This document shows, piece by piece, positions 1 through 64,000 of a stretch of 64,000 nt of DNA (position 1 is its first letter; the number at the start of each line of letters is the position of its first letter). The notes under the pieces were generated by a model. It saw only the letters and a list, made by a program, of their open reading frames with translations, was not told where the DNA came from and ran no database searches. Origin of the DNA: Plantibacter flavus (lineage in GTDB: Bacteria > Actinomycetota > Actinomycetes > Actinomycetales > Microbacteriaceae). The position numbers and the translations under genes were made by a program. The stretch spans positions 254,825-318,824 of the forward strand of contig NZ_FXAP01000001.1 of the NCBI RefSeq assembly GCF_900177615.1. Direction: 5' to 3'.

Positions 1-616
1 CGACCGCGGTCGCCGCACCGATCCTGGTGAGCTCCGGCCACCCGGCGATCTCGAGGCGCCACCCCTGGTCGTCGGTGAGGTGCAGGTGCAGGTGGTTGAG
101 CTTGAGCGCGGCGATCTGGTCGATGAACCGCTGCACCTGCGCGACCGTGAAGAAGTGCCTCGCGACGTCGAGCATCGCGCCGCGGTAGGCGAAGCGCGGA
201 GCGTCGTCGACGACGGTCGCGGTGATGATCCAGTCCTGTGCGCCGGCCATCGGTGCCCAGTTGTCCGGCGGGAGGAGCTGCCGGAGCGTCTGCGTGCCGT
301 GGTGGACCCCGTCGGCGTCCGCACCGACGATCTCGACACCGGAGGCCGCGGCGGTCAATCGGTAGGCGCCGCTCGTCGTCGACAGGCTGGGGTCGATCGA
401 CAGCGTGATGTCCGTGCCCACGGAGTCCACGACCTCCTCTGTGCCGATGGGCTCGACCGGGAGGGCGAACCCCGTCGAGGCGCGCAGGGCCTCGGCGAGG
501 ATCCGGGCCGTGGTCGCCGCCGACGGGTCGGTACGGATCACCGAATGCGCCGACAACCGGAACGGGGGAGCGGAAGCGTCCGTGGTCTGCGAGACGGGGC
601 GGGGCAGCAGGCTCAT
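1..616 (-). CDS. Beta-N-acetylhexosaminidase, GH20 family (3'-truncated by window edge)
   Basis: Glycoside hydrolase removing terminal beta-linked N-acetylhexosamine, probably from chitin or peptidoglycan fragments. The visible 205 residues begin MSLLPRPVSQ and hold the N-terminal GH20b-like domain, then the start of the GH20 barrel with FAYRGAMLDVARHFF and the diagnostic HLHLTDDQGWRLE stretch. The catalytic Asp-Glu pair would lie beyond the window edge. The ATG at 616 has AAGGAA about 8 bases upstream. No signal peptide is evident, so the enzyme may be cytoplasmic. Family is clear; substrate is inferred. Confidence 0.88.
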   Translation of the reverse strand, partial: MSLLPRPVSQTTDASAPPFRLSAHSVIRTDPSAATTARILAEALRASTGFALPVEPIGTEEVVDSVGTDITLSIDPSLSTTSGAYRLTAAASGVEIVGADADGVHHGTQTLRQLLPPDNWAPMAGAQDWIITATVVDDAPRFAYRGAMLDVARHFFTVAQVQRFIDQIAALKLNHLHLHLTDDQGWRLEIAGWPELTRIGAATAV

Positions 617-667
617 GCGCGGTTCCTTCGGCGTCGGCGACGCGGGATCGTGGGGCTGGATCGGGTT

Positions 668-686
668 TTGTTCGGAGGGTGAACAA
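668..686. promoter_or_regulatory. Inverted repeat upstream of the hexosaminidase gene (candidate operator)
   Basis: TTGTTC and GAACAA form perfect 6-base arms around a 7-base spacer, about 52 bases upstream of the GH20 start. Such a site fits a dimeric sugar-responsive repressor (LacI, ROK or GntR type), but no such regulator is in the window. Confidence 0.35.
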
Positions 687-763
687 GCTTCGGGCCATCC
701 TGACACACCGGCCCCCACCGCTGCCCGACCTCTCCACAGGACGGTGCGCGTCGGGCGTCCCGT

Positions 764-772
764 TGCTATGCT
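764..772 (+). promoter_or_regulatory. Extended -10 promoter for the glyA leader
   Basis: The string TGCTATGCT reads as an extended -10 (TG, one base, TATGCT) and would start transcription near 779, where the ZTP aptamer begins. No good -35 is visible, as is common for extended -10 promoters. Confidence 0.5.
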
Positions 773-778
773 GCTAGC

Positions 779-889
779 AGTCGCAACTGGCGTATAGACG
801 GAGTTCCGCTCCGCCTCAGATGGTCCACCATCGGGGAGCGACCCTGCACCTTGAAGACAAGGGCGGATTCGGCCGCACGCCTGGGCCGA
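779..889 (+). promoter_or_regulatory. ZTP (pfl) riboswitch controlling glyA-folD
   Basis: The leader carries hallmarks of the ZTP/ZMP aptamer: an early CAACTGGCG segment (785-793), the GGGGAGCGACC segment (832-842) that pairs back with the 5' end, and the late GCACGCCTGGGC segment (875-886). The class senses the purine intermediate ZMP/ZTP, which builds up when 10-formyl-tetrahydrofolate is short, and turns on one-carbon genes. Its position directly before glyA and folD fits. About 46 bases separate the aptamer from the glyA start. No strong T-tract terminator is visible, so control may act on translation or by Rho. Confidence 0.88.
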
Positions 890-935
890 AACGGCACATC
901 ACCGACATCCGTTCTGTCACAAAAGGGAGCCAGTC

Positions 936-2207
936 TTGTCCGACACCTTCAACGCGCCACTCTCCGAGGTCGATCCCGAGATCGCAGCGGTCCTCGAGCA
1001 GGAGCTCGGTCGCCAGCGCAACACCCTCGAAATGATCGCGAGCGAGAACTTCGTGCCCGTCTCCGTCCTGCAGTCGCAGGGCAGCGTCCTCACCAACAAG
1101 TACGCCGAGGGCTACCCGGGTCGTCGCTACTACGGCGGCTGCGAGTTCGTCGACATCGCCGAGTCCCTCGCGATCGAGCGGGCCAAGAGCCTCTTCGGTG
1201 CCGCGTACGCGAACGTCCAGCCGCACTCCGGCGCCACGGCCAACGCCGCGGTCCTCTCGGCGATCGCCACCCCCGGCGACACCATCCTCGGTCTCGAGCT
1301 CGCCCACGGTGGTCACCTCACCCACGGCATGAAGCTCAACTTCTCCGGCAAGCTCTACAACGCCGTCTCCTACGGCGTCGACCCCGAGACCTTCCTCGTC
1401 GACATGGACGTCGTCCGCGACAAGGCACTCGAGCACAAGCCGCAGGTCATCATCGCCGGTTGGTCCGCCTACCCGCGCCAGCTCGACTTCGCCGCGTTCC
1501 GCGCGATCGCCGACGAGGTCGGCGCGAAGCTCTGGGTCGACATGGCGCACTTCGCCGGCCTCGTCGCCGCAGGCGTCCACCCGTCGCCCGTGCCGTTCGC
1601 CGACGTCGTGTCCTCCACCGTGCACAAGACCATCGGCGGCCCGCGCTCCGGCTTCATCGTGAGCCGCGACATGGAGCTCGCCAAGAAGCTCAACTCGAAC
1701 GTGTTCCCCGGCCAGCAGGGCGGACCGCTCATGCACGTCATCGCCGCCAAGGCGACGGCGTTCAAGCTCGCCGCCACGGCGGAGTTCAAGGACCGCCAGG
1801 AGCGCACGCTCCGCGGTGCCAAGCTCCTCGCCGAGGCGCTCACCTCCGAGGCGTCGAAGGCCGCCGGCATCGACGTCCTCACCGGCGGCACCGACGTGCA
1901 CCTCGTGCTCGCCGACCTCCGCACCTCCGAGCTCGACGGCCAGCAGGCCGAAGACCTCCTCCACGAGGTCGGCATCACGGTCAACCGCAACTCGGTGCCG
2001 TTCGACCCGCGCCCGCCGATGGTCACCTCCGGTCTGCGGATCGGTACCCCGGCACTCGCGACGCGCGGCTTCGGCGACACCGAGTTCGCCGAGGTCGCCG
2101 ACATCATCGCCCTTGCGCTCCGCAACGGTGCCGAGGCCGGAGCCCTCCGGGAGCGCGTCACGGCGCTCGCCGAGCGCTTCCCGCTCTACCCCGGCCTCCA
2201 GCAGTAG
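936..2207 (+). CDS. glyA: Serine hydroxymethyltransferase
   Basis: PLP enzyme converting serine plus tetrahydrofolate to glycine plus 5,10-methylene-tetrahydrofolate, the main entry to the one-carbon pool. The 423 residues are the usual length. Seen: [12 protein letters not shown] near the N-terminus, the [15 protein letters not shown] substrate loop, and the PLP lysine in [13 protein letters not shown]. The start is TTG at 936, supported by GGGAG at 925-929. It lies under a ZTP riboswitch and is followed after 11 bases by folD, which uses its product, so the two form a folate operon. Confidence 0.97.
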
Positions 2208-2218
2208 GGCGCGGGCGC

Positions 2219-3091
2219 ATGACCGCACAGATCCTCGACGGTAAGGCCACGGCCACCGCCATCAAGTCCGAACTCGCGATCGAGGTGGCCGCGCTCAAGG
2301 AGCGCGGCATCTCGGTCGGGCTGGGCACCGTCCTCGTCGGGTCCGACCCGGGTTCGCAGTGGTACGTCGCCGGGAAGCACCGCGACTGTGCCGAGGTCGG
2401 CATGGAGTCGATCCGACGCGACCTGCCCGAGACGGTCTCGCAGGAGGAGCTCGAGGCCGTCCTCGACGAGCTCAACGCCGATGAGAGCTGCACCGGCTAC
2501 ATCGTGCAGCTGCCGTTGCCGAAGCACATCGACACCGACGCGATCCTCGAGCGCATCGATCCCGAGAAGGACGCCGACGGGCTCCACCCGACCAACCTCG
2601 GGCGTCTCGTGCTCAACGTGAACCGTCCGATCCACACGCCGCTGCCGTGCACGCCGAAGGGCGTCATCGAGCTGGTGGAACGTCACGGGATCAGCTGGGC
2701 GGGCAAGCACGTCGTCGTCGTGGGCCGCGGGGTAACCGTCGGTCGCGCGATCGGCCCGCTGCTCACCCGTCGCGAATACAACGCGACGGTCACGCTGACG
2801 CACACCGGAACGGTCGGACTCGACGACATCCTCCGCACCGCCGACGTGATCGTCGCTGCGGCGGGCGTCCCCGGGATCGTCACGCGCGATGCCGTGAAGC
2901 CCGGCGTGATCGTCCTCGACGTCGGGGTGAGCCGCGAGACCGACCCCGAGACCGGCAAGTCCCGGGTCGTCGGCGACGTCGCCCCGGACGTGGCCGAGGT
3001 CGCCTCATGGATCAGCCCGAACCCCGGTGGTGTCGGCCCTATGACCCGCGTCGGTCTCCTCGCCAACGTCGTCCGCATGGCCACCCCCTGA
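2219..3091 (+). CDS. folD: Bifunctional methylenetetrahydrofolate dehydrogenase / methenyltetrahydrofolate cyclohydrolase
   Basis: Oxidises 5,10-methylene-THF with NADP and hydrolyses the methenyl form to 10-formyl-THF for purine and formyl-Met synthesis. The 290 residues are family length. Seen: the N-terminal substrate segment with [23 protein letters not shown], the [16 protein letters not shown] nucleotide-binding loop, and the C-terminal NPGGVGPMT signature. The ATG at 2219 is 11 bases after glyA. The Shine-Dalgarno is weak, suggesting coupling to glyA translation. The gene ends 8 bases before a long palindrome. Confidence 0.97.
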
Positions 3092-3098
3092 CCCAGCC

Positions 3099-3159
3099 CG
3101 CGAACTGTCACTCGACGCTAGTCCGGCGCCCCGCGACTAGCCGGAAGTGACAGTTCGCG
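3099..3159. repeat. Long imperfect palindrome, copy 1 (after folD, overlapping nuclease 3' end)
   Basis: The outer arms CGCGAACTGTCACT (3099-3112) and AGTGACAGTTCGCG (3146-3159) match perfectly over 14 bases. Then comes a 4-by-4 mismatch (CGAC against CGGA) and inner 7-base arms GCTAGTC and GACTAGC around a GC-rich loop. The minus-strand nuclease gene ends inside it: its stop codon lies in the inner arm at 3118-3120. It could also serve as a terminator for folD, though no T-tract follows. Confidence 0.9.
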
Positions 3160-4035
3160 AGCCAGTGCAGTGAGGATGGGCGACGGGTCCGTCAGGTGCG
3201 AGCGATTCACCCGGATGACCCGCCAGCCCGCTGCCATGACGCGGTCGAGGCGATCGATGTCGTGGAAGATCTGCCGTTCATCCGTGAAGTGGGTGCCGCC
3301 GTCGTATTCGACGAGGACCCGCTGTTCGGGATACACCAGGTCGCCCAAAGCCAGAAACCGTCCGTGGGCGTCCGTGATCACCTCGTTGACCAGCGGTTCC
3401 GGAAGGCCCGCGCGGACGATCAGCAGGCGCAAGGCGGTCTCCATCGGCGAATCCGTCCGAGGCCGCATCATCGAGAACGCGAGCCGCAGCCGTTTCGCGC
3501 CGCGACGGCCGTTCATCCGTGCCAGCCCGCGGACGATCTGCTGCTCCGAGGCCAGTGGTCGCTTGCGGCGGAGCAGCACGTCGCCGGCGATCACCAGGTC
3601 GTCCAAGGGGAGCCGGGTTCCGAGCTGACACCAGGCGTCGACGGCGGTCAGTACCGGCAGTCCTTCGACGGCGACGACTTCCCAGTGGTCCCCGTCGAGT
3701 TGATGCCCGCGCACGCCCGCTCCTCGAGGCGCGCGTGCCGGCGCGATGGAGGCGACATCGAGTGGTGCCTCGTGTTCCCAGGTGGGCACGGGGAGGCCGT
3801 GCAGGGCCGCCGCGCTCACGTGGCTGAAGAACTGCCCGTCGTGCAGGAGCGGGGCATAGGCGTGACAGCGTCCGGGGATGTCCGTGGGCTGGTCGAGCGG
3901 TGCCCGGACGCCTCGGTGCGGCGTGGCGAGGTCGCTCGCTCGTAGCCGCGATCGAGGCACGCCGAGTTCGTCGGCGTCGGCCATGGAGAACGGCTGCTTG
4001 TCGAGTTCGAGGGGGAGGGGGCGTCGGAGGACCAT
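3118..4035 (-). CDS. DUF559-type (Vsr-like) nuclease-fold protein with AbiEi-like N-terminal region
   Basis: A 305-residue protein of unknown role. The C-terminal third looks like the DUF559 / Vsr-like PD-(D/E)XK fold: helix Glu near 199 (SPMETALRLL), Asp232 (LGDLVYPE), Glu243 and Asp245 (VLVEYDGGTH), then a conserved D..R.....GWRVIRV segment at 260-276. The N-terminal part (SRLRASDLATPHRGVRAP, then SHVSAAALHGLPVP) resembles the antitoxin-type domain often fused to such proteins in actinobacteria. Catalytic-looking residues are intact. Residues 293-305 and the stop are encoded by palindrome copy 1, and copy 2 lies about 50 bases upstream of the start. Function is unknown; DNA cleavage at the palindromes is a guess. 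Confidence 0.75.
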   Translation of the reverse strand: MVLRRPLPLELDKQPFSMADADELGVPRSRLRASDLATPHRGVRAPLDQPTDIPGRCHAYAPLLHDGQFFSHVSAAALHGLPVPTWEHEAPLDVASIAPARAPRGAGVRGHQLDGDHWEVVAVEGLPVLTAVDAWCQLGTRLPLDDLVIAGDVLLRRKRPLASEQQIVRGLARMNGRRGAKRLRLAFSMMRPRTDSPMETALRLLIVRAGLPEPLVNEVITDAHGRFLALGDLVYPEQRVLVEYDGGTHFTDERQIFHDIDRLDRVMAAGWRVIRVNRSHLTDPSPILTALARELSLPASRGAPD

Positions 4036-4083
4036 CCCACCACGGTGCCGACTGTGGCGCTTCGGCGTCGGAAGTTCTCCACA

Positions 4084-4158
4084 CCCTGCCCGCGAACTGT
4101 CACTCGACGCTAGTCCGAGCCGTCGGGACTAGCCGGAAGTGACAGTTCGCGGGCAGGG
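4084..4158. repeat. Long imperfect palindrome, copy 2 (between nuclease and galK)
   Basis: The same core as copy 1, in the same orientation, with longer perfect outer arms of 21 bases (4084-4104 and 4138-4158, each containing CGCGAACTGTCACT or its complement). The same CGAC/CGGA internal mismatch follows, then inner arms GCTAGTCC and GGACTAGC at 4109-4116 and 4126-4133. Only the apical loop differs clearly between copies. It ends 10 bases from the galK stop and lies about 50 bases upstream of the nuclease start, so it may end galK transcripts or shape the nuclease leader. Confidence 0.9.
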
Positions 4159-4168
4159 GAGGGGGAGG

Positions 4169-5325
<1,157 letters not shown>

Positions 5326-5329
<4 letters not shown>

Positions 5330-6477
5330 ACGGGGTTCTCCTCGTCGGCTGCGGCGATCGCGGCGCGCAGGGCGGTGGCGGTGGTCTCCGGCGGGACGTC
5401 GCCGATCCAGGCGCCCATGGCGGCCTCGGAGCCGGCCAGGTACTTCAAGCGGTCGGCTCCACGACGCGGGGAGGTGAGCTGCAGGTGGAGTCGGAGCTCG
5501 TCGCGGTGGACACGGGTCGGGGCCTGGTGCCAGGCGGCGATGTACGGGGTCGGGGTGTCGTACAGGGCGTCGACGCCGCGCAGCAGCCGCAGGTAGAGGA
5601 CGGCGAGTTCGTCCCGTTCCTCGAGCGAGGTGGCGGCGAAGTCGGGCACGTGCCGGTGGGGGAGGAGGTGCACCTCGACGGGCCAGCGCGCCGCGAACGG
5701 GATGAACGCCGTCCAGTGCTCGCCGGCGAGGACGACGCGCTCGTCAGCCTGCTCCGCGGCGAGGATGTCGGCGAAGAGGCCGGGACCGTAGGCCTCGCTC
5801 GCGGCGATGAGACGCTGGGTGCGCGGGGTCACATAGGGGTAGGAGTAGATCTGTCCGTGCGGGTGGTGGAGGGTGACACCGATCTGCTCCCCACGGTTCT
5901 CGAAGGGGAACACCTGCTGGATCGAGTCGATCTGCGACAGCGCGTGCGTGCGGCGGGCCCACGCTTCGATCACCGTGCGCGCCCGGGTGCGGGACAGCGA
6001 ACCGAAGGAGCCGGTGCTCGACGGACTGAAGCTCACGACCTCGCATCGGCCGACCGAAGTGCGCGTCCGGCCGATCCCGATCGTCTTGAGGTCAGCGAGA
6101 TCGACCGGTGCGTTCGCGTCTTCCAGGAGCGGCCCGAAGGACGGCGACTTGTTCTCGAAGACCGCGACGTCGTACTGGTCGGGGATCTCGGAGGGATTGG
6201 ACGGGCTCGCGGGTGCGAGCGGGTCGAGGTTCGCGGGTGGCAGCATCACGCGGTTCTGGCGGGCGGCGGCGATCGAGATCCACTCACCCGTCAGCGGGTC
6301 CTGGCGCATGGACGCGGTCGGCGGTCGTGGGGCGAGTTCGCGTGCGTCGGGCAGTCGCTCCGCGGGCAGCGTCGTGTCGACGTCGTCGAAGTAGATGAGC
6401 TCGCGACCGTCGGCGAGGCGCTGAGTCGAGCTCGCGATCGCCGGGTCGATGACGAAGGTGTCGTCGAGTGGGGGCAT
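5326..6477 (-). CDS. galT: Galactose-1-phosphate uridylyltransferase
   Basis: Exchanges UMP between UDP-glucose and galactose-1-phosphate. It is a HIT-superfamily protein of 383 residues with the nucleophilic His in the HHPHGQIYSYPY segment and RQNRVMLPP near residue 80. A longer reading frame extends upstream, but the ATG at 6477 (MPPLDDTFVID) has a good AGGA Shine-Dalgarno and spacing, and the extra residues would run through the promoter. It is the first gene of galT-galK. No galE is in the window. Confidence 0.95.
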
Positions 6478-6505
6478 GGGGATCCTCAGAACGGGTTGTC
6501 GAAAG

Positions 6506-6537
6506 GAAACGTACAACGTTTCGCCTTGAAAAGTATA
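6506..6537. promoter_or_regulatory. galT / deoR-type intergenic operator and galT -10
   Basis: The palindrome GAAACGTACAACGTTTC (6506-6522, 7-base arms, 3-base spacer) lies in the 83-base gap between divergent galT and the regulator gene. On the minus strand TATACT (6537-6532) is a near-consensus -10 that would start transcription around 6525, placing the palindrome just downstream of the start as a roadblock operator. The adjacent DeoR-type protein is the natural candidate to bind it. A -35 is not clear. Confidence 0.6.
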
Positions 6538-6560
6538 GGCAAGTCCGCGAAGATTCATGC

Positions 6561-7373
6561 ATGTCCGACGACGAGCCGATGCAGTTGCCCGCCCCACTGC
6601 GACGCGACCGCATCCGTGAGCTCCTCGACGAGCGCGGCTTCGTTCGCGTGGCCGACATCTCCGACGACTTCGGCGTCTCCCGGGTGACCGCCCGAACAGA
6701 CCTCGACACCCTCGTCGACCAGGGCGATGCCGTCCGCGTGCACGGTGGCGCGATGCCCGTGCAGGGACGCGACGCCGTGGAGTCGCCGATCGAACTCGCG
6801 ACCGCGACCTCGGCCCATGCGAAGCAGCGGATCGGTGAGGCGGCGGCCGCGATGGTGCGCTCCGGTCAGAGTGTAATCGTCGACGTCGGCAGCACCGGCC
6901 TCGCCCTCGCCCGCGCGCTCAAGGCTCGCCGCGACCTCGCCGACGTCGTGGTCATCACGAACGGCCTGACCATCGCGCTCGAACTCGAGTCGGAGATCCC
7001 GAGGTTCTCGGTGATCGTCACGGGCGGGTCGCTCCGACCGCTGCAGCATTCGCTCGTCGATCCGCTCGCCGGGTCGCTGCTCGGCCAGGTCCACGCCGAT
7101 CTCGCGTTCATCGGGTGCAACGGTGTCGACGCCGGCCATGGCGTGACCAACGTCAACCTGCCCGAGGCCGAGGTGAAGGCCAGGATGGTTCGCGCCGCCG
7201 AGCGGGTGGTCGTGGTCGCCGACGCCTCGAAGCTCGGGGTGCGGCAGCTCGGCCGGATCGCCGGGCTGGAGGCCTTCGACGCCCTCCTGACCGACGACGG
7301 GGCCGCGCCCGAGACCATCGCGCTCCTCCGGGAAGCGGGACTCGCGGTGACGCTCGTCCCACTCGGCGACTGA
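6561..7373 (+). CDS. DeoR/GlpR-family transcriptional regulator, probable galactose-operon repressor
   Basis: A 270-residue repressor with the N-terminal winged helix-turn-helix of the DeoR family (RRDRIRELLDERGFVRVADIS, then VSRVTARTDLDTL at about 40-52) and the C-terminal sugar-phosphate sensor domain, with GSTGLALARAL and TNGLTIALEL segments. The ATG at 6561 was chosen because the upstream extension would run through the operator. It is divergent from galT-galK with a palindrome between, which suggests control by a galactose-derived sugar phosphate. The effector is inferred. Confidence 0.87.
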   Translation: MSDDEPMQLPAPLRRDRIRELLDERGFVRVADISDDFGVSRVTARTDLDTLVDQGDAVRVHGGAMPVQGRDAVESPIELATATSAHAKQRIGEAAAAMVRSGQSVIVDVGSTGLALARALKARRDLADVVVITNGLTIALELESEIPRFSVIVTGGSLRPLQHSLVDPLAGSLLGQVHADLAFIGCNGVDAGHGVTNVNLPEAEVKARMVRAAERVVVVADASKLGVRQLGRIAGLEAFDALLTDDGAAPETIALLREAGLAVTLVPLGD

Positions 7374-7468
7374 CCTCGCGCCGCGTCCCGTCCCGCCCCG
7401 CCATCCCGCTGTCCCTCGCCGCGTCCCAGCACTCGCGCGCCGACTGCCCGATGCGGCAGCATGATCGC

Positions 7469-7984
7469 ATGACTGATCGAGCGCATCCGGCCGTGTCCAT
7501 CGTCGAGCAGACGCTGCGTGATCGCGGGGCTCAGGGCGAGATCACCTGGCTCGACGACGCTGCGCGCACGGCCGCGCTCGCAGCGGAGGCATTGGGTATC
7601 GAGGTCGGGGCGATCGCGAACTCCCTCGTGTTCACGCTCGACGGCGAGCCGACGCTGATCCTCACGAGCGGCGCCCACCGTGTGGACACCGCCTGGGTCG
7701 GCGAGCGGCTCGGTGGACGGCTGAAGCGTGCTGACGCCGAGGTCGTCAAGGCGGCGACGGGGCAGGTGATCGGTGGTGTCGCGCCCGTCGGTCACCCGGA
7801 ACCGATCCGCACCTACGTGGACGAGGCGCTCGCCGCCTACCCGGAGGTCTGGGCCGCAGCCGGCCATGCGCACACGGTGTTCCCGACGACCTTCGAGGAG
7901 CTCGTGCGGGTGACCGGCGGGCAGGTCATCGCGGTGGAGCCGCCGAAGGATCCTGCGGGGTCGTCGGCAGCTGCGTCGGTGTAG
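7469..7984 (+). CDS. YbaK/EbsC-family aminoacyl-tRNA deacylase-like protein
   Basis: A 171-residue protein of the YbaK/ProX editing family, which deacylates mischarged tRNAs such as Cys-tRNA(Pro). Seen: AAEALGIEVGAIANSLVF (KSLVF in the family), the ADAEVVKAATGQVIGGVAPVGH core and the late HTVFPTTFEELVRVTGG segment. The family lysine of KSLVF is Asn here, which may affect specificity. Start ATG at 7469. Its last 59 bases overlap the tail of the convergent CPBP gene. Confidence 0.85.
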   Translation: MTDRAHPAVSIVEQTLRDRGAQGEITWLDDAARTAALAAEALGIEVGAIANSLVFTLDGEPTLILTSGAHRVDTAWVGERLGGRLKRADAEVVKAATGQVIGGVAPVGHPEPIRTYVDEALAAYPEVWAAAGHAHTVFPTTFEELVRVTGGQVIAVEPPKDPAGSSAAASV

Positions 7985-9029
7985 CCACCGGAGCGGCCAT
8001 GGCGGCCGGCGGCATTCCCTGCTGCTTCGTGACCCGGCTCGGCGGCAGTGGAGCCGTCACGGTCACGCCGTTCCTGCGGCCCCACCAGGTGCTCGCGACG
8101 GCTGCGGTCACGCAGAGCGCCATCGGGATGAGCATGAACGGTCCGCCGGCGCCCTCGCCTCGTTCGAAGACCTGATCGGTCTGCGACATGAGCGCCGTAG
8201 GCACCAGGAGGAGGACGTTGTTCGTCGCGTGGATGAGCACCGGAGCCTCGAGACCGCCGGTCCCGCGGGCGGCGAACGACATCGAGGCGCCGAACACGAA
8301 GTAGTAGGCGATGAGCCATGGGTCACCCGCGAAGTGGACCGAGGCGAAGACCGCGCCGGAGACGACCGTACCGACGAGGAACGCGGTGATCGGTCGGCTG
8401 AACCAGGATCCGACGGAACGCTGGATGAGGCCGCGCGCCCCGTACTCCTCGCCGGCCGACTGCAGCGGCGTCGTGAGGATCACGACGGCGAGCATCGCGA
8501 TCATGGTGCCGTCGACCACGATGGGCTCGAGCGGGGAGAGCAGGACGGACGCGCCGACGTACACGATCCACACCGGGACGATGATGAGCGCCAGGCGCCC
8601 GAGCCAGCGCCAACGGAAGCGCCCCTCCACCGAGGACAGCCACCGTGGACGGACGCCGAAGATCGCCCACTGGATGAGCATCGACACCGGGATGAGCGCG
8701 GCGAGCGACAGGTTGTTCGCGAGCATCGTCACCGGCGTCAGCGTCATGAGGCCGTTCGCGACGTCGTCGAGTGTGTAGGCCCCGGTGGCCACGTCCACGA
8801 TGAGCGCGATGCCGCCGAGCACGATCGAGAGGATCAGGAACCCCACGACGAGCAGGAGGAGCGCGAGCGCGCCACGCCACCAGGCCGGTGCGGCGCGGAG
8901 GGCGTGGTCGTACGTCGCGAGCTGCCGCTGGGGCACGGCTGGATCGACGGGCGTCGAGGCCGGCATCGACGCCGGTTTCGTCGAGGGGAATGGCGAAGGC
9001 TTCTGCGGGTGCTGTCCAGGATCCGTCAT
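7926..9029 (-). CDS. CPBP-family intramembrane protease-like protein
   Basis: A 367-residue membrane protein, with a Pro-rich cytoplasmic N-terminus (about 55 residues) and about eight hydrophobic segments. CPBP (Abi/Rce1-type) motifs are present: EEYGARGLIQR (the EExxxR motif), FASVHFAG and the late HATNNVLLL. The family cleaves prenylated or other membrane proteins; here the substrate is unknown. The ATG at 9029 was chosen over a much longer reading frame that would run into the neighbouring gene on the other strand. Tail-to-tail overlap with ybaK. Confidence 0.87.
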   Translation of the reverse strand: MTDPGQHPQKPSPFPSTKPASMPASTPVDPAVPQRQLATYDHALRAAPAWWRGALALLLLVVGFLILSIVLGGIALIVDVATGAYTLDDVANGLMTLTPVTMLANNLSLAALIPVSMLIQWAIFGVRPRWLSSVEGRFRWRWLGRLALIIVPVWIVYVGASVLLSPLEPIVVDGTMIAMLAVVILTTPLQSAGEEYGARGLIQRSVGSWFSRPITAFLVGTVVSGAVFASVHFAGDPWLIAYYFVFGASMSFAARGTGGLEAPVLIHATNNVLLLVPTALMSQTDQVFERGEGAGGPFMLIPMALCVTAAVASTWWGRRNGVTVTAPLPPSRVTKQQGMPPAAMAAPVATPTQLPTTPQDPSAAPPR

Positions 9030-9146
9030 GCTGCCAGGGTAGGCAGCCGTCGCGGCCGGACGCGTCCCCCGAGCGATGGACGACGAGCGACGGATAGGCC
9101 GTGATCGGCCTGGTCCCGAGCGCTCGACGGTGGGAGACTGACCGGT

Positions 9147-9503
9147 ATGGCCGGACATCGCATCTTCACGACGAGCTTCGCCAGCGTGTACCCGCTCTAC
9201 GTCGCGAAGGCGGAGCGGAAGGGCCACACGAAGGACGAGGTGGACCAGGTCATCACCTGGCTCACGGGCTACGACGACGCCGCGATCGAACGGGTGCTCT
9301 CCGACGGTACCGACTTCGAGACCTTCTTCGCCGAAGCACCGGCGATGCACCCCAACGCATCGCTCATCACGGGCCTCATCTGCGGCATCCGCGTCGAGGA
9401 GATCGAGGATCCCCTCATGCAGCGCGTCCGTCAGCTGGACAAGCTCGTGGATGAGGTCGCGAAGGGGAAGAAGATGACCTCGATCCTCCGCACCTCCGCC
9501 TGA
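9147..9503 (+). CDS. DUF2200-family protein
   Basis: A 118-residue cytoplasmic protein starting MAGHRIFTTSFASVYPLYVAKAERKGHT, a sequence typical of DUF2200, with the conserved QVITWLTGYD and MHPNASLITG segments. No catalytic motif is obvious and function is unknown. It stands alone, with a terminator hairpin after it. Confidence 0.8.
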   Translation: MAGHRIFTTSFASVYPLYVAKAERKGHTKDEVDQVITWLTGYDDAAIERVLSDGTDFETFFAEAPAMHPNASLITGLICGIRVEEIEDPLMQRVRQLDKLVDEVAKGKKMTSILRTSA

Positions 9504-9531
9504 CCGCCGACCGCGTGTCCCTTCGATGACG

Positions 9532-9568
9532 CACACGGCCGCCGCGCGAGTGCGCGACGGCCGTGTGC
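9532..9568. terminator. Bidirectional hairpin between DUF2200 and MFS genes
   Basis: GCACACGGCC... and ...GGCCGTGTGC arms, extended inward by GCGC pairing, make a strong stem between two convergent genes. No T-tract is present on either side. Confidence 0.7.
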
Positions 9569-9584
9569 TCGGGACCTGGTTGGA

Positions 9585-11081
9585 TCAGTGCGCGAGCACC
9601 GGTTCTGCGGACGCCTCCGGGGCGTGGTGCAGGGCGAGTCCCTGGTTGCGTCGGCGGAACAGCAGTGCCGCCGTCACCGCGCCGACCGTGAAGAACCCGG
9701 CACCCCAGAAGTAGGCGGTCTGATAGCTCTGGATCGCAGCTTGCGCCAGCACCTCGGGGGTGGGCGGCGCGTTGTCGGTCACGTAGGCCGTGGCGGCGCT
9801 CGCCGCGAGGGTGTTGAGCAGCGCCACACCGATCGACCCTCCGACCTGCTGGCTCGTGTTGACCGTCGCCGAGGCGACCCCGGCGAACGCCCGGTCGACA
9901 CCGAGCGTCGCGGTCTGCATCGAGGCGGGCATGATCGATCCCATCGCGAAGCCGAGCACCATGAGCGCGGGCATGACGTTGCCGACGTAGGAGCTGTCGA
10001 GGTCGAGTCGGGTGAGGAGGAGCATGCCGATCGCACCGAGCGTCATCCCGAACGGCACCATGACCTTCGGCCCGAAGCGGGGGACGAGGAGGTTGGTCCC
10101 CAGCTGTGCGGCGAGCACGAGCATCGCGATCATCGGGAGGAAGGCGAAGCCCGTCTGCTGCGGTGAGTACCCGAGCGAGGCCTGCAGGTAATAGGTCACG
10201 AAGAGGAAGATGCCGAACATCCCGGCTCCGGCGATCATGACCGAGATGAACGCGGCACCGCGGTTGCGGTCGAGGATGATCGACAACGGGAGGAGCGGGT
10301 GTGCGGCCCGACGCTGCCAGAGGACGAACACGACGAGGAGCACGGCTGCTGCGGCCAGGAAGGCCCAGCTGAGCGGCGAGTCCCAGCCGTCGGTCTCGGC
10401 ATTGGCGAAGCCGTACACGAGGCTGAACAACGCACCCGAGACGAGGACGGTGCCCGGAACGTCGAGCTTGGGGCGAGGGCCGGTCGTCTTCGGGGTGGTG
10501 ATGAAGAGGACCGCCCCGACGATGGCGACCACGGCGATCACGACGTTGATGTACAGGTTCCAGCGCCAGTCGAACTGCTCGGTGAGGAATCCGCCGAGGA
10601 GGAGACCGACCGCGCCACCTGCGCCGGCGATCGCGCCGAAGACGCCGAACGCGCGGGCGCGCTCCTTCGGGATCGTGAAGGTGGTCGTGAGCATCGCGAG
10701 CGCGGTCGGTGCGAGGAGGGCGGCGAAGACGCCCTGGAGCGCCCGCGCGGCGACGAGGGTGCCGAACGAGTCGGCAGCACCTCCGAGGGCCGAGGCGATC
10801 GCGAACCCGACGAGCCCGATGATGAACGCCCGCTTCCGGCCCATGAGGTCGGACAGGCGTCCGCCGAGCAGCAGCAGGCTGCCGAAGGCGAGGGAGTAGG
10901 CGGTGACGATCCACTGGCGGTCGCCGTCGGAGAATCCGAGGTCGGCCTGGGCGGCGGGCATCGCGATGTTCACGACGGTGGCGTCGAGCACGACCATGAG
11001 TTGCGCGAGGCCGACGGTGACGAGCGTCCACCAGCGGCGTGAGGAGACTGCCGGGGTTCCGGCGGCGAGGTTCGAAGTCAT
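9585..11081 (-). CDS. MFS drug:proton antiporter, DHA2 (EmrB/QacA) family
   Basis: A 498-residue, 14-helix efflux pump. Seen: the early VVLDATVVNIAMPAAQADLGF helix typical of DHA2 pumps, LLLGGRLSDLMGRKRAF (motif A) and QGVFAALLAPTALAML (antiporter motif C region). It is divergent from a TetR regulator across a 106-base gap with repeated GTTCCNGAAC motifs, the usual layout for a drug-inducible pump and its repressor. The substrate cannot be read from the sequence. Confidence 0.92.
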   Translation of the reverse strand: MTSNLAAGTPAVSSRRWWTLVTVGLAQLMVVLDATVVNIAMPAAQADLGFSDGDRQWIVTAYSLAFGSLLLLGGRLSDLMGRKRAFIIGLVGFAIASALGGAADSFGTLVAARALQGVFAALLAPTALAMLTTTFTIPKERARAFGVFGAIAGAGGAVGLLLGGFLTEQFDWRWNLYINVVIAVVAIVGAVLFITTPKTTGPRPKLDVPGTVLVSGALFSLVYGFANAETDGWDSPLSWAFLAAAAVLLVVFVLWQRRAAHPLLPLSIILDRNRGAAFISVMIAGAGMFGIFLFVTYYLQASLGYSPQQTGFAFLPMIAMLVLAAQLGTNLLVPRFGPKVMVPFGMTLGAIGMLLLTRLDLDSSYVGNVMPALMVLGFAMGSIMPASMQTATLGVDRAFAGVASATVNTSQQVGGSIGVALLNTLAASAATAYVTDNAPPTPEVLAQAAIQSYQTAYFWGAGFFTVGAVTAALLFRRRNQGLALHHAPEASAEPVLAH

Positions 11082-11124
11082 GCTGAGGACTCTATACGGA
11101 ACTGGGCAGTTTCGGAACCGAATA

Positions 11125-11150
11125 GTTCCAGAACGTTGGAGTTCCTGAAC
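11125..11150. promoter_or_regulatory. Paired operator between MFS pump and TetR gene
   Basis: GTTCCAGAAC (11125-11134) and GTTCCTGAAC (11141-11150) are two near-identical short palindromes spaced 16 bases start to start, with further GGAAC/GTTCC half sites nearby (11098 and 11157). This looks like a cooperative TetR binding region covering both divergent promoters; a TATGCT -10 for the regulator gene begins at 11151. Confidence 0.6.
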
Positions 11151-11187
11151 TATGCTGTTCCGGGAGATGAAAGGGAGGTGAGCCGCG

Positions 11188-11799
11188 ATGACGCAGCTCG
11201 AGACCCCACCCGCAGCGCCGAAGCTCGGCCGGAAGCGCGATCACACCCGGGACGCCGAGATCCTCGACGCCGCGCTCGACGTCCTCGCCGATACGGGCTA
11301 CGCCGGGATGACGGTCGACATGGTCGCCGCGCGGGCGAAGGCCGGCAAGGCGACGCTCTACCGCCGATGGGCGTCGAAGTCCGAACTCGTGATCGACGCG
11401 GTCGCCTGCATGAAGCAGATCGATCCCGACTTCTCGAAGCTGCCCGACACCGGCTCACTCCGCGGCGACCTCGTCGCGATGATCAAGGCACCGTCCATCG
11501 CCGAGGGCGAGCGCAAGATGCGCGTGTTCGCCGGCGTGATGTCGATGATCTCGGATGCCCCGGAGCTCACGGAGTCCATCCACGCGGCGATCGTGGAGCC
11601 GCGCATGGCGGTCAACCGCTTCCTGTTGCAGCGCGCGATCGACCGCGGTGAGATCCGCGCGGACGCCGATGTGGAGACGCTTGCGCTGATCAGTCAGGCG
11701 ATGGTGAGCTATCGCGTGCTCATGCTGCGGGAGCCGGTGACGCGTGACTTCCTCGTGTCGGTGATCGACGGCGTCATCATCCCGGCCGTCCGGAGGTAG
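11188..11799 (+). CDS. TetR/AcrR-family regulator of the adjacent MFS pump
   Basis: 203 residues. The N-terminal TetR helix-turn-helix is clear: ILDAALDVLADTGYAGMTVD, then AGKATLYRRWASKSELV (about 50-66). The C-terminal domain resembles the TetR_C_16/TetR_C_11 types. The AGGGAGGTG Shine-Dalgarno sits 5-6 bases from the ATG at 11188. It is divergent from the pump and followed after 4 bases by a gene of unknown function that is probably cotranscribed. Confidence 0.9.
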   Translation: MTQLETPPAAPKLGRKRDHTRDAEILDAALDVLADTGYAGMTVDMVAARAKAGKATLYRRWASKSELVIDAVACMKQIDPDFSKLPDTGSLRGDLVAMIKAPSIAEGERKMRVFAGVMSMISDAPELTESIHAAIVEPRMAVNRFLLQRAIDRGEIRADADVETLALISQAMVSYRVLMLREPVTRDFLVSVIDGVIIPAVRR

Positions 11800-11803
11800 C
11801 CCG

Positions 11804-12607
11804 ATGACCGACGGACCCGCCCGATCTCGAACCGGGCTGCTCGATCACGCGGCGCCGGTCCGCCTCGGGACGCCCGACGCCGCACTGCGCTTCTCCGGCT
11901 TCCGTGAGCCGGGCGGACGCCATCTCATCATCGATGGCGCGGAGGCGTTCGAGTTGAGCTTCCCGTGCGGAAGCTGCGCGCTGCTGTTCCGTCGTCTGGG
12001 CGAGGGCGCTCGGGCGCTCGCCGCAGACGCACTGCACGATCACCTCGACGAGGGCGTGCCCGCGATCGACGGTCCATCGTTGCGCGACCTCGTGTCGACG
12101 TTCCTCCCCGAGGGGGCCTACCTGCCGCTCCTGCTGTCCATCGAGCCCGTCCTCGTCGCACCGGGTGACGATCACGACTACTTCTCGCGGGAGCAGGTCG
12201 CGCACCGCGGGATCGACCCCACGCTTGGGGCGCCGGAGGACCCGGCGACCGGCTACTACCGCGGCCCGACCCGGACGACCGGCGAGCACGAGACCCTTTT
12301 CGAATTCCTGGTGCCGATGGTGCCGCCCGGTCGGAACGACCGCGAGCGCGTGGCCTCGTACGAGGGACGGCTTCGGACCGGGGGAGCGGCGACCGTGCTC
12401 GCGGTCTCCGTGCTGGACCGGACGCAGCCGTTCGACAGCGTCGACGCCCACACGGGTCTCGTCCACTTCGTGCTCGACGGTCACCACAAGTTGCAGGCGG
12501 CCGCACGCCTCGGTGTCCCCGTCATGGTCCTGTCGTTCGTCTCGATCGACGCGAGCCTCGCGGACGAGGCGACGGTGACCGGCCTCCCGGAGCTGCTCGC
12601 GCGCTGA
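11804..12607 (+). CDS. Uncharacterised protein with a ParB/Srx-like C-terminal motif
   Basis: 267 residues, no signal peptide or membrane segment. I do not recognise a full family. The segment GLVHFVLDGHHKLQAAARLGVPV near residues 222-244 resembles the DGHHR..A....G loop of ParB/sulfiredoxin-like folds, which can bind CTP or ATP. A CGSC motif (FPCGSCALLF) lies near residue 54. It follows tetR by 4 bases with the GGAGG of its ribosome site inside the tetR end, so the two should be coexpressed. A link to the MFS substrate is only a contextual guess. Confidence 0.55.
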   Translation: MTDGPARSRTGLLDHAAPVRLGTPDAALRFSGFREPGGRHLIIDGAEAFELSFPCGSCALLFRRLGEGARALAADALHDHLDEGVPAIDGPSLRDLVSTFLPEGAYLPLLLSIEPVLVAPGDDHDYFSREQVAHRGIDPTLGAPEDPATGYYRGPTRTTGEHETLFEFLVPMVPPGRNDRERVASYEGRLRTGGAATVLAVSVLDRTQPFDSVDAHTGLVHFVLDGHHKLQAAARLGVPVMVLSFVSIDASLADEATVTGLPELLAR

Positions 12608-12622
12608 TCACGTCGGGTGCGT

Positions 12623-12677
12623 GACCGGGTGGATCACGCAGCGCTGGATCCCCCGATCCCTGCGTGACCCACCGGTC
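12623..12677. repeat. Long imperfect palindrome downstream of the ParB-like gene
   Basis: The arms 12623-12641 and 12660-12677 pair over about 18 positions with one bulge and one mismatch (ATCACGCAG against CTGCGTGAC at the inner ends), around a loop that itself holds GGATC/GATCC. It is GC-rich, with no T-tract. It may be a terminator or a REP-like unit; its sequence differs from the palindromes around the nuclease gene. Confidence 0.7.
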
Positions 12678-12712
12678 GAGGCGGTGAGCGTCGCAAACCC
12701 CCGTCGCGAACA

Positions 12713-12738
12713 CGCAGTCCACTGAGGCGTGGACTGCG
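12713..12738. terminator. Perfect hairpin before the scbR-like gene
   Basis: CGCAGTCCAC and GTGGACTGCG make 10-base perfect arms with a 6-base loop. It lies in the 303-base gap between the ParB-like gene and the next regulator and probably insulates them. No T-tract. Confidence 0.55.
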
Positions 12739-12763
12739 GCGGCATCACCTCCACCAGTGTGAC

Positions 12764-12780
12764 ACGAATAAGTCGTTCGT
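12764..12780. promoter_or_regulatory. Inverted repeat upstream of the scbR-like gene
   Basis: ACGAA and TTCGT arms with a 7-base spacer, about 130 bases upstream of the start. Autoregulators of the gamma-butyrolactone receptor class bind roughly 22-base imperfect palindromes near their own promoters, so this is a candidate, but the match is short. Confidence 0.35.
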
Positions 12781-12910
12781 ACCAGTTATCGAGAAGAGGT
12801 CGGCTGTGTGAGCTCCGAGCCCCTAGGCTGAGGCCCCGACCGGCCCCACGGTCGACGGATACGGCGCCGATGGATCGGAGCCGGAACACAGGCTGCCCGA
12901 GGAGGTCAGG

Positions 12911-13603
12911 ATGCCGGGGACACGGCGAACGCCCACCCAGGAGCGTGGACAGGTGACGCAGGACGCGATCGTCGAGGGCGCCGCGACCGTCTTCGACCGC
13001 ATCGGCTACGGGAACGCGAGTCTGTCGATGATCGCGGAGGCGTCCGGGATCTCGCAGGGGTCAATGTACTTCCACTTCAAGTCGAAGGAGCAGATCGCCC
13101 TCGCGGTCATCCACGAGCAGCACGATCGGTCGATGCCACTGATGGCACGGGTGTCGGAACAGTACGGCGGGGTCCTCGAACGGCTCATCCGGGTTTCGCG
13201 CGCCATCGTCGACCAACTCGAGAACGACCCGGTGGTCCGTGCCGGGATCAGACTCACGCTCGATGAGGGTTCGCTGAGCCAACCGGCCGGCGCGTTCTAC
13301 GAGGAATGGATCTCGGGGACGGCCGCTCAGCTCGACGTCGCGCTGCAAGCCGGGGACTTGGTGAGTTCGATGTCGGCACCGGACCTGGCCCGCACGCTGA
13401 TCGGGTTCTTCACCGGTGTCCAGCTCACTGCCCAGGCGACGGCCGGACGCTCGGACATCGCGGCGTCGGTGGACCGCATGTGGCGCCTCGCGATCGACGC
13501 CATCGTCCCCGAGACGCTGCGGGCAGCGGCGACGCGGGTCCGGGAGGACGCCTTCGGCGCTCCGGGCGATGTGCGCCCGACACGACCCGCCGCATCGATG
13601 TAG
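12911..13603 (+). CDS. TetR-family regulator resembling gamma-butyrolactone receptors (ScbR/ArpA type)
   Basis: 230 residues. The N-terminal domain reads VFDRIGYGNASLSMIAEASG, then SQGSMYFHFKSKEQIA, which is the ScbR/ArpA/CprB style (GY..AS...I and YFHF.SKE). The C-terminal half is the ligand-pocket region. In streptomycetes such proteins sense gamma-butyrolactones and control secondary metabolism or development. No butyrolactone synthase (afsA) or biosynthetic cluster is in the window, so this is an orphan receptor-like regulator. Start ATG at 12911 with GGAGG 6 bases upstream. Confidence 0.78.
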   Translation: MPGTRRTPTQERGQVTQDAIVEGAATVFDRIGYGNASLSMIAEASGISQGSMYFHFKSKEQIALAVIHEQHDRSMPLMARVSEQYGGVLERLIRVSRAIVDQLENDPVVRAGIRLTLDEGSLSQPAGAFYEEWISGTAAQLDVALQAGDLVSSMSAPDLARTLIGFFTGVQLTAQATAGRSDIAASVDRMWRLAIDAIVPETLRAAATRVREDAFGAPGDVRPTRPAASM

Positions 13604-13673
13604 CGATCCACGCTGGGCGATGGACGGGCGACGACCACGCATCCCGGCGTGACGCGTTCGACTACCGCGTCTG

Positions 13674-13749
13674 TGGTGGGCCCGGTGGGGCTCGAACCCA
13701 CGACCCGCGGATTAAAAGTCCGATGCTCTGCCAACTGAGCTACAGGCCC
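13674..13749 (-). tRNA. tRNA-Lys (TTT)
   Basis: 76 bases read on the minus strand with encoded CCA. The acceptor arms GGGCCTG and CGGGCCC pair with one G-U; the T arm holds GTTCGAGCC; the anticodon loop is CTTTTAA, giving TTT. No integrase or att duplication is nearby. Confidence 0.97.
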
Positions 13750-13878
13750 ATACGCGCTCTACTCTACGAGATTTCGACGGCACCCGTTGACGCGCGGGTC
13801 GGGGCCATAGGGGAGGATCGCGCGCCGGGGCGAGTACCGTTGTCGGGTGCGCGAAGCGCGTCGCAGGGAGGGGCTGGC

Positions 13879-14508
13879 ATGACCGAGGGATTCCATCGTC
13901 CGACGAAGCTCCCGCCGTCGATGCTCGAAGCGATCCAGGGCGGGCTCGATCCGGAGGCCGTGTCGAGGATCACCCATGAAACGGCCGTCGCGCTCCTCAC
14001 CCGGGTGCGGGCGGATCCGGATCCTGCCGTGGTCGATCGCCTCGTGACGTACACGGACGAGCACGGGATCGACGCGATCGCCGAACTCTGGTCGCACGCC
14101 AGCCCGCGGAGTCTCCCAGGAGCCCTCTGGCGGATCTACCTCCTGCGCCTGCTCATCAGGCAGGACCCGGTGGGGACGAGCTTCAGCTTCCAGCGGGGCA
14201 CCGAGCTCATCACCACCGTCGACCCCGTGATCGCCGGCGCGGCCGAGCCGACCGGGCCGGAGGAGATCATCGTCCTCGCCGACCAGATCCTCCGTGGGCT
14301 GTACGCCGGCGACTTCGCGATCGCCCTCGAGCGGGCGGCGTCCTTCTGCCGGATCAACGCGGTCGGCTGCACCTCCCTCGCGAACGACCGGGACGCGGTC
14401 GACCCTGCCGATGCCGCGAGACTCACCACGAAGGCCGCACGGTTCAGCACCATCGCCGAGGAGCTCGCCGGCTGCGCCCGACTGTGGCGCACCGACTCCC
14501 TCGACTGA
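13879..14508 (+). CDS. Conserved actinobacterial protein of unknown function
   Basis: 209 residues, cytoplasmic, no membrane segments. It begins MTEGFHRPTKLPPSMLEAIQ and contains TDEHGIDAIAELWSHASPRSLPGALWRIYLL. Proteins of this type are widespread in Microbacteriaceae and, as far as I recall, are sometimes mislabelled as an RNA polymerase beta subunit; nothing in the sequence supports that. The helical pattern hints at an all-alpha fold. Start ATG at 13879 after a GGGAGGGG stretch. Its stop is 68 bases before the structured region ahead of sigK. Confidence 0.75.
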   Translation: MTEGFHRPTKLPPSMLEAIQGGLDPEAVSRITHETAVALLTRVRADPDPAVVDRLVTYTDEHGIDAIAELWSHASPRSLPGALWRIYLLRLLIRQDPVGTSFSFQRGTELITTVDPVIAGAAEPTGPEEIIVLADQILRGLYAGDFAIALERAASFCRINAVGCTSLANDRDAVDPADAARLTTKAARFSTIAEELAGCARLWRTDSLD

Positions 14509-14561
14509 TCGAGGCGCCCTGGTCAAGGCCTTCGACCTGGGAATGTCCACAGGTGATCCCT

Positions 14562-14570
14562 TGCTACACT
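14562..14570 (+). promoter_or_regulatory. Extended -10 for the sigK leader or small RNA
   Basis: TGCTACACT (TG, one base, TACACT) is an extended -10 like the one before the ZTP riboswitch. It would start transcription near 14577, at the foot of the branched structure at 14581-14651. Confidence 0.5.
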
Positions 14571-14576
14571 GTTCTA

Positions 14577-14668
14577 GCCGGGCCGCAGTAACCCCGGGCT
14601 CCAAAAATCGCCGCTTCGAGCGGCCTTGCGCCGAGAGGCGTTCCTGCGGCCTGGCACTTACTTTGTGC
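14577..14668 (+). ncRNA. Candidate structured RNA (three-way junction) upstream of sigK
   Basis: GGCCGCAG (14581-14588) pairs with CTGCGGCC (14644-14651), closing a domain with two inner hairpins: GCCGCTTCGAGCGGC (14610-14624) and CGCC-GAGA-GGCG (14629-14640, a GNRA loop). A third small stem, GCAC/GTGC, follows at 14654-14668. Further hairpins continue towards the gene (GAATCG/CGATTC near 14723-14737). No open frame of note fills the 349-base gap. It could be a long sigK leader with a sensing role or a separate small RNA. It matches no class I can name with confidence. Confidence 0.55.
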
Positions 14669-14857
14669 GGAGGTCTGCAGCCGCCTGCCGCCCCGTTCCG
14701 TGATGACACCGGAACTGGGGTGTCGAATCGCGTCGATTCCTCCAATCGGATCCCGGGTCGGCACCGAACTCCGTGTATGACCGCCGCACTGTACACGCAG
14801 ACCCGACCTCGGGTGGGCGTCGCGCAAACCGCCGGTGTCCGTGAGAAGCTAAGACTT

Positions 14858-15448
14858 GTGACCACGGGATCGGAAGCCGACGCTGCACCGCAGGTGTCTT
14901 TGGCGAACGTGCTCGACGCGCTCCTCATCCGCGTGGCCGGCGGCGACCAGAACGCGTTCAGCGAGCTGTACGACCACATCGCGCCGCGGGTCCTCGGACT
15001 CGTCAAGCGGGTGCTCGTCGACCACGCGCAGTCCGAAGAGGTCACCCAGGAGGTGTTCCTCGAGGTCTGGCAGAACGCCCAGAAGTTCGAGGCGGGCAAA
15101 GGCACAGCCACGACCTGGGTGCTCACCATGGCCCACCGTCGTGCGATCGACCGCGTGCGGGCCTCACAGGCCGGACGTGACCGCGACCTCAAGATCGGCA
15201 TCCGCGACTTCGACGAGCGTGTCGACAACGTGCAGGAGACGGTCGAGATCCGGATCGAGCACGAACGCGTCAAGCGGGCCTTCGTCCGGTTGAGCGAGCT
15301 GCAACGCGAAGCTGTTTCGCTCGCCTACTACGGCGGCTACAGTCACAGCGAGATCTCGAACCTGCTCGGCGTGCCGATCGGTACGGTGAAGACCAGGTTG
15401 CGAGACGGAATGATCAGACTTCGAGACGAGTTGGGGGTGCGTACATGA
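14858..15448 (+). CDS. sigK: ECF RNA polymerase sigma factor, SigK type
   Basis: A 196-residue sigma-70 ECF factor. Region 2 spans about 25-95 (FSELYDHIAPRVLGLVKRVL, then SEEVTQEVFLEVWQNAQKF) and region 4 ends with SHSEISNLLGVPIGTVKTRL. The GTG at 14858 starts VTTGSEADA; the long in-frame upstream extension runs through structured noncoding sequence and is rejected. It overlaps rskA by four bases (ATGA), so the sigma and anti-sigma are coupled. SigK-type factors respond to redox or envelope signals released by anti-sigma cleavage. Confidence 0.92.
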   Translation: MTTGSEADAAPQVSLANVLDALLIRVAGGDQNAFSELYDHIAPRVLGLVKRVLVDHAQSEEVTQEVFLEVWQNAQKFEAGKGTATTWVLTMAHRRAIDRVRASQAGRDRDLKIGIRDFDERVDNVQETVEIRIEHERVKRAFVRLSELQREAVSLAYYGGYSHSEISNLLGVPIGTVKTRLRDGMIRLRDELGVRT

Positions 15449-16302
15449 CCGAGCGAGACGATGCAACAGACCTGGCAGCCGGAAACGCGCTGCACACCCT
15501 GACCCCGCGCGAGCAGGAGCGGTTCGACCGCCTGCACGCCGAACACGAGTCCGTCCGCGAGGAAGCGGCGGAATTCGAGGAGACCGTCGCCATGCTCGAC
15601 CTCGCAGCACCTCCCGTGCAGCCGTCGGCAGCGCTCAAGAACTCGCTCATGGCCGCGATCCAGAACCTGCCGCAGCTGCCCGCTGACGCCCCCGTCGACG
15701 CTCCTGTCGCCGAGGTACAGGCGCTTCCGACCGTGGTTCCAGACGTCGACGAGACGCTGGTGTCGACACCGATCGCCACGCCGGCCCCAGCAGCAGCGAC
15801 CACCCCGGCAGCCCCGGTGGCCGGTGCAGCGGAGCGCAAGGCCGCCTCACGGTGGCGTCGCAGCGCCGTCGGCATGGTCGTCGGCGCCGCAGCAGCGGTC
15901 GGCCTCATCTTCGGCGGTGTCGGACTCGCGAACACCTTCGGTGGCGGATCCCTCACCCAGACGGTCGCGCTCGCGGAGATCAACGCGGCGTCCGACGTCC
16001 AGCGCGCGAAGGTGTCCATGGACGATGCGACGGCGACCCTCGTCTGGTCGGGTGAGCTCGGCAAGTCCGCCCTGCTCGTCGACGGACTCGGCTCCCTGCC
16101 GTCAGACAAGGTCTACGAACTCTGGTACATCGGCGAGGGAGGCCCGGTCTCGGCTGGCACCTTCTCGGCAGCCAACGGCACCACCTGGCGGGTCCTCGAC
16201 GGCGCCATGAGCGCGGGCGACAAGGTCGGCGTGACGGTCGAGCCGCAGGGTGGCTCCAAGCAGCCCACCACCGACCCGATCATGGTCATCGAGACGGCGT
16301 AG
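15445..16302 (+). CDS. rskA: Anti-sigma-K factor, RskA family
   Basis: A 285-residue single-pass membrane protein. The N-terminal cytoplasmic domain is zinc-free and helical (LAAGNALHTLTPREQERFDRL). A Pro/Ala-rich linker (about 85-135) leads to one membrane helix at about 145-165 (SAVGMVVGAAAAVGLIFGGVG). The extracytoplasmic RskA-type domain has DKVYELWYIGEGGPVSAGTF. It should hold SigK at the membrane until regulated proteolysis. Overlap with sigK and a strong terminator at 16358-16396 define a two-gene operon. Confidence 0.92.
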   Translation: MTERDDATDLAAGNALHTLTPREQERFDRLHAEHESVREEAAEFEETVAMLDLAAPPVQPSAALKNSLMAAIQNLPQLPADAPVDAPVAEVQALPTVVPDVDETLVSTPIATPAPAAATTPAAPVAGAAERKAASRWRRSAVGMVVGAAAAVGLIFGGVGLANTFGGGSLTQTVALAEINAASDVQRAKVSMDDATATLVWSGELGKSALLVDGLGSLPSDKVYELWYIGEGGPVSAGTFSAANGTTWRVLDGAMSAGDKVGVTVEPQGGSKQPTTDPIMVIETA

Positions 16303-16357
16303 TCCGTCCCCTCCGGTCCTGAGCCTGTCGACGGGCTCTCGGACTCTGCTGCAGACG

Positions 16358-16396
16358 ACGACAGCCCCGCCCGGGATTCCCGGGCGGGGCTGTCGT
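16358..16396. terminator. Strong convergent terminator between rskA and pstB
   Basis: Perfect 18-base arms (16358-16375 and 16379-16396, core GCCCCGCCCGGG) with a 3-base loop, between convergent genes. There is no T-tract, as often in high-GC actinobacteria. Confidence 0.85.
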
Positions 16397-16411
16397 GATG
16401 CCGGCGTCAGA

Positions 16412-17191
16412 TCAACCGAAGCGACCCGAGACGTAGTCCTCGGTCGCCTGGACGGACGGCTTCGAGAACATCGTCGTGGTGTCGTCGTACTCGATGAGCT
16501 TGCCCGGCTTGCCGGTGCCCGCGATGTTGAAGAACGCGGTCTTGTCGCTGACGCGGCTCGCTTGCTGCATGTTGTGCGTCACGATCACGATCGTGTACTC
16601 CTGCTTGAGTTCCTCGATGAGGTCTTCGATGGCGAGCGTGGAGATCGGGTCGAGGGCCGAGCAGGGCTCGTCCATCAGCACGACGTCGGGGGAGACGGCG
16701 ATGGCGCGGGCGATGCAGAGACGCTGCTGCTGACCACCGGAGAGGCCGGAGCCCGGCTTGTCGAGGCGGTCCTTCACCTCGTTCCAGAGGTTGGCGCCCT
16801 GGAGCGAACGCTCGACGAGCGCGTCCTGGTCGGACTTCGACATCTTCCGGTTGTTGAGCTTGACGCCCGCGAGGACGTTCTCCTTGATGCTCATCGTCGG
16901 GAACGGGTTCGGGCGCTGGAAGACCATGCCGACCTGACGGCGGACGAGGACCGGGTCGACGCCCGGGCCGTAGAGGTTGTTGCCGTCGATGAGGACCTCG
17001 CCCTCGACGCGTGCGCCGGGGATGACCTCGTGCATGCGGTTCAGCGTGCGGAGGAAGGTGGACTTGCCGCAGCCGGAAGGGCCGATGAAGGCGGTGACCG
17101 TGCGGGGCTGGATCTGGAGGGAGACGCCCTCGACAGCCATGAAGCTGCCGTAGAAGACGTTGAGGTCGTTGACTTCGATGCTCTTGGACAC
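16412..17191 (-). CDS. pstB: Phosphate ABC transporter ATP-binding protein
   Basis: 259 residues. ABC ATPase energising high-affinity phosphate import. Seen: Walker [34 protein letters not shown] signature, Walker [17 protein letters not shown], and the H-loop [13 protein letters not shown], all in PstB style. GTG start at 17191 with AAGGAA upstream. It is the last gene of pstS-pstC-pstA-pstB, 20 bases after pstA. Confidence 0.97.
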
Positions 17192-17211
17192 GGGGTTCCT
17201 TTGCTCGCGGC

Positions 17212-18312
17212 CTAGCGGCCGAACTTGGGGGCGAAGATCTTGGCGATGAGTCGGGCGATGAGGTTCAGCGCCATGACGATGAGGATGAGGACGAGGGCGC
17301 CGGTCCAGGCGCGGTCCACGTAGGCGGCCCCGTCGGTGCCCTGGTTCGCGTATTGGGTGTACACGAAGACGGGGAGGGTCATCATCGGGCCGTCGAACAG
17401 GTTGTAGTTCATGCTCTGGGTGAAGCCGGCGATGATCAGGAGGGGCGCGGTCTCACCGATGACGCGGGCGACGGCGAGCGTCACGCCGGTGATGATGCCG
17501 GCGATCGAGGTGGGGAGGACGATCTTGAGGATGGTCAGCCACTTCGGCACACCGAGGGCGTAGGAAGCCTCACGCAGCTCGTTCGGCACGAGCTTCAGCA
17601 TCTCCTCGCTGGAGCGGACCACGACGGGGATCATGAGCAGCGACAGAGCGATGGCACCGCCGATGCCGAGCCGGACGCCCGGGCCGAAGAAGATCGCCAG
17701 CAGGGCGAACGCGAACAGTCCCGCGACGATGGACGGGATACCGGTCATCACGTCGACCAGGAAGGTGATGCCCTGGGAGAGCTTGCCGCGACCGTACTCG
17801 ACGAGGTAGATCGCCGTCAGGATCCCGATCGGGATGGAGATGACCGACGTGGCCAGGGTGATGAGGAGCGTTCCGGTGATGGCGTGCAGTGCACCACCGC
17901 CCTCACCGACGACGTTCCGCATCGACAGGGAGAAGAACTCGATGTCGAAGCGGGCGGCGCCGGCCGAGATCACCGTGATGGCGACCGAGACGAGCGGCAG
18001 GAGGGCGACGACGAAGGCCGCGGTCACCAGGGTGGTGAGCAGGCGGTCCTTGGCCTTCCGGCGTCCCTCCACCATGAGCGACGAGACGTAGACCGTCACC
18101 GCGTAGAGCGCGGCACCGAGCACGACGGCTCCGGGGACGTTGTAGCTCTTGTCGGTCGTCGACTGCTGCAGCAGCAGGAAGATGACGCCGCTGACGATGA
18201 GGCTGCCCGCGAGGATCGTGAGCGGCGCGAACTTCGGCAGCTTGCCCGCGGTGAGCGAGTTGGAGAACGGCGTGGCGATGGACGCCTGGCGGCGGTCGGT
18301 CGTGGCGGTCAT
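17212..18312 (-). CDS. pstA: Phosphate ABC transporter permease PstA
   Basis: A 366-residue inner-membrane permease with several hydrophobic segments and the binding-protein-dependent transport motif region ([23 protein letters not shown]). The N-terminal part has two or three extra hydrophobic segments before the core, as seen in actinobacterial PstA. Its ATG overlaps the pstC stop by one base (TGATG), so translation is coupled. Confidence 0.95.
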
Positions 18313-19256
18313 CAGTTCGCTCCCGAGAATTCTTTACGACGGTTGACGATGAGTCTGGCGATGAAGTTCACCACGAAGGTGATGATGAACAGGATCAGGC
18401 CGGTGGCGATGAGCTTGTTCACGTCGATGCCGAAGGACTCGGGGAAGTTGAGGGCGATGTTCGCCGCGATGGTGTTCGGGTTGCTCGAGGTGAGCAGGAA
18501 GAACGAGTAGACGGCGGCGGGGGAGAGCACGAGCGCGACGGCCATCGTCTCGCCGAGCGCTCGTCCGAGGCCGAGCATGGAGGCGGACACGATGCCCGGG
18601 CGTCCGAACGGCAGGACCGCCATCTGGATCATCTCCCAGCGCGTGGCGCCGAGCGCGAGTGCGGCCTCCTCGTGGAGCTTCGGGGTCTGGAGGAAGATCT
18701 CCCTGGAGATGGCTGTGATGATCGGGATGATCATGACCGCGAGCACGAGGGCGACGGTGAGGATCGTGCGACCGGTGCCGGACACCGTGCCGCCGAAGAG
18801 CGGGATCCAGCCGAGGTTCTCGGACAGCCAGGCGAAGAAGGGCTGGACGAACGGCGCGAGGACGAGCGCGCCCCAGAGGCCGTAGACGACCGAGGGCACG
18901 GCGGCCAGGAGGTCGATGACGTAGCCGAGGGCGACCGCGAGCCGGCGCGGCGCGTAGTGGGTGATGAAGAGGGCGATCCCGAGCGAGAGCGGCACGGCGA
19001 TCGCGAGGGCGAGGATGGCCGCCCAGATGGTGCCGAAGACGAACGGGCCGACGTAGGCCCAGAAGCTCGTCGGAGCACCGGTGAACGACGAGGAGTCGGC
19101 CGTGAGGGCCGGGAACGCCTGGACGATGAGGAAGATCGCGACCGCCGCCAGGATGACGAGGATGAGCGATCCGGAGACGACGGAGAGCGTCGAGAAGACG
19201 CGGTCGCCGACTCGTTGCTTGGCTTTGGGTCTCGCAGCTAGGGCCTCGACAGCCAT
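18312..19256 (-). CDS. pstC: Phosphate ABC transporter permease PstC
   Basis: A 314-residue permease with six hydrophobic segments. It has the EAA loop (HEEAALALGATRWEMIQMAVLP) and ALGETMAVALVL. The ATG at 19256 (MAVEALAARPKAK) is preferred over a longer frame that would cross the pstS-pstC terminator. It partners PstA in the channel. A strong hairpin between pstS and pstC should keep permease levels below those of the binding protein. Confidence 0.95.
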   Translation of the reverse strand: MAVEALAARPKAKQRVGDRVFSTLSVVSGSLILVILAAVAIFLIVQAFPALTADSSSFTGAPTSFWAYVGPFVFGTIWAAILALAIAVPLSLGIALFITHYAPRRLAVALGYVIDLLAAVPSVVYGLWGALVLAPFVQPFFAWLSENLGWIPLFGGTVSGTGRTILTVALVLAVMIIPIITAISREIFLQTPKLHEEAALALGATRWEMIQMAVLPFGRPGIVSASMLGLGRALGETMAVALVLSPAAVYSFFLLTSSNPNTIAANIALNFPESFGIDVNKLIATGLILFIITFVVNFIARLIVNRRKEFSGAN

Positions 19257-19341
19257 GGGTTCCCGTTCTCTCGATGCGATGGTGGTGCCCCTCGACAGAC
19301 TCGGGGAGCGGGTACTGCGGGTGTTCAGCGCTGGTGACGCA

Positions 19342-19378
19342 GGTCGAGCGTGCCGGGCAGGACCCGGCACGCTCGACC
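19342..19378 (-). terminator. Intra-operon hairpin between pstS and pstC
   Basis: Perfect 16-base arms (19342-19357 and 19363-19378, core GAGCGTGCCGGG) with a 5-base loop, 6 bases after the pstS stop. It is probably a partial terminator or a 3' stabiliser that gives pstS excess over pstCAB. Confidence 0.75.
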
Positions 19379-19384
19379 GTTGGA

Positions 19385-20488
19385 TTACTTGATGGACGCG
19401 ATCGCGTCCTGGACCTTCTTGGCGAGGTCTGCGGAGAGCGGCGCAGCACCGGCCGACTTCGCAGCCTCTTCCTGGCCAGCGTCGCTGGCGATGTAACCGG
19501 CGTAGGCCTTGACGAGGTCGGCGACCTTCGGGTCGGCGTACTCCTGGCAAGCGATGAGGTAGCTCACGAGCACGATCGGGTAGTGGGTCGCGTCCGTGGT
19601 CTCGCGGTCGAGCTTGATCGCGATGTCGTTCGCCTCGCGGCCTTCGACGAGCGGCGAGCCCTCGACGACGGCGGCAGCACCCTCGGCGCTGTACTCGACG
19701 AACTCCTCGCCGACCTTGATCTTCGCGACACCGAGGTCGCCGGCCTTCGATGCGTCGGCGTAGCCGATGGTGCCGGTGCCACCCTTGACGGTGTCGACGA
19801 CGCCGGAGGTGCCCTTGGCGCCCTCACCCGACTGGAACGGGAAGGTGTCGGCCGGCTCAGCGGTCCAGACGTCCGGAGCGTTCTTGTTCAGGTAGTCGGC
19901 GAAGTTCTTCGTCGTTCCCGAGTCGTCCGAGCGGTGGACGGCGGTGATGGGGGTCGAGGGGAGCTTGGCCTCGGGGTTCAGTGCGACGATCGCCGGGTCG
20001 TCCCAGCTGGTGATCTGACCGGCGAAGATCTTCGCGATGGTCGCTGCGTCGAGGTTGAGCTCGTCGACGCCCTCGACGTTGAAGATGACCGCGATCGGGG
20101 AGATGTAGACGGGGAGGTCGATCGCCTTGGTGTCGGCTGCACATGCGGCGAAGGTGCTCGAGAGCTCTTCGTCGGAGAGAGCCGAGTCCGAACCGGCGAA
20201 CTGCACGCCGCCGGCGATGAACGCCTTGCGGCCGGCGCCGGAGCCGTCGGGGGAGTAGTTGATGGTGACGTCCGGGTTGGCCGTCTGGAAGGCGGCGACC
20301 CAGGCTTCCTGGGCGCTGCCCTGCGACGAAGCGCCGCTACCGGCCAGGCTGCCCTTGAGGTCGCTGGCGGCTGCGCTCGTGGCGGTGGCGCCGCCTTCGT
20401 TGGCCGCACAGGAGGTCAGTGCGACGGCTGCGACTGCTGCTACGACCGCGACGCGGCCGAAACGTGAGAACTTCACAGGGATGTCCAT
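19385..20488 (-). CDS. pstS: Phosphate-binding lipoprotein PstS
   Basis: A 367-residue periplasmic-type binding protein anchored by a lipobox (AVALTSCAAN, Cys27). Phosphate-pocket segments are visible: LAGSGASSQGSAQEAW, VQFAGSDSALSDEEL and HRSDDSGTTKNFADYL. It captures phosphate for PstCAB. A PHO box lies 73-94 bases upstream, fitting induction by the RegX3/PhoP-type regulator encoded near 35.3 kb. Confidence 0.97.
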   Translation of the reverse strand: MDIPVKFSRFGRVAVVAAVAAVALTSCAANEGGATATSAAASDLKGSLAGSGASSQGSAQEAWVAAFQTANPDVTINYSPDGSGAGRKAFIAGGVQFAGSDSALSDEELSSTFAACAADTKAIDLPVYISPIAVIFNVEGVDELNLDAATIAKIFAGQITSWDDPAIVALNPEAKLPSTPITAVHRSDDSGTTKNFADYLNKNAPDVWTAEPADTFPFQSGEGAKGTSGVVDTVKGGTGTIGYADASKAGDLGVAKIKVGEEFVEYSAEGAAAVVEGSPLVEGREANDIAIKLDRETTDATHYPIVLVSYLIACQEYADPKVADLVKAYAGYIASDAGQEEAAKSAGAAPLSADLAKKVQDAIASIK

Positions 20489-20560
20489 TCATTGGTGTGG
20501 GTGCGAGCCGGTGCTGGCTCGTCAGTGACGCTAACCACGTGGCATGACGAGCATCCCCCG

Positions 20561-20582
20561 TGATGGTAAACAACGGGTGAAC
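20561..20582 (-). promoter_or_regulatory. PHO box upstream of pstS
   Basis: On the minus strand two adjacent 11-base direct repeats read GTTCACCCGTT then GTTTACCATCA, matching the actinobacterial PHO box pattern (GTTCACC-type units repeated every 11 bases). It is the expected binding site for the phosphate response regulator. Confidence 0.75.
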
Positions 20583-20669
20583 GGATATCGACGGCTTCAT
20601 GGCGGCTGACGTGGCGACGCCACGAATGCACCACGAACGGCCCCTGTTCAGGGGGTTCACGCGGATGGG

Positions 20670-21608
20670 TCAGACGCGCGGTTCGTGCGTTTCGATCGCG
20701 ATGATGCCGGAGCTCGGGTTCGTCCGGGAGAGGTGCACGATGGAGAACGCCCCGGTCTCGAGTGCGGCGGCACTCCCGAGGTAGGAGCCTCGGGTGGACC
20801 CGGTGGCGAGCGCGATCTCGTGCAGGATCTCGGGGAGCACCGGCCCGTGGCTGCAGAGGATCGCCGTCTTGAGCGCCCGGACGCGGCGGCCGACGACCCG
20901 GCGGACGTCCGATTCGCCCCGCTCGTAGGCGTCCTGGCTGATGAGGTCGGAGCGTTTCGGCTCGATGCCCGCGGCCGCGGCGATCGGGCTGACGGTGCTG
21001 ACGCAACGCACGGCCGTGCTCGTCACGATCTTGCGAGGGCCGAAGGCGAGCAGGGTCGGGACGTTCCCTGCGGCCTGCTTGACGCCGCGTGGTGCCAGCG
21101 GCCTGGTCGCGTCCTCGCCGGACCATTCGGAGGGCGACGTGGCCTTCCCATGGCGCATCGCGATGAGGGCGAAGGTCGCGGTGACGCCCTCGTCGACCAG
21201 TGCGGCGAAGGCGTCGAGGATCTCCACGTCGCGCTCGTAGCTGAGGTAGCTCCGTGCCCGCTTGATGGTCACCCATTCCAGGGCGGCGACCTCGCCGTTC
21301 GGGATGAACGTGCTCTCGCGGACGGCCTGGTCGGTGACCTCGGCGGACCAGTAGTGGACGATCTTCTCGCGACCGCTCGACAAGGGGTACGTGGAGACAC
21401 CGAGCGGCACACCGAGGTGGACGCTCAGGCCGGTCTCCTCCTTGATCTCCCGCACGGCCGTCTGCGCAAGCGTCTCTCCGGGATCGACCTTGCCCTTGGG
21501 GATGGTGACGTCGCCGTACACCGTGCGGTGGATGACGAGGAGGTGGACCTTGCCGTCGATGAGACGCCAGCACACGGCACCGGCTGCGTAGATTGCCGTC
21601 GTCGTCAT
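20670..21608 (-). CDS. mutT1: MutT1-like Nudix hydrolase fused to a histidine phosphatase domain
   Basis: 312 residues. The N-terminal Nudix domain (about 1-135) has TIPKGKVDPGETL and REIKEETGL. The C-terminal histidine phosphatase domain starts with FALIAMRHGKAT (about residue 150) and carries a later SHGPVLPEIL motif. The mycobacterial two-domain MutT1 removes 8-oxo-dGTP and diadenosine polyphosphates. The ATG at 21608 is preferred over GTG at 21614 because the GAGG ribosome site is 8 bases from the ATG. It lies just downstream of ppk, an order I recall from mycobacteria. Confidence 0.9.
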   Translation of the reverse strand: MTTTAIYAAGAVCWRLIDGKVHLLVIHRTVYGDVTIPKGKVDPGETLAQTAVREIKEETGLSVHLGVPLGVSTYPLSSGREKIVHYWSAEVTDQAVRESTFIPNGEVAALEWVTIKRARSYLSYERDVEILDAFAALVDEGVTATFALIAMRHGKATSPSEWSGEDATRPLAPRGVKQAAGNVPTLLAFGPRKIVTSTAVRCVSTVSPIAAAAGIEPKRSDLISQDAYERGESDVRRVVGRRVRALKTAILCSHGPVLPEILHEIALATGSTRGSYLGSAAALETGAFSIVHLSRTNPSSGIIAIETHEPRV

Positions 21609-21660
21609 AGTCACTGCCTCGTCGTGTCGTGGTGCTCGGGTGGGTCGCGGTGCGAAGTCG

Positions 21661-23856
21661 TCAGCGACGGTTCCTCGGCCGGCGGCGGGCCGCGGTCTCG
21701 AGCATGAGGGAGTCTTGCAGATCCGTGAGCGGTCGTCCGTCAGCGTCGACCGCGTGGCGCGTCCAGACGCCGTCGGCGTCGAGCCACCACGACGACGTCT
21801 GCTCGTCGAGGGCCTGCTCGAACATCGCGGCGGTCGCCTCGAGGTGCTTCGGGTCGGTGAGCCTGACGAGCGCCTCGACGCGGCGGTCGAGGTTGCGGTG
21901 CATCATGTCGGCGCTGCCGATGAACACGTGCGGGTCGCCGTCGTTGTGGAACGAGAAGATGCGGGAGTGCTCGAGGTACCGCCCGAGGATGGAGCGCACG
22001 CGGATCGTCTCGCTCATCCCCGGCTGGCCGGGCTTCAGCGCGCAGATCCCGCGAACCCACAGGTCGACCGGGACCCCCGCCTGGCTGGCCCGGTAGAGCG
22101 CGTCGATGATCGACTCGTCCACCATCGAGTTGACCTTGATGCGGATGCCGGAGGGCTTGCCCTCCTCGGCGTTCGTGCGCTCCTGCTCGATGTGCTTGAG
22201 GAGGCCCTTGCGCAGGTGGCGCGGCGCGACCAGGAGTCGCTTGAACTTCTTCTCGATCGCGTACCCGGACAGCTCGTTGAAGAGGCGGGTGAGGTCTTTG
22301 CCGACCTGGTCGTCGGCCGTGAACAGACCGAGGTCCTCGTAGATGCGGCTCGTCTTCGGGTTGTAGTTGCCCGTGCCGATGTGGCTGTAGTGGCGCAGGA
22401 CGCCGCGCTCCTGCCGCACGACGAGCGCGAGCTTGCAGTGCGTCTTCAACCCGACGAGCCCGTAGACGACGTGGACGCCGGCCTTCTCGAGCTTCCTGGC
22501 CCAGGAGATGTTGTTCTGCTCGTCGAACCGGGCCTTGATCTCGACCAGCGCCAGGACCTGCTTGCCGGCCTCCGCCGCGTCGATGAGTGCTTCGACGATG
22601 GGGCTGTCGCCCGAGGTCCGGTACAGGGTCTGCTTGATCGCGAGCACGTGCGGGTCGGCGGCGGCCTGCTCGATGAACGCCTGCACGCTCGTGGCGAAGG
22701 ACTCGTACGGGTGGTGGACCAGGACGTCCTCACGGGCGATCGACCGGAAGAGGTCGGGCTTGCCGTTGGGCTCGTCCGGCTGGAACTGCAGCGCCGTGGT
22801 CGGCACGCGTTTCGGGTACTGGAGGTCCGGGCGGTCGATGCCGGCGAGGCTGAAGAGGCCGCCGAGGTCGAGCGGCGACGGCAGGCGGTAGACCTCCTGC
22901 TCGGTGATGTCGAGTTCGCGGACGAGGAGTCCGAGCGTGACGTCGTCCATGTCGTCGGTGATCTCGAGCCGGATGGGCGGCCCGAACCGGCGGCGCAGCA
23001 GCTCCTTCTCGAGGGCCTGGATGAGGTTCTCGGTCTCGTCCTCCTCGATCACCATGTCCTCGTTGCGCGTGACGCGGAAGACGTGGTGGTCGACGATCTC
23101 CATGCCGGGGAAGAGATGGCCGAGGTGGTTGGCGATGACCTCCTCGAGGGCGATGTAGCGCACGCTGGGAGCGGTGTCCAGCGACGCGGAACGGCGTTCC
23201 GCCGGACCGACGCGGACGAAGCGCGGCATCATCTGCGGGACCTTGAGCCGGGCGAACTCCTCGCGACCGGTGCGGGTGTTCCGGACTCGGACCGCGAGGT
23301 TCAACGAGAGGCCGGAGATGTAGGGGAACGGGTGGGCCGGGTCGACCGCGAGCGGCATGAGCACCGGGAAGACCTGGTTGCTGAAGTATTCGCTGAGGTA
23401 CTCGCGGTCGGCTGCGTCGAGTGAGTCCCAGGTGACGACCGTGACGCCGCGTTCGGCGAGGTCGGGACGGACGAGGTCGTGCCAGGCGCGGGCGTGCCGT
23501 TCCTGCAGGACGTGGGCCTGCTGGGAGATCTCGGACAGGACGTCGGCCGGAGCGTTGCCGACGTTGGTCGGGACAGCCAGGCCCGTGAGGATGCGGCGCT
23601 TCAGGCCGGCGACCCGCACCATGAAGAACTCGTCGAGGTTCGAGGCGAAGATCGCGAGGAAGTTGGCGCGTTCGAGGACGGGCAGCGCCGGGTCTTCGGC
23701 GAGCTCGAGGACGCGCTGGTTGAAGGCGAGCCAGCTGAGTTCGCGGTCGAGGTAGCGGTGTTCGGGCAGCGCGGGATCGTTCCGCTCGAAGGCGGGGTCG
23801 AAGTCCTCTTCGTCTCCATCGAGGCCGACATCGAGCACGGTTGGGTCTGCTGGCAT
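21661..23856 (-). CDS. ppk1: Polyphosphate kinase 1
   Basis: 731 residues, full PPK1 length. It polymerises ATP gamma-phosphate into polyphosphate, reversibly. Seen: the N-terminal [30 protein letters not shown], the autophosphorylated-His region [10 protein letters not shown] and the [13 protein letters not shown] motif. It neighbours mutT1 and is part of the phosphate theme of the region. No PHO box was found directly upstream. Confidence 0.97.
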
Positions 23857-23946
23857 GTCTTCATCATGACACCGTGGCGGGGGTGGTCGCGACGACTGCG
23901 GTGAACACTGTGTAAATGCCGCAGCGCCGCGCCGCTGTGGAGGGGA

Positions 23947-24852
23947 TCAGGCGTCGGTTCTCGCGTACTGCACGTCGATGGTGTGGTCGGTGAATCCGAG
24001 TGAGCGGTACAGCGACACCGCAGGGAGGTTGTCGGCTTCGACGTAGAGCGTGACCGCCTCGACGCGTCGATCCCGCAGTCGGGCCAGGCCGGCCTCCATC
24101 AGGAGTCGCCCGAGCCCTCGGCCACTGGCCGCAGGGTGCACGCCAACCGCGTAGACCTCGCCGACCGTGTCCTCGACCTTCAACCAGATGAACCCGAGGA
24201 GGTCGCCGTCGGAGCCTCGTACGAGCAGGAAGTCGTCGGCGTCGAACCAGGACTCGGCCTCCCGGGCGCGGAGATCGTCGAGGGTCATGCGTCCCTGCTC
24301 GGGGTGGTCGGCGAAGGCGAGCGCGTTGACCTCGAGCCACTCCGCCTCGTCGACTCCCGGCCGGAACGTGCCGACCGTGACATCCGCGTGCCCTGCGGTG
24401 GCCGGTCGTGCGCGGCTCGCCGGTGCCTTGGTCAGGCGGAGCTGCAGCAGCGTCCTGACCGGCGAGAAGCCGAACTCCTGTGCGAGCACCCGGGAGGCGG
24501 GGTGGTCGCCGTGTGCCCAGATGCGCACCTGCGGGGGACAGTTGGCGAGGACGCCGCGCAGTGCGGCGCGACCGTAGCCGTGACCCCGCCACTCGGGCTC
24601 GACGACGAACTCGAGTTCGCCATGGCCCAGGACGGCCGCACCCACGACGGCGAAGTCGTCGGGGTCGACCGGCGGGTCCTGCGGTTCGACGGCGAGGATC
24701 AGCGTCCGTGCGCCGGACGCGGCGTCGATGAGCGACTGGTCGCTGAACGGCGGCTGGCCGTCGACGAGCGACGCCGTGCGCACGACGCGCTCGAGCGCAT
24801 CCCGGGTGCGGGCGTCGTCGACGTTACGAACCGACAGCGTCAGCCGGGGCAT
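23947..24852 (-). CDS. mshD: Mycothiol synthase
   Basis: A 301-residue tandem-GNAT protein that acetylates Cys-GlcN-Ins to finish mycothiol, the main actinobacterial thiol. Two acetyltransferase domains are visible: the N-terminal one with [12 protein letters not shown] (about 90-101) and the active C-terminal one with [19 protein letters not shown] (about 235-253) and SLYRSLGF. It overlaps the glnR stop region by 29 bases, and glnR-mshD is a common actinobacterial pair. Confidence 0.93.
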
Positions 24853-25519
24853 GATCGTCCTCGTAGACGTTGAAGCGGTAGCCGACGTTGCGCACGGTGC
24901 CGATGAGCTGCTCGAGGTCGCCGAGCTTGGCGCGCAATCGGCGGACGTGGACGTCGACGGTTCGCGTGCCGCCGAAGTAGTCGTAGCCCCACACCTCGCT
25001 CAGCAGCTGCTCGCGCGTGAACACGCGGGAGGGGTGGGTCGCGAAGAAGCGGAGCAGCTCGAACTCCTTGAAGGTGAGGTCGAGTGGCTTGCCGTGGACC
25101 TTCGCGGAGTAACTGGCCTCGTCGATGACGACACCCGACGCCTGGATCTTGCTCGCCGAGTGCTCCTGGGAGGCGCGGCCGATCGCCAGCCGGATCCGTG
25201 CGTCGACCTCGGCCGGCCCGGCGGATTCGAGGATGACGTCGTTCACGCCCCAGTCGGCGCTGACGGCGGTGAGGCCGCCCTCGGTCAGGATGAGGAGGAG
25301 TGGGACCGACAGTCCGGACGCACCGAGGATCTTGCAGAGCGACTTGGCACTCGCGAGGTCCTGGCGGGCGTCGACGAGGACGAGGTCCGAACTCGGAGCG
25401 TTCACGAGTTGTGCGGGGTCGGCTGGGATCTGCCGGGTGCGGTGGCTCAGGAGTCCGAGGGATGGGAGGACCTCGGTGCCGACCATGGAGGTCAAGACCA
25501 AAATTTGCGCCACGCGCAT
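24824..25519 (-). CDS. glnR: GlnR, orphan OmpR-type nitrogen regulator
   Basis: 231 residues, closely resembling streptomycete GlnR: early [11 protein letters not shown], receiver Asp50 in [31 protein letters not shown], and a winged-helix domain with [18 protein letters not shown] and [19 protein letters not shown]. The receiver lacks the usual acidic pair, as in atypical phosphorylation-independent regulators. No kinase partner is adjacent. It is predicted to control ammonium assimilation genes elsewhere. The ATG at 25519 fits family length. Confidence 0.9.
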
Positions 25520-25623
25520 CCTCCCGACTGAGTTTGGAACCATATTAGGCGAACGACCGCACCCCACGTCGCACCGGGCGCCCGCTGGTGGTCCGATGGC
25601 GTCCGCTCTGTGACAATGGGTCC

Positions 25624-25914
25624 GTGAGCGAAACCACTCTCTCCCCACGGCTGCGCTGGATCAGTGTCGTCTCCATCTGGGCGCTCGCGCTCGTCGGCGT
25701 CGTCGTGTCCGGCTTGCTTTGGAGCCCGGGGGAGACCTTCTTTGGGCTGTCGGCGACGCTCGGCCTCTGTACCCTGGCCGCGTTCTCGGCACAGCTGTTG
25801 ACGCGACAGAAGGTGGGATTCGTCGATCGGATGTCGACGAGCGTCACCGGCGCCGTGCTCATCCTCGCCATCGGCGGTGCCGTGTATGGCCTCATCGCCC
25901 TGGCCTCGGGTTAG
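25624..25914 (+). CDS. Small membrane protein, unknown function
   Basis: 96 residues from a GTG start at 25624, with three hydrophobic segments at about 12-33, 37-57 and 72-93 and very short loops. Divergent from glnR with a 104-base gap. I do not recognise a named family. It is followed 9 bases later by a 36-residue membrane microprotein, probably in one transcript with the nitrobindin-like gene. Confidence 0.7.
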
Positions 25915-25923
25915 ACTTTCCCT

Positions 25924-26034
25924 ATGCTGCTCGCTCTCGAAATCTTCTTCATCGGCTTGCTCGTCCTCGCCAGCCTCGCCATCGCGTTCACCGCGGTGGT
26001 CGTGCTGAAGAACCTGTACCGCGGTCAGCGCTAG
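25924..26034 (+). CDS. 36-residue single-pass membrane microprotein
   Basis: ATG at 25924 to TAG at 26032. It starts MLLALEIFFIG, is hydrophobic throughout residues 1-28 and ends with the basic tail LKNLYRGQR. It lies 9 bases after the upstream membrane-protein stop and 13 bases before the FABP-like gene, so it is well placed in an operon. Similar tiny proteins may exist in relatives at this spot; that is from memory and unverified. Function unknown. Confidence 0.6.
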   Translation: MLLALEIFFIGLLVLASLAIAFTAVVVLKNLYRGQR

Positions 26035-26047
26035 TCCGGGTCCCTCG

Positions 26048-26752
26048 ATGATCGAGATCCCGAGCGGCCTGCCGAGCGAACTGGTCCCGCTGTCGTGGCT
26101 CATCGGCGTCTGGGAGGGCACCGGCGTCATCGACTACCAGGTCGGCGACGAGACCGTGACCCGCGAGTTCGGTCAGCGCGTGAGCTTCAGCCACGACGGC
26201 CTGCCGTACTTGAACTACAACTCCTACACCTGGCTCCTGCCCGAGCAGCCCCCGCGCGACGCCGAGGGGGCCTCGTCCACGGACGAGGACGCCCTGTCGG
26301 ACGACACCGCTGCGGACGTCGCGCCTGAGGGAGCCTCGGCGGACGAGCCCGGTGTGCCCGAGCCGCTCGTCACCGAGACGGGTTACTGGCGCCTCGAACG
26401 CCCGCTGATCGAGGGCGACCCAGGCCCGGGCATGCTCCCAGGGCAGGGCCCCCGCCCGTTCGGCACCGCGCAATCGGTCGAGACCCTGCGCACGTCGACC
26501 GGCGCCTTCCCGTTGCAGGTCTCGATCGTCCACCCGAACGGTGTGAGCGAGCTCTACCTCGGCCAGATCGACGGCCCGCGGATCGACCTCGCGACCGACG
26601 CCGTCGTCCGGACCGCTGGAGCCAAGGAGTACGCCGCCGCGACCCGCCTGTACGGTCTCGTCGAGAACCACCTGCTCTGGGCCTGGGACATCGCCGCCCT
26701 GGGACAGGACCTCCGGACGCACGCCTCGGCGCGCCTGGCCAAAGCCGACTGA
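26048..26752 (+). CDS. FABP-like / nitrobindin-family heme-binding protein
   Basis: A 234-residue beta-barrel protein with the nitrobindin signature SWLIGVWEGTGVIDY (GxWxGxG) near residue 17 and late ATRLYGLVENHLLWAWDIA, which carries the barrel-closing segment. The mycobacterial homologue binds heme and isomerises peroxynitrite. Here an acidic low-complexity insert of about 40 residues (about 73-105, rich in Asp, Glu and Ala) interrupts the barrel; such an insert is unusual for the family. One base separates it from ygfZ. Confidence 0.85.
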   Translation: MIEIPSGLPSELVPLSWLIGVWEGTGVIDYQVGDETVTREFGQRVSFSHDGLPYLNYNSYTWLLPEQPPRDAEGASSTDEDALSDDTAADVAPEGASADEPGVPEPLVTETGYWRLERPLIEGDPGPGMLPGQGPRPFGTAQSVETLRTSTGAFPLQVSIVHPNGVSELYLGQIDGPRIDLATDAVVRTAGAKEYAAATRLYGLVENHLLWAWDIAALGQDLRTHASARLAKAD

Positions 26753-26753
26753 C

Positions 26754-27914
26754 GTGACCATTCCCAACGGAGCGGTCACACCGGAAACGATTCCGGGCTC
26801 GCCCTTCCTCACGCTGCCGGGTGCCGTCGAACAGGCGGACGCCGTCGACCACGGCGTCCCCTCCCATTACGGCAGCCCGAACATCGAGCAGCGCCTCATC
26901 GCCGGCGGCAAGGCGATCGTCGACCTGTCGAACCGTGGCATCGTGACGGTCACCGGCCCCGATCGGCTGAGCTGGCTCAACTCCATCACGAGCCAGGAGC
27001 TGCGGTCGCTGTCGGCCGGCATCTCGACGGAGACCCTCTTCCTCGACCAGAGCGGCCGGATCGAGCACGCGGTCAAGCTGCTCGACGACGGCACGACCAC
27101 GTGGCTCGTCACTGAAGCCGACGATGCTGCGCCCCTCCACGCCTGGCTCGACCGGATGCGGTTCATGCTGCGCGTCGAGGTGGCCGTCGCGACCGAGCAG
27201 TACGCCGTGATCGGTGCGGCGGCGGGTCTCGCGGTCGAGGCCGCCCAGCCGAACGGCATGCCGCTCGTCTGGAACGATCCGTGGTCCGAGGTCGCGGTCG
27301 GCGGGCATCAGTACGCGACGGGTGAGCACCCGGGTGCAGCGTGGACGTGGACCGAGACGATCGTCGCGCGCGAGCAGCTCGAGTCGCTCGTGCAGCAGGT
27401 CCGTGCCGGGACGTTCTCCGCCGCGGGTTCGCTGGCCGCCGAGGCCCTGCGGATCGCCGCCTGGCGCCCGCGGTTGCAGTCCGAGGTCGACGAGCGGAGT
27501 ATCCCGCACGAGCTCGACTGGCTGCGCTCGGCCGTCCACCTGAACAAGGGCTGCTATCGCGGTCAGGAGACGGTCGCCAAGGTGCACAACCTCGGGCACC
27601 CGCCGCGTCGCCTCGTCATGCTCCTCCTCGACGGCTCCGATGCGGTCCTGCCACCGGCCGGTTCGAACGTGGTGCTCGTCGGCGACGACGCGGCCCGGAA
27701 ACCCGTCGGACGCATCACCTCGAGCGGGATCCACCACGAGTTGGGTCCGGTGGCGTTGGCGATCGTCAAGCGCTCCGCTGATCCGGCGGCCGTGCTGACG
27801 GTGGAGGCCGACGGCATCGACGTCGCGGCGTCGCAGGAGATCGTCGTGCCGGCGGATGCCGGGGCCACGGCGAACGTGCCGCGGCTGCCGCGACTCGGCG
27901 CCGTCCGGCGCTGA
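26754..27914 (+). CDS. ygfZ: YgfZ/GcvT-type folate-binding protein for iron-sulfur protein maintenance
   Basis: 386 residues from a GTG start one base after the previous stop. It carries the YgfZ signature HLNKGCYRGQETVAKVHNLG with the key Cys, and a GcvT-like fold (VDLSNRGIVTVTGPDRLSWLNSITSQ). YgfZ proteins use tetrahydrofolate to help repair or assemble certain 4Fe-4S enzymes. The cotranscription with a nitrobindin-like protein suggests a shared oxidative or nitrosative stress role. Confidence 0.88.
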   Translation: MTIPNGAVTPETIPGSPFLTLPGAVEQADAVDHGVPSHYGSPNIEQRLIAGGKAIVDLSNRGIVTVTGPDRLSWLNSITSQELRSLSAGISTETLFLDQSGRIEHAVKLLDDGTTTWLVTEADDAAPLHAWLDRMRFMLRVEVAVATEQYAVIGAAAGLAVEAAQPNGMPLVWNDPWSEVAVGGHQYATGEHPGAAWTWTETIVAREQLESLVQQVRAGTFSAAGSLAAEALRIAAWRPRLQSEVDERSIPHELDWLRSAVHLNKGCYRGQETVAKVHNLGHPPRRLVMLLLDGSDAVLPPAGSNVVLVGDDAARKPVGRITSSGIHHELGPVALAIVKRSADPAAVLTVEADGIDVAASQEIVVPADAGATANVPRLPRLGAVRR

Positions 27915-27919
27915 CCGCG

Positions 27920-29044
27920 GTGGGGAGCGACGACGCCTCGGACCGGGGGGTACGAGTCGACCGCTGGACCGCTGCGGTTCGTCGCCGCATCGCACTCGGC
28001 GACGCCTGGCATCGTCTCGTCGGATCCGTTCCGGCGGTGCTGCAGGTCAGCATCACGGCGATCGGTGCCTACGCGTTCGCGCACTACGTCCTCGGCCATG
28101 CCGTACCACTCCTCGCCTTGACCGTCACGATCTCGAGTCTCGGGTTCGTTCGCGACGCCCGCCCGATCCGGGTCCTCGAGACGGCGGTGGGCATGAGCGT
28201 GGGGATCGCGCTGGCCGAGATCCTGCTCCTCGGCTTCGGTCAGGGGACGTGGCAACTCGCGGTCGCGCTCGTGCTCACATTGCTCGTGGCCCGGTTCCTG
28301 TCGCCGGCGGCATCGTTCGCGATCGCGGCGGCGGTGCAGTCCGTCCTCGTCATGCTCCTGCCCGTGCCTGACGGCGGCCCGTTCGTGCGCACCCTCGACG
28401 GACTGATCGGCGGGGTCTTCGCCCTGCTCGCGACCGCGCTCATCCCACGCGACCCACGCCGGAGCGCTCGCCGGGACGGACAGCGGCTCATCGACGAACA
28501 CGTCCGGACCCTCGCCTCGCTCGTCGCCGCCCTCCGTCTCGGAGACCTGGAGGAGGCGGACCGCGCGCTCGCACGGGCGAGGGCCACCCAGCCGGCCCTG
28601 GACGCGTGGCGCGGAACCCTCGACTCAGGGCTCGCCATCGCGCGCATCTCGCCGTTCCTCCGCAAGGCGGTGTTCGACCTCGAACGGCAGCGGACCATGC
28701 TCGACGGCATGGACCTCGCAACCCGCAACCTCCGGGTGATCGCCCGGCGCATCGACTACGTGTCGCGCGACGCCACGAGCCGCCCCGAGCTCGCCGACCT
28801 GCTCGCACGCACCTCCGTCGCGCTCGGCATCCTGTCGCAATCGATCGGCGACATCGCCCAGCAGCCGGTCGCGAGGCAGTCCCTGCTGGAGATCGCCAAG
28901 CACCTCGAGCCGGTCGCCGTCCTCCCCGACGCCTCGGTCTCCGAGCAGGCGCTCGTGCTCGTGCTCCGGCCGTACCTCGTCGACCTGCTCACGGCCACGG
29001 GCCTGCCAACGGCCGACGCCCAGGCGGCGCTGCCCTCGCTCTGA
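27920..29044 (+). CDS. FUSC-family membrane protein
   Basis: 374 residues. Four to six membrane helices fill residues about 35-175 (SVPAVLQVSITAIGAYAFAHY onwards), followed by a soluble helical C-terminal domain of about 190 residues. This matches FUSC-type proteins related to aromatic acid exporters. GTG start at 27920, 5 bases after ygfZ, in the same operon. Substrate unknown. Confidence 0.75.
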   Translation: MGSDDASDRGVRVDRWTAAVRRRIALGDAWHRLVGSVPAVLQVSITAIGAYAFAHYVLGHAVPLLALTVTISSLGFVRDARPIRVLETAVGMSVGIALAEILLLGFGQGTWQLAVALVLTLLVARFLSPAASFAIAAAVQSVLVMLLPVPDGGPFVRTLDGLIGGVFALLATALIPRDPRRSARRDGQRLIDEHVRTLASLVAALRLGDLEEADRALARARATQPALDAWRGTLDSGLAIARISPFLRKAVFDLERQRTMLDGMDLATRNLRVIARRIDYVSRDATSRPELADLLARTSVALGILSQSIGDIAQQPVARQSLLEIAKHLEPVAVLPDASVSEQALVLVLRPYLVDLLTATGLPTADAQAALPSL

Positions 29045-29063
29045 CGGCAGCGCTCCCCGGCAC

Positions 29064-29888
29064 TCAGTCCGTCGAGGAAGGGCCCGGGGCGACAGCCGAC
29101 CACGGCACCGTCAGCTCGCCGAGGCGCCAGCGGCTGCGGCCGGCCAGCACCGGCCACCCATTGTCCCGGAGCGTCCGGACGGTCGCCAACCAGCGCTGGA
29201 CCGGGCTGTAGACCGCCAGGGGTGCATGCGTGCGCCACGCGCGGTCGAGGTCCGTCATCAGGGCGTGAACGCGTTCTCCCGGGACGTTGTGGTGGATCAG
29301 CGCCTTCGGCAGTCGCTCGGCCACGATGGACGGCAGCTCGAGGTCGGCGAGCCGCAGACTGATCGAGAACGACTCAGCACGCCCCTGGTCGTCGACCGCG
29401 ATCCAGCTGGACACCCGTCCGATCTCGTCGCACGTCCCCTCGACGAGTATTCCGCCGGGCTGCAGCCGCGACGCCATGAGCCGCCAGGCCCCCGCGACCT
29501 CGGTTTCGTCGTACTGCCGGAGCACGTTGAACGCCCGGATCACCGTGGGACGGTCGTCGCCGGTCGGCACCTCGAACCCGCCGCGCGCGAACGAGACCGC
29601 AGCCGTCGGCGTGAACCGGGTCGTGCCGGCGCGTACCTGCTGCAGCTGCGCGTCAGCGGTGCGGACGCGCCCCGGCTCGATCTCGAATCCGATGACCCGT
29701 ACGTCGGGTCGGACGGCGAGCAGTCGGTCGTGCAGTTCCAACGCCGTGACGCCGCTCGCGCCGTAGCCGAGGTCCACCACCAACGGGTTCGTCGTCCGTC
29801 TGAGTGAGGGGTGGGTCGCGATCCAGCGGTCCACCCGCCGGAGCCGGTTCGTACCCGTGGTCCCGCGGGTGATCGATCCGACGGGCAT
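29064..29888 (-). CDS. Class I SAM-dependent methyltransferase-like protein
   Basis: 274 residues. A Rossmann methyltransferase core is suggested by [20 protein letters not shown] (motif I, about 44-63), [11 protein letters not shown] (acidic end of beta 2) and [14 protein letters not shown] (motif for beta 5). The target is unknown. The ATG at 29888 has GGGAG upstream at good spacing, so the slightly longer GTG frame was not used. Convergent with the FUSC gene, divergent from gpmA with a 71-base gap. Confidence 0.75.
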
Positions 29889-29959
29889 GGACCCATTCTC
29901 CCTCACGGAGCGGTGTCATCGTCCACCTCGCGGTCATGCGCCGTCGGTATGCTGGGGAC

Positions 29960-30709
29960 ATGCCTGAGACTTACACCCTCGTCCTGCTGCGCCACGGCAA
30001 CAGCGACTGGAATCAGAAGAACCTGTTCACCGGTTGGGTCGACGTCCGACTCAGCGAACTCGGCGTCACGGAGGCCAAGCGTGCGGGCGAGCTGCTCGCC
30101 GACTCCGGCATCACCCCGGACGTGCTGTACACCTCGGTGCTCTCCCGCGCGATCCAGACGGCGAACCTCGCCCTCGAGACCGCCGACCGCATGTGGATCC
30201 CGGTCAAGCGAAGCTGGCGCCTCAACGAGCGTCACTACGGCGCGCTGCAGGGCAAGGACAAGGCGCAGACGCTCGCCGAGTACGGTCCGGAGCAGTTCCA
30301 GACCTGGCGTCGTTCCTTCGACGTGCCGCCGCCGCCGATCGACGATGACAACGAGTGGTCGCAGGCCGATGACCCCCGGTATGTCGGGATCGACGGAGAA
30401 CTGCCCCGCACCGAGTGCCTGAAGGACGTCATCGACCGGATGTTGCCCTACTGGGAGTCCGACATCACGGTCGACCTGGCCGCAGGCAAGACCGTCCTCG
30501 TGACGGCGCACGGCAACTCGCTCCGCGCACTCGTGAAGCACCTCGACGACATCTCGGACGACGAGATCGCCGAGCTGAACATCCCCACCGGCATCCCGCT
30601 CGTCTACGAGCTCGACGCGGACTTCCGTCCGGTCGCCCCGGCCCGGTACCTCGATCCCGAGGCCGCAGCAGCAGGCGCCGCCGCCGTCGCGGCGCAGGGG
30701 AAGAAGTAG
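29960..30709 (+). CDS. gpmA: 2,3-bisphosphoglycerate-dependent phosphoglycerate mutase
   Basis: 249 residues. Interconverts 3- and 2-phosphoglycerate in glycolysis. Seen: [20 protein letters not shown] with the phosphohistidine, the [10 protein letters not shown] segment, [16 protein letters not shown], and the C-terminal catalytic [11 protein letters not shown]. The C-terminus ends in an Ala-rich tail. In mycobacteria gpm1 lies beside senX3-regX3; here two surface-protein genes and phoU lie between them. Confidence 0.97.
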
Positions 30710-30730
30710 CGGAAACCCCACCAAACCACC

Positions 30731-30791
30731 ACCCCGGTCGGGAGCGCGGCGTGGCGACATCGTCGCCGAAAGTGCTCCTGGCCGGGGTTTT
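30731..30791 (+). terminator. gpmA terminator
   Basis: Nested arms ACCCCGG/CCGGGGT, GGAGC/GCTCC and GGCGAC/GTCGCC form one long interrupted hairpin, followed by TTTT at 30788-30791. One of the few terminators here with a T run. Confidence 0.75.
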
Positions 30792-30809
30792 CCATGTCGA
30801 AAAAAGGGG

Positions 30810-30850
30810 TTGAACCGCTTCGGGGTTGGGCGTACAGTGACTGCACTGTA
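30810..30850 (+). promoter_or_regulatory. Promoter with palindromic operator for the surface-protein genes
   Basis: A -35 TTGAAC (30810-30815), a 17-base spacer and a -10 TACAGT (30833-30838) make a near-consensus promoter. The -10 is the left arm of a perfect palindrome, TACAGTGACTGCACTGTA (30833-30850), so a dimeric regulator bound there would cover both the -10 and the transcription start. The regulator is not identified. Confidence 0.7.
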
Positions 30851-30870
30851 ACCCGATTGGGGGGATACGC

Positions 30871-31737
30871 ATGGAGCAGTCGACCGACGGCACCGGTTTC
30901 CCCCTGTGGCGCGCCCTGGCGCTCGGTGGTTTCGCCGCCGCGGCGTTCACGGCGGTGGCCCTCTTCGGGTCCCCGTCCTCCGCGCACGCCGACGACGGCG
31001 CCACCGATCCGTCGCTCCTGGGCGCGGTGACCGAGGTCGTCGGTTCGCTCGAACAACCCGTCACTGCTGTCGCCGAGGTCGTCGACGTCGTCGACACCAC
31101 TGTGCTCGAACCGGTGGTCGACGTCGTCGACGAGACCGTCGCGGCGGTACCGGTGGTGAACGACGTGGTCGAAGAGACCGTTGGCGCGGCACCGGTCGCC
31201 GCGATCGTCGATCCGGTCGTGCAAACGGTCGACCAGACGTTGACCGGCGTGGCCGACGTCGTCGCCGCGGTCCCGGTCCCCAGTACGCCGATCATCGATC
31301 CAGTCGTCCCAGTGCTTCCGCAGCGCCCGGCAGCGGACGTGTCGGCCACTGACTCGACCGCCGGCGGCGCGATCCTCCCGGCCACCGTCCTCGGACCGCC
31401 GTCCGTCCAGCAGGGCGACTCGACGACCGTGTCGGGCGGCCAGGATCGCGAAGACACGTCGTTCACCACGGCCGTGCCCGCCGCCGTCGTCGGATCGTCC
31501 AGCTTCCCCGCCACCCCTGCGAACCTTCCCCTGCTGCCCGACGCCGACGGCCGCTGGGCCGTCACGCCGAGTGGCTCCGGGTCCTCCGGCTCCGGTGGTG
31601 CCGTCGGCGGCCCCGCAGCGGCCGAACAGTCGATCTCCGTCATCCTCCCTGCGCCCGGCGACGCCCGTCGCGGACCCGCGCGGAACGACGACCTCCCGGC
31701 TTCACCCACGTTCCCCTCCGATACCTCTCCTGACTGA
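30871..31737 (+). CDS. Secreted Val-rich repeat protein, unknown function
   Basis: 288 residues with a signal peptide (positive start, hydrophobic 12-33, cleavage after SSAHA at about 40). Residues 45-150 consist of short Val-rich quasi-repeats (VVDVVD, VVDETV, VVNDVV, VVEETV), suggesting a beta-rich or amphipathic surface-active region. The C-terminal half is Pro/Ser/Gly-rich and disordered-looking. No cysteine or sorting signal is present in the mature part. It is followed by the chaplin-like gene with 110 bases between, probably one transcript. Not a recognised family. Confidence 0.7.
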   Translation: MEQSTDGTGFPLWRALALGGFAAAAFTAVALFGSPSSAHADDGATDPSLLGAVTEVVGSLEQPVTAVAEVVDVVDTTVLEPVVDVVDETVAAVPVVNDVVEETVGAAPVAAIVDPVVQTVDQTLTGVADVVAAVPVPSTPIIDPVVPVLPQRPAADVSATDSTAGGAILPATVLGPPSVQQGDSTTVSGGQDREDTSFTTAVPAAVVGSSSFPATPANLPLLPDADGRWAVTPSGSGSSGSGGAVGGPAAAEQSISVILPAPGDARRGPARNDDLPASPTFPSDTSPD

Positions 31738-31847
31738 CCCCGGACCACTCTGCCGTTCGCGGCGGAGACCCGCCCACTGGGCGGTTCAACGGTCCGAAGC
31801 CTCCCGACCTCGGGAGCACATCAGTCACTCTGCAAGGAGCAGGAATC

Positions 31848-33263
31848 ATGAATTCGTATGTCAAGAAAGGCCTCTACTGTGGCCTGTTCGTCGCGGGACT
31901 CACGTTCCTCGGCGCTACGGCGGCCAACGCCGACACGTCCGGGGACGACAGCATCCTCGGCGGAACCCTCGTCGACGTGGTCCTCGAGGCCCCCGTCGAG
32001 ATCGTCGACACCGCGGTGAGCGTCGTCGGCGACTCGTCGGCGACGTCCGCACCGGAGGCGGCACCGGCGCCTGAGTCGGCGCCCGCGCCTGAGCCGGCAC
32101 CCGCGCCCGCACCGGAGCCGGCGCCAGCACCAGCACCAGCACCGGAGCCTGCACCGGTACCCGAGCCCGCGCCGGCCGCCGCCACCACCAGTGGTGACGA
32201 CAGTGTCGCGGGTGGGAACCAGGTTCAGCTGCCCGTCTCCATCCCGGTGACGGTCGAGGACAACGCGATCTCGATCATCGGCGATGCCGAGCAGTCTGGT
32301 GCGACGTCCGGACCGGCGGCGGGGGAGTCCGCCTCGCCGGTCACCGACGAGGCCACCACGTCCGGTGACGACAGCGTCGCCGGTGGGAACCAGGTGTCGC
32401 CGGTGGTGACCGTTCCGGTCACGGTCGGTGGGAACGCCGTCTCGCTGTTCGGTGATTCGAGCAGTGAGCAGGCGGGTGCGCCTGCCACGTCGGGTGGTGC
32501 GGCTGTTCCGGCAGCGTCGTCGACGACGACCGGTGACGACAGTGTCGCCGGTGGGAACCAGGTGTCGCCGGCGGTGACCGTTCCGGTCACGGTCGGTGGG
32601 AACGCCGTCTCGCTGTTCGGTGATTCGAGCAGTGAGCAGGCGAGTGCGCCTGCCACGTCGGGTGGTGCGGCTGTTCCGGCAGCGTCGTCGACGACGACCG
32701 GTGACGACAGCGTCGCCGGTGGCAACCAGGTCGTCGGCGACGTCGGGCTCCCGATCTCCGTGGTCGGCAACGCCGTCAGCGTGATCGGCGACTCCGAGTC
32801 GACGGGCACCTCGGCCTCCGCTCCGGCATCGTCCGGCAACGGCCCGTCGATCACCGGTGGTGACGACAGCCTCGGCGGTGGGAACCAGATCGACCTCGGC
32901 CTTGAGCTGCCGATCACGATCGGCGGCAACGCGATCTCCGTGATCGGAGACAGCGAGACCGCAGGTCCCGGGACGACCGATCCGACCACTCCGGTCGACC
33001 CGACGGACCCGACCGACCCGACGGACCCCACCACCCCGGTGACGCCCGTCGTGCCGACGGTCCCCGCCACGGTGATCACCACCACGACGGCGGCGTCCGC
33101 GACCGGCTCGAACACGACGGCCTCGGCCGCGCGTTCAGCTGAGCCGACGCTCGCCGACACCGGCAGCGCCGCAGGTCAGCTCCTGCCGCTCGCCGGCCTC
33201 GCCACGGCCCTCGGTCTCCTGCTCCTGGCAGGCGGCGCGATCACCCGTCGTCGGATGAGCTAG
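31848..33263 (+). CDS. Chaplin-like, LADTG-anchored surface repeat protein
   Basis: 471 residues. Signal peptide to about residue 28 (GATAANA). Six chaplin-like repeats, at about 32-63 (degenerate), 117-147, 173-205, 229-261, 285-316 and 338-370, share the pattern GDDSVAGGNQV, then P.TVPVTVGGNAVSLFGD. A Pro/Ala/Glu stretch covers 68-110 and a Thr/Pro stretch 376-410. The C-terminus has LADTG (435-439), a hydrophobic helix and RRR: a class E (LAxTG) sorting signal as in long streptomycete chaplins. The repeats lack the cysteine pair of most chaplins. A role in surface hydrophobicity or amyloid-like coating is inferred. Confidence 0.82.
   Translation: MNSYVKKGLYCGLFVAGLTFLGATAANADTSGDDSILGGTLVDVVLEAPVEIVDTAVSVVGDSSATSAPEAAPAPESAPAPEPAPAPAPEPAPAPAPAPEPAPVPEPAPAAATTSGDDSVAGGNQVQLPVSIPVTVEDNAISIIGDAEQSGATSGPAAGESASPVTDEATTSGDDSVAGGNQVSPVVTVPVTVGGNAVSLFGDSSSEQAGAPATSGGAAVPAASSTTTGDDSVAGGNQVSPAVTVPVTVGGNAVSLFGDSSSEQASAPATSGGAAVPAASSTTTGDDSVAGGNQVVGDVGLPISVVGNAVSVIGDSESTGTSASAPASSGNGPSITGGDDSLGGGNQIDLGLELPITIGGNAISVIGDSETAGPGTTDPTTPVDPTDPTDPTDPTTPVTPVVPTVPATVITTTTAASATGSNTTASAARSAEPTLADTGSAAGQLLPLAGLATALGLLLLAGGAITRRRMS
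32364..32699 (+). repeat. Two near-identical 168-base tandem repeats in the chaplin-like gene
   Basis: Units at 32364-32531 and 32532-32699 each encode 56 residues and differ at only a few bases; a third, partly matching copy starts at 32700. The identity extends to silent positions, so the duplication is recent or is kept alike by recombination, and copy number may vary between strains. Confidence 0.9.
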
Positions 33264-33277
33264 TCCCGCACGAACGG

Positions 33278-33319
33278 ACGAGCGGTGCCGACCCGGTCTC
33301 GGGTCGACGCCGCTCGTCG
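33278..33319. terminator. Bidirectional terminator between the chaplin-like gene and phoU
   Basis: Arms GACGAGCGG/CCGCTCGTC with inner arms GACCCG/CGGGTC and a 4-base loop, between convergent genes. Confidence 0.8.
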
Positions 33320-33339
33320 GGGTGTCCGGGATCAGCTGG

Positions 33340-34008
33340 TCAGTGGTGCACCGGCGTGGTCGCCTCGGGGATCCAGTCGCCCGTCGCGAGGTACTGGACC
33401 TTCTTGGCGATGGAGACGGCGTGGTCGGCGAAGCGCTCGTGGTACCGCGAGGCCAGGGTGGCGTCGACGGTCGCGACGGGCTCACCCTTCCAGGTGTCGC
33501 CGAGGACCTTCTCGAAGACGCTGGCGTGCAGCTCGTCGACGTCGTCGTCGTCGTTGCGGATCTCGTCGGCGATGCGCGGGTCCTGGGTGCGCAGCAGCTC
33601 CGTCAGTTTGCGGGCGATCGAGACGTCGAGTCGACCCATCTCGGCGAAGGTGGTCCGCAGGCCCTTGGGCACAGCCTTGTCGGGGAAGCGGTACCGCGAC
33701 AGCTGGGCGATGTGCTCGGCCATGTCGCCCATCCGCTCGAGCGACGCGCTGATGCGCAGCGCGCTCACGACGATGCGCAGGTCGCGTGCGACCGGCTGCT
33801 GACGGGCGAGGATGTCGATGGCGAGCTCGTCGAGTTCGATCGCGAGCTGGTCGATGCGGTTGTCGTTGGCGATGACCTCTTCAGCGACCGCGACGTCCGA
33901 GTTGCCGAAGGACTGCGTCGCCTTCTCGATGGAGATCGTGACGAGTTCGGCGATCTCGACCAGGCGATCCTGGACCTCTCGCAGTGACTGCTGGAATACC
34001 TCGCGCAT
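33340..34008 (-). CDS. phoU: Phosphate signalling protein PhoU
   Basis: A 222-residue, all-helical protein with two PhoU repeats and the metal-site segments ASLERMGDMAEHIAQL and ASRYHERFADHAVSIAKKVQYL. It links Pst transporter state to the SenX3 kinase and damps the phosphate response. The ATG at 34008 starts MREVFQQSLREVQDRL, the canonical N-terminus; the longer frame covers the promoter and is rejected. It is divergent from senX3-regX3. Confidence 0.95.
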   Translation of the reverse strand: MREVFQQSLREVQDRLVEIAELVTISIEKATQSFGNSDVAVAEEVIANDNRIDQLAIELDELAIDILARQQPVARDLRIVVSALRISASLERMGDMAEHIAQLSRYRFPDKAVPKGLRTTFAEMGRLDVSIARKLTELLRTQDPRIADEIRNDDDDVDELHASVFEKVLGDTWKGEPVATVDATLASRYHERFADHAVSIAKKVQYLATGDWIPEATTPVHH

Positions 34009-34082
34009 GGCTCTGGGTGCCGTCCTTCCGTGACCTGGCGGTGGGCAGGCAGATGCCCGCTCCGCCGATGATGCCGAACCAA

Positions 34083-34111
34083 GGTTAACAGTTGGGGCCC
34101 CAAGCGTGAAC
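34083..34111 (-). promoter_or_regulatory. Possible PHO-box half sites between phoU and senX3
   Basis: On the minus strand GTTCACGCTTG and GTTAACCTTGG start exactly 22 bases (two 11-base turns) apart, 75-103 bases upstream of phoU. The spacing fits the PHO box pattern, but the middle unit does not match. Confidence 0.35.
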
Positions 34112-34174
34112 AGTCGTCGAAGTGGCGGGGTATTCGCGAGTTCGGCGTTCGGCGGACTGAGTAACGTAGTACCC

Positions 34175-35341
34175 ATGGACACCATGTGGTTGGTGCTGAT
34201 CGCCCTGGCACTCGGCCTCATCGTCGGGGGCGGTTTCGTCGCCCTCATCACCCTCGCCCTCCGACGGGGCGAGCGCGCCGCGACGGTCGTCAACCCGGTC
34301 GTCCCCGACGGGGTCGACCAGGTGCTCGAAGCCCTCGACAGCGCGGGCATCGTCGTCGACCCGTCCAACAACGTGCTGAAGGCCTCTCCCGGGGCGTTCG
34401 CGCTCGGGCTCGTGCGCGACCGCGTGCTCGACAAACAGGAGTTCATCGACCTCGCGCTCGAGGTCCGCCGCACCGGCGAGGCCGTCACCAGCGACCTCGA
34501 ACTCGCGCTCGGGCGCTTCGGTGAGGCAACCCGGCATCTGCGCGTGCGGGCGGCACCGCTCGGGTCGCGGTTCATCCTGCTCCTCGCCGAGGACCACACG
34601 GAGGCGCGTCGACTCGACGAGGTCCGCCGGGACTTCATCGCGAACATCAGCCACGAGTTGAAGACGCCGATCGGCGCCATCGGGCTCCTCTCGGAAGCAC
34701 TCGACACGGCGGCCGACGACCCGGAACGGGTGAAGCGGTTCGCCAGCCGGCTCTCGACCGAGTCACAGCGACTCACCCGGATGACGGCGGAGATCATCGA
34801 CCTCTCGCGGTTGCAGGCGGCCGACGCCCTTCATCAGCCCGAACTCGTCCGCCTCGATCGGGTCATCGCCGCGGCGGTGGACCAGAACCGCGTGCCGGCC
34901 GAGGCGACCGGGGTGGGGCTCTCCCTCAAAGGCGGTAAGAACATCGAGGTGTACGGTGACGAGGCCATGCTCGTCGTCGCCGTGCACAACCTCATCTCGA
35001 ACGCCATCCACTACTCGCCCACCGGCGCGCACGTGGGTGTCGGTGTCCGGGCGGTCGACGACGTCGTCGAGATCGCCGTCACCGATCAGGGCGTCGGGAT
35101 CGCCGAAGAGGACCGCGACCGGGTCTTCGAACGGTTCTTCCGCGTCGACCAGGCGCGGTCCCGCCACACGGGCGGCACCGGCCTCGGCCTCAGCATCGTC
35201 AAGCACACCGTCCAGAACCACGGCGGCGAAGTGAAGGTCTGGTCGCAGCTGGGCCGTGGCTCGACGTTCACCATCCGCCTTCCCAGAGCAACGACCCCGC
35301 CGGAGGACCTCTCCACCGGCACGGCAAGGAGTACCCCGTGA
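34175..35341 (+). CDS. senX3: Phosphate-sensing histidine kinase SenX3
   Basis: A 388-residue sensor kinase. One N-terminal membrane segment (about 4-28) leads to a PAS-like domain (about 45-140) and the catalytic core with H-box FIANISHELKTPIGAIGLLSE, N-box VVAVHNLISNAIHYSP, and G-boxes VTDQGVGIAEED and GGTGLGLSIVKHTV. ATG at 34175; a second ATG nine bases on is also possible. It overlaps regX3 by four bases (GTGA), so kinase and regulator are coupled. Confidence 0.93.
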   Translation: MDTMWLVLIALALGLIVGGGFVALITLALRRGERAATVVNPVVPDGVDQVLEALDSAGIVVDPSNNVLKASPGAFALGLVRDRVLDKQEFIDLALEVRRTGEAVTSDLELALGRFGEATRHLRVRAAPLGSRFILLLAEDHTEARRLDEVRRDFIANISHELKTPIGAIGLLSEALDTAADDPERVKRFASRLSTESQRLTRMTAEIIDLSRLQAADALHQPELVRLDRVIAAAVDQNRVPAEATGVGLSLKGGKNIEVYGDEAMLVVAVHNLISNAIHYSPTGAHVGVGVRAVDDVVEIAVTDQGVGIAEEDRDRVFERFFRVDQARSRHTGGTGLGLSIVKHTVQNHGGEVKVWSQLGRGSTFTIRLPRATTPPEDLSTGTARSTP

Positions 35342-36021
35342 CCCGCATCCTGCTCGTCGAAGACGAAGCGTCCCTGAGTGAACCCCTGAGCTACCTGCTC
35401 GAACGGGAGGGGTACGAGGTCGAGGTGGCGGAGGACGGCCCCTCGGCGGTCCAGGCCTTCACGGCTCGCGGCGCGGACCTCGTGTTGCTCGACCTCATGC
35501 TCCCCGGCATCCCCGGGACGGAGGTCTGCCGTCAGATCCGCGCGGTCTCGAGCACGCCGATCATCATGCTGACCGCGAAGGACTCCGAGGTCGACATCGT
35601 CGTCGGGCTCGAGCTGGGCGCCGACGACTACGTCACGAAGCCCTACTCGACCCGCGAGCTGCTCGCTCGGATCAGGGCGGTGCTGCGACGCCGTGTCGAG
35701 GCGGACCAGGCGCAGGAGGAGGTGCTGCTCGAGGCGGGCACGGTCCGGATGGACACCGAGCGTCATGTCGTCGAGGTCAACGGGGCGCCGATCCCGATGC
35801 CGCTCAAGGAGTACGAGCTGCTCGAGCTGCTCCTGCGGAACGCCGGACGGGTTCTCACGCGCGGTCAGCTGATCGACCGGGTGTGGGGGAGCGACTACTA
35901 CGGCGACACCAAGACGCTCGACGTCCACATCAAGCGCATCCGTTCCCGGATCGAGGCGAACCCTTCGGAACCGGTGATGCTCGTCACCGTTCGTGGGCTC
36001 GGCTACCGCTTCGAGGCCTGA
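35338..36021 (+). CDS. regX3: Phosphate response regulator RegX3
   Basis: A 227-residue OmpR-family regulator. The receiver has EDE at 8-10, phospho-acceptor Asp52 (ADLVLLDLMLPGIPG) and Lys in YVTKPYSTRELLARI. The winged helix contains LKEYELLELLLRNAGRVLTR and DTKTLDVHIKRIRSRIE. GTG start at 35338 inside senX3. It is the likely activator acting at the pstS PHO box. Confidence 0.95.
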   Translation: MTRILLVEDEASLSEPLSYLLEREGYEVEVAEDGPSAVQAFTARGADLVLLDLMLPGIPGTEVCRQIRAVSSTPIIMLTAKDSEVDIVVGLELGADDYVTKPYSTRELLARIRAVLRRRVEADQAQEEVLLEAGTVRMDTERHVVEVNGAPIPMPLKEYELLELLLRNAGRVLTRGQLIDRVWGSDYYGDTKTLDVHIKRIRSRIEANPSEPVMLVTVRGLGYRFEA

Positions 36022-36040
36022 CGCAGGTCCAGGACGGACG

Positions 36041-36075
36041 AACGCCCCGCAACTCTGAAGAGGTGTGGGGCGTTT
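36041..36075. terminator. regX3 terminator, shared with the convergent lipoprotein gene
   Basis: Arms AACGCCCC/GGGGCGTT with an inner CTCT/AGAG pairing, then a short TTT on the plus strand. Confidence 0.7.
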
Positions 36076-36097
36076 GGTCGTGTAGGGCGACGGAGCG

Positions 36098-36631
36098 TTA
36101 TTCGGTCGGCTCCGTGGTGGGCGTCGCGAGCGGCGTCGGCATCTCGGTGGGCTCATCCGTCGGCAGCGGCGTCGGGACGAGCGTGGAGTACTCGAGCAGC
36201 TGGCCGGTGAGGACCGGAACGCTCGCCGTGGCGCCCGTCTCGTCGCCGTACTGGAAGAAGACGTCCAGGACGGCTCCAGGCTGAACACCGAGGGACTCGA
36301 TGCGCAGCGGGTCGTTGGCTCCCGAGCCGTCGAACGTCGTCAGGCCGGGCTCCGCGAGGACCTGGAACTGCTCCTCCTTGCCCTCGATCTCGATCAGCAC
36401 CGTGTGGGCGCGGTCGTCGCGGTTCGCGACGCTGAAGACGAGGTTGCCGGTCTCGCCGTCGTCGGAGACGACGATGGCGTTGCGGACGGCCACCGAGCCG
36501 ACGGTGACACCGACGCCGTCCGAGGCGTCGTACTGCTTCAGGGTCGCCTGCGGCGCGATGAGGTTGCAACCGCTCATGCCGAGTGCGACAGCACCCGCGA
36601 CGACGATGGAAGCGATGAGACGCGCCTTCAC
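36098..36631 (-). CDS. Uncharacterised lipoprotein
   Basis: 177 residues from a GTG at 36631 with a strong GGAGGG ribosome site. The lipobox ALGMSGCNL marks a lipid anchor at about Cys22. The body has a beta-rich, Ig-like pattern with DRAHTVLIEIEGKEEQF, and the C-terminus is a Pro/Thr-rich tail (PTPLPTDEPTEMPTPL). Similar secreted lipoproteins occur beside carD in related actinobacteria as I recall. Function unknown. Confidence 0.75.
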   Translation of the reverse strand: MKARLIASIVVAGAVALGMSGCNLIAPQATLKQYDASDGVGVTVGSVAVRNAIVVSDDGETGNLVFSVANRDDRAHTVLIEIEGKEEQFQVLAEPGLTTFDGSGANDPLRIESLGVQPGAVLDVFFQYGDETGATASVPVLTGQLLEYSTLVPTPLPTDEPTEMPTPLATPTTEPTE

Positions 36632-36807
36632 AGAACCCTCCAAGATGTGGTGGCCCCGGGCGCAGACGAGTGACAGGTGTCCCGGGATCCGGATTCGAGT
36701 CTAGCCCACGCCTGCGAAGGGGTGTGGCCGGGTCGTCGGCCGGTGATCGACCGGTGCACCACCCGGTCCGCGGGCCACCCGGTACCCGGCTCTGATCAGG
36801 GGTCCCG

Positions 36808-36816
36808 TGGTATTCT
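36808..36816 (+). promoter_or_regulatory. Extended -10 promoter of carD
   Basis: TGGTATTCT (TG, one base, TATTCT) lies 26 bases before the carD start, giving a short leader. CarD itself stabilises open complexes at weak promoters, so autoregulation is possible. Confidence 0.5.
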
Positions 36817-36842
36817 GGGAGACGCTGAAGGGACCGAGACCC

Positions 36843-37325
36843 ATGATCTTCGAAGTTGGCGAGACCGTCGTCTACCCGCACCATGGCGCCGCGACCATCA
36901 CCGAGGTGAAGACCCGGATCATCAAGGGCCAGGAGAAGCTCTACCTGAAGCTCCGCGTCACCCAGGGCGACCTCATGATCGAGGTCCCGGCCGAGAACGT
37001 CGACCTGGTCGGGGTGCGCGACGTCATCGGACGCGAGGGCGTCGACCGCGTGTTCGACGTGCTCCGTGCGCCGTTCACCGAGGAGCCGACGAACTGGTCC
37101 CGCCGCTACAAGGCGAACGTCGAGAAGCTGGCCTCGGGCGACGTCATCAAGGTCTCCGAGGTGGTCCGCGACCTGTGGCGTCGCGACCAGGACCGAGGCC
37201 TCTCCGCGGGAGAGAAGCGGATGCTCGCGAAGGCCCGCCAGATCCTGGTCTCCGAACTAGCGTTGGCGGAGCAGACCGACGAGGAACAGGCGTCGTCGGT
37301 CCTCGACGAGGTCCTCGCTTCCTGA
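36843..37325 (+). CDS. carD: RNA polymerase-binding transcription factor CarD
   Basis: 160 residues. The N-terminal polymerase-interacting Tudor-like domain spans about 1-58 ([20 protein letters not shown]), and the C-terminal helical DNA-binding domain includes [17 protein letters not shown] and [15 protein letters not shown]. It stabilises the polymerase-promoter open complex, mainly at rRNA and growth-related promoters, and is essential in mycobacteria. ATG at 36843. It precedes ispDF by 46 bases, as in mycobacteria. Confidence 0.96.
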
Positions 37326-37371
37326 GTCGACCGTCCGTTCAGGCGGGGCGCCCGAGAAGTAGGCTCGTGGC

Positions 37372-38616
37372 ATGACTGCGATCGACGAACCGGGTGCCGC
37401 CGCCGACCCCTCCCTGGACGGCCCGGCTGTCGGCGTGATCGTCGTGGCGGCGGGCAGTGGGACGCGCCTCGGTGCCGGGATCCCCAAGGCGTTCGTGTCG
37501 CTCGCCGGCAGCACCGTGCTCGAACACGCGCTCGCTCCGGTCTTCCGCCTGCGCGACGCGGTCCAGGTCGTCGTCGTGGTCCCAGCGGATCGCGTCGGTG
37601 AGGCGGAGGCGATCGGACGTCGCGCGGCGGGGAAGGCGGCCGACCACCTCCGTGTCGCCGTCGGAGGCGACACGAGACAGTCCTCCGTCCTCGCCGGACT
37701 CGCCGCCCTGTGGCCGGGAGTCCGCACGGTGCTCGTCCACGACGCCGCACGGGCGCTCACCCCGACCGAGCAGTTCGAACGGGTGATCGACGCCGCCGCG
37801 CGAACGGGGTGGGGGGTCGTGCCGGGTCTCCCGGTGACCGACACGATCAAGCGGGTCGACGCGGGCGATCTCGTCGAGCAGACCGTTGATCGGGCCGCCC
37901 TCAGAGCCGTCCAGACACCGCAGGCGTTCCCGCGTGATGGCCTCGTCGCGGCCTTCCGCGTCGCCGAGGACCGCCTCGCGGCGGCCACCGACGATGCGGC
38001 GCTCTACGCGGACGCCGGACACCCCGTCCTCACGGTCGCGGGATCGGAGGCGGCGTTCAAGATCACGACCCCGTGGGACGCCCAGCGTGCGGAGCGACTC
38101 CTGGTGGACCGGGACCGGGAGCGCGAGGTGGGCGCACGGCCGACCACCTCGATCAGGACCGGCATCGGCATCGACGTCCACGCCTTCACCGACGACGGCG
38201 AGCTGAGCCTCGCCGGCCTCAGCTGGCCGGGGGAACGCCCGCTGGCCGGACACAGCGACGGGGATGCGGTCGCCCACGCCATCGTCGACGCCGTGTTGTC
38301 CGCTGCCGGCCTCGGTGACATCGGCTCCATGTTCGGCACCGACGACCCCCGCTTCGCCGGGGCGAGTGGCGCGGTCTTCCTGCGGGCAGCTGTCGAACGG
38401 CTGCACGCCGCAGGCTTCGTCGTCGTCAACGTCGCGGTGCAGCTCGTCGGCAACCGCCCGCGGTTCGCGCCGCGTCGGACGGAGGCGGAGGGCGTGCTGA
38501 GCGGGTTGGTCCACGGGCCGGTCAGCATCGCGGCGACGACTACGGATGCGCTCGGGTTCACCGGCCGTGGCGAGGGTGTCACGGCCATCGCCACAGCCCT
38601 CATCGAGCGCCGCTGA
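37372..38616 (+). CDS. ispDF: Bifunctional IspD-IspF (MEP pathway)
   Basis: 414 residues. IspD (about 18-235) is the cytidylyltransferase making CDP-methylerythritol, with VIVVAAGSGTRLGAGIPKAF and VLVHDAARALTP. IspF (about 255-414) makes the cyclic diphosphate, with GIGIDVHAF, LAGHSDGDAVAHAIVDA and the late TTTDALGFTGRGEG. Mycobacteria have two separate adjacent genes here; this is a fused form. It probably shares the carD transcript. Confidence 0.95.
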   Translation: MTAIDEPGAAADPSLDGPAVGVIVVAAGSGTRLGAGIPKAFVSLAGSTVLEHALAPVFRLRDAVQVVVVVPADRVGEAEAIGRRAAGKAADHLRVAVGGDTRQSSVLAGLAALWPGVRTVLVHDAARALTPTEQFERVIDAAARTGWGVVPGLPVTDTIKRVDAGDLVEQTVDRAALRAVQTPQAFPRDGLVAAFRVAEDRLAAATDDAALYADAGHPVLTVAGSEAAFKITTPWDAQRAERLLVDRDREREVGARPTTSIRTGIGIDVHAFTDDGELSLAGLSWPGERPLAGHSDGDAVAHAIVDAVLSAAGLGDIGSMFGTDDPRFAGASGAVFLRAAVERLHAAGFVVVNVAVQLVGNRPRFAPRRTEAEGVLSGLVHGPVSIAATTTDALGFTGRGEGVTAIATALIERR

Positions 38617-38627
38617 CGGGTCGACCC

Positions 38628-39740
38628 TCAGACGGCGGACGTGCCCTCGTCGACCGACGCACTGAGCCCGAGGAACCGGCCGTATTCGCCAGCGGCCCGT
38701 CGGAACCCCGCCTGCACCCGCTGCGACAGCGGTTGGAACGGCGTCGGGGTGACGATGACGCCGGTCGCGCTCGTCCGTCGGCGCCAAGTGCCGACGACGC
38801 GCCCGTCGACGGCGATCATCGGGAGGAAGATGCCGTTCGCGCCGGGCACGATGCGGTCTGCGAACGCCGCAGGGAGCGTCAACTCGCGGTCGCGGTAGCC
38901 GAGGAGCAGCTCGTCGAATCCGGGAAGCGCGAGCACCCGCGGTGGTCGTGGAGCAGATGGCGGCTCGATGCCCTCGGCCGTCGACCAGCGGGTGGCCCCG
39001 TCGCGCGATTCGGAGAACAGCCGTCCGGCGGCCACCTCGACGCCGCGTTTCGCCTGGGCGACGGTGAGCTTCGACCACCAGGTGAGGTCGGCGATCGTCG
39101 ACGGGCCGTGGCCGGTGAGATATCGGACGACGAACTCGCCGAGCGCCTCGTCCGCCTCGAGGACCCGCGGTGCACGGATCCACTCCTCAGTCAGGACGAG
39201 TGCCTGCTGTCTCCCTGCGGGAGGTCCCCAGCAGACCACGCCCGACATCGCGAGTTCCATGATGAGGTGGGAGCCTCGTTGTCCGTCGATCGGGATCCCG
39301 GCATCGGTGTGGGCCGTCAACAACTCCTCCCTCGTCACGCGCCGATGCCCGCTGAGCAATCCCTCGGTGAGCGCACGGGAGCGCGAGAAGGTCTCGGCGT
39401 CGAGCTCGAGCTGACGGTGTCTGGCGGCGATCGTCGAGCGGACCCGCGGGACACCGAGTCCGAGCAGCCACCCGAGGTCCTCTGCGGCGACGAGATGCAG
39501 GGTGCCGCGCATCGGCCAGGACCGGACGATCGAGCCGTCCTCGAGCGCCGCGAGCACCTCGTCCATCGTGGTGCCGGTCGACCTGACGCCGACCGCCCAC
39601 AGCGACGAAGCCAGGTCTTGGGCCTGGACCGCGAGCAGCCGCGAGACGACACCCGAGGGGGAGTGGTGATCGGCTCCAGCGAGGAGCTGGGCCGCGAGTC
39701 GCGCGTGGAGAACCTGCTGGTCGTCGCGTCCCGTGGTCAT
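38628..39740 (-). CDS. Winged-helix DNA-binding protein, AlkZ/YcaQ-like (HTH_42)
   Basis: 370 residues. It has the family's repeated winged-helix layout and the VSRLLAVQAQDLASSLWAVG segment with the QAQD motif near residue 40, then RSWPMRGTLHLVAAEDLGWLL. Relatives such as AlkZ and YcaQ are DNA glycosylases that unhook interstrand crosslinks; whether this member has glycosylase activity cannot be read here. It stands alone on the minus strand between ispDF and cysS. Confidence 0.8.
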   Translation of the reverse strand: MTTGRDDQQVLHARLAAQLLAGADHHSPSGVVSRLLAVQAQDLASSLWAVGVRSTGTTMDEVLAALEDGSIVRSWPMRGTLHLVAAEDLGWLLGLGVPRVRSTIAARHRQLELDAETFSRSRALTEGLLSGHRRVTREELLTAHTDAGIPIDGQRGSHLIMELAMSGVVCWGPPAGRQQALVLTEEWIRAPRVLEADEALGEFVVRYLTGHGPSTIADLTWWSKLTVAQAKRGVEVAAGRLFSESRDGATRWSTAEGIEPPSAPRPPRVLALPGFDELLLGYRDRELTLPAAFADRIVPGANGIFLPMIAVDGRVVGTWRRRTSATGVIVTPTPFQPLSQRVQAGFRRAAGEYGRFLGLSASVDEGTSAV

Positions 39741-39780
39741 GGGACCATCATGCCCGGACGGCGGCGGCTAGTCTGGTCTC

Positions 39781-41235
39781 GTGGCCCTCCGACTCTACGA
39801 TTCGAAAACGCAGTCCCTCCGGGACTTCGTGCCGCTCCGCGAAGCCGAGGCGGGGCTGTACGTCTGCGGACCGACCGTGCAGTCCTCTCCGCACATCGGA
39901 CACCTGCGCAGCGCGCTCGTCTACGACCAGTTGCGACGCTGGTTGACGGCCTCAGGGGTCCGCGTCACGCTCGTCCGCAACGTCACCGACATCGATGACA
40001 AGATCCTCGCGAACGCCGCCGCCGGCGTCGAGGGCGGGTTCGCCGAGCCAGGCGAGGAGTGGTGGGCGCTCGCCTACCGGTACGAACTCGAGTTCACGGC
40101 CGCCTACCGTGCCCTGGGCATCCTTCCCCCGAGCTACGAGCCACGCGCGACGGCGAGCATCCCCGAGATGCAGGAGCTCATCGAGCGGCTCATCGACGCC
40201 GGGCACGCGTACCCGGCTCCCGATGACTCCGGCGACGTCTACTTCGACACCGCCTCATGGAGCCGCTACGGCGAACTCACCCGGCAGAGCGCCGAGCACA
40301 TGGAGGCCGCGACCGACGCCGACCCACGCGGCAAACGGGATCCCCGCGACTTCGCGCTGTGGAAGGGCACCAAGCCTGGGGAGCCTCGCTCGGCGAGCTG
40401 GATGTCGCCCTGGGGCGAGGGACGGCCCGGCTGGCACATCGAGTGCTCGGCGATGTCGACCAAGTACCTCGGCGAGGAGTTCGACATCCACGGCGGCGGA
40501 CTCGACCTCCGGTTCCCTCACCACGAGAACGAGCTCGCCCAGTCGAGCGCAGCCGGCGACCCCTTCGCCCGGTACTGGTTGCACAACGGGCTGGTCGCCG
40601 TCACGGGCGGGCAGAAGATGTCGAAGTCCCTCGGCAACTCCGTCTACGCCGCCGACCTCCTGGCAGCAGCCCGTCCGCTCGTCGTCCGCTACTACCTCGG
40701 TGCAGCGCAGTACCGATCGACACTCGAGTTCCATCCGGGCGCACTCGCCGAGGCCGAAGCCGCACTCGGACGCATCGAGGGCTTCCTCGATCGCGCCGCC
40801 CGCGCCGACCTGCTCACCGAGACGACCACCGCCGCCAGTCGAGCGACGCTCCCGGCCGCCTTCGTCGAGGCCATGGACGACGACCTGAACATCCCCCGCG
40901 CGCTCGCCGTGTTGCATGACGCCGTGCGCGTCGGCAACGCCGCCCTCGATGGCGGCGACGACCTGGCGACAGCCCGCGAGCGTGCGGTCGCCGTCCTCGA
41001 CATGACCCGGGTGCTCGGCATCGACCCGACCGACCCCTCGTGGTCGTCGGGCACCGACCCCGTCACTCACCGATCCCTGTCCGCACTCGTCGAGCGTCTG
41101 CTCGTCGATCGCGCGGACGCCAGGGTCGCCAAGGATTTCGCAGCGGCCGACCGGATCCGCGACGAACTCACAGCGGCTGGGATCACCATCGAAGACACCC
41201 CGTCCGGAGCACATTGGAGTATCAGTGGCAAGTAA
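39781..41235 (+). CDS. cysS: Cysteinyl-tRNA synthetase
   Basis: 484 residues, class I synthetase. Seen: [19 protein letters not shown] (HIGH motif plus zinc Cys), [15 protein letters not shown], the [11 protein letters not shown] segment, and [11 protein letters not shown]. The full length and complete C-terminal anticodon region favour CysS over its shorter mycothiol paralogue MshC. GTG start at 39781. It overlaps rlmB by 11 bases. Confidence 0.95.
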
Positions 41236-42235
41236 GCCTTCCCGCCCGACCGGGCCGAAGAAAGCGAAGAAGGGTCCCACCAAGGGCACCGGTGGCCTCG
41301 GCCGCAAGGCGCTCGAGGGTCGTGGACCGACCCCCAAGGCCGAGGACCGCGCCTGGCACCCGGCCGGCAAGCGGAAGGCCGCGCAGGAGCGCTACGCGGC
41401 CTCCGGCGGCACCGGCAAGCCGAAGCAGGCGGCCGGCCAGAACGGACGCCCGTCCACGAACGGCCGGACCAAGCAGAAGTCGAGCGACGAGTCCGAGGTC
41501 GTCACGGGCCGCAACTCCGTCCTCGAAGCGCTCCGCGCGAAGATCCCGGCCACCACGCTGTACGTCGCGACCCGCATCGAGATGGACGACCGGGTGAAGG
41601 AGGCGCTCAGCATCGCCACCCGACGCGGGATCCCGGTGCTCGAGGTCATGCGTCCGGAGCTCGACCGCATGGCCGGATTCGACGGCGTGCACCAGGGCCT
41701 AGCCATCAAGGTGCCGCCCTACGAGTACGCGCACCCCATGGAGCTGCTCGACCAGGTCATCGCCCGTGGCGAGAACCCGTTGTTCATCGCCCTCGACGGC
41801 ATCACCGACCCCCGGAACCTGGGTGCGATCATCCGATCGACCGCAGCCTTCGGTGGTCACGGAGTGATCCTGCCGCAGCGCCGGAGCGTGGGCCTCACCG
41901 CCTCCGCGTGGAAGACCTCGGCCGGCGCGGCGGCTCGGACGCCGGTCGCGATGGCCGCCAACCTCACCCAGACGCTCAAGGCGTTCAAGGAGCGCGGCGT
42001 CTTCGTGATCGGTCTCGACGGCGACGGCGACGTCTCCCTCCCGGGGCTCGAACTCGCCGACCAGCCGATCCTCGTGGTCGTCGGCAGCGAGGGCAAGGGC
42101 CTGTCCCGCCTCGTCACCGAGACCTGCGACGCGGTCGTGTCGATCCCGATCTCGGCCTCGACCGAATCGCTCAACGCCGGGATCGCGGCCAGCGTGACGC
42201 TGTACGAGATCGCGCGTCGCCGTAACGCGGAGTAG
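41225..42235 (+). CDS. rlmB: 23S rRNA 2'-O-methyltransferase, RlmB/TrmH (SPOUT) family
   Basis: 336 residues. A basic, disordered N-terminal extension of about 90 residues, rich in Lys/Gly/Pro, precedes the substrate-binding domain ([24 protein letters not shown]) and the knotted SPOUT domain with [35 protein letters not shown] and [20 protein letters not shown]. It probably methylates G2251-equivalent in 23S rRNA. GTG start at 41225, overlapping cysS as in mycobacteria. Confidence 0.92.
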
Positions 42236-42264
42236 TCGAACGGCGCTCGCACCGTACGAACGAG

Positions 42265-42304
42265 GACAGGCCCTCGGAACGGATCTCCGTTCCGAGGGCC
42301 TGTC
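42265..42304. terminator. rlmB terminator
   Basis: Perfect 19-base arms (42265-42283 and 42286-42304, core CCCTCGGAACGGA) with a 2-base centre, between convergent genes. Confidence 0.88.
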
Positions 42305-42331
42305 TGTCGTCAGTCGAGGTGACGGACCCGA

Positions 42332-43612
42332 TCAGACGAGGTCTCGCCAGTCGACCGGTCCGGTCATGGCGGCGGGGAGGCTGATCGCCTCGGTCGGCGG
42401 CACGATCATGGTCGCTTCGTCGCGGCGGTGCCGCAGGACGGTGTTCACGTAGGAACCGACGGCTTCCGCCAGGGGGATGTCGCGACCCTCGTTCTGCGCG
42501 AGGAACCAGCGGTGCTCCAGGAGTTGGTGGAAGATCTCGGCGGGCTCGAGCTTGCCGCGGAGTTCGCGCGGGATCGCCTTCACCACCGGCTCGAACACGC
42601 GGATGAGCCACTCGTGCGCCGCCATCTCCTCGTCGAACCCGTCCTTCCCGAACGAGGCCGAGTAGGCGTCGAGGTCGTTGAGCAGTCGCCTCGCCTGGTT
42701 CTCGCCAGCATCGAGGCCGGTGAGCCGCAGGAGGCGGCGCTGGTGATGCCCGGCGTCGACGACCTTCGGCTGGATCCGCACGGTCGAGCCCTGGTCGGTC
42801 GTCTTGATCGCGAGTTCCTCGATGTCGAAGCCGAGTTCGTTCAGGCGGTGGACGCGCTCGGTGATGCGCCAGCGCTCGGACGCGTCGAAGGACTCGGAGC
42901 CCGTGAGCTCCTTCCAGAGGGACCGGTAGGCGGCGACGATGCCGTTGCTCACGGTGACCGGGTCGAGTTCGGCGTCGGCGCGTCCGCCGGCCTCGAGATC
43001 GAGGAGCTCGCCGGCGATGTTCACCCGGGCGATCTCGAGGTCGTTCTCACGCTGCCCGTTCGACAGCCCGCCCTCGTAGAGCTTGCCCGTCTCGGCGTCG
43101 ACGAGGTAGGCCGCGAAGGCGCCGGCGTCGCGCCGGAAGAGCGTGTTCGACAGCGACACGTCGCCCCAGAAGAAGCCGACGATGTGCAGGCGGACGAGGA
43201 GGACGGCGAGTGCGTCGACGAGGCGGGTCGCGGTGTCGGGCCGGAGGGTGCCCTGGAAGAGCGCGCGGTAGGGGAGTGAGAACTTCAGGTGCCGCGTCAC
43301 GAGCACACTCGGCAGTTCGCGGCCCTTGCGGTCGCTCCGGTTCGTGATGACCGCGAGCGGGTCGACGCAGGGGATGTCGAGCCGCTGCAGGGTGCGCAAC
43401 ATGTCGTACTCGCCCTTCGCCATCTCCGCGGTCGTCTCCTTGACCGCGATCACGTAGCCGGACAGGTTCGCGAACCGGACCAGGTGGCGTGAGATGCCCT
43501 TCGGGAGCGAGGCGATGGCCTCATTCGGCCAGTTCTCGAGGGGGAGCTCCCAGGGGAGGTCGAGCAGCGCCGGGTCGACGGTGGCAGCGGTGATGTTCAA
43601 TGCGCCGGACAT
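42332..43612 (-). CDS. DUF4032 protein with kinase-like fold
   Basis: 426 residues. The N-terminal half looks like a lipopolysaccharide-kinase-type fold: VIAVKETTAEMAKGEYDMLRTL (lysine and helix C), LHIVGFFWGDVSLSNTLF (catalytic-loop GD...N) and AYLVDAETGKLY (metal-binding D). The C-terminal DUF4032 domain follows (about 220-400). Substrate and partners are unknown; the family is largely actinobacterial. The catalytic pattern is close to an active phosphotransferase. It ends beside the rlmB terminator. Confidence 0.8.
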   Translation of the reverse strand: MSGALNITAATVDPALLDLPWELPLENWPNEAIASLPKGISRHLVRFANLSGYVIAVKETTAEMAKGEYDMLRTLQRLDIPCVDPLAVITNRSDRKGRELPSVLVTRHLKFSLPYRALFQGTLRPDTATRLVDALAVLLVRLHIVGFFWGDVSLSNTLFRRDAGAFAAYLVDAETGKLYEGGLSNGQRENDLEIARVNIAGELLDLEAGGRADAELDPVTVSNGIVAAYRSLWKELTGSESFDASERWRITERVHRLNELGFDIEELAIKTTDQGSTVRIQPKVVDAGHHQRRLLRLTGLDAGENQARRLLNDLDAYSASFGKDGFDEEMAAHEWLIRVFEPVVKAIPRELRGKLEPAEIFHQLLEHRWFLAQNEGRDIPLAEAVGSYVNTVLRHRRDEATMIVPPTEAISLPAAMTGPVDWRDLV

Positions 43613-43663
43613 GGTGCGGAGCGCTCCTCGGTGATGGTCGTGCTGATACTGGACAAGCGAAAA

Positions 43664-43708
43664 CGACGATGGCCGAGCGATCGGAGACCGACCGCTCGAC
43701 CATCGTCG
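43664..43708. terminator. Hairpin after the sugar-ABC ATPase gene
   Basis: Interrupted arms CGACGATGG/CCATCGTCG, CGAGCG/CGCTCG and TCGG/CCGA fold into one long stem. It follows the minus-strand ATPase stop at 43717 and precedes no plus-strand gene. Confidence 0.8.
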
Positions 43709-43716
43709 GCGGGAAA

Positions 43717-44826
<1,110 letters not shown>

Positions 44827-45082
44827 GGTTGTTCTCCTTCACCGGCAGGTACGTGCCGGACGATCCGTTGTGAATGGACGCGAACCAGTCATCGATGGCC
44901 GGTTCGCCGTCCCAGTATGCCACGACCTCCTGTGAATGGAAGGTCCAGCGGCCAGCGGATCTCTCGGTGGACGCACAGCCGGCTCCCGGCCTGGTTTGGG
45001 CCTCTCTCAGGCGGCAGGTCTACGATTACTCTGTTTGGCGCTGCTTCGTCTCCGCAGCGCGAGCCCCCCGAAACGAGGATCA

Positions 45083-46051
45083 ATGTCTGGCGCTGGATCG
45101 CAGAACCGACCGACCAAGAACGAACGACGCGACGCGGCACGCGAGAAGGCGCGGGTGCTGCGCGAGCAGCAGAAGCGCCGTGACCGCCGCAACCGGGTGC
45201 TGCTCCAGGGCGGCATCGTGCTCGGTGCGCTCGCGATCGTGGCGGTGGTGGCGGTCATCATCGTGACGTCGATCAAGCCCGCCGGACCGGTCCCGACCGC
45301 GGCCAAGAACGACGGTTTCACCGTCTCCGCCGGCTTGCAGCTGGTCGGAGCCCCGGCCACTGCGTCGACGCCCACGCCGAGCGCGACCGATCCGGCCGCC
45401 CCCGCGGAGCCCGCCCCGGCCGAGACGCCGGCGGCCACCGAGACCCCGGCCGCCGACGGCGTCGCGATCTCCGTCTACCAGGACTTCCTCTGCCCCTACT
45501 GCGGTCAGTTCGAGACCACGAACGCCGAGCAGGTCAAGGGCTGGCTCGAGGCCGGTGCCGCGACGTACACGGTGCACCCCCTCGCAACGCTGAGCAACCT
45601 CTCGCTCGGGACGCAGTACTCGCTGCGCGCCTCGAACGCGGCGGCCTGCGTCGCGGAGTACTCGCCGAACGACTTCTTCTCCTTCAACACCGCACTGTTC
45701 GAGAACCAGCCCAAGGAGAACACCGAGGGCCTGACCGACGCCGAGCTGAAGTCGATCGCCAAGGGCGTCATCTCCGGCGGCGAGAAGAAGATCAACGCCT
45801 GCATCGACGACGGCACCTACAAGTCGTGGGTGAAGGACTCGACCGACCGTGCACGCAGCGGCCCGCTGCCCGGCACCGACGTCGCCAAGGTCGAGGGGAC
45901 GCCGACCATCCTGGTGAACGGCAAGCAGTACACGGGTTCGCTCACCGACGCCGAGCAGTTCGCGGCCTTCGTCCTCGCCGTCTCGAGCGAGAGCTACTCC
46001 ACCGGGACGCCGACGCCGGGTGCCAGCGAGTCGCCCGTGACCAACGGCTGA
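45083..46051 (+). CDS. Membrane-anchored DsbA-like thioredoxin-fold protein
   Basis: 322 residues. A basic, coiled N-terminus (residues 8-40, RDAAREKARVLREQQKRRDR) precedes one membrane helix (about 42-64), a Pro/Ala/Thr linker (about 90-125) and a thioredoxin_4 domain with the redox motif DFLCPYCGQFE (CPYC), a second Cys pair further on (AACVAE, NACIDD) and the cis-Pro loop VEGTPTILVNGKQY. It should act outside the membrane in disulfide formation. Start ATG at 45083. Monocistronic before tRNA-Thr. Confidence 0.88.
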   Translation: MSGAGSQNRPTKNERRDAAREKARVLREQQKRRDRRNRVLLQGGIVLGALAIVAVVAVIIVTSIKPAGPVPTAAKNDGFTVSAGLQLVGAPATASTPTPSATDPAAPAEPAPAETPAATETPAADGVAISVYQDFLCPYCGQFETTNAEQVKGWLEAGAATYTVHPLATLSNLSLGTQYSLRASNAAACVAEYSPNDFFSFNTALFENQPKENTEGLTDAELKSIAKGVISGGEKKINACIDDGTYKSWVKDSTDRARSGPLPGTDVAKVEGTPTILVNGKQYTGSLTDAEQFAAFVLAVSSESYSTGTPTPGASESPVTNG

Positions 46052-46097
46052 TCCGCCGTCATCGTAGGATGGATGAGACCGGGGCCAGCCCCTGTCG

Positions 46098-46173
46098 GCC
46101 GACGTGGCGCAATTGGTAGCGCAACGCTCTTGTAAAGCGTAGGTTACGGGTTCAAGTCCCGTCGTCGGCTCCA
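46098..46173 (+). tRNA. tRNA-Thr (TGT)
   Basis: 76 bases with encoded CCA. The acceptor arms GCCGACG and CGTCGGC pair perfectly; the D arm holds TGGCGCAATTGGTAGCGCA; the anticodon loop CTTGTAA gives TGT; the T arm has GGTTCAAGTCC. Confidence 0.97.
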
Positions 46174-46178
46174 GCCGA

Positions 46179-46213
46179 GAACCGCCCGCTCAGCCTTGCT
46201 GAGTGGGCGGTTC
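46179..46213 (+). terminator. tRNA-Thr terminator or attenuator
   Basis: Arms GAACCGCCC/GGGCGGTTC and CTCAGC/GCTGAG with a 3-base loop start 5 bases after the tRNA CCA end. The next gene starts only 21 bases downstream and shows no obvious promoter, so partial read-through could express it. Confidence 0.75.
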
Positions 46214-46234
46214 CTCATTGGAAGGAACCCTCCC

Positions 46235-47191
46235 GTGACCCGTGTCCCAGCGCCGCTCGCGCTCCTCATCGCCGTCGTCAGCGGTGCCTTCATCGCGGTG
46301 CAGGCCCGGTTGAACGGCGAGCTCGGAGCGCGACTCGGTGACGGGTTCACCGCAGCTGCGATCTCGTTCGGCGGCGGCTTGGTCATCCTCACTGTCGGGC
46401 TGGCGGTCTCCCGCACCGGCCGTCAGGGGCTCTCCACGGTTGCCAGTGCCGTCCGACGCAGGGAGATGCCCTGGTGGACGGTGCTCGGCGGCTGCGCAGG
46501 CGCGTTCCTCGTGCTCTCGCAGGGGCTCACCGCCGCCACGCTCGGCGTCGCCCTCTTCACGGTCGCGGTCGTCGCCGGCCAGACCGCGAGCGGACTCGTG
46601 CTCGACCGGATCGGCTTCGGCCCGGGAGGCGTCGTCGGGTTCAGTGTGCAGCGCGTCCTCGGGGCGGTCGTCGCCCTCATCGCAGTCGGCGTCGCGGTCT
46701 CGGGCGAGCTCGGCGGGAGCATCCCACTCGGCCTGCTCGTCCTCCCGCTCCTGGCCGGCATCGGGATCGGCTGGCAGCAGGCGGTCAACGGCCGCGTGAA
46801 GATGCGGGCACAGAGCACGCTCGCCGCCACGTTCATCAACTTCATCGTCGGGACGGTCGTGCTGGTCATCGCCGCCGTGCTGCACGCGGTCATCGTCGCG
46901 CCTCCCGGTCCGCTCCCGGGGGAGTGGTGGCTCTACCTCGGCGGGCCGATCGGCTGCGTGTTCATCGCCGTGGCGGCCTTCCTCGTGCAGCACACGGGCG
47001 TGCTCATCCTCGGGCTCGGAACGGTGGCCGGTCAGACCCTGAGCGCGCTCGCGCTGGACGTGCTGCTGCCCACCGACGACGGCGGCGTGCATGTCGCGAC
47101 CGTCATCGGGACACTCCTCGCGTTCGCCGCCGTGGCGATCGCATCGGCGCGGTTCAGGCGTCGTCCCACGGCATCGTCCTCCGCCGACTGA
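46235..47191 (+). CDS. DMT-superfamily transporter, YdcZ/DUF606 type
   Basis: 318 residues from a GTG at 46235 with GGAAGGAA upstream. About ten membrane helices arranged as two similar halves; the second half repeats GSIPLGLLVLPLLAGIGIGWQQAVNGRV after the first half's ALLIAVVSGAFIAVQARLNGEL, the internal duplication typical of DUF606 proteins. Substrate unknown. The longer frame overlaps the tRNA hairpin and is rejected. Confidence 0.83.
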   Translation: MTRVPAPLALLIAVVSGAFIAVQARLNGELGARLGDGFTAAAISFGGGLVILTVGLAVSRTGRQGLSTVASAVRRREMPWWTVLGGCAGAFLVLSQGLTAATLGVALFTVAVVAGQTASGLVLDRIGFGPGGVVGFSVQRVLGAVVALIAVGVAVSGELGGSIPLGLLVLPLLAGIGIGWQQAVNGRVKMRAQSTLAATFINFIVGTVVLVIAAVLHAVIVAPPGPLPGEWWLYLGGPIGCVFIAVAAFLVQHTGVLILGLGTVAGQTLSALALDVLLPTDDGGVHVATVIGTLLAFAAVAIASARFRRRPTASSSAD

Positions 47192-47233
47192 GTCGAGCCG
47201 TCGAGTCGTCGGATGCCGTGAGTGACTCCGTCC

Positions 47234-47782
47234 TCAGGGCATGGAGCTGAGGTGCGCCTTCGCGTTGATCGTCTTCCGGCGCCCCGTGCGAGCGTTACCC
47301 GGCTTCCCTCCGACGTACAGCCAGCCGAGGAGCTCCTCGCCCTTCTTCAGGCCGTGTGCCTTCCGGACCGCTTTGGCGCGAGTGGCGCCGCCGGTGCGCC
47401 AGAACACGCCCCACCCGGCGTCGTCGAGCAGGAGGCTGACCATGTGGGCCACTCCGGCCGCGACCGCCTCCTGCTCCCAGGCGGGCACCTTCGACTTCTT
47501 CACGCTCACGACGACCGCGAGCAACAGGGGCGCGCGGAGCGGCTTCGTCGAGGGCTTCGAGTCGCCCTCCGCCTTCGCGAGCGCCCGGCCGAGCTTCACC
47601 CGGTCGTCGCCGCGGAGGGTGATGACCCGCCACGGACGCAGGGCACTGTGGTCGGCCACCCGACCGGCGGCCCCGAGGACCTCGAGGAGTTCCGCGTCAC
47701 TCGGAGCGACGTCGGTGACCTTGGACCACGAACGGCGCCCGGCGACGGCAGCGAGGACCGGGCGCTCGACCGGTTCGGTCAC
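47234..47782 (-). CDS. Nitroreductase-family oxidoreductase
   Basis: 182 residues. FMN-binding nitroreductase-type features: AAVAGRRSWSKVTDVAPSDAEL at the N-terminus, SALRPWRVITLRGDD, and VFWRTGGATRAKAVRKAHGLKKGEELLGWLYVG at the end. The GTG at 47782 overlaps the msrB stop by four bases, so the two are coupled; a longer in-frame reading lies within msrB and is rejected. Pairing with msrB suggests a redox or detoxification role. Confidence 0.85.
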   Translation of the reverse strand: MTEPVERPVLAAVAGRRSWSKVTDVAPSDAELLEVLGAAGRVADHSALRPWRVITLRGDDRVKLGRALAKAEGDSKPSTKPLRAPLLLAVVVSVKKSKVPAWEQEAVAAGVAHMVSLLLDDAGWGVFWRTGGATRAKAVRKAHGLKKGEELLGWLYVGGKPGNARTGRRKTINAKAHLSSMP

Positions 47783-48198
47783 TCCGTCGGCTCGGCGGTG
47801 TCGGCCGCGGCGAAGTTGAGCGCGATCGAGTTCATGCAGTAGCGGTCGCCGGTGGGCGTCCCGAAGCCGTCGTCGAACACATGGCCAAGGTGCGAGCCGC
47901 AGTTGGCGCACCGGACCTCGGTGCGCACCATGCCGAGGGTGCGGTCCTCGATGAGCTGCACCGCCTCGGGGTTCACGGACTCGTAGAAGCTCGGCCATCC
48001 GCAGCCGGAATCGAACTTGGTACCGCTCTTGAAGAGTTCGGCGTTACAGGCGGCACAGGTGTAGAGGCCCGCGCGCGACTCGTCGAGGAGCTCACCCGTC
48101 CAGGCCCGTTCGGTCGCCGCTCCGCGGAGGACCTGATACTGCTCCGGCGTGAGTTCCTCGCGCCACTGCTCATCGGTCTTCGACACGTCGTACGTCAT
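47779..48198 (-). CDS. msrB: Peptide-methionine (R)-S-oxide reductase
   Basis: 139 residues. Reduces methionine-R-sulfoxide in proteins. Two zinc CxxC pairs (YTCAACNAELF and VRCANCGSHLGH), the FDSGCGWPSFYESV segment and the catalytic Cys in DRYCMNSIALNF are all present. The upstream gene of an msrB-nitroreductase operon. Confidence 0.96.
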   Translation of the reverse strand: MTYDVSKTDEQWREELTPEQYQVLRGAATERAWTGELLDESRAGLYTCAACNAELFKSGTKFDSGCGWPSFYESVNPEAVQLIEDRTLGMVRTEVRCANCGSHLGHVFDDGFGTPTGDRYCMNSIALNFAAADTAEPTE

Positions 48199-48421
48199 GC
48201 TGCTCCATTCGTCTCGGTCATCCTACGTGCGGGGCTGCCTCGTGCATGCGGCTCCCGACGTATTCCATAACACTGCACCGAGCCTGATCCTTCCCGGTGA
48301 ACGTCGGCCCTCGCCGGGGTGGATGCGGCCCGGCGGGCATCGGCTGAATAGACTTGGACGGCGGCGGACCGGAGCATGACTCCACGGTCGCCGCATCGGC
48401 ACCGATCGGCAGGAGATGAGC

Positions 48422-48724
48422 ATGCAGCCAGCGTCGCGCACGCCTGCCGATGACGACGCGTCGACGCCGACGGGAGGCCTCGACCAGCGCGAGCTCGAGA
48501 TCCTCGAGTTCGAGTCCCACTGGATGCAGCACGTCGGGGCCAAGGAGGCCGCCATCCGCGACCGCTTCGCCCTGTCCCCGGCCCGGTACTATCAACTGCT
48601 CGGCGCGCTCATCGACTCGCCGTCCGCCCTCGCCCACGACCCCATGCTGATCAAGCGGCTGCAGCGCACCCGCGACGCCCGACTCTCGGCGCGAGGAGCC
48701 TCGGCTCCCCGCACCGACGGCTGA
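48422..48724 (+). CDS. DUF3263 protein
   Basis: 100 residues, start ATG 48422 chosen because AGGAG lies 6 bases upstream (an ATG at 48416 would overlap it). The DUF3263 core is clear: ELEILEFESHWMQHVGAKEAAIRDRFALSPARYYQLLGALI, a small helical, HTH-like unit. Function unknown. It is 21 bases before the LytR_C gene, an order common in actinobacteria. Confidence 0.85.
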   Translation: MQPASRTPADDDASTPTGGLDQRELEILEFESHWMQHVGAKEAAIRDRFALSPARYYQLLGALIDSPSALAHDPMLIKRLQRTRDARLSARGASAPRTDG

Positions 48725-48745
48725 GCAGCTCTCGGAGACCACACC

Positions 48746-49318
48746 ATGGCTGAATCCTTCCCGCCCGACCGCTTCGACGAGGTCCCCGACCTCAAGCGCG
48801 TCGGCGCGCACCGTGCCCCTGCTCCCAAGGGACGCGGCTGGATCGCCTTCCTCGTCGCCGTCGTCGCCACGCTCGTCCTCGTGGGGGTCGGCACCTTCGC
48901 CCTCTTCGGGCTGAACGACCGGATCGACTTCTTCGGCGGCTCGCAGAGCCCGAGCGCCACGCCCACGCCGACCCCCACCCCGACCGAGGTGGCCCCCGTC
49001 GTCGACCCCGCGGCCAGCATCCTCGTCCTGAACGGCACACCCACCGCCGGCCTGGCCGCATCGGCGGCGGCAGCGATCACGGCCGCCGGCTTCACGCAGC
49101 AGATCCCGACGAGCGACGCCAGCACGGAGGACGTCACGGCGAGCGGCGTCTACTACCAGGATCCGTCGCAGGAGGGCGTCGCCCGCGCCATCGCGAACGC
49201 GCTCGGCGGCATCCCGATCCAGATCACGGACACGTACGCGATCCCCGTCGAGGAGGGCGAGGCACCGGTCCTCCGCATCGTCGTCGTGGTCGGCGCGGAC
49301 TACCAGCCGGCCGCCTGA
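48746..49318 (+). CDS. LytR C-terminal domain membrane protein
   Basis: 190 residues. Cytoplasmic N-terminus (1-28), one membrane helix (about 31-54), a Thr/Pro linker (TPTPTPTPTEV) and a LytR_C domain (ASILVLNGTPTAGLAASAAAAI to the end). Such proteins sit outside the membrane and are linked to wall-polymer attachment, but lack the LCP catalytic domain. Probably one operon with DUF3263. Confidence 0.87.
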   Translation: MAESFPPDRFDEVPDLKRVGAHRAPAPKGRGWIAFLVAVVATLVLVGVGTFALFGLNDRIDFFGGSQSPSATPTPTPTPTEVAPVVDPAASILVLNGTPTAGLAASAAAAITAAGFTQQIPTSDASTEDVTASGVYYQDPSQEGVARAIANALGGIPIQITDTYAIPVEEGEAPVLRIVVVVGADYQPAA

Positions 49319-49603
49319 GCGCGGCTGGAGCGGGTCGATCGTGCAGGTCGCCGGCACGCCGTGTTTCCGGAGTGTTTCCTCCATGTTGAGTTGTCGTATC
49401 ACTCCGCCCCGTTTGTCGATTTTGGGGTGAGTCCGCGCGGTGCTCCGGATTAGTATCTGGAATTGGCCGCTCATCCCGTCCCGTCTCGACTCGCCCCCGG
49501 GTCCGCTTCGGCGCAGGGTGGTCACCGGGGTCCCGATCCCGGATGGCAGGTCCGGGTCCGGCAACAGTCGGTGCCTGCGAGCACGCAGCAATGGGAGTAT
49601 GAA
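49319..49603 (+). other. Gene-free leader of the cold-shock gene
   Basis: 285 bases without an open frame of note. GC-rich complementary stretches (CCGGGGTCCCGATCCCGG and GGTCCGGGTCCGG around 49525-49564) could fold near the start codon, as expected for a temperature-sensing cold-shock leader. TAGTAT at 49451-49456 is a possible -10, without a clear -35. Confidence 0.4.
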
Positions 49604-49807
49604 ATGGCGAACGGAACCGTCAAGTGGTTCAACGCTGAGAAGGGCTTCGGCTTCATCACGGTCGACGACGGCGGACAGGATGTCTTCGTCCACTACTCGG
49701 CGATCGACATGAGCGGCTACAAGTCCTTGGAAGAGGGCCAGGCGGTCGTCTTCGAGGTCGGCACTGGAGCAAAGGGGCCCCAGGCCGAGGGTGTGCGCCT
49801 GGCGTAG
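49604..49807 (+). CDS. cspA: Cold-shock protein, CspA family
   Basis: A 67-residue single cold-shock domain: [18 protein letters not shown] (RNP1) and DVFVHYSAI (RNP2). It acts as an RNA chaperone. GGGAG at 49593-49597 sets the ATG at 49604. Standalone, with a long leader upstream and the groEL promoter downstream. Confidence 0.96.
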
Positions 49808-49916
49808 CCGCTGATCAGGCACGCGATTCCTGCGACGCCGTCCACTTCGGTGGGCGGCGTCGTTCGCCGTTCCAGGGCTGTTCCCGGGAGTTCGCTCAGG
49901 GCTCCGGTGCTCACTT

Positions 49917-49937
49917 GCACTCCCACCCCCTGAGTGC
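49917..49937. promoter_or_regulatory. First (shorter) CIRCE element inside the groEL promoter
   Basis: GCACTC, exactly 9 bases, GAGTGC: the core of the HrcA operator with its exact spacing. It lies between -35 TTGCAC (49915-49920) and -10 CAGAAT (49938-49943, 17-base spacer), so bound HrcA would block polymerase directly. Confidence 0.7.
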
Positions 49938-49947
49938 CAGAATCGAC

Positions 49948-51631
<1,684 letters not shown>

Positions 51632-51648
51632 GTCCCACAGCATCACCT

Positions 51649-51681
51649 GCGCAGGGCGTCTCCTTCGGGAGGCGCCCTGCG
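51649..51681 (+). terminator. groEL terminator
   Basis: Stem GCGCAGGGCG with CTCC, loop TTCG, then GGAG and CGCCCTGCG, followed by GTCGTTT. A stable UUCG-loop hairpin. Confidence 0.85.
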
Positions 51682-51792
51682 TCGTTTCCGGCACGGCCGT
51701 GTCAGACACGACGATTCCGGAGAGGCACAATCGTTGTGCGGTCGACACCGCAGAACAGTGATCCGGTTTTGTCGTGTCTCTAGGCTGGAGCC

Positions 51793-52917
51793 ATGACACG
51801 ACTCGGGGGAGCCGCGGCCATCGCCGCCACCATCTTGCTGCTGACCGCTTGTGCGACCGGACCGACGGGGAACACGACGTCCGTGGCCTCGACGTCGCCG
51901 TCCGCATCACCGACGGCGACACCCGCGCCGTCCTGGCCGCAGGCCCTCATCGACACGAGCTGCGAGGAGCTCGTCCCGCAGGCGGTTGTGGACGCGACGT
52001 TCGGTGTCCCGCTGGCTGCCGGAGCGACCGATCCCGCCCGTGCACTGTTCGGAACGTTTTACCAGACGGCCTCCGAGTATGCCGGAGGCCTGTCCTGCGA
52101 ATGGGGTGCCATCGACCCGGCCGCCCCGACCGAGGACCGGAACGGCTCCGGCGGACCGGACAACTGGCTCGCCGTGGCCGTCGACATCGTTCCGCGCGCC
52201 GCCGGGGTGGCCGAGCGGATCGCATCCGACCTCAACGGGTCCGTGCCGACGGCGGATCCCACCGGAGCCTGCGACTTCGGGTTGTGCACCGCCGACATGC
52301 TGATCGGGGAGTACTGGGTGAACGTCGTCGCGGTTTCCTACGCGGACTCCTACCTTCCTCCGACCGCCGCACAGCAGGCGCTCTTCGACCAGGTCGCGGC
52401 GGTCGTCGGCGGCCTCGGTGAGAGCGCGGAGCCGATGCTGCCTCCGGAGAGTGCCGCCTGGGCGAGTGAGTGCGCTCAGATCGTGTCCACCGAGACGCTC
52501 GAATCCGCCCTCGATCTCACCTCACCGACCTGGGAGCCGAGCTTCAGCTATCGATCCAGCAACCTCGCGTATGGCGCCGTGCTCGTCGCGGGCGGGCAGA
52601 CCTGCGGGTTCGGCGGCGCGGAGTCAGGCCGAACGGGATCGATCAACACCCTTCCCGGCGCTGGACCCGCATTCGCGGAGTCGTTGGCGCTCGCTCGAAC
52701 CGCGCCCGAGGTGTCGGTCGTCGAGATCGACGGGCTTCCGGTCGACAGCGCCTTCGTGCGCGTCAATCCGCTGGTCACCGATCGTGCGGAACTCGAGCTC
52801 AACCTGCGCGGGACCTGGGTCACGATCACGGTCGGTGGGGCATCGATGTTGGGAGACGGGTCGCTCACCGCCACGGAACGGGTCATCGCGCTGGCGACGG
52901 CCATGGCGGCGGCCTGA
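51793..52917 (+). CDS. Secreted lipoprotein with two similar halves, unknown function
   Basis: 374 residues. Lipobox LLLTACATG (Cys20), then a Ser/Thr/Pro linker (about 24-46). The mature part seems to repeat one design: CEELVPQAVVDATFGVPL with a later LSCEWGA in the first half and CAQIVSTETLESALDLT with QTCGFGG in the second. The Cys pairs are likely disulfides. It resembles DUF3558-like actinobacterial lipoproteins loosely, but I cannot assign a family. Confidence 0.7.
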   Translation: MTRLGGAAAIAATILLLTACATGPTGNTTSVASTSPSASPTATPAPSWPQALIDTSCEELVPQAVVDATFGVPLAAGATDPARALFGTFYQTASEYAGGLSCEWGAIDPAAPTEDRNGSGGPDNWLAVAVDIVPRAAGVAERIASDLNGSVPTADPTGACDFGLCTADMLIGEYWVNVVAVSYADSYLPPTAAQQALFDQVAAVVGGLGESAEPMLPPESAAWASECAQIVSTETLESALDLTSPTWEPSFSYRSSNLAYGAVLVAGGQTCGFGGAESGRTGSINTLPGAGPAFAESLALARTAPEVSVVEIDGLPVDSAFVRVNPLVTDRAELELNLRGTWVTITVGGASMLGDGSLTATERVIALATAMAAA

Positions 52918-52951
52918 CGTCGATCGAGTCGTTCCGGCCGCCGCCGGAGCT

Positions 52952-53242
52952 TCACCCGCTGAACATGCTCGCGTTCGCCCGCTCGATCTCGGCGTACTGT
53001 GTGCCCGCGACGGCGAGCGCTCGGCTGATCTCGCCGAGGTTCTCCTCGACCTGACGCTGGGTGCCCCTCCATCGCTCGACGACACCGTGGAACGCGGCCG
53101 CCGCAGCCCCGGCCCATTGGCCGTCGAGCGCCGCCAGCTGTGTATGCAGGCGGGCGACCTCGTTCTGGATCTGCTCGATCGTGACGCGCGCCGCCGTGGA
53201 GGCGCGCTCGACCGCGTCGCTGTCGACCTGGAAAGTGGCCAT
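52952..53242 (-). CDS. WXG100-family (EsxA-like) secreted protein
   Basis: 96 residues, a helical hairpin with the WxG-type turn at LDGQWAGAAAAAF (W at about 43) and the typical length. Late YAEIERANASMF could hold the YxxxD/E export signal (YAEIE). Such proteins leave by type VII secretion, but no ESX component is in the window. Convergent with the lipoprotein gene and about 150 bases from the kinase gene. Confidence 0.85.
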   Translation of the reverse strand: MATFQVDSDAVERASTAARVTIEQIQNEVARLHTQLAALDGQWAGAAAAAFHGVVERWRGTQRQVEENLGEISRALAVAGTQYAEIERANASMFSG

Positions 53243-53395
53243 CGGGAACTCCGTTCGTCCGGGCGATGCCTATCATCGCCGCTACCGAGACGGTAGGTGC
53301 TCGCGACCGGCCGCAACCAGCGAGGACGGCCTCCGGCACGCACTCCGGAGCAGGCCGGAGCCTGTGGAGGAGGGTCGAGGCGGTCCGCTGCCGGG

Positions 53396-55054
53396 TCAGG
53401 CCGGAGGACCCGCGATGACGATTGGGCTCGTGGCCGCCGACGGCGCAAGCGGCAGGATGACGCGGAACGTCGCGCCACCACCGGGGGTCTCGGTCACGTC
53501 GACCGTGCCACCGTGCGCCGCGACGATGGACGCGACGATCGCCAGTCCGAGGCCGCTGCCGCCCGTCTCGCGGGTCCGCGAACTGTCCGCGCGCCAGAAA
53601 CGCTGGAAGATCTTCTCGCGGATCTGTGGCGGGATGCCCTCGCCGTGGTCGACGATGGCGATGCTTGCGGTCCCTGCGCGGGCGTCCGTCCCCACCGCGA
53701 GCTCGATCGGGCTGTCGGCGGGCGTGAAGCGCAGGGCGTTTCCGATGAGGTTCGTGACGACCTGCCGGATCTTGTTCTCCTCGCCGAGGACGATCGGCGG
53801 CACGGCCAGGGTCAGTGGTTCGGCGATGGGCTTCGTATCGGGCGTGGTGGCGTCGCCGGAGGGCTTCGGCCGACGCCGGAAGCGGTTGAACGTCGCGCCG
53901 AAGATCGGCCCGGTCGAGTTCGTCTGGGCCGGTGCGTCGGCGGGGGACTCGCCGGTCGTCTCGGAAGCATCGTCGTCGACGGCTCGCGCCATGCGTTCGT
54001 CGCGGACCACCTGGACCGTGCGCCCGGGGGCCTGTGCGGTGGTGTCGAGGGCGGCGTCGCGGGCGATCGGGAGCAAATCGACGGGGGCGACGTTCAGCGG
54101 TCGCGTCTCATCGAGGCGGGCGAGCTGGAGGAGGTCCTCGACGAGCGCACCCATGCGGATGGCCTCCTTCTCGATGCGCTCCATGGCCTGCGCCACGTCC
54201 TGCGGCGTCTGGAGGGCACCCATCCGGTAGAGCTCGGCGTAGCCCCGCACGGAGACGAGCGGGGTGCGCAGTTCGTGACTCGCGTCGCCGACGAAGTTCC
54301 GCATCTGCTCGATGGTCTTCCCGCGATCCGAGTACGCGCGGTCGATGCGAGCCAGCATCGTGTTGAGCGATCGGCTGAGTCGCCCCACCTCGGTGTTCGG
54401 CGTCGAGCCCGCGAGTCGCTGGCTGAAGTCGCCGTCGGCGAACGCGGCGGCCGTCCGTTCCACCTGTCGGAGTGGTTCGAAGGTGCCCGTCACCAGCCAC
54501 CGGGTGAGGAGCGCTCCGACCACGATGATGAGCACCCCGAGGACGAAGAAGATCGTGAGGTAGGTCGCGATCGTGTTGTCGGTGCCCTGCATCGAGATGG
54601 CGACCCATGCCGCTCCCGTGCGGAACCCGTCGAGGGTGACCGGGACGGAGACCGCGTGGTACACGATCGTGCCGCTCGCGTTGGTGGTCGTGTAGATCTG
54701 GGTCCCGCTCGCGGCGACGTCGTTCGCGCTGAGGTGCGCCGGGTGTTCGGGAGCGATGCTGTCATCCCACCCGGACGAGGCCCGGAGTTCCCCGTTCGTG
54801 TCGTACACGGCGACGAACAGCGTCGAGGGGGCGTCGAGCTGGAGCTGCCCGTCCTCGGAGATCTCACCGACGATCTTGCCCTTGGCGGCAGTGATCAGAC
54901 TGTCGTTCGCCTGCTGGGTGAGGACCTCTTTGAGGAGCGGGGTCGTCCCCATGCCCGCGACGAGCAGACCGAAGGCGAGGACGAGCACCGTCACCCCGGT
55001 GATCTTCGTCCGGAGTGAGACGCTGCTCCACCAGGTGGACAGGGAATCGGCCAT
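53396..55054 (-). CDS. Two-component sensor histidine kinase (TrcS/PrrB-like)
   Basis: 552 residues. Two membrane helices (about 17-40 and 166-187) flank an extracytoplasmic sensor domain of about 125 residues; a HAMP domain follows (about 188-240). H-box FVGDASHELRTPLVSVRGYAE (His260), N-box KIRQVVTNLIGNALRF, and G-boxes VDHGEGIPPQ and GGSGLGLAIVASIV are intact. An unusual Pro/Ser/Asp-rich insert of about 60 residues (about 356-418) sits between the phospho-His domain and the ATPase N-box. Ten bases separate it from its regulator. Confidence 0.9.
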   Translation of the reverse strand: MADSLSTWWSSVSLRTKITGVTVLVLAFGLLVAGMGTTPLLKEVLTQQANDSLITAAKGKIVGEISEDGQLQLDAPSTLFVAVYDTNGELRASSGWDDSIAPEHPAHLSANDVAASGTQIYTTTNASGTIVYHAVSVPVTLDGFRTGAAWVAISMQGTDNTIATYLTIFFVLGVLIIVVGALLTRWLVTGTFEPLRQVERTAAAFADGDFSQRLAGSTPNTEVGRLSRSLNTMLARIDRAYSDRGKTIEQMRNFVGDASHELRTPLVSVRGYAELYRMGALQTPQDVAQAMERIEKEAIRMGALVEDLLQLARLDETRPLNVAPVDLLPIARDAALDTTAQAPGRTVQVVRDERMARAVDDDASETTGESPADAPAQTNSTGPIFGATFNRFRRRPKPSGDATTPDTKPIAEPLTLAVPPIVLGEENKIRQVVTNLIGNALRFTPADSPIELAVGTDARAGTASIAIVDHGEGIPPQIREKIFQRFWRADSSRTRETGGSGLGLAIVASIVAAHGGTVDVTETPGGGATFRVILPLAPSAATSPIVIAGPPA

Positions 55055-55064
55055 CGGGTGGGGG

Positions 55065-55754
55065 CTACGCCTTTCCGGCCTTGAGCATGTAGCCGAATCC
55101 GCGCTTGGTCTGGATGAGCGGCTCGCTGGAGAACTGGTCGAGCTTCCGGCGCAGGTAGGAGATGTAGCTCTCGACGATGCCGGCGTCGCCGTTGAAGTCG
55201 TACTCCCAGACGTGGTCGAGGATCTGGGCCTTCGACAGGACGCGGTTCGGGTTGAGCATGAGGTAGCGGAGGAGCTTGAACTCGGTCGGGCTGAGGTCGA
55301 TGGGGGTGTCGCCGACGAGGACCTCGTGGGTGTCCTGGTCCATCGTCAGCTCACCGGTGCGGATCACCGCATCCTCGTCGGCCTGCATCGTCCGGCGGAG
55401 GATGGCCTTGATGCGTGCCACGATCTCGTCGAGGCTGAAGGGCTTGGTGACGTAGTCGTCGCCGCCGACGGTGAGGCCCGTGATCTTGTCCTCGGTGTCG
55501 TCCTTCGCGGTGAGGAAGAGGATGGGCGCCGTGTAGCCGGCGCTGCGGAGGCGCTTGGTGACACCGAAACCGTTCATGTCCGGCAGCATCACGTCGAGGA
55601 TGATGAGGTCGGGCTCCTCCTCGAGGACCGCCGAGATGGCGGCTGCGCCGTTGCCCACGGCACGGACGGCGAAGCCGGCGAATCGCAGGCTGGTGGTGAG
55701 GAGGTCGCGGATGTTCGGTTCGTCGTCGACGATGAGGATGCGGGGTCCGGTCAT
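55065..55754 (-). CDS. OmpR-family response regulator (TrcR/TcrA-like)
   Basis: 229 residues. Receiver with ILIVDDEPNIRDLL, phospho-acceptor Asp in DLIILDVMLPDMNGFGV and Lys in YVTKPFSLDEIVARI; winged helix with LSPTEFKLLRYLMLNPNRVLSKAQIL and VESYISYLRRKLD. It precedes its kinase in the same transcript. An 11-base direct repeat just upstream (55772-55793) suggests autoregulation. Start ATG at 55754. Confidence 0.92.
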   Translation of the reverse strand: MTGPRILIVDDEPNIRDLLTTSLRFAGFAVRAVGNGAAAISAVLEEEPDLIILDVMLPDMNGFGVTKRLRSAGYTAPILFLTAKDDTEDKITGLTVGGDDYVTKPFSLDEIVARIKAILRRTMQADEDAVIRTGELTMDQDTHEVLVGDTPIDLSPTEFKLLRYLMLNPNRVLSKAQILDHVWEYDFNGDAGIVESYISYLRRKLDQFSSEPLIQTKRGFGYMLKAGKA

Positions 55755-55760
55755 GACACC

Positions 55761-55793
55761 ATTATCTGCACGTTTCTTGAGACTTTTCTGAGA
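55761..55793 (-). promoter_or_regulatory. Direct-repeat operator and -10 before the response regulator
   Basis: On the minus strand TCTCAGAAAAG and TCTCAAGAAAC are adjacent 11-base units (55793-55783, 55782-55772) matching at 8 of 11 positions, the spacing used by OmpR-family regulators. GATAAT (55766-55761) follows as a possible -10. All this fits in the 46-base gap after the helicase gene and includes a rare AT-rich patch. Confidence 0.55.
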
Positions 55794-55800
55794 GCGTGAT

Positions 55801-57444
55801 TCACGCGGTCTGCAGGGCGTGGGCGTCGAGGATCGTGTAGCTGTAGCCCTGTTCCGCAAGGAAGCGTTGGCGGTTCTGCGCGAACTCCTGGTCGACCGTG
55901 TCGCGCGACACCAGCGTGTAGAAGCTCGCGGTGAGTCCCGTGGACTTCGGGCGCAACAGGCGGCCGAGACGTTGCGCCTCCTCCTGTCGTGAACCGAACG
56001 ACCCCGACACCTGGATGGCGACGGTCGCTTCGGGCAGGTCGACCGAGAAGTTCGCGACCTTCGAGACGACGAGCACCTGTTCGGTGCCGTCGCGGAAGGC
56101 CTGATAGAGCCGTTCGCGCTCGTCGACCGGGGTGGCGCCCGTCAGCTGCGGGGCACCGAGCGTCTCGGCCAGCTCCTCGATCTGATCGAGGTACTGCCCG
56201 ATGACGAGGATCTGCTCCCCACGGTGCCGTTCCACGAGCTGCCGGACGACGTCGAGTTTCGCCGGAGCGGTCGCGGCGAGGCGGTACCGCTCGTCGTCGG
56301 CGGATGCGGCGTAGGTGAGTCGGTCGGCCTGGGGCAGATCGACGCGCACCTCGAAGCACGCGGCGGGGGAGATGAAGCCCTGCGCCTCGATCTCCTTCCA
56401 TGGGGCGTCGAACCGCTTCGGGCCGATGAGCGAGAAGACGTCGCCTTCGCGGCCGTCCTCCCGGATGAGCGTCGCCGTCAGGCCGAGGCGACGCCGCGCC
56501 TGCAGTTCGGCGGTGAGCTTGAAGACGGGGGCCGGGAGCAGGTGTACCTCGTCGTAGACCACGAGGCCCCAGTCCATGGCGTCGAGCAGAGCGAGGTGGG
56601 CGTACTCGCCCTTCCGCTTGGCGGTGAGGATCTGGTAGGTCGCGATCGTGACCGGCTTGACCTCCTTCACCTGCCCCGAGTACTCGCCGATCTCCTCGGC
56701 GGTCAGGGAGGTGCGCTTCAACAGCTCGTCGCGCCACTGCCGTGCCGACACCGTGTTCGTGACGAGGATCAGGGTGTTCGTGGAGGCCGTCGCCATCGCC
56801 CCGGCACCGACCAGGGTCTTGCCTGCACCACAGGGGAGCACCACGACGCCGGAACCGCCGGAGAAGAAGTTGTCGACCGCTTGCTGCTGATAGTCGCGGA
56901 GGTGCCAGCCGTCCTCGACCAGGTCGATCTGGTGCGGCGTGCCGGCGGTGTATCCGGCGAGATCCTCAGCTGGCCAGCCCAGCTTCACGAGTTCCTGCTT
57001 GAGCGCGCCACGTGCCCACGGCTCGACGAGGAAGGTGTCCGGCGTCGGGTGTCCGATGAGGAGGGGCGCGATCCGCTTGGCGCCGGCCACCTCGGTCAGG
57101 ATCGGGAGGTCCGTGGAGCGGAGGACGAGCTCGCCCTCCTCGGAGCGTTCGATCACGAGCCGGCCGTAGCGGTTGACGGTCTCGCGCATGTCGATCGTCA
57201 CGGACGCGGGGATCGAGAACTTCGAGTACCGCTCCAGCGTCTCGATCATCTGGTCGGCATCGTGACCGGCGGCCCGCGCGTTCCAGAGTCCGAGACGGGT
57301 GATCCGGTAGGTGTGGATGTGTTCCGGCGCGCGCTCGAGCTCGGCGAACACCGAGAGATCGTGGCGGGCGTCCTCGGCGAGCGGGTGGGCGACCTCGAGC
57401 AGCACGGTGCGGTCGCTTTGGACGATCAGTGGTCCATCAGACAT
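55801..57444 (-). CDS. XPB-like superfamily 2 DNA helicase
   Basis: 547 residues. An N-terminal XPB-type domain (about 1-180) precedes the helicase core: Walker A VVLPCGAGKTLVGAG, DEVH box VVYDEVHLLPAP, RRRLGLTATLIRED (motif III), and QRLGRLLRPKSTG (motif VI). Bacterial XPB homologues unwind 3'-5' and anneal strands; their repair role is not settled. The ATG at 57444 is right for the family; a much longer frame runs into the partner gene's antisense and is rejected. The next gene upstream encodes a helicase-associated partner. Confidence 0.92.
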   Translation of the reverse strand: MSDGPLIVQSDRTVLLEVAHPLAEDARHDLSVFAELERAPEHIHTYRITRLGLWNARAAGHDADQMIETLERYSKFSIPASVTIDMRETVNRYGRLVIERSEEGELVLRSTDLPILTEVAGAKRIAPLLIGHPTPDTFLVEPWARGALKQELVKLGWPAEDLAGYTAGTPHQIDLVEDGWHLRDYQQQAVDNFFSGGSGVVVLPCGAGKTLVGAGAMATASTNTLILVTNTVSARQWRDELLKRTSLTAEEIGEYSGQVKEVKPVTIATYQILTAKRKGEYAHLALLDAMDWGLVVYDEVHLLPAPVFKLTAELQARRRLGLTATLIREDGREGDVFSLIGPKRFDAPWKEIEAQGFISPAACFEVRVDLPQADRLTYAASADDERYRLAATAPAKLDVVRQLVERHRGEQILVIGQYLDQIEELAETLGAPQLTGATPVDERERLYQAFRDGTEQVLVVSKVANFSVDLPEATVAIQVSGSFGSRQEEAQRLGRLLRPKSTGLTASFYTLVSRDTVDQEFAQNRQRFLAEQGYSYTILDAHALQTA

Positions 57445-57494
57445 AACGGTCGAGTCTACCGGCGGATCCGGTGCGCAACCCCCTGAGCGAGCGC

Positions 57495-59330
57495 TCAGCC
57501 GGCGATCCGGACCTCGGTGATCATCGCGAGCGGCAGGGTGCGTTCGACGTCTGCCGACCGGTCGAGACCGCGCAGACGACCGCCGGCGAGGCTCACCGGT
57601 TCGATCGTGAACGTGGATCGGCGCTCGCCGTGCTGCAGCTGCACGGTGACCGGCGTGTGGTCGCGGACGGCGATCTCCAGCTGCTTGGCCAACCATGCGC
57701 TGCTCGTGTCGCCGCTGTCGTCGGCGCGGAGCCGCGACACCAGATCCGGTTCCGTCGAGGCGGCCGGAGCGGAGAGGCTGGTGCGCATGACCGGCTGCCG
57801 GCGGATCCGGAGCGGGGTGCCGCCGTCGTCCTCCGCGACCACCGGGTATCGCGCGTCGTGGAGGGCCCAGTAGACCGTCGACGCCTCGATCCGGCTGGTG
57901 AGCCGGTGCTCGTCGCTCGGACGGAGACCGAGCGCCACGAGGCTCTGGTCGACCGAGATCGCCGCGATCAGGCCGGTGTCGTCGGAGCGGATGTAGCTGC
58001 TGCGTCCAGGGTCGGCCGAGGCGTCGGCGGACGCGCGGATCGTCCCGACGCGGACGAGGCCGAATCGGGATGCGGCCTCGGACACGAGGTACCGCAAGGG
58101 CTGGGGGACGCCGGTCAGGGAGATCGACTCGAGGTAGGCGAGCAGGTCCTCGGCCGTGTCTCCGTCGGCGAGGGCCCGGGTGACGCTCGCGGTCGTGATG
58201 CGGTACCTCGACGCCTGGGCGCGCCCCTCCGGCTCCGCGAGGGCCCGGAGTCGGACGTCGAGTTCCGCCGTCGGGGGACCGAGCGCGATGACGGTCAGGT
58301 CGTCCTGGAGGACGACCTGCGACACCTCGGCGGGGAGCATGGACGCGAGCGTCGAGGCCGCGTCGGCCGCGTGGTCGTCGACGAGGAGTCGTCCGAATCC
58401 GCTGGTCGCCCCGTCGACGGTGATCCCGAGCAGCTCGGCGACCGCGTCGACCGCGCGCGTCGGTGTCACGACGGCATCCTCCGCCAACGGGTACCACCAG
58501 CTGAGCTCCTCGACCAGGTCGACGGAACCGCGCCGGTACGCCGTCAGGATGTGATCGCGGACCGTGGCCGGGATCGCGTCGCGCCAGGCTGTCGCGAGAC
58601 GGAGCCAGCGTTCCGCGGTGGCTGATGCCAGCCAGGCCTCGCCGACCTCGCTCACGCGGATGGCGGAGCCGATCGCGTCGGTGAGCCCGGCAGCCGACGC
58701 CACGGACAGGGCGAGCTCGATCTGGTCTGGCGTGCTCGCCGCCGCGGCTGCGAGTCGTTTGAGGTCCGGCATGGACGGGGCTCCACGGCCGAGCAGGCGC
58801 GCGGGCTCGCGGTCGAGTTCGTGGAGGCTCTCGCCGACGATGCCGACCGCGCCGGCCGCTCGCTCGCTCGCGAGGGCGTCCGTGTCGGGCGAGGGGCGGG
58901 TGGTGTGGGACGTCGGCGCCTCCGCCGGAAGTTGGAGTTCGGCACGGCCGGGTTTGCCGCTCGCCGCCCACTCCTCGAACACCGCGGACACCGCGCTCAC
59001 CGGCCTGATCGGGCCGGCTCCGTCGTCCAGCACGAGGACGTCCGCCTCCAGCCGCTCCAGGGCGGCATCCACCTCCGACTGCTCGCGTCCGAGTGTGGTC
59101 GCGAGCGACTGACGCTCCGTCTCGTCCAACGCGGCGGCGAGCACGGCGAGGGTGTCGCGGTCGAGCAGCGCCATCCGGCGGGCGACGCTCGCATCGTCCA
59201 ACAGTGCCTCGGCGAAGTCGAAGAAGTCCGCGATGCGGGCTGAGGAGGCCCTGCGGTCGGGCGTCAGCCTGCGGAGCGCGTCGTCCGGGAGCTCCCGAAG
59301 GCGGCGCGCGATCGCGAAGGCCTCGCCCAT
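57495..59330 (-). CDS. Helicase-associated (Helicase_C_3-type) protein, partner of the XPB-like helicase
   Basis: 611 residues. It has a helical N-terminal region with winged-helix-like pieces (AIARRLRELPDDALRRL), then a central domain of the Helicase_C_3 type (SQVVLQDDLTVIALGPPTAELDVRL), a coupled segment with YRITTASVTRALADGDTAEDLLAYL, and a C-terminal ligand-like domain (PVTVQLQHGERRSTFTIEPVSL) resembling WYL folds. No ATPase motifs. It sits 50 bases upstream of the XPB gene. Function unknown; a helicase cofactor or loader is inferred. Confidence 0.8.
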   Translation of the reverse strand: MGEAFAIARRLRELPDDALRRLTPDRRASSARIADFFDFAEALLDDASVARRMALLDRDTLAVLAAALDETERQSLATTLGREQSEVDAALERLEADVLVLDDGAGPIRPVSAVSAVFEEWAASGKPGRAELQLPAEAPTSHTTRPSPDTDALASERAAGAVGIVGESLHELDREPARLLGRGAPSMPDLKRLAAAAASTPDQIELALSVASAAGLTDAIGSAIRVSEVGEAWLASATAERWLRLATAWRDAIPATVRDHILTAYRRGSVDLVEELSWWYPLAEDAVVTPTRAVDAVAELLGITVDGATSGFGRLLVDDHAADAASTLASMLPAEVSQVVLQDDLTVIALGPPTAELDVRLRALAEPEGRAQASRYRITTASVTRALADGDTAEDLLAYLESISLTGVPQPLRYLVSEAASRFGLVRVGTIRASADASADPGRSSYIRSDDTGLIAAISVDQSLVALGLRPSDEHRLTSRIEASTVYWALHDARYPVVAEDDGGTPLRIRRQPVMRTSLSAPAASTEPDLVSRLRADDSGDTSSAWLAKQLEIAVRDHTPVTVQLQHGERRSTFTIEPVSLAGGRLRGLDRSADVERTLPLAMITEVRIAG

Positions 59331-59335
59331 GGTCG

Positions 59336-59611
59336 TCAGCGCGGCGACTGACCGCGGGACTCGCGGGACCGTCGTACGGCACCCACGATGATGAGCGTGA
59401 TCAGCATCAGGAAGGCGATCGGGAGTCCGACGAGCGGCAGGATCGTCACGACCGGCCAGACGCCGACGGCGAAGTCGCCCTGCTCGAGGCCGGTGGCGGT
59501 GCCGACCATCACCGCGACGAACGCGGCGATCGACACGGCGACGATCGTCACGACCATGTAGGCCAGGATCCGTTCGGGCCGCGAGATGCTCGGCGTCTGC
59601 TCATCAGTCAC
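59336..59611 (-). CDS. Small two-helix membrane protein
   Basis: 91 residues from a GTG at 59611 (VTDEQTPSISRPERILAYM). Two membrane helices at about 18-40 and 53-79, then a basic tail (VRRSRESRGQSPR). It lies 5 bases before the helicase-associated gene, apparently first in that operon. Function unknown. Confidence 0.75.
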   Translation of the reverse strand: MTDEQTPSISRPERILAYMVVTIVAVSIAAFVAVMVGTATGLEQGDFAVGVWPVVTILPLVGLPIAFLMLITLIIVGAVRRSRESRGQSPR

Positions 59612-59746
59612 GCTCCCAGGATAGAGGCACGCGGCTGCTGCACCGAATAGGCTGGGGGCCGAGGGCCGATGGTCCTCTCGATCACGCTTCCTGCGCGATC
59701 ACCGCACGGCGCTGCATTTCTGCGCACGACACACAGCGAGGTTCCC

Positions 59747-60130
59747 ATGCCCACCGGCAAGGTCAAGTTCTACGACGAGGAGAAGGGCTTCGGCTTCATC
59801 AGCTCTGATGACGGCCAGGAGGTCTTCCTGCACGCTTCCGCACTGCCCGCGGGCACGGTCGGCGTGAAGCCGGGGACGCGGCTCGAGTTCGGCATCGCCG
59901 ACGGCAAGCGCGGCGCCCAGGCGCTGTCCGTGCGCGTCCTCGAGGCTCCGCCCAGCCTCGTGAAGCTGAAGCGCAAGCCGGCCGACGACATGGCGATCAT
60001 CGTCGAGGACCTCGTGAAGCTCCTCGACGGCATCGGTGGCGACCTGCGCCGCGGCAAGTACCCGAACAGCAGTCACAGCACGAAGATCGCTGCCGTGCTG
60101 CGCAAGGTCGCGGATGAGCTGGATGCCTGA
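59747..60130 (+). CDS. Cold-shock domain protein with C-terminal extension
   Basis: 127 residues. Residues 1-66 form a cold-shock domain (GKVKFYDEEKGFGFISSDD, EVFLHASAL). The 60-residue extension (LVKLKRKPADDMAIIVEDLVKLLDGIG, then SSHSTKIAAVLRKVADELDA) is helical and conserved in actinobacterial CspB-like proteins. Likely an RNA-binding regulator. It overlaps the DUF3027 gene by 8 bases. Confidence 0.9.
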   Translation: MPTGKVKFYDEEKGFGFISSDDGQEVFLHASALPAGTVGVKPGTRLEFGIADGKRGAQALSVRVLEAPPSLVKLKRKPADDMAIIVEDLVKLLDGIGGDLRRGKYPNSSHSTKIAAVLRKVADELDA

Positions 60131-60815
60131 CGCCGATCAGGAGACGCCGGTCGAGGATCGCGACGTCACGGCCGACGCTGACGCCCGAGCCGAGTCGGAC
60201 GAGCATCGCTCGGACGACGGCACCGATGGAGAGTCGACCCCGGCACCCGTGCCGGACGAGACCCTGATCGCCGCCGTGGAGCTCGCGCGCGAAGCGCTGC
60301 AGGAGATCACGCCCGCGAGTACGGTCGGTGAGCCGGCCGGGCACGTCGTGGTCGATGATCACGTCGTCTCGCTGCTGTTCGCGAACACGATGGCGGGCTA
60401 CCCCGGATGGTTCTGGACGGTGACGCTCTCGCGGACCGCCGACGACGCCGCGCCCAACGTGCTCGAGACGGAGCTGATGCCCGGCGACGGCGCATTGTTG
60501 GCTCCGCAGTGGGTGCCGTGGTCGGAACGCCTCGCGGACTACCGCGCCGCGCAGGAGGCGGCGGCAGCGGCTGCGGCTGACGACGCGCTCGACGACGCGG
60601 ATGACACCGACGAGTTCGACGATGACGATGTCGCGCTGTCCGGGGATCCCCGCGACCGTGACCGCGACGGCATCGAACTCGAGTACGACGAGGACGACGT
60701 CGATGCGGCGTCGGACGATTCCGACGATGACTCGGATGACGACGACTCGGACGAGGACGACTCCGACGAGGACGAAGACTCCGACGAGGACGACGACCGG
60801 TTCGAGGACGAGTAG
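60123..60815 (+). CDS. DUF3027 protein with extreme acidic tail
   Basis: 230 residues from ATG 60123, overlapping the previous stop. An acidic N-terminus (1-45), the DUF3027 core (about 46-140: ELAREALQEITPASTVGEPAGH, GYPGWFWTVTLSRTADD, PQWVPWSERLADYRAAQEA), then about 75 residues almost entirely Asp, Glu and Ser. The family is actinobacterial and uncharacterised. The tail suggests binding to basic partners such as ribosomal or nucleoid proteins; the overlap with an RNA-binding CSD gene supports a nucleic-acid link. Confidence 0.85.
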   Translation: MPDADQETPVEDRDVTADADARAESDEHRSDDGTDGESTPAPVPDETLIAAVELAREALQEITPASTVGEPAGHVVVDDHVVSLLFANTMAGYPGWFWTVTLSRTADDAAPNVLETELMPGDGALLAPQWVPWSERLADYRAAQEAAAAAAADDALDDADDTDEFDDDDVALSGDPRDRDRDGIELEYDEDDVDAASDDSDDDSDDDDSDEDDSDEDEDSDEDDDRFEDE

Positions 60816-60840
60816 CACTCGCGCACCACGCGACAGACGA

Positions 60841-60877
60841 ACGGGCGGCCGAACCTCGAGAGGGTTCGACCGCCCGT
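60841..60877. terminator. Convergent terminator between DUF3027 and serC
   Basis: Arms ACGGGCGG/CCGCCCGT with inner CGAACC/GGTTCG around a short loop; no T-tract. Confidence 0.82.
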
Positions 60878-60901
60878 ACGGCGTTCAGCGGGGGAGTCGG
60901 A

Positions 60902-62023
<1,122 letters not shown>

Positions 62024-62158
62024 CTAGAGGCGGGGGCCTCATGACGTCGTGCCACGGCGCCCGGATGCGTCCACGCGGGGCGGAGTGGCTTGGCGCGGGA
62101 ACGTCGCCGCCGCGCACTAGGCTTACCGGGAACGTGCAATCGGGCAGGGAGGGCGTCG

Positions 62159-62860
62159 ATGACCGATTTGATTGACACCACAGAGATGTATCTCCGCACC
62201 ATTCTGGAGCTCGAGGAGGAGAACATCATCCCGCTTCGGGCGCGGATCTCCGAGCGCCTCGGGCACTCCGGACCGACGGTCTCGCAGACGGTCGGTCGGA
62301 TGGAGCGCGACGGACTCGTCGTCGTGTCGGGCGACCGGCACCTCGAGCTCACCGAACCGGGCCGACGCAAGGCGGTCCACGTCATGCGGAAGCACCGCCT
62401 GGCTGAGCGCCTCCTGAGCGACGTCATCGGGCTCGAGTGGGAGTTCGTCCACGAGGAGGCCTGTCGCTGGGAGCACGTCATGAGCGAGCAGGTCGAGCGC
62501 AAGCTGCTCGACATGCTCAACCACCCCACCGAGTCGCCCTACGGCACCCCGATCCCCGGGCTCGACGAGTTCGGCGACAGCCCCGCCGTCGCCTTCTCGC
62601 AGGGCGTCATCAACATCGTCGGCCTCGTCGAAGGACGCTCCGAGCCGGTCACGGCGACGGTGCGACGTCTCGGCGAACCGGCGCAGGTCGACCCTGAACT
62701 CCTCCTGCAGCTGAAGCAGGCCGGCGTCATGCCGGGTCGCGCCGGAACCTTCGCGGCCGCGGGCGGCTACGTGCTCGTCACCATCGACGGTGTCGAGGGT
62801 GGCCTCGAGCTGCCCAACGAGCTCGCGACGCACATCTTCGTGGAGATCCCTGCCGCGTGA
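62159..62860 (+). CDS. DtxR/IdeR-family metal-dependent repressor
   Basis: 233 residues. N-terminal winged helix (YLRTILELEEENIIPLRARISERLGHSGPTVSQTVGRMERDGLV), a dimer and metal domain with HRLAERLLSDVIGLEW, EEACRWEHVMSE and NHPTESPYGTPIP, and a C-terminal SH3/FeoA-like domain. These match IdeR/DtxR metal sites, so iron or manganese control is expected. No classic iron box was found in the window. ATG at 62159 after GGGAGGG. Confidence 0.92.
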   Translation: MTDLIDTTEMYLRTILELEEENIIPLRARISERLGHSGPTVSQTVGRMERDGLVVVSGDRHLELTEPGRRKAVHVMRKHRLAERLLSDVIGLEWEFVHEEACRWEHVMSEQVERKLLDMLNHPTESPYGTPIPGLDEFGDSPAVAFSQGVINIVGLVEGRSEPVTATVRRLGEPAQVDPELLLQLKQAGVMPGRAGTFAAAGGYVLVTIDGVEGGLELPNELATHIFVEIPAA

Positions 62861-62914
62861 GCATGAGACGTGTATGAGGATTCCCTCATGTGCCCGTTTT
62901 CCCGTGATCGAAAC

Positions 62915-62943
62915 GTGACTTTCTGAGGGGTAACCCGTAGGCT
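62915..62943 (+). promoter_or_regulatory. Candidate promoter of the CHAP-domain gene
   Basis: GTGACT (62915-62920), a 17-base spacer and TAGGCT (62938-62943) suggest a vegetative promoter with a 5' leader of about 160 bases. The leader has short hairpins (GGCCATGATCTGGCC; ACCGAGG/CCTCGG) but no recognised riboswitch. Confidence 0.4.
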
Positions 62944-63109
62944 GTCACTCGTCCTGAAGGCCATGATCTGGCCCCAGGAAGACGACCGAGGCACCCCCTA
63001 GCCCGTCCCTCGGCCACACGAACCGACATCAATCGTCGGATGGGGCTGCGCCATGTCGATCGCCACACCGTGATCCTCGTCGCTCATGCGGGGTGCCGGA
63101 GGAATCCAC

Positions 63110-64000
63110 TTGACTGCAGCTGGCGAGAGCGGCCCCGACCAGGCCGAGACGACCCCGAACGTCCCCCTCACCCGGAAGCAGCTCCGAATCCAGGAGCAGG
63201 CCGCGAAGCAGGCTGAGGCGACCACCCCGTCCCAGTCGGACGCAGACGACGCGCTCGTCGCCGACGTCGCTCCGGACGCACCCGTCGACCATCCCGAGAT
63301 CGTCCTCGACGATGCCGTGGTCGAGGAGGCCGACACCGCCGTCACGACCGGTGAGGTCCGTCTCGACGAGCGGCCGCTGACGAAGCCCGCCGCGCCGGAG
63401 CCGACGGCCCCGCAATCCTTCACCGTGACATCCGCCACGGACCCCTCGTTCGCGACCGTCACGCCGCTCCGCACCGGTGCGGACCGCGTCGCCCGCAGGA
63501 AGCCCCCGGTCAAACCGACCGCGTCGACGGTCGCCGTGCGCAAGCCGAAGCCGTCCGGAGCCCGACCCGGATCCGTGCGCGGCGTCGCCACCATGGCCTT
63601 CCTCGTGCCGGCACTGGTCGCCACCGTCGCCCTCCCGGCGTACGCGGCGAGCAGCAGCGCGCAGACCGAGTACGGGACGTCCGCCTCGGAGCAGCTGAAG
63701 ACATCGGGTGCCCAGAGCGTCGTCGCTTCCGACAAGGTGGCCGATGTCCCGATCTCTCGCGACCTCTACAGCGCGACGACGCCGGACGAGCTCGCGGAGC
63801 GCCAGCGGCAGCTCGACGCCGCTGCAGCTGCCAGCAACGCCACCTACTCGATCACCGTGGGCGCACGCCAGGCGGGCGACGACTACCCCTGGTTCGACCA
63901 GGCGACAGACGACGAGGGCGGCGGGCTCTCGCCGCTGCGCTACTACTACCGCGAGTGCGTGGACTTCGTCGCCTGGCGACTCAACCGCGACGCGGGCACG
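63110..64000 (+). CDS. CHAP-domain cell-wall hydrolase-like protein (3'-truncated by window edge)
   Basis: 297 residues visible from a TTG at 63110 with GGAGGAA 5 bases upstream. A long acidic, Pro/Ala-rich cytoplasmic N-terminus (1-150, with VPLTRKQLRIQEQAAKQAE) precedes one membrane helix (about 164-182, VATMAFLVPALVATVALPAYAA), a 60-residue spacer and the start of a CHAP amidase/endopeptidase domain with YYYRECVDFVAWRLNRD, which holds the catalytic Cys; the His lies beyond the edge. Probably cleaves peptidoglycan outside the membrane. Confidence 0.8.
   Translation, partial: MTAAGESGPDQAETTPNVPLTRKQLRIQEQAAKQAEATTPSQSDADDALVADVAPDAPVDHPEIVLDDAVVEEADTAVTTGEVRLDERPLTKPAAPEPTAPQSFTVTSATDPSFATVTPLRTGADRVARRKPPVKPTASTVAVRKPKPSGARPGSVRGVATMAFLVPALVATVALPAYAASSSAQTEYGTSASEQLKTSGAQSVVASDKVADVPISRDLYSATTPDELAERQRQLDAAAAASNATYSITVGARQAGDDYPWFDQATDDEGGGLSPLRYYYRECVDFVAWRLNRDAGT

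Follow-up and report, generated by a model that had tools for sequence, protein, structure and literature searches.

Matching palindromes bracket DUF559 nuclease genes of Plantibacter flavus and other Actinomycetota, a possible counterpart of REP/RAYT units

The stretch of DNA analysed here, called the window, comprises 64,000 nucleotides of the Plantibacter flavus genome (G000; 4.3 Mb in 11 contigs). Near its start, a single nuclease gene and a pair of long palindromes lie between two genes that we take to be folD-like and galK-like, names that follow the original prediction. The features of the locus are as follows.

ends at 3091, plus strand: presumed folD-like gene, the outer neighbour before copy 1
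3096..3162, no strand: palindrome copy 1, 5 nt past the end (3091) of the folD-like gene
3118..4035, minus strand: nuclease gene, 305 aa, with an N-terminal AbiEi-like part (weak) and a C-terminal DUF559/Vsr-like (EDxHD-type) domain
3208..3450, minus strand: putative nuclease domain, residues 196-276, with E199, D232, E243, H249 and D259 and similarity to 3r3p
4084..4158, no strand: palindrome copy 2, 5' of the nuclease gene and just past the 3' end of the galK-like gene
4169-5329, minus strand: presumed galK-like gene, the outer neighbour beyond copy 2

Two palindromes of the same orientation had been described around one gene, and both are present (3096-3162 and 4084-4158). They are direct, start 992 bp apart and share 89% identity over 72 nt, and the whole palindrome-gene-palindrome unit measures 1,063 bp. 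The pair does bracket the gene, but copy 1 covers the last 45 bases of the reading frame. The 14-base outer arms and the 4-by-4 internal mismatch that had been reported hold for the window copies, whereas the place and size of the mismatch vary among 17 copies in the genome (see below). Folding z-scores were -7.58 for copy 1 and -8.97 for copy 2, and none of 200 shuffled sequences folded as well. Within the window alone, the arm word gave four matches at two mismatches, a number equalled in 10 of 100 shuffles and thus nonsignificant. The hairpins are strong, but the T run of an intrinsic terminator does not follow them; the sequence there, read by eye, is G-rich.

The window protein itself matches Pfam DUF559 weakly (E value of 0.0015; 18.9 bits, under the curated cut-off of 20.6), but 63 of 70 homologues match this family at E <= 0.01, 52 match REase_MTES_1575, and 2 match AbiEi_4; of 20 relatives, up to 5 are matched by any single AbiEi model of PADLOC. 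Residues E199, D232, E243, H249 and D259 are invariant in the 70 homologues. Foldseek searches with the AlphaFold2 model of the window protein (mean pLDDT of 93.3) returned no match at E <= 0.001. The top-ranking hit, a Toxoplasma mitoribosome chain, was set aside (rmsd of 15.7 over 218 columns), leaving as the meaningful match 3r3p, the catalytic domain of the homing endonuclease I-Bth0305I (E value of 0.027; TM-score of 0.66 by target length). A sequence profile search placed 3hrl first (E value of 0.00094) and 3r3p second (E value of 0.057). The Vsr-like nuclease of the original prediction is therefore upheld by its relatives, the model and the catalytic residues together, and support for the fold is moderate because Foldseek gave no match at E <= 0.001; on those grounds, we assign a putative Vsr/EDxHD-type domain with moderate confidence. 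Homologues at E <= 1e-20 were found in 204 of 299 Microbacteriaceae genomes.

VsrA of Caulobacter, another DUF559/Vsr-like nuclease, has been linked to DNA damage and cytosine methylation (PMC12907096); its main text mentions neither "palindrom" nor "hairpin". The N-terminal part of the window protein has weak similarity to AbiEi antitoxins of type IV toxin-antitoxin systems. In AbiE, the antitoxin gene adjoins an AbiEii toxin gene; here, there is no room for a partner gene between the two neighbours, which are the presumed folD-like and galK-like genes named after the original prediction.

We searched the P. flavus genome for further copies of the window palindrome, whose family we call F1, with F2 to F6 designating palindromes of paralogous DUF559 genes. 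The 13-nt arm word has 15 matches per strand genome-wide at up to one mismatch, and the reversed word has none. Seventeen F1 copies were aligned, and a covariance model built from them recovered the same 17 places (34 matches over both strands), in a scan that scored 150 of 2,504 first-look candidates and may miss divergent copies. Across the 17 copies, the arms are conserved and the center is variable, with the exception of a short AGT/ACT pairing in its inner part. There was little support for compensatory changes that would preserve an RNA structure, since only 1 of 17 predicted pairs is altered on both sides. At 14 of the 17 sites, a simple gene call places at least one neighboring gene that ends towards the palindrome.

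Fifteen of the 17 F1 copies have no adjoining DUF559 gene. The proposed count thus did find dispersed copies, of which 2 of the 17 lie beside a DUF559 gene. The seven other DUF559-like genes of P. flavus lie at least 32 kb from any F1 copy, ruling out that F1 marks every such gene in the genome. At least five of these seven genes carry palindromes of their own, different from gene to gene, and we therefore widened the comparison to other genera.

F1 could have been a classical REP sequence of a RAYT encoded elsewhere in the genome. This idea was not supported, as Y1_Tnp (PF01797) was found in none of the seven Plantibacter genomes, in a search whose control was positive in 6 of 14 known genomes, and F1 has no GTAG tag as a family: within 16 nt of the palindrome foot, GTAG occurs in 1 of 17 copies and CGTC also in 1 of 17. 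That F1 might be common across Microbacteriaceae was unsupported as well. Model R1 matched 12 of 299 genomes, with only 15 candidates scored per genome; the five strong matches are all in Plantibacter, and the other seven are weak, with different outer arms or probably due to chance. In a genome of another genus (G032), two palindromes (L127 and L132) have the inner part GTCACTT...CTAGT...ACTAG in common with F1 and differ from it in their outer arms, which looks like an exchange of this part.

We then compared loci with a DUF559 gene with other genes for the presence of matching palindromes on both sides. The sample was made up of 40 stretches, each 20 kb long and containing a homologue from another genus, the window, and 11 P. 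flavus stretches picked for their F1 copies. Five of the 40 DUF559 genes in the 20-kb stretches (L167, L169, L170, L172 and L186) escaped our home-made gene caller and are not among the 36 retained. With 25 loci from a family-wide homologue search, these 36, one of which is the window, gave 61 DUF559 loci; the 657 control genes came from the 20-kb stretches (520), the 11 P. flavus stretches (85) and the window (52). At least two palindromic 9-mers were shared between the flanks of 15 of 36 DUF559 genes, compared with 5 of 653 others. In a stricter test, which took the best imperfect palindrome on each side and required a score of at least 13 and a similarity of at least 18, a matched pair was detected at 39 of 61 DUF559 loci and at 2 of 657 other genes. 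Without the demand on palindrome score, the counts were 41 of 61 and 4 of 657 (Fisher's P = 7e-47), and they were hardly altered by removal of the window locus (40 of 60; P = 8e-46). By this test, a matched pair was lacking at 20 of the 61 loci.

Of the four control exceptions, two (L172 and L182) have low palindrome scores, and the palindromes of the other two, namely a neighbor of the DUF559 gene in L173 and a gene in L123 that lies between two F2 copies, are also found at DUF559 genes. The L123 open reading frame (1874-2386 in that stretch, on P. flavus contig C9) encodes 170 aa and is situated between two copies of the F2 palindrome (TTCGCCCA...TGGGCGAA) at a distance from the nuclease gene of F2.

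Intergenic regions of these genomes often hold long palindromes, which are present in 301 of 1,314 control flanks by the score used, and hairpins of this kind might stand beside DUF559 genes by coincidence. Matching pairs are rare at control genes (4 of 657), however, and the matching is specific to the locus, since in 39 of the 44 cases in which both flanks have a palindrome, the closest match of the left palindrome is the right one of its own locus. The control genes rule out chance adjacency of palindrome and gene, and we regard coincidence as an extremely improbable account of the association.

A second collection gave comparable results, with a matched pair in 55 of 74 loci (those of 80 that had enough flank) and none by this test in 19 of the 74; after removal of loci with a palindrome identical to one of the first set, the count was 47 of 64. 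Outside Microbacteriaceae, homologues from a plasmid collection had a matched pair in five of six cases: three of three in Arthrobacter (two strains), two of two in Tsukamurella (one strain) and none of one in Nonomuraea, whose match spans just 31% of the query and whose gene start was a guess. Carriage by phages was not supported, as none of the 69 viral stretches that fit a pattern encodes a relative. An unverified fecal phage record gave one weak match, with a palindrome on the 3' side and no matching pair.

The units are compact. Fifty of them, from the second collection, have a median length of 1,150 bp and median gaps of 75 nt on the 5' side and 11.5 nt on the 3' side; in 17, the stop codon is overlapped by the 3' palindrome. 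The palindromes have a median span of 62 bp. The orientation of the pair is not fixed (21 direct, 17 inverted and 44 undecided). In 79 matched pairs, identity is 91% over the aligned arms and 68% over the central 16 nt.

The identity of the palindrome tends to depend on the protein and not on the locus. Matched pairs were found in 90 units, or 79 after collapsing proteins at least 90% identical. Among the collapsed set, three of five nonsyntenic pairs of units with at least 60% protein identity share their palindrome (L197-L318 at 74%, L152-L292 at 69% and L264-L274 at 63%), compared with 10 of 363 pairs at 45-50% identity and 22 of 2,538 below 45%; these counts are low, and the only measure of synteny was tblastx of the 1.25-kb flanks. 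Dispersed copies are found in other families too. Allowing up to two mismatches, genome G193 has 14 occurrences of the cognate arm word; these form six paired palindromes, of which two lie at the gene, as well as two isolated half-sites. The same word is absent from seven other genomes, and the reversed word is absent from G193 and present once in each of two others. In 872 kb of P. flavus, there are six copies of the F2 palindrome, F3 is found only at its own gene, and no true pair was found for F4 to F6, whose genes lie outside these 872 kb. The count for F7 (47 pairs, compared with 10 for the reversed word) was too loose to be used. A third copy of the palindrome was present in 2 of 21 other 20-kb stretches. 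In G005 (C2:433236-434173; L079 and L084), an F2-type DUF559 gene appears to be in two pieces, and F2-type palindromes still adjoin it.

Within Plantibacter, F1 matches on both strands numbered 34, 34, 38, 36 and 36 in five of seven genomes, corresponding to 17-19 places, and there were none in G004 and G005. The window gene is present at 97-100% identity in the same five genomes; the best homologues of its protein in G004 and G005 are 42% and 44% identical, the latter in two pieces. In all five carrier species, the two palindromes are spaced by 992 bp and the gene is at the same place. In G004 and G005, the gap between the folD-like and galK-like genes is about 85 nt, free of the unit and containing an unrelated hairpin (by eye). 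Comparison of the folD-galK junctions, as had been advised, thus yielded five genomes with the unit and two without. The opposing idea, that gene and palindromes are fixed at this locus in all relatives, fits the constant place and spacing in five species but not the two unit-free junctions. Similarly, a common repeat unrelated to DUF559 genes would account for 17 dispersed copies, 15 of them away from any DUF559 gene, but not for the co-occurrence of palindrome and gene in five genomes and their joint absence from two. As G004 and G005 form one branch in a small tree, however, this co-occurrence may represent a single event.

Orthologues were identified for 14 of the 15 F1 copies outside the window (11 by both flanks and 3 by one), using fetched copies of G001, G002 and G003 and one G006 locus, which hold part of the copies of those genomes. 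The F1 family is thus old and stable in the clade, and no movement of the window unit was seen in the five carrier species. At 14 orthologous F1 sites, each compared in three or four species, the arms differ at 37 of 2,340 positions (1.6%), the centers at 266 of 2,337 (11.4%) and the flanks, taken 10-60 nt away and often coding, at 333 of 6,852 (4.9%). The contrast between arms and flanks is about threefold, with some bias possible in arm divergence, since copies that have lost their arms would escape the search. Without site C3:373, the differences are 31 of 2,160 (1.4%), 185 of 2,151 (8.6%) and 247 of 6,575 (3.8%), respectively. Divergence of the centers resembles the dS of the window gene (0.07-0.13), and the dN/dS of the nuclease gene is 0.09-0.18 in the 10 pairs of the five species. 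The slow change of the arms and the low dN/dS suggest that arms and protein are both maintained. The system of the window lineage now looks fixed, its protein and palindrome arms being kept by selection.

Site C3:373 (L003, L338, L366 and L355) is peculiar in that, relative to the shared right flank, the palindrome reads one way in G000 and G002 and the opposite way in G001 and G003. Its left flank is not common to the species, and the site may mark an inversion at the palindrome.

Paralogous loci differ between species in whether they hold a unit. The palindrome-gene-palindrome arrangement of the F5 locus is present in G000 and G003, whereas G001, G002 and G006 have a solo palindrome and no gene, and G004 and G005 have a related, shorter hairpin. 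In G002, the center of the solo copy resembles that of the left copy of G003, and in G001 that of the right copy, a pattern that would result from recombination between the palindromes at different points, with loss of the gene. The gene may instead have been gained at F5; the tree is weakly supported (43-80% at the relevant nodes). At the F3 locus, G000, G001 and G002 contain the unit, with a degraded left palindrome in G000 and G001, and G003 and G006 contain an unrelated hairpin and no F3 palindrome.

The F5 locus, where species have either a solo palindrome or a full unit at the same point, would agree with homing: a free-standing endonuclease would cut the solo palindrome in a gene-less copy, and repair would copy the gene in, leaving a palindrome on each side. 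The nuclease resembles I-Bth0305I by fold, weakly by profile and in its invariant E, D, H and D residues, with 3r3p ranking first among the meaningful matches by fold and second by profile. A homing gene usually interrupts its target. Here, however, the gene is free-standing between two other genes rather than inside an intron or intein, and both flanking palindromes are intact. Further differences from I-Bth0305I are the AbiEi-like N-terminal part and the solo palindromes elsewhere; copies at many unrelated sites would be left unexplained by homing, and F5 can also be read as loss by recombination between palindromes, given the solo centers of G002 and G001. We consider homing quite unlikely.

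The palindromes might otherwise serve in regulation, as binding sites and transcription ends, with the AbiEi-like part binding them to control its own gene and the genes whose 3' ends hold palindromes, and the nuclease domain serving another task, such as defense. Such a role would agree with the AbiEi matches of some relatives (2 of 70 with AbiEi_4 and up to 5 of 20 with PADLOC models), with the genes that end towards 14 of the 17 F1 copies, with the unrelated hairpins seen by eye at unit-free sites, and with the slow change of the arms. An operator is needed upstream only, yet a matching copy is also found downstream, overlapping the stop codon in 17 of 50 units. Terminators, in turn, require neither a common sequence at many loci nor a different one for each paralogue, and no T run stands behind the window copies (by eye). 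A regulatory role is therefore possible but unlikely.

The arrangement most resembles REP/RAYT systems, in which a tnpA-REP gene is flanked by two cognate palindromes, further palindromes are dispersed, protein and palindrome coevolve, and the gene is tied to its palindromes (PMC2817692, PMC8266576 and PMC3733652). In the same sources, the REPs of Escherichia coli carry a conserved bulge in the stem. The DUF559 systems have in common with these a gene between two cognate palindromes, dispersed copies and an association of palindrome with protein; the tie between gene and palindromes is encountered as well, though solo copies occur without a gene at F5. They differ in several respects. The enzyme is of the Vsr/EDxHD type, by our assignment, rather than a Y1 transposase of the HUH-tyrosine class. 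RAYT-flanking palindromes are inverted, whereas the window pair is direct and orientation is mixed across DUF559 units. The GTAG or CGTC foot tag is found in only 1 of 17 F1 copies each, and the DUF559 palindromes are longer (median of 62 bp) and low in copy number where counted (6 in G193 and 17-19 in Plantibacter). The original prediction had likened the locus to a REP/RAYT layout in which a PD-(D/E)XK-type protein replaces the Y1 transposase. The matched pairs at 41 of 61 DUF559 loci and 4 of 657 other genes, together with the absence of Y1_Tnp matches from all seven Plantibacter genomes, support this layout well beyond the window locus.

The observed properties are paired palindromes specific to each lineage, dispersed copies, slow change of the arms, and presence or absence of the unit at fixed sites. 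As for how they arise, the protein would recognize the arms of its own palindrome, probably as a hairpin or cruciform, and nick it. Repair or copying after the nick would seed solo palindromes between genes, and the same process might occasionally move or lose the gene-bearing unit. We propose that protein and palindrome act like a REP/RAYT pair, with a hydrolytic nuclease in place of the HUH-tyrosine transposase. Our preferred reading, which we hold to be somewhat probable, is that of a REP/RAYT-like system with an EDxHD/Vsr-type nuclease, belonging to a widespread palindrome-gene-palindrome class in which each gene lineage has its own palindrome. A broader proposal stands at about even chances, namely that DUF559/EDxHD nucleases with an AbiEi-like N-terminal part form another class of bacterial enzymes that process palindromes, one that evolved independently and extends across Actinomycetota, each nuclease making, spreading and maintaining its own palindromes as has been proposed for RAYTs.

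REPs have been proposed to stem from a single class of enzymes, the Y1 transposases, and some REP-like families, the CGTC repeats, apparently have no dedicated transposase (PMC3733652). In the PMC literature searched, with subscription journals and bioRxiv mostly outside its scope, no description of an association between DUF559 genes and palindromes was apparent. In this uncharacterized nuclease family, the palindromes next to each gene give a clear clue to the substrate. Each gene brings its own predicted target, so that binding or cutting can be tested for dozens of paralogues.

Other palindromes of these genomes were noted along the way. A gene encoding 355-357 aa, which is not DUF559 and by eye probably specifies a membrane protein, lies between two F1 copies spaced by 1,160 bp in G002 (C5:92621-93863; L111) and G006 (C6:950010-951252; L112), where P. 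flavus has a single copy (C8:234609). A second palindromic repeat, CTTCGACAGGCTCAGGGACCG, is more abundant in P. flavus and forms arrays at C3:92940-105000 and C10:409760-409892; no gene associated with it was identified. Two small palindrome families span about 70-90 bp in the same genome: CAACTCCTG...CAGGAGTTG, at C10:36193 and 190502 and at C3:408540 and 408699, and AACTCAGGA...TCCTGAGTT, at C10:52634 and at C3:396401 and 412117.
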